Shown here: positions 1 through 9,232 of the stretch, piece after piece
Position numbering within the stretch: the first letter of the stretch is position 1
Layout: the number at the start of each line of letters is the position of its first letter
Assembly: GCA_016209155.1 (NCBI GenBank)
Contig: JACQWU010000043.1
Location: forward strand, 1-9,232
From: Candidatus Desantisiibacteriota bacterium
GTDB taxonomy: Bacteria > JACRDZ01
Direction: 5' to 3'
DNA: 9,232 nucleotides
Program-made: the position numbers and the translations under genes
Notes under the pieces: generated by a model
Database searches by the model: none
Told to the model about the DNA's origin: nothing
Seen by the model: only the letters and a program-made list of their open reading frames with translations

Positions 1-59
1 TTATTATCGGTAAGTTGTTATTATTATTTATTTATTTTTTAAGTGGTGTGAACGGTTAC
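1..59 (-). mobile_element. End of a second IS66-type element (runs off left edge)
   Basis: Read on the minus strand from position 59 the sequence begins GTAACCGTTCACACC. This resembles the sequence starting at 1309 (GTAACTATTCAGC), which lies upstream of the IS66 transposase where an element end is expected. The coding sequence of that transposase stops making sense exactly here: the codons for FKKT are followed directly by this motif. The simplest reading is that another IS66-family element, mostly outside the window, inserted into the transposase gene at about 59/60. The match between the two ends is short (9 of the first 11 bases), and no target duplication can be checked because the other end is not in the window. 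Confidence 0.45.
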
Positions 60-1189
60 GTTTTTTTAAACCTGCCATGGCTTCCTGGCTTTCTTGTTTT
101 ATCGAGTGGCGGAATTTCTTTTTCACCCTCTTTTAAAATAATTCGATATTCTTTTTTATATTTTTTGATTTCATCTGACGATAATATTCCACCAGCGTCA
201 TTCACGGCTATGTTCATATCTTTAAGCAATTCTTTCATTTGTTTTGCCCATGATTGCCCATCTTGTTCCCATGATCTTTCCAATTCCCGCAGATGATGTG
301 CATTACATAACGAATGCAAACATTCATATTTGTAGTAGGGCTTCCAATGATCATGGCATAATGTGCCTTTATATTTTGGTAATATCCCCATTTCATCCAT
401 TGCTTCACTTCCTCTTCTTTTATGAGGATAAAAATATGTCCATAAATCGTTTGATAAGCTGTGCAGCCAGTACTGGTCTCCATTGGAATTTATCCCTGTT
501 TCATCTCCGTGAAGAACCGATGATTCCAAAAGTTTCCTTTTTGCTATTTCTTCAAATAGCTCCAATAAATCGTATGCCTCTTTATTAAAATTGCATATCG
601 ATCCGGCGCTGACAGGAATCCCTTTATCTTGAAAATCTTCTTCAATCCGATTGTAGGGAATCAATTGATACTGAGACAGATTAACCGCATTAGCTTTCAA
701 TTTTATTCCATATTGAACAGGACGAGTAACATTCTCCGGAAACATGGCTGTGAACCGCTTCCCATCTTCACTTTCTAAAATTTGAGCTTGATATTCTGTT
801 ACATGCCGTCTAATATTGATATCAATAATTTGCCTCGATTCATAACCAACTTCCTTGTATTCTCCATGCGGAATAGTTCTTTTATCAACTATCAGTGGAA
901 TTACTTCATCTGGATTATCAACTTTTTTTAACGTTGTTCCATTATGTCCTTTTTGCCCGCCTGGTTTCTTTTCCCCCTTTACCTTTTGCTGCCGTTCTCT
1001 GTTTCGATCTGTCGATGGGGGTTTGCTGCTGTTACGGCTGTTAAGATTTAATCGATTAACAAGTAATGTTACAACCATAACCAACAATTCAATTATAGAT
1101 TTAACAGATGGGTTTATATCTTTTTCTTATTTGAGAAATTTTTCTACTTTCTCAATTGTTGTTTTGATATTTATATTTTCTATTTTCAA
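56..1189 (-). pseudogene. IS66-family transposase, N-terminal stop and C-terminal truncation
   Basis: IS66 transposases are DDE enzymes that cut and paste the element. The longest open stretch (343 codons from 1087) contains the family hallmarks: NSRNSSKPPSTD followed by KKPGGQKGHNG, the zinc-binding-type region, a first acidic site in LHGDETGIN, and CHDHWKPYY followed by HSLCNAHHLRELER. Family members continue for roughly 100 more residues after GRFKK with the conserved segment that carries the last catalytic glutamate. Here the frame ends at 56, where another element end begins. The frame upstream of 1087 also looks coding (KTTIEKVEKFLK, then EKDINPSVKSIIELL) but has a TAA at 1127-1129. The original start was probably a TTG near 1189 or similar. 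Two independent lesions make this a dead gene. Family assignment is very secure; the exact start is not. Confidence 0.85.
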
Positions 1190-1309
1190 GTAACTACCCC
1201 GGGGAAAAGCTCTGTTCTTTTATTTATAAATATCGTAACACGGGTTTTTAAACTTGAATTTTATTCAAGGGTATTCCTTCATTTTTTTTATTTTTTGCTG
1301 AATAGTTAC
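60..1309 (-). mobile_element. IS66-family insertion sequence, truncated
   Basis: This is an IS66-family element of the single-transposase type, with no tnpA or tnpB upstream. It holds the transposase reading frame (about 60-1189), then some 120 bp of AT-rich leader, then a probable terminal repeat reading GTAACTATTCA inward from 1309. The opposite end is missing because the transposase is cut at position 60. The element sits between 1310 and the leftover element end at 1395-1443, so it probably landed in that older element. With one end and the catalytic C-terminus gone it cannot move by itself. Confidence 0.65.
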
Positions 1310-1367
1310 TAAAAAACAAAAATATGATGAATTTTTTTTGTAAGTTAATCTCTTTTTTTATATGATA

Positions 1368-1383
1368 TTCATACGTATGAACT
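1368..1383. promoter_or_regulatory. Palindrome shared with the parB-like gene (candidate parS-like or operator site)
   Basis: TTCATACGTATGAA (1368-1381) is a perfect 14-bp palindrome. Including two flanking bases, 16 bases are identical to part of the 18-bp palindrome at 8880-8897. It lies 12 bp inside the terminal repeats of the leftover element. Binding by the ParB-like protein is an inference. Confidence 0.4.
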
Positions 1384-1394
1384 CTCTTATTGGT

Positions 1395-1443
1395 GGGTCA
1401 ATTTATGTGAGCATTAGCGGGTCAATTTAACTAAGCGCTATAG
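1395..1443 (+). repeat. Terminal repeat pair, copy 1 (inverted relative to 6250-6298)
   Basis: GGGTCAATTTA occurs at 1395-1405 and 1419-1429, then TAAGCGCTATAG at 1432-1443. The inverted partner at 6250-6298 keeps the same order and the same 24-bp spacing, with one change in one motif (GGATCAATTTA). Repeated subterminal transposase-binding sites are characteristic of IS21-family ends. Confidence 0.8.
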
Positions 1444-1484
1444 CCCTAAAGCTTTAAATTTATTTTTTTTAATTTGAACAGATG

Positions 1485-1517
1485 TTTGTAGTGATTCGAC
1501 TTTTGTAGTGACTCCGA
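1485..1517 (+). repeat. Short tandem repeat TTTGTAGTGAYTC
   Basis: TTTGTAGTGATTC (1485-1497) and TTTGTAGTGACTC (1502-1514) are two near-identical copies 17 bp apart, upstream of the AAA ATPase gene. A plausible promoter overlaps the second copy: TTGTAG (1503-1508), 17 bp, TATATT (1526-1531). The repeats could be an operator, but nothing else in the window supports that. Apart from this, the stretch 1444-1638 shows only AT-rich sequence. Confidence 0.4.
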
Positions 1518-1638
1518 ATTTTGATTATATTATGAAACTGTATAAAGATAAAGAATTCAAGTAGGTATATAAAAGGTTTCAGAGGTTTAATGAAATCTTC
1601 TTTACAGCAAGGATAAATCATGTTATTATTTCCTTACT

Positions 1639-2301
1639 ATGAAGAAAGAAATGCTAAAGCAAATAATAAGAGATTTTCATCTTGCAACACCGTCGAACCT
1701 GTTCGAGCGGGATTTGAATGTTCCATTGTCTTCCGGCAAAATTGTTTCAATTATCGGTGTTAGAAGAAGCGGAAAGACCTCTGTTATTTTAAATTTAATT
1801 GAAAAACTGATAAAAAATGGAATAAATAAGCAAAAAATATTATATCTAAATTTTGAGGATGAAAGATTAGATTTAGAAACGGGAGAACTTGATTTAATTT
1901 TACAAGCCTTCAGGGAACTTTCTCCTGATTTAAATCTTAAGGAATGCTATTTATTTTTTGATGAAATACAAAATATTGAGAACTGGGAAAAATTTGTAAG
2001 AAGGGTATATGATTCGGGAACAAAAAATATATTTATTACAGGTTCTAATTCAAAATTTTTAAGCAGTGATATTGCAACCAGCCTTAGGGGACGGGCGTTG
2101 AGCTATGAAGTTTTTCCGCTTTCTTTTAAAGAATATCTTAATTTTAATAAAGTAGTGGTTGATCTTTACAGTTCAAAGTCGGTTGCTAAAATTAATAACT
2201 ATCTTATCAAATATCTGAATAATGGAGGATTCCCCGAGGTTGTCAGCTATGAAGATAGTTTGCGCGAGAAAACAGTGATCTTGTGGAGCGATATGAAATA
2301 A
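1639..2301 (+). pseudogene. DUF4143-type AAA ATPase, N-terminal part of a broken gene
   Basis: This holds the AAA_14 ATPase domain of the large, functionally unclear DUF4143 family, soluble ATPases of about 400 residues. Walker A is GVRRSGKTS (residues 40-48), the Walker B region is LFFDEIQ (105-111), followed by the typical W..FVRR.YD, the sensor-like ITGSNS (133-138), and LRGRALSYEVFPLSFKEYL (149-167). After LREKT (ending 2274) the frame goes wrong: the next residues, VILWSDMK, are not family-like and a stop follows. The true continuation, DLVERYEIKH, resumes two bases later in another frame at 2277. Compared with family members about a dozen residues are missing at the join, so a small deletion broke the gene. 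The ATG at 1639 has no clear ribosome site next to it; AAGGA near 1613 is too far upstream. Confidence 0.8.
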
Positions 2302-2903
2302 AACATACTGCTGTTTTGAAATATTTCATAAAGAGGATACTTGCCTCGTCAACTAAACAGCTGTCGGTAAATACTATTTATAATGAAATAAAATCTTCCG
2401 GATTTAAAATAGGGAAAAATCAACTTTATGAATACCTTGACGCGTGTCAAAATATTTATATGGCATTTATTTTGAAAAAATACAGCTATAAACTGGTCAG
2501 CCGTGAGCTTGGTGAACGCAAAGTCTACTCCATAGATAACGGTTTGTTAAATGCTGTGAATTTTAAATTTTCTAACGATTCAGGTAAAGCAATGGAACAG
2601 TTAGTTTTTCTTGAATTAAAGAGAAGAGGGAAAGAAATTTATTTTTACAAGGAAAATTATAAATGTGATTTTATCATAAAAGAAGGCAATTCCATAAGAG
2701 AGATAATACAGGTTTCCGAATCTCTATCAGAAGAGAAAACAAAAAAAAGGGAAATAAAAGGTATTATTGATGCTTGCAAAGAATTTAAGCTGGAAGAAAG
2801 TATTATAATCACAAAAGAAGAAATGCCGGATATTGAAGTTGAAAAAATAAAAATACGAATGGTTCCTTTATATAAATGGCTGTTGTTAGGGTTAGATAGT
2901 TGA
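2277..2903 (+). pseudogene. DUF4143-type AAA ATPase, C-terminal part of the same broken gene
   Basis: This is the rest of the ATPase in the third frame. It starts with DLVERYEIKH, the segment that follows the ATPase core in this family. A winged-helix-like region follows (LSVNTIYNEIKSSGFKIGKNQLYEYLDAC), then the DUF4143 C-terminal domain: KVYSIDNGLLNAV, MEQLVFLELKRRGKEIYFYKE, CDFII and EIIQVSESL. That last set follows the PD-(D/E)xK-like nuclease fold often noted for the C-terminus of this family. The stop at 2901-2903 sits where family proteins usually end, so nothing is lost at the 3' side. It could be translated only from a weak internal start such as GTG 2283, without a visible ribosome site. 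Together with the upstream part it is best read as one inactivated gene of about 420 codons. Confidence 0.8.
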
Positions 2904-3013
2904 CGTTGGTTTTTACGGTGCATAAATATTAACAAATTTTGTTGATAATATTTACTTAAAAAATGCCAAGACAACAAGCACGATTAGATATTCCATGTGC
3001 CTTACAAATAGAT

Positions 3014-3050
3014 GGACGACGGACGACCGCTTCGCTGGGACGAAGGACGC
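3014..3050. repeat. GGACGA-rich dispersed repeat, copy 1
   Basis: A GC-rich island in AT-rich spacer: two GGACGA units (3014-3026), then CTTCGCTGGGACGAAGGACG (3030-3049). The last 20 bases recur with one change at 4011-4030, and CGAAGGACGC recurs at 3751-3760. The spacer 2904-3140 otherwise holds nothing recognisable. Confidence 0.7.
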
Positions 3051-3144
3051 TTTATGAAACATACTAAGTTCATAGATGATAGTAAAAGTGGCAACGTTTT
3101 AATTAATGAAAAATTTTATTATTACTGCAATATTATTGTTGTTA

Positions 3145-3153
3145 TGTTATAAT
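3145..3153 (+). promoter_or_regulatory. Extended -10 promoter element for the DUF4258/YgiT pair
   Basis: TGTTATAAT at 3145-3153 is a perfect extended -10 (TGnTATAAT). No good -35 is visible about 17 bp upstream, which is tolerable for extended -10 promoters. It lies 48 bp before the ATG at 3202 and would drive both genes of the overlapping pair. Confidence 0.5.
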
Positions 3154-3201
3154 TTATGTGATTTAGATAATAGATTTTATTAAAAGGTAAATCCCATAAA
3201 T

Positions 3202-3525
3202 ATGAATGTTAATCTATTAGAATTTATAAAACTTTGCGTTAAAGAACAAAAAACATATTGGACTTATCATGTAAATATGAGATTAAAAGGACGAAGTATA
3301 TCACGGGAAGCAATTTTATCTTCAGTGAATACTTATGAGATAATAGAGAATTATCCTGTAGATAAATATTTACCAAGTTGTCTTGTTTATGCAAAATATC
3401 AAGGAGAAATAATTCATATCCATATAGCTATTGATTTAGAAAATGATAATATAAGAATAATTACAAGTTATAAACCTACATTAGATAAATGGAAAGAAGA
3501 TTTTAAAACAAGGAGAAAACCATGA
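3202..3525 (+). CDS. DUF4258 domain protein, putative toxin partner of a YgiT-type antitoxin
   Basis: A 107-residue protein with the DUF4258 pattern: a histidine early on (H23 in YWTYHVNMRLKGRSIS), an acidic/proline stretch (IIENYPVDKYLPSCLVYA, about 48-64), a core strand with alternating histidines (IHIHIAID, 71-78) and the closing motif IITSYKPTLDKW (86-97). DUF4258 proteins are small RelE/HigB-like or BrnT-like candidates of unproven activity, very often encoded next to a YgiT-type zinc-finger protein. That is the case here: the stop overlaps the next start (ATGA at 3522-3525). Start ATG 3202 is preceded by AAAAGG near 3182, rather far upstream. The order, possible toxin first and antitoxin second, matches mqsRA. 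Toxicity is inference from context; domain assignment is fairly secure. Confidence 0.8.
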   Translation: MNVNLLEFIKLCVKEQKTYWTYHVNMRLKGRSISREAILSSVNTYEIIENYPVDKYLPSCLVYAKYQGEIIHIHIAIDLENDNIRIITSYKPTLDKWKEDFKTRRKP

Positions 3526-3746
3526 GGTGCCAAAATTGTGGTTGTGAACTAGAGAAAAAAATTACTGATTTACCATTCAAAATTACACATGATTCTATTA
3601 TTATTATTAAAAAACTACCAGTATTACAATGTCAAAATTGTAATGAATATTTAATTGAAGATCCTGTGATGAAAAAAGTTGAAAATATTTTATGTAAAGT
3701 TGATAAAACAGCTGAACTTGAAATTTTAAGTTATGCTGCTGTTTAA
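3522..3746 (+). CDS. YgiT-type zinc-finger protein (MqsA N-terminal-like), putative antitoxin
   Basis: A 74-residue protein with two CxxC pairs, C3/C6 and C37/C40 (MRCQNCGC and VLQCQNCNEYL), that would bind one zinc ion as in the N-terminal domain of MqsA/YgiT. The helix-turn-helix half that lets MqsA repress its operon is absent: after the second CxxC pair only about 34 residues follow (PVMKKVENILCKV and on). It could therefore neutralise the DUF4258 partner by binding, but probably not act as a repressor by itself. It is translationally coupled to the DUF4258 gene by a 4-bp ATGA overlap. A GGACGA-type repeat starts directly after the stop codon. Confidence 0.8.
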   Translation: MRCQNCGCELEKKITDLPFKITHDSIIIIKKLPVLQCQNCNEYLIEDPVMKKVENILCKVDKTAELEILSYAAV

Positions 3747-3760
3747 CCAGCGAAGGACGC
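3747..3760. repeat. GGACGA-type dispersed repeat, short copy
   Basis: CCAGCGAAGGACGC begins immediately after the YgiT-type stop codon. CGAAGGACGC is identical to 3041-3050, and CCAGCGAAG is the reverse complement of CTTCGCTGG found in both longer copies. It lies at the junction with the headless remnant that follows. Confidence 0.55.
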
Positions 3761-3766
3761 GCTAGT

Positions 3767-3967
3767 CAAGAAGGGTATAATGCAAGGAATAAACGAACAG
3801 ATTTTGCGGTAATATATAAAAGTAAGAGAGTTTTTGGTTGTGATAATTTAAAAGATTGGCACTATCATCCGTTTGAAGAACCGGATAAACATATATTTTG
3901 TAACAAACCTTCCTTAGAAAAAATATTTTCAGACATTAATGATGTTTCCCAAAGGTTAAACATTTAA
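3767..3967 (+). pseudogene. C-terminal remnant of an unidentified small protein
   Basis: Frame 2 is open and protein-like for about 66 codons to the TAA at 3965-3967. It includes RTDFAVIYKSKRVFGCDN, DWHYHPFEEPDKHIFC and SLEKIFSDINDVSQRLNI. No start codon or ribosome site precedes it in frame, and its 5' side joins straight onto the repeat at 3747-3760. The histidine-rich HYHP...KHIF stretch and size loosely recall small toxin-antitoxin components such as the TumE/DUF6516 group, but this is not a firm match. It is best read as the tail of a gene whose front was lost, possibly by recombination at the repeat. Confidence 0.45.
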
Positions 3968-4010
3968 AGTTGTATTCTCCTCAATAACAAACACTCAATA
4001 CAATAAACCA

Positions 4011-4030
4011 CTTCGCTGGGACGAGGGACG
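4011..4030. repeat. GGACGA-type dispersed repeat, copy 3
   Basis: CTTCGCTGGGACGAGGGACG matches 3030-3049 in 19 of 20 bases. A weaker echo (TGGACGAAAGGGAC) follows at about 4088-4101. The stretch 3968-4237 holds no supported gene. Confidence 0.65.
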
Positions 4031-4237
4031 AGTTGGGAAATTCATGACTCTTGACTGATAGCTCATGGTATGGATGAGAGATGCGATGGACGAAAGGGAC
4101 TTTTGCTGCTTGAATATAAAGGAATTGCTGATAAAAAAAAATAAGTTATTTGATTTTACAGTTGTTTTTATGTTATTATTCAATTTAATTAAATTGTATT
4201 CGTTAACAGTGATTGGAATTGAGAATATCAAAAATAA

Positions 4238-4267
4238 GTGAAATATTTGCTAAAAATTTGATATAAT
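4238..4267 (+). promoter_or_regulatory. Putative promoter of the AbrB/MazE-like + VapC pair
   Basis: TATAAT at 4262-4267 with GTGAAA at 4238-4243 and an 18-bp spacer. It lies 89 bp upstream of the ATG at 4356. In such pairs the antitoxin usually represses this promoter, but no clear operator palindrome is visible. Confidence 0.4.
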
Positions 4268-4355
4268 AATGTAAAAGCAAGAATAAGCAATATAAAAGGC
4301 CAAAATCTAGGATATAGGATAAGAGTTTTTTTAGTTCAAGATGGAGAATATAATT

Positions 4356-4607
4356 ATGAAAACTGCAGAATATACTGGTACTATTTTATCGGATGGACAT
4401 ATAGATATACCCAAAAATATAAGGAAAGAATTAAAGTTACAAAAGAATTCAATGGTTAGGGTAACTCTTGTAAAAGAAGAAGATAATAAACTTCCAGATG
4501 ATTTTTTAAAACTTTTTGGAACATGGGAGGATGAACGAGGAGCGGATGAGATAATCAGGGAAATTTATGGAATGCGAATATCTTCAAGAAGAGAAATAAA
4601 ATTATGA
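4356..4607 (+). CDS. AbrB/MazE-like antitoxin of a VapBC-type pair
   Basis: An 83-residue protein. Its N-terminus (YTGTILSDGHIDIPKNIRKELKLQKNSMVRVTLV, about 6-39) has the swapped-hairpin AbrB/MazE pattern: strand, glycine turn, IPK.IR.EL, strand. This fold binds DNA and represses the operon. The C-terminal half (PDDFLKLFGTWEDERGADEIIREIYGMR) would wrap around the toxin. The longer frame opens at 4341, but GGAG at 4344-4347 sits correctly for ATG 4356, so the later start is chosen. The gene overlaps vapC by ATGA (4604-4607), meaning the two proteins are translationally coupled and made together. The pairing with a PIN toxin supports the call. Confidence 0.8.
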   Translation: MKTAEYTGTILSDGHIDIPKNIRKELKLQKNSMVRVTLVKEEDNKLPDDFLKLFGTWEDERGADEIIREIYGMRISSRREIKL

Positions 4608-5023
4608 AATATCTTTTAGATACAGATACTATGATATATTACTTGAAGGGGGAAGAATCGGTAAAACAGAAAATTCTCATGATAGGTTTGGAAAATATCT
4701 CTATTTCTATTATTACGTTATTTGAACTATATTATGGTGCCTATAACTCCAAAAAGATTGATGAAAATATTCAAAGAATAGATAAAATTAAGGAGATTAT
4801 TTTAGTCTTTGGTATTGATAGTTCAATATTTCATCACTTCGGCAAAATAAAGTCTTCATTAAGAAAAACCGGTAAAATAATAGGAGATTTTGATTTAATA
4901 ATAGGGATAACGGTCTTGTCTAAAAATATGATATTAGTTACTAATAATATAGAGCATTTTAGCCGCATTGAAGGGATAGTTATCGAAAATTGGTATAAAG
5001 ATGAAAACAACAATATATCATAA
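4604..5023 (+). CDS. vapC: PIN-domain ribonuclease toxin, VapC type
   Basis: A 139-residue PIN-domain protein of typical VapC length. The acidic Mg-binding residues are in place: D6 in LLDTDTMIYYLKG, E41 in FELYYGA, D95/D97 in IIGDFDLIIG, and the closing LVTNNIEHFSRIEGIVIENW (111-130), where N114 stands at the fourth site. VapC enzymes cleave RNA, commonly tRNA or a rRNA loop; the target cannot be read from sequence. It follows the AbrB/MazE-like antitoxin with a 4-bp ATGA overlap. All catalytic residues are intact, so the toxin is probably active and held by its partner. This pair is the one clearly complete toxin-antitoxin module in the window. Confidence 0.9.
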   Translation: MKYLLDTDTMIYYLKGEESVKQKILMIGLENISISIITLFELYYGAYNSKKIDENIQRIDKIKEIILVFGIDSSIFHHFGKIKSSLRKTGKIIGDFDLIIGITVLSKNMILVTNNIEHFSRIEGIVIENWYKDENNNIS

Positions 5024-5143
5024 GTGCTGAGTAATATCAGACCACCTGATCTCTATGAAATTGTGATGGACCCCAATTCAATATTTTTATGCAAACATAA
5101 CCTGAACAAGTCGGAATAAAAGATAGGAGCTCTTTGTCCCGTC

Positions 5144-5198
5144 TCACATTATTTTAACTAAAAATCTCAAATTAAATTGAATATCAAATTATTTTAAC
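5144..5198 (+). repeat. Subterminal repeats at a probable element end
   Basis: TCACATTATTTTAAC (5144-5158) and TCAAATTATTTTAAC (5184-5198) match in 14 of 15 bases, 40 bp apart. A weaker copy, TCTCAAATTAAATTG, lies between them at 5165-5179. Repeated sites just inside a TGT tip are typical transposase-binding sites in Mu/Tn7/Tn5053-type ends. Confidence 0.5.
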
Positions 5199-5210
5199 AA
5201 TAGTAACAAC

Positions 5211-5248
5211 AATGGCAGAGCGGAAAAAAATCCGTTCTGCCATTTTTC
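5211..5248. terminator. Rho-independent terminator, probably bidirectional
   Basis: AATGGCAGAGCGGA (5211-5224), a six-base A loop, and TCCGTTCTGCCATT (5231-5244) form a 14-bp stem with one G-T pair. On the plus strand it is followed by a T-rich run, giving a classic terminator. On the minus strand it lies just after the exeA-like stop at 5253, with a poorer T run. Confidence 0.75.
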
Positions 5249-5252
5249 TGTT

Positions 5253-6059
5253 TTATATAGTCTCAGTAAAAGCGATTCTAACATGTTCCGGTGATACGAC
5301 ATTGCATTTTTTACTTGCCGCAGCAATAAGTGCACCTCTCGCTACTATGTTTGTTTTCCGGAGTAGTCCTCTTGTTCCTTGATGTATAGCCAGAATAGCT
5401 TCATCAGAAAATAGCTGCTGTTTTATTCCTGCAATTTCAAGATGGTGTTTTATGTATTCTCCGGTGTCTTTAAATTTAATCCCATCAAGATGACTTCTGG
5501 AGACAACCCTTGATGCTAATGAACGGGATTTGTCATACATAAGTTTGTCTATTAAATTATTCTGTCCTACAAGAATAATCGGCATTATCGCCTTGGAATC
5601 CATTTCAAACTGCCCTATAGTATGCAGCTGTGAAAATATCTCCAGACGTATAAGATGTGCTTCATCTATTATGAGTACCGGAACTTGTTTTTTATTATCT
5701 ATTTCCAATATTATTTTTCTTATGGTATTCATAATCGATGTCTGTGAAAGAGAATTATTTTCAACATTTAAGGCAAGACATATTTGTTTTAATACTTCGA
5801 GTATTGATCCTGTGTTTGCTGTTACCTCTATTATCCTGTACTGAGAAGGATGAAGCTTGGAGAGCGCATATCTTAATGCGGTTGATTTTCCAGCCCCGAC
5901 ATCACCTGTTATTACTGAGACAGCACCACATCCGACAGAATAGAGAACTCTCTCTGCTATACCAATAACCCCAGGTGTATTTAATATTTGATCAATTTTT
6001 AAATCATGCGGGAATGGTTCATTTTTGAAACCAAAAAATATTTTGTAGTTTGCTATCAT
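5253..6059 (-). CDS. ExeA/TniB-like AAA ATPase, transposition partner
   Basis: A 268-residue AAA+ ATPase of the ExeA-like group found next to Mu/IS481-type DDE transposases. It would act like MuB/TniB: bind DNA with ATP, choose the target and stimulate the transposase. The N-terminus FFGFKNEPFPHDL (8-20) is the group signature. Walker A is GDVGAGKST (52-60), Walker B VLIIDEAH (128-135), the sensor region ILVGQ (162-166), then the arginine-containing SLASRV (180-185). A start at 6107 is open, but AAGGAGAG at 6065-6072 fits ATG 6059, which also begins the family-like sequence. The gene is intact, but its transposase partner just upstream survives only as a tail, so the ATPase is orphaned. It is unrelated in position to istB, which belongs to the next element. 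Confidence 0.85.
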   Translation of the reverse strand: MIANYKIFFGFKNEPFPHDLKIDQILNTPGVIGIAERVLYSVGCGAVSVITGDVGAGKSTALRYALSKLHPSQYRIIEVTANTGSILEVLKQICLALNVENNSLSQTSIMNTIRKIILEIDNKKQVPVLIIDEAHLIRLEIFSQLHTIGQFEMDSKAIMPIILVGQNNLIDKLMYDKSRSLASRVVSRSHLDGIKFKDTGEYIKHHLEIAGIKQQLFSDEAILAIHQGTRGLLRKTNIVARGALIAAASKKCNVVSPEHVRIAFTETI

Positions 6060-6115
6060 CTTAATCTCTCCTTTCAAATAACTTTCCGCTTTTGTAGTAA
6101 GTCTCATCTATAGTG

Positions 6116-6249
6116 TTATCCGGTATTACCGCAATTGACATTTACATTCACAGTAATAAGTATGCCATATGATTTATTCTGATAAAATATCTCTACTCTA
6201 TGAGGATCAGATGCGTGGTAATGCAATGTGACTGTTTTGCCAATAAGCT
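6116..6249 (-). pseudogene. C-terminal tail of a Mu-type DDE transposase, cut by element insertion
   Basis: On the minus strand the frame ending with TAA at 6116-6118 reads ELIGKTVTLHYHASDPHRVE, then IFYQNKSYGIL and NVNVN. This is the C-terminal beta-barrel pattern (LIGKTV...Y.P.....VE..Y.GKSYG) of DDE transposases that precede ExeA-like ATPases. The frame can be followed back only to about 6249, where the TAAGCGCTATAG tip of the ParB-IstAB element starts. It ends 56 bp before the ATPase start, as expected for an operon of the two. It is too short to act. The family call rests on this pattern plus the neighbouring ATPase. Confidence 0.7.
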
Positions 6250-6298
6250 CTATAGCGCTTAACTAAATTGACCCATTTATACTCAGATAAATTGATCC
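6250..6298 (-). repeat. Terminal repeat pair, copy 2 (right end of the ParB-IstAB element)
   Basis: On the minus strand: GGATCAATTTA (6298-6288), GGGTCAATTTA (6274-6264), 24 bp apart, then TAAGCGCTATAG (6261-6250). It is the inverted counterpart of 1395-1443. The stretch 6299-6379 between it and istB holds nothing recognisable. Confidence 0.8.
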
Positions 6299-6379
6299 GT
6301 AGGTTTACAGCATATTAAACAAAGATGGCGGTAAAATTCATATTAAAATAATATAAACATGCTATGGCTGGAGAAATGT

Positions 6380-7117
6380 TTAGTTTTGGATTAACTTTGG
6401 TCGTAGGCTTACACATTTATTTAAATTAAAAACGTGGCTGTTTTCAGTTAAACGATCAATCAATGCTGCGGTCAGATGTTCGTTCTTTAAAAATGAAGTC
6501 CATTGTTGAAAAACAAGGTTTGTAGTAAAGAGCGTGCTCTTTTGTTTATGTCTTTTATGCATAAGAGTAAAAAACAGACCGACTTGAATCGGCTCTATTT
6601 CTATATATCCCAGCTCGTCAATTAACAAACAATCATAAGAAGCAAATCTATTAATCACTTCTTTTTCCGAATGATCTGCAACTGACTTGTATAACAGTTC
6701 GATTAATTCGGGAAATGAAATAAATCGTCCATTGTATCCGCGATCTATTGCTTGAATAAGAAAAGCTGTTGCTAACCCGGTTTTGCCGGTTCCTGTTGCA
6801 CCAATCCATGTAATGTTTTGTTTTTTTAAAATATAATCAAAAGAGTCATATACATTCATGATTTTCTTTTTGTTCAGTTGTGGTTGTTTCTGAAATGGAA
6901 ATGTTTCCATAACAAGTTTTTCAGGGATTTGAGCCCGGCTAAGCCTTAGTTTCATAGAGTTTTCTTTTTTTATTTTGTATTCTTCTTCAATAATATATTT
7001 CAGAAGTTTGACATTGGAGAAGTCTTCCTGTCGAGCGGTTTCCAGATAGCGATCCCAATTGTTTAATAATCCTCGGAGCCGAATATATTTAAGCATCTCT
7101 TCGAGTTCTTTATCCAT
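6380..7117 (-). CDS. istB: IstB-like ATPase, IS21-type transposition helper
   Basis: A 245-residue AAA+ ATPase of the IstB/DnaC-like family. It helps the IstA transposase by binding and bending target DNA. The N-terminal helical part (1-75) includes LRGLLNNWDRYLETARQEDF and EEEYKIKKENSMKLRL. Walker A is GATGTGKT (106-113), Walker B CLLIDELGYI (163-172), the sensor TTN (198-200) and a DRL motif (221-223). The frame is open from 7219, but AGGAGG at about 7124-7129 fits ATG 7117, which also gives the usual IstB length. The start overlaps the istA stop, so the two are translationally coupled. All ATPase motifs are intact. Confidence 0.9.
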   Translation of the reverse strand: MDKELEEMLKYIRLRGLLNNWDRYLETARQEDFSNVKLLKYIIEEEYKIKKENSMKLRLSRAQIPEKLVMETFPFQKQPQLNKKKIMNVYDSFDYILKKQNITWIGATGTGKTGLATAFLIQAIDRGYNGRFISFPELIELLYKSVADHSEKEVINRFASYDCLLIDELGYIEIEPIQVGLFFTLMHKRHKQKSTLFTTNLVFQQWTSFLKNEHLTAALIDRLTENSHVFNLNKCVSLRPKLIQN

Positions 7118-8507
7118 TTTTTTCCTCCTCTTCGCATAGTTTGTCATATATTGATAAATCCACTTTTTCGCTTTCGCACCCTTCCATGTAGGATTCTCGA
7201 TTTTGAAATTGGTCATCAATTAAAGCTATTGGAATTTTGTAATTGCCGTTTGTCATTTGTAATATGGCTATTCGCTCAATTGTTGCTATATCTGTAATTC
7301 GATATTTTAATGCTCGTTTGATAGTTGTAATAAATAATGGCAATGCGATTTTTTGATACAAATTGAAGAGTTCTCTAATAAATCGATGTTTGTTTGTGCC
7401 TTCTGTTTTAACTGCAAAGTTTAGATATGCTTCTACTTCTTCTCCTGCTTTTCGTAGTTTCTGTTCTTCTTCTTGTGTTGGTTTTTTCCGATCATGAGGC
7501 ATATGTTTTGGTCTTGGCATTCCGTCCGGACTGATGATTTCATTTCTAACACCATCTGCCGGGAATTTATACTCAACCAGCAATTTTCTTTGACAATAAA
7601 TTTTTAAAGTTTGACTGTATTGTATTATTGTTATGTCTTCACGTTTTGTTCCGGGAACCCAATAATAATTAGCATCAAATGCTGTATATCCATATTGATC
7701 TGTTCCTCTCTTGAGAATCAAATTTACTGTTGCCCACTGAAAAGCTTGATTATTTAAATCTTCCAGATTTTCAAATTTACGGCCGGGGAAAAAATTTGTC
7801 TCTACTGTATAAAAACTTCTTTCATTGCCAGCCTTACGATTTGGGTGGCCTACTTCATGACAAGCAAATTTAAATCCAAACTGTTTAGCAAATTGTTCCA
7901 TTTCAGGGACTATTAATGCGTTTTTACCTGTTCCCCGCAGACGTGCAAGGTTTGTGTTGTCTATGATACAAACACGGGCACTGTATCCAAAAAAAATAAG
8001 TGCTTCATGAAAAAAACATTTCATTTTAAAACGGTCAAATGTACGGTAAAATTTCAAATAACGTATTTTTGAGTATCGTAAATATAAAATACTGCCCACA
8101 ACTCTAACTTGTTTATCGCCAATTTTTATGGTGTATGGTGAAATATCTTGTTGCATTTCTATTCCAGGCTCGTCCGGTACTCTATCACATCTATTTTCTT
8201 GACATTGACCAAGTCCAAGCTCCTGAATCATTCGGGTTAATGTAGAATATCCGACATGTGTGCCTTCTTCTTCAAGCTTTTCATGAATCCGCTCTACCCA
8301 GCCATCACATTCGGAATAAAGCCGTTTTAAAATTTCAGTATCAATTTTTATTTTATCATTTCTTACTGTTTCAGGAACAACACCTTTTTGTTTGATAATG
8401 GTTCGTACAGTATTACGACTTATTTTTAATCTATTACTAATCTCACGAACTCCCATTCCTTCTTCATGCAAAGAAAATATTACTTTACGCTTTTCCGGAT
8501 TTATCAT
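7110..8507 (-). CDS. istA: IstA-like DDE transposase (divergent IS21 type)
   Basis: A 465-residue transposase. It starts with a helix-turn-helix (EEGMGVREISNRLKISRNTVRTIIK, about 15-39) and a second one (GYSTLTRMIQEL, 86-97). The rve/DDE core has likely catalytic residues D121 (MQQDISP), D183 (CIIDNTN) and E229 (KAGNERSF). The last has 45 residues between it and D183, with NER in place of the commoner KVER-type motif. A basic linker (PKHMPHDRKKPTQEEE) and the helical C-terminus that would contact IstB follow. ATG 8507 has GAGGG about 8 bp upstream and overlaps the end of the parB-like gene by 23 bp; its stop overlaps istB. The core motif differences mark it as a distant IS21 branch, but nothing looks broken. 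Confidence 0.88.
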   Translation of the reverse strand: MINPEKRKVIFSLHEEGMGVREISNRLKISRNTVRTIIKQKGVVPETVRNDKIKIDTEILKRLYSECDGWVERIHEKLEEEGTHVGYSTLTRMIQELGLGQCQENRCDRVPDEPGIEMQQDISPYTIKIGDKQVRVVGSILYLRYSKIRYLKFYRTFDRFKMKCFFHEALIFFGYSARVCIIDNTNLARLRGTGKNALIVPEMEQFAKQFGFKFACHEVGHPNRKAGNERSFYTVETNFFPGRKFENLEDLNNQAFQWATVNLILKRGTDQYGYTAFDANYYWVPGTKREDITIIQYSQTLKIYCQRKLLVEYKFPADGVRNEIISPDGMPRPKHMPHDRKKPTQEEEQKLRKAGEEVEAYLNFAVKTEGTNKHRFIRELFNLYQKIALPLFITTIKRALKYRITDIATIERIAILQMTNGNYKIPIALIDDQFQNRESYMEGCESEKVDLSIYDKLCEEEEKNG

Positions 8508-9232
8508 ATATCGCCCTCACTGCTTTTGAAAAAATATCAATTTGTCTTAATATCCCTCCGGCAAGTATATTTGCCTGAGCAAAATAAGAATTATTTCCTA
8601 ACTTTGGAATATTGCTTTTATAGGTTACTTTCTGCATATATTTCTGTGTTATCTCCAGATCTTTTAGCATTCCTTGTTCAAATTCATTGCAGTTGTTTGA
8701 ATTTTGAGCTTCATCTTTAAGACAGCTTAACCCCCAACCTATATTACCGCTTTTGATTTGTGCTCGAAATTCTTCTGTGCCTCTGAAATATCCATGGGCA
8801 AGACGTTCTATCTCACGGATGCTTAATTTCTTCCCTGCAACGAATTTTACAAATTCATCAATTTCATCTTTGGTTGCAAAGTTCATACGTATGAACTGGC
8901 GCAAGGTGTACATATAGGAATATACAGGAAATTTACCGCTAAATATTTTCTCACGCATACATTCACTCATCTCATCGATTATTCCTATCCGCATACTTAC
9001 CCATGATTTACTCCTCTCCAGTTTCTCGCTTATTTCCGCTATGCACATTTTATGTATTTTTTTTAAATCATCTATCAATTTTGCTTGTTCTAAAATACTA
9101 AGACTTTTGCTGTTGGATATCCGCAGCAACTCGATAATTCCCATAACTTCATCCGTCCCAAGTGAAATATATGGAAGTATCCGTATTCCGAGTTTTTGCG
9201 CACAACGGTATCTTTTAAACCCATTTAACAAA
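8485..9232 (-). CDS. ParB/KorB-like DNA-binding protein, partial at right edge
   Basis: About 248 residues are visible; the 5' end is outside the window. The visible sequence begins inside the ParB N-terminal domain: LNGFKRYRCAQKLG matches the D/NG..RY.A...LG motif. The central helix-turn-helix follows: LSILEQAKLIDDLKK, IAEISEKLERSKSWVSMRI (about 64-82) and EMREKI-like helices. The C-terminal 100 residues are not recognised. ParB proteins bind parS palindromes, and many are CTP switches; the motifs for CTP binding would lie mostly off the window. The gene overlaps istA by 23 bp, so it is part of the transposition operon rather than a parA-parB locus. An 18-bp palindrome lies within it. A role as regulator of the operon or as a factor acting at the element ends is inference. 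Confidence 0.8.
   Translation of the reverse strand, partial: LLNGFKRYRCAQKLGIRILPYISLGTDEVMGIIELLRISNSKSLSILEQAKLIDDLKKIHKMCIAEISEKLERSKSWVSMRIGIIDEMSECMREKIFSGKFPVYSYMYTLRQFIRMNFATKDEIDEFVKFVAGKKLSIREIERLAHGYFRGTEEFRAQIKSGNIGWGLSCLKDEAQNSNNCNEFEQGMLKDLEITQKYMQKVTYKSNIPKLGNNSYFAQANILAGGILRQIDIFSKAVRAIYDKSGKA
8880..8897. promoter_or_regulatory. 18-bp perfect palindrome, parS-like candidate site
   Basis: AGTTCATACGTATGAACT is a perfect palindrome inside the parB-like coding sequence. Like bacterial parS it is a roughly 16-bp palindrome centred on ACGT and flanked by GTT/AAC, but the rest differs. Sixteen of its bases recur at 1368-1383 near the related element end. Such sites within or beside their own par genes are common for ParB systems. 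Function is not shown. Confidence 0.45.

Follow-up and report, generated by a model that had tools for sequence, protein, structure and literature searches.

Insertion sequences of the IS21 family are defined by paired terminal repeats, L1/L2 and R1/R2, and their promoters are located in the ends (PMC10122671). Clamps of the ParB type are known from chromosomes and plasmids; there they serve in DNA segregation or in long-range gene silencing. KorB, for example, silences promoters as far as 1.5 kb away from its operator (PMC11790492). Sites of the parS type located within a parB gene are known in B. cenocepacia, both in parBc2 and in parBp1, and the one inside parBc2 presumably keeps expression of parB low (PMC4948915). 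The main text of a 2025 survey of ParB-fold proteins contains no transposon or insertion-sequence terms (PMC12704722). We have to deal here with a widespread and apparently undescribed IS21-like branch that has its own ParB and a matching parS-like site inside the parB gene, the binding of the one to the other being inferred. No description of ParB in IS21-like elements was found in the literature searched, which was mostly open access, so that an earlier account cannot be excluded.

The window, that is, the whole stretch of DNA that was analysed (9232 bp), is an entire contig (G000:C12) of a draft genome. Three genes overlap on its minus strand. A parB-like reading frame of the ParB/Noc/KorB type (8485-9232), open to the contig edge which cuts its 5′ end, specifies an N-terminal domain of the nucleotide-binding type and a helix-turn-helix (HTH) domain, as judged from profiles, a structural model and Foldseek. 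It is followed by istA (7110-8507, minus strand, ATG at 8507; NCBIfam IS21 match at 2e-30), coding for a DDE transposase, then by istB (6380-7117, minus strand; IstB_IS21 match at 1e-47), coding for its AAA+ helper ATPase. The parB stop lies 23 bp inside istA, while istA and istB share 8 bp, ATGGATAA, with the istB start at 7117. A first-pass annotation had read this as a ParB-like protein built into an IS21-type operon with a distinct branch of IstA, and the overlaps that it reported are real. Chance is excluded for the overlap and the gene order because both recur in about 20 phyla. The divergent catalytic core that it had proposed for IstA (D121, D183 and E229, with NER) also held: these residues, together with N228-E229-R230, are present and identical in the window and in its HRM2 homologue.

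Database models recognize IstB clearly, the other two proteins only partially. Window IstA scores 106 bits against NCBIfam transpos_IS21 (E 2e-30), below the curated cut-off of 160, and ParB has only weak matches in Pfam and NCBIfam (KorB, HTH_ParB and TIGR00180), each below cut-off. Some 35 residues that relatives have between the catalytic and C-terminal domains are absent from window IstA (NLILK^RGTDQ), and the copy may therefore be dead. Being incomplete and having this apparent deletion, the window copy is probably defective. Since the window is the entire contig, the 5′ end of parB and the left end of the element remain out of sight. Neither a second copy nor the missing parB piece was found in the genome.

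Relatives tell more. A tblastn search with IstA produced a single close relative among plasmids, pHRM2a of Desulforapulum autotrophicum, where a hypothetical gene, parB, istA, istB and a CHC2 zinc-finger gene stand in a row. Apart from this plasmid, viral, phage and plasmid collections contained no close relative, and nearly all relatives lie outside them. An alignment of the window and pHRM2a IstA proteins was then run against 84,980 genomes. Selection was by IstA only, and 72 loci from about 20 phyla were recovered, most of them from metagenome assemblies. Prevalence is low (3/395, 9/396 and 6/392 genomes in three phylum samples). A locus was considered testable when it had the full IstA start and room upstream, which was the case for 64, window and pHRM2a included. 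Searched for with a profile, parB was directly upstream of istA in 63 of them, the sole exception being a broken fragment (L066). A group II intron as the breaker of istA copies was rejected, its sole Rfam match (in L066) being far from the break. Of the 63 loci, 44 have a parB/istA overlap of exactly 23 bp, and nearly all overlaps are 2 modulo 3, i.e. the frame relation is nearly constant. This would fit a frameshift fusion of parB and istA; two frames locked by their overlap account for it equally well.

Five ordinary IS21 loci from plasmids, with istA and istB annotated, have no parB. In a tree of 67 IstA proteins, all those linked to parB fall on one side of a fully supported branch and form a clade separate from these five. 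In a distant clade 2, whose IstA proteins are about 31-35% identical to those of the main clade, parB likewise precedes istA, and the order orf1-parB-istA-istB was found there wherever checked. Distances between ParB proteins follow those between IstA proteins (Mantel r 0.857, against at most 0.312 in permutations). Purifying selection acts on parB (dN/dS 0.13-0.28), as it does on istA. Finally, parB has a far higher dS than istA and istB in two pairs of loci (L006/L008 and L023/L024), a sign that the left half of the element may have recombined.

Complete relatives extend over 4-5 kb between paired terminal repeats, flanked by target duplications of 5-8 bp. Between the ends are found orf1, which codes for a small cysteine-rich protein, then parB, istA and istB, often with a CHC2 or DUF3991-Toprim gene after istB and also within the ends. 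Each end carries two tandem repeats of consensus CTATAGCGCTCAGATAAATTGACCC, the second copy about 25 bp farther inward. The pHRM2a element, for example, is 4737 bp long and has an 8-bp target duplication, GTGGAGGC; by locus, the duplications measure 8 bp at L004, 6 bp at L009, 5 bp at L028 and, in clade 2, 7 bp at L110. None is visible for the window copy. A clade 2 genome, G509, has two copies 0.88 Mb apart, with 3897 bp in common at 99.97% identity, one of them with a 7-bp duplication. Fixed by these duplications, the termini read 5′-CTA...TAG-3′ in clade 1 and 5′-CTT...AAG-3′ in clade 2. The left end is located upstream of parB in complete relatives, at about 780-930 bp in most. Borders marked by target duplications thus enclose parB, which is an integral, overlapping and conserved gene of the element. 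The initial claim would have failed if IstA relatives had lacked parB, or if the left end had fallen between parB and istA; neither is the case, and it held on both counts. The absence of a parA partner, also noted at that stage, held as well, there being no ParA gene in the conserved set of the elements examined. The similarity of the terminal repeats showed no significant partial correlation with that of ParB beyond IstA.

The element terminates on the right at 6250-6300 of the window (plus strand), with an outer repeat CTATAGCGCTTAACTAAATTGACC and an inner repeat CTCAGATAAATTGATCC followed by GTAGGTTTACA, of the right-end type. The target site was probably a gene for a Mu-type transposase, split by the insertion, of which a 3′ remnant remains at 6119-6249 (minus strand); its Pfam match to Mu-transpos_C is weak (E 0.1). 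The partner ATPase of that transposase lies beyond it, at 5253-6107. Farther away, a left-type end facing low coordinates (1390-1443, minus strand) belongs to a second related element or remnant, and a second parS-like site, GTTCATACGTATGAAT (1366-1381, minus strand), lies just inside it. The two ends are 4.8 kb apart. A circular permutation, in which the contig edges would join to make one element with its left end at 1443 and its right end at 6250, was considered and rejected. Because the flanks have no common target duplication and the parB start was not found elsewhere, we interpret the ends as two insertions. The window thus holds the right-hand portion of an IS21-like transposon, 4-5 kb in size, from the parB-bearing branch.

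A palindrome search over complete elements gave one motif, a dyad of 16 bp placed at fixed codons (F-x-R-x-N) in nearly every parB. In the window it is GTTCATACGTATGAAC (8881-8896, minus strand), at codons F-I-R-M-N. There are 57 matches in 493 kb, with 0 expected and none in Markov controls, nearly all located at +485 to +515 of parB. When codons were redrawn with the amino acids fixed, 236.7 +/- 5.8 paired positions were expected; 324 of 344 were observed. The site averages 7.52 of 8 pairs, as against 4.88 for the next best window in parB, istA or istB. Compensatory changes affect 6 of the 8 pairs, and none of 500 shuffles reached the main covariation measures. Sequence variants keep the pairing: TTT ATA CGT ATA AAC, TTT ATG CGC ATA AAC, TTC ATA CGT ATG AAC, TTC ATG CGC ATG AAC and TTT ACG CGC GTA AAC. 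Isoleucine within the dyad is always encoded by ATA, a codon used for only 17% of isoleucines elsewhere in these genes. An RNA hairpin was rejected: positions 7 and 10, which would make its two-base loop, covary, as expected of a DNA dyad. The dyad is thus conserved as DNA within the parB coding sequence.

One variant present in many elements, GTTTATGCGCATAAAC, matches exactly the parS consensus published for chromosome 2 of B. cenocepacia (PMC7022226), and GTTTATACGTATAAAC is a 16-mer form of the site. Clade 2 has dyads of the GTTGGCGCGCGCCAAC type at homologous codons, perfect in 3 of 9 cases; the remaining 6 pair at 6-7 of 8 positions. A perfect dyad at +524 in L103 was discarded, as its position is not homologous, and the aligned site of L103 pairs at 6 of 8. 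The distance from the site is about 1.2-1.9 kb to the left end (about 1.26 kb in many elements) and 2.8-4.0 kb to the right end. In L059 an identical second site precedes parB by 51 bp; only this locus and the remnant in the window show a second site near a likely promoter or an end. That the element carries an orphan ParB-parS module is what we infer from sequence alone, without binding data.

The ParB fold itself, with its N-terminal and HTH domains, is established by profile comparison and predicted by modelling. A family profile (51 members) matches B. subtilis ParB in the PDB (6sdk, E 2.6e-12), as well as Noc and other ParB proteins, and the AlphaFold model of L006 ParB (mean pLDDT 90) matches ParB, Noc and KorB structures in Foldseek. 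The CTP motif is only partly kept. Where ParB proteins have the arginine patch GERRxR, nearly all members have GFKRxR, which retains the second and third arginines while the glutamate is replaced by phenylalanine and the first arginine by lysine. The motif ENxxR is the hydrolysis motif of ParB. It has been lost here, replaced by x-L-L-R at the position given by alignment to 6sdk. The first-pass annotation had proposed to look for a CTP-binding motif of the GxxRxxA type, an expectation met in part: GFKRxRCA keeps the arginine patch, with ENxxR lost. Closure of the clamp may therefore differ, or be absent. HTH residues do not clearly match site variants, residue 126 of the recognition helix ranking 33 of 277.

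What could such a protein do in a transposon? Very likely, a ParB dimer would bind the internal parS in cis, although this is inferred without binding data. From there it may well load and spread over the DNA of the element, a step inferred with moderate confidence. With similar confidence, and by analogy with KorB and with the parS inside parBc2, loaded ParB would mainly regulate, most probably restrain, the operon at a distance. In many elements some 1.26 kb separate the site from the left end; IS21 promoters are in the ends, and KorB reaches 1.5 kb. Marking the element or shaping the transpososome may add to regulation. All the functions initially suggested (regulating the operon, pairing the ends, spreading, immunity) remain inference, with the internal parS in support of loading in cis. 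We hold loading of ParB at parS in cis, together with regulation of the operon, to be the best explanation, with a probability of about 0.55; it rests on analogy and lacks binding data. Against it stand the partial CTP motif, the borrowed nature of the regulatory role, the unclear match between HTH and site, the imperfect dyads in 6 of 9 clade 2 cases, the occurrence of a second site near a promoter or end in only two loci, and a correlation of repeats with ParB beyond IstA that is not significant. A bolder reading, which we favour by a small margin, is that a transposon lineage domesticated a complete ParB-parS system, its centromere embedded in parB, and uses it as a sliding clamp that controls transposition, so that ParB would join the transposase and the AAA+ helper as a third control protein.

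Self-protection remains a possible alternative. Coating of the element by ParB from its internal parS would keep IstB and IstA off their own copy. The idea has its appeal, since target immunity exists in Mu and Tn7, both of which rely on related AAA+ helpers (PMC11208146); an internal loading site combined with sliding would mark exactly the element, and the two G509 copies are far apart (0.88 Mb). However, at L055 a second, near-identical right end lies no more than 115 bp from the element, which argues against immunity in a strict form; in the window, a related left end is found 4.8 kb from the right end, and ordinary IS21 manages without ParB. It is unlikely, but still possible, that ParB is a structural cofactor that bridges or bends DNA so that IstA can synapse distant ends, in the manner of the internal enhancer of phage Mu. 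The presence of one internal site, at a constant position in almost all elements, and the tight co-inheritance of ParB with IstA go in this direction. Yet integration by the IS21 family has been studied in vitro with IstA, IstB and end repeats, without ParB (PMC10122671, PMC11208146), and the distances from the site to the ends vary.

Partition has to be considered too, with ParB borrowing a ParA from the host or a plasmid to partition a circular or extrachromosomal form of the element, or the plasmid that hosts it. In B. cenocepacia this sequence is that of a centromere, and one element resides on plasmid pHRM2a. But the elements examined have no ParA, and hardly any relatives turned up in collections of plasmids, phages and viruses, so that this view, while not ruled out, is improbable. 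Least credible of all is the idea that the dyad is bound by IstA or by the orf1 product, or is a by-product of codons, ParB being a mere passenger. It is true that there are no direct binding data, and that site variants do not clearly track the HTH residues of ParB. However, the dyad does not resemble the end repeats, which are the kind of sequence that IstA is known to target, synonymous resampling rejects the codon by-product, one variant of the dyad equals a known parS, and parB is almost never lost from the branch.

If loading of ParB in cis at its own parS proves true, it would be a new use of the ParB clamp, preserved across very deep divergence in some 20 phyla. It would add a layer of control to AAA+ transposition of the Mu/Tn7 kind and link segregation clamps to DDE transposition. 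Several questions can then be put to the test: whether it is expression, the choice of target or the pairing of ends that the clamp sets, and whether it can act in the absence of the usual motif for CTP hydrolysis. Furthermore, covarying codons offer a route to parS sites from sequence alone.

How does all this compare with known systems? ParT of the Streptomyces plasmid SCP2 also has a palindromic parS inside the gene of a ParB-like protein; it differs in having no CTPase domain and in acting with ParA on a plasmid (PMC12260392). Like the orphan proteins with a ParB-CTPase fold surveyed recently (PMC12704722), the element ParB is found on mobile DNA without ParA; that survey used curated cut-offs, and the ParB proteins of the window, HRM2 (WP_012663308.1) and L006 fall below them. 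KorB of RK2 is likewise a regulator with a ParB fold, and its domain is among the best Pfam matches of the element ParB, but KorB has another operator, a partner (KorA), a plasmid setting and a more complete CTP motif. From the ParABS partition system the element has a match to the 16-bp palindromic parS, in sequence only and without binding data, while ParA is missing. The closest counterpart of the site is that of ParBc2 on B. cenocepacia chromosome 2, with the identical 16 bp and a parS inside the parB gene (PMC7022226, PMC4948915); this is, however, a ParABS system with ParA and several parS, whereas the element has no ParA and normally one site. Finally, the element shares with the IS21 family (IS21 and IS5376, made of istA-istB) a DDE IstA with HTH and C-terminal domains, an IstB helper of the AAA+ class, overlapping genes, two tandem repeats per end (L1/L2, R1/R2) and target duplications of a few bp. 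In contrast to IS21, which consists of istA and istB only, measures about 2 kb and terminates in CA-3′ (PMC10122671), the parB branch adds orf1, parB and often CHC2/Toprim, extends over 4-5 kb and has ends reading 5′-C...G-3′. Because gene content and terminal bases differ, the element is not a standard member of IS21: we file it as a divergent IS21-like branch.

Across several genomes, the istA gene of this IS21-like, parB-carrying branch is broken at the same codons, between HPNRK and AGNE, adjoining the catalytic Glu. The breaks are found in the related loci L075 (195-3483), L066 (near 6666), L073 (near 5978) and L065 (at the contig edge), and the L075 insert encodes a large serine recombinase of 687 residues (230-2293, minus strand). 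This looks like recurrent site-specific insertion into the transposases of the branch. The window's own IstA lacks some 35 residues that are present in its relatives, between the catalytic and C-terminal domains (about 7700-7720 in istA). In one planctomycete, in-frame internal deletions fuse parts of ParB, IstA and the Toprim protein into open frames (L068, 2-1036; L076, 1489-2631).

In L055, two near-identical right ends, at 4892 and 5007, lie in opposite orientation 115 bp apart; a second copy of the element therefore seems to have been inserted adjoining the first. The window also holds a second element end, of the type usual on the left side, at 1443, and it is to this end that the parS-like site (a putative ParB landing site) at 1366-1381 belongs. 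Inside this end of a related element is a truncated ORF for an IS66-type transposase (56-1443). Between the window's two element ends are two small gene pairs resembling toxin-antitoxin modules (3202-3746 and 4341-5023): in one, DUF4258 is accompanied by a zinc-finger partner, and in the other an AbrB/MazE-like member by PIN.

The products of orf1, the element's first gene, are small basic proteins rich in Cys that fall into several types (for example L004, 4555-5034; L008, 421-879; L083, 3275-3730), and Pfam gave no convincing match for them. Directly 3' of istB, whose product is DnaC-like in these elements, many members of the branch carry a DUF3991-Toprim or CHC2 (DnaG-type) gene (L005, 4269-5078; L018, 3936-4811; L056, 4670-5674; L004, 8245-8781), that is, a primase-like gene inside an IS21-like element.
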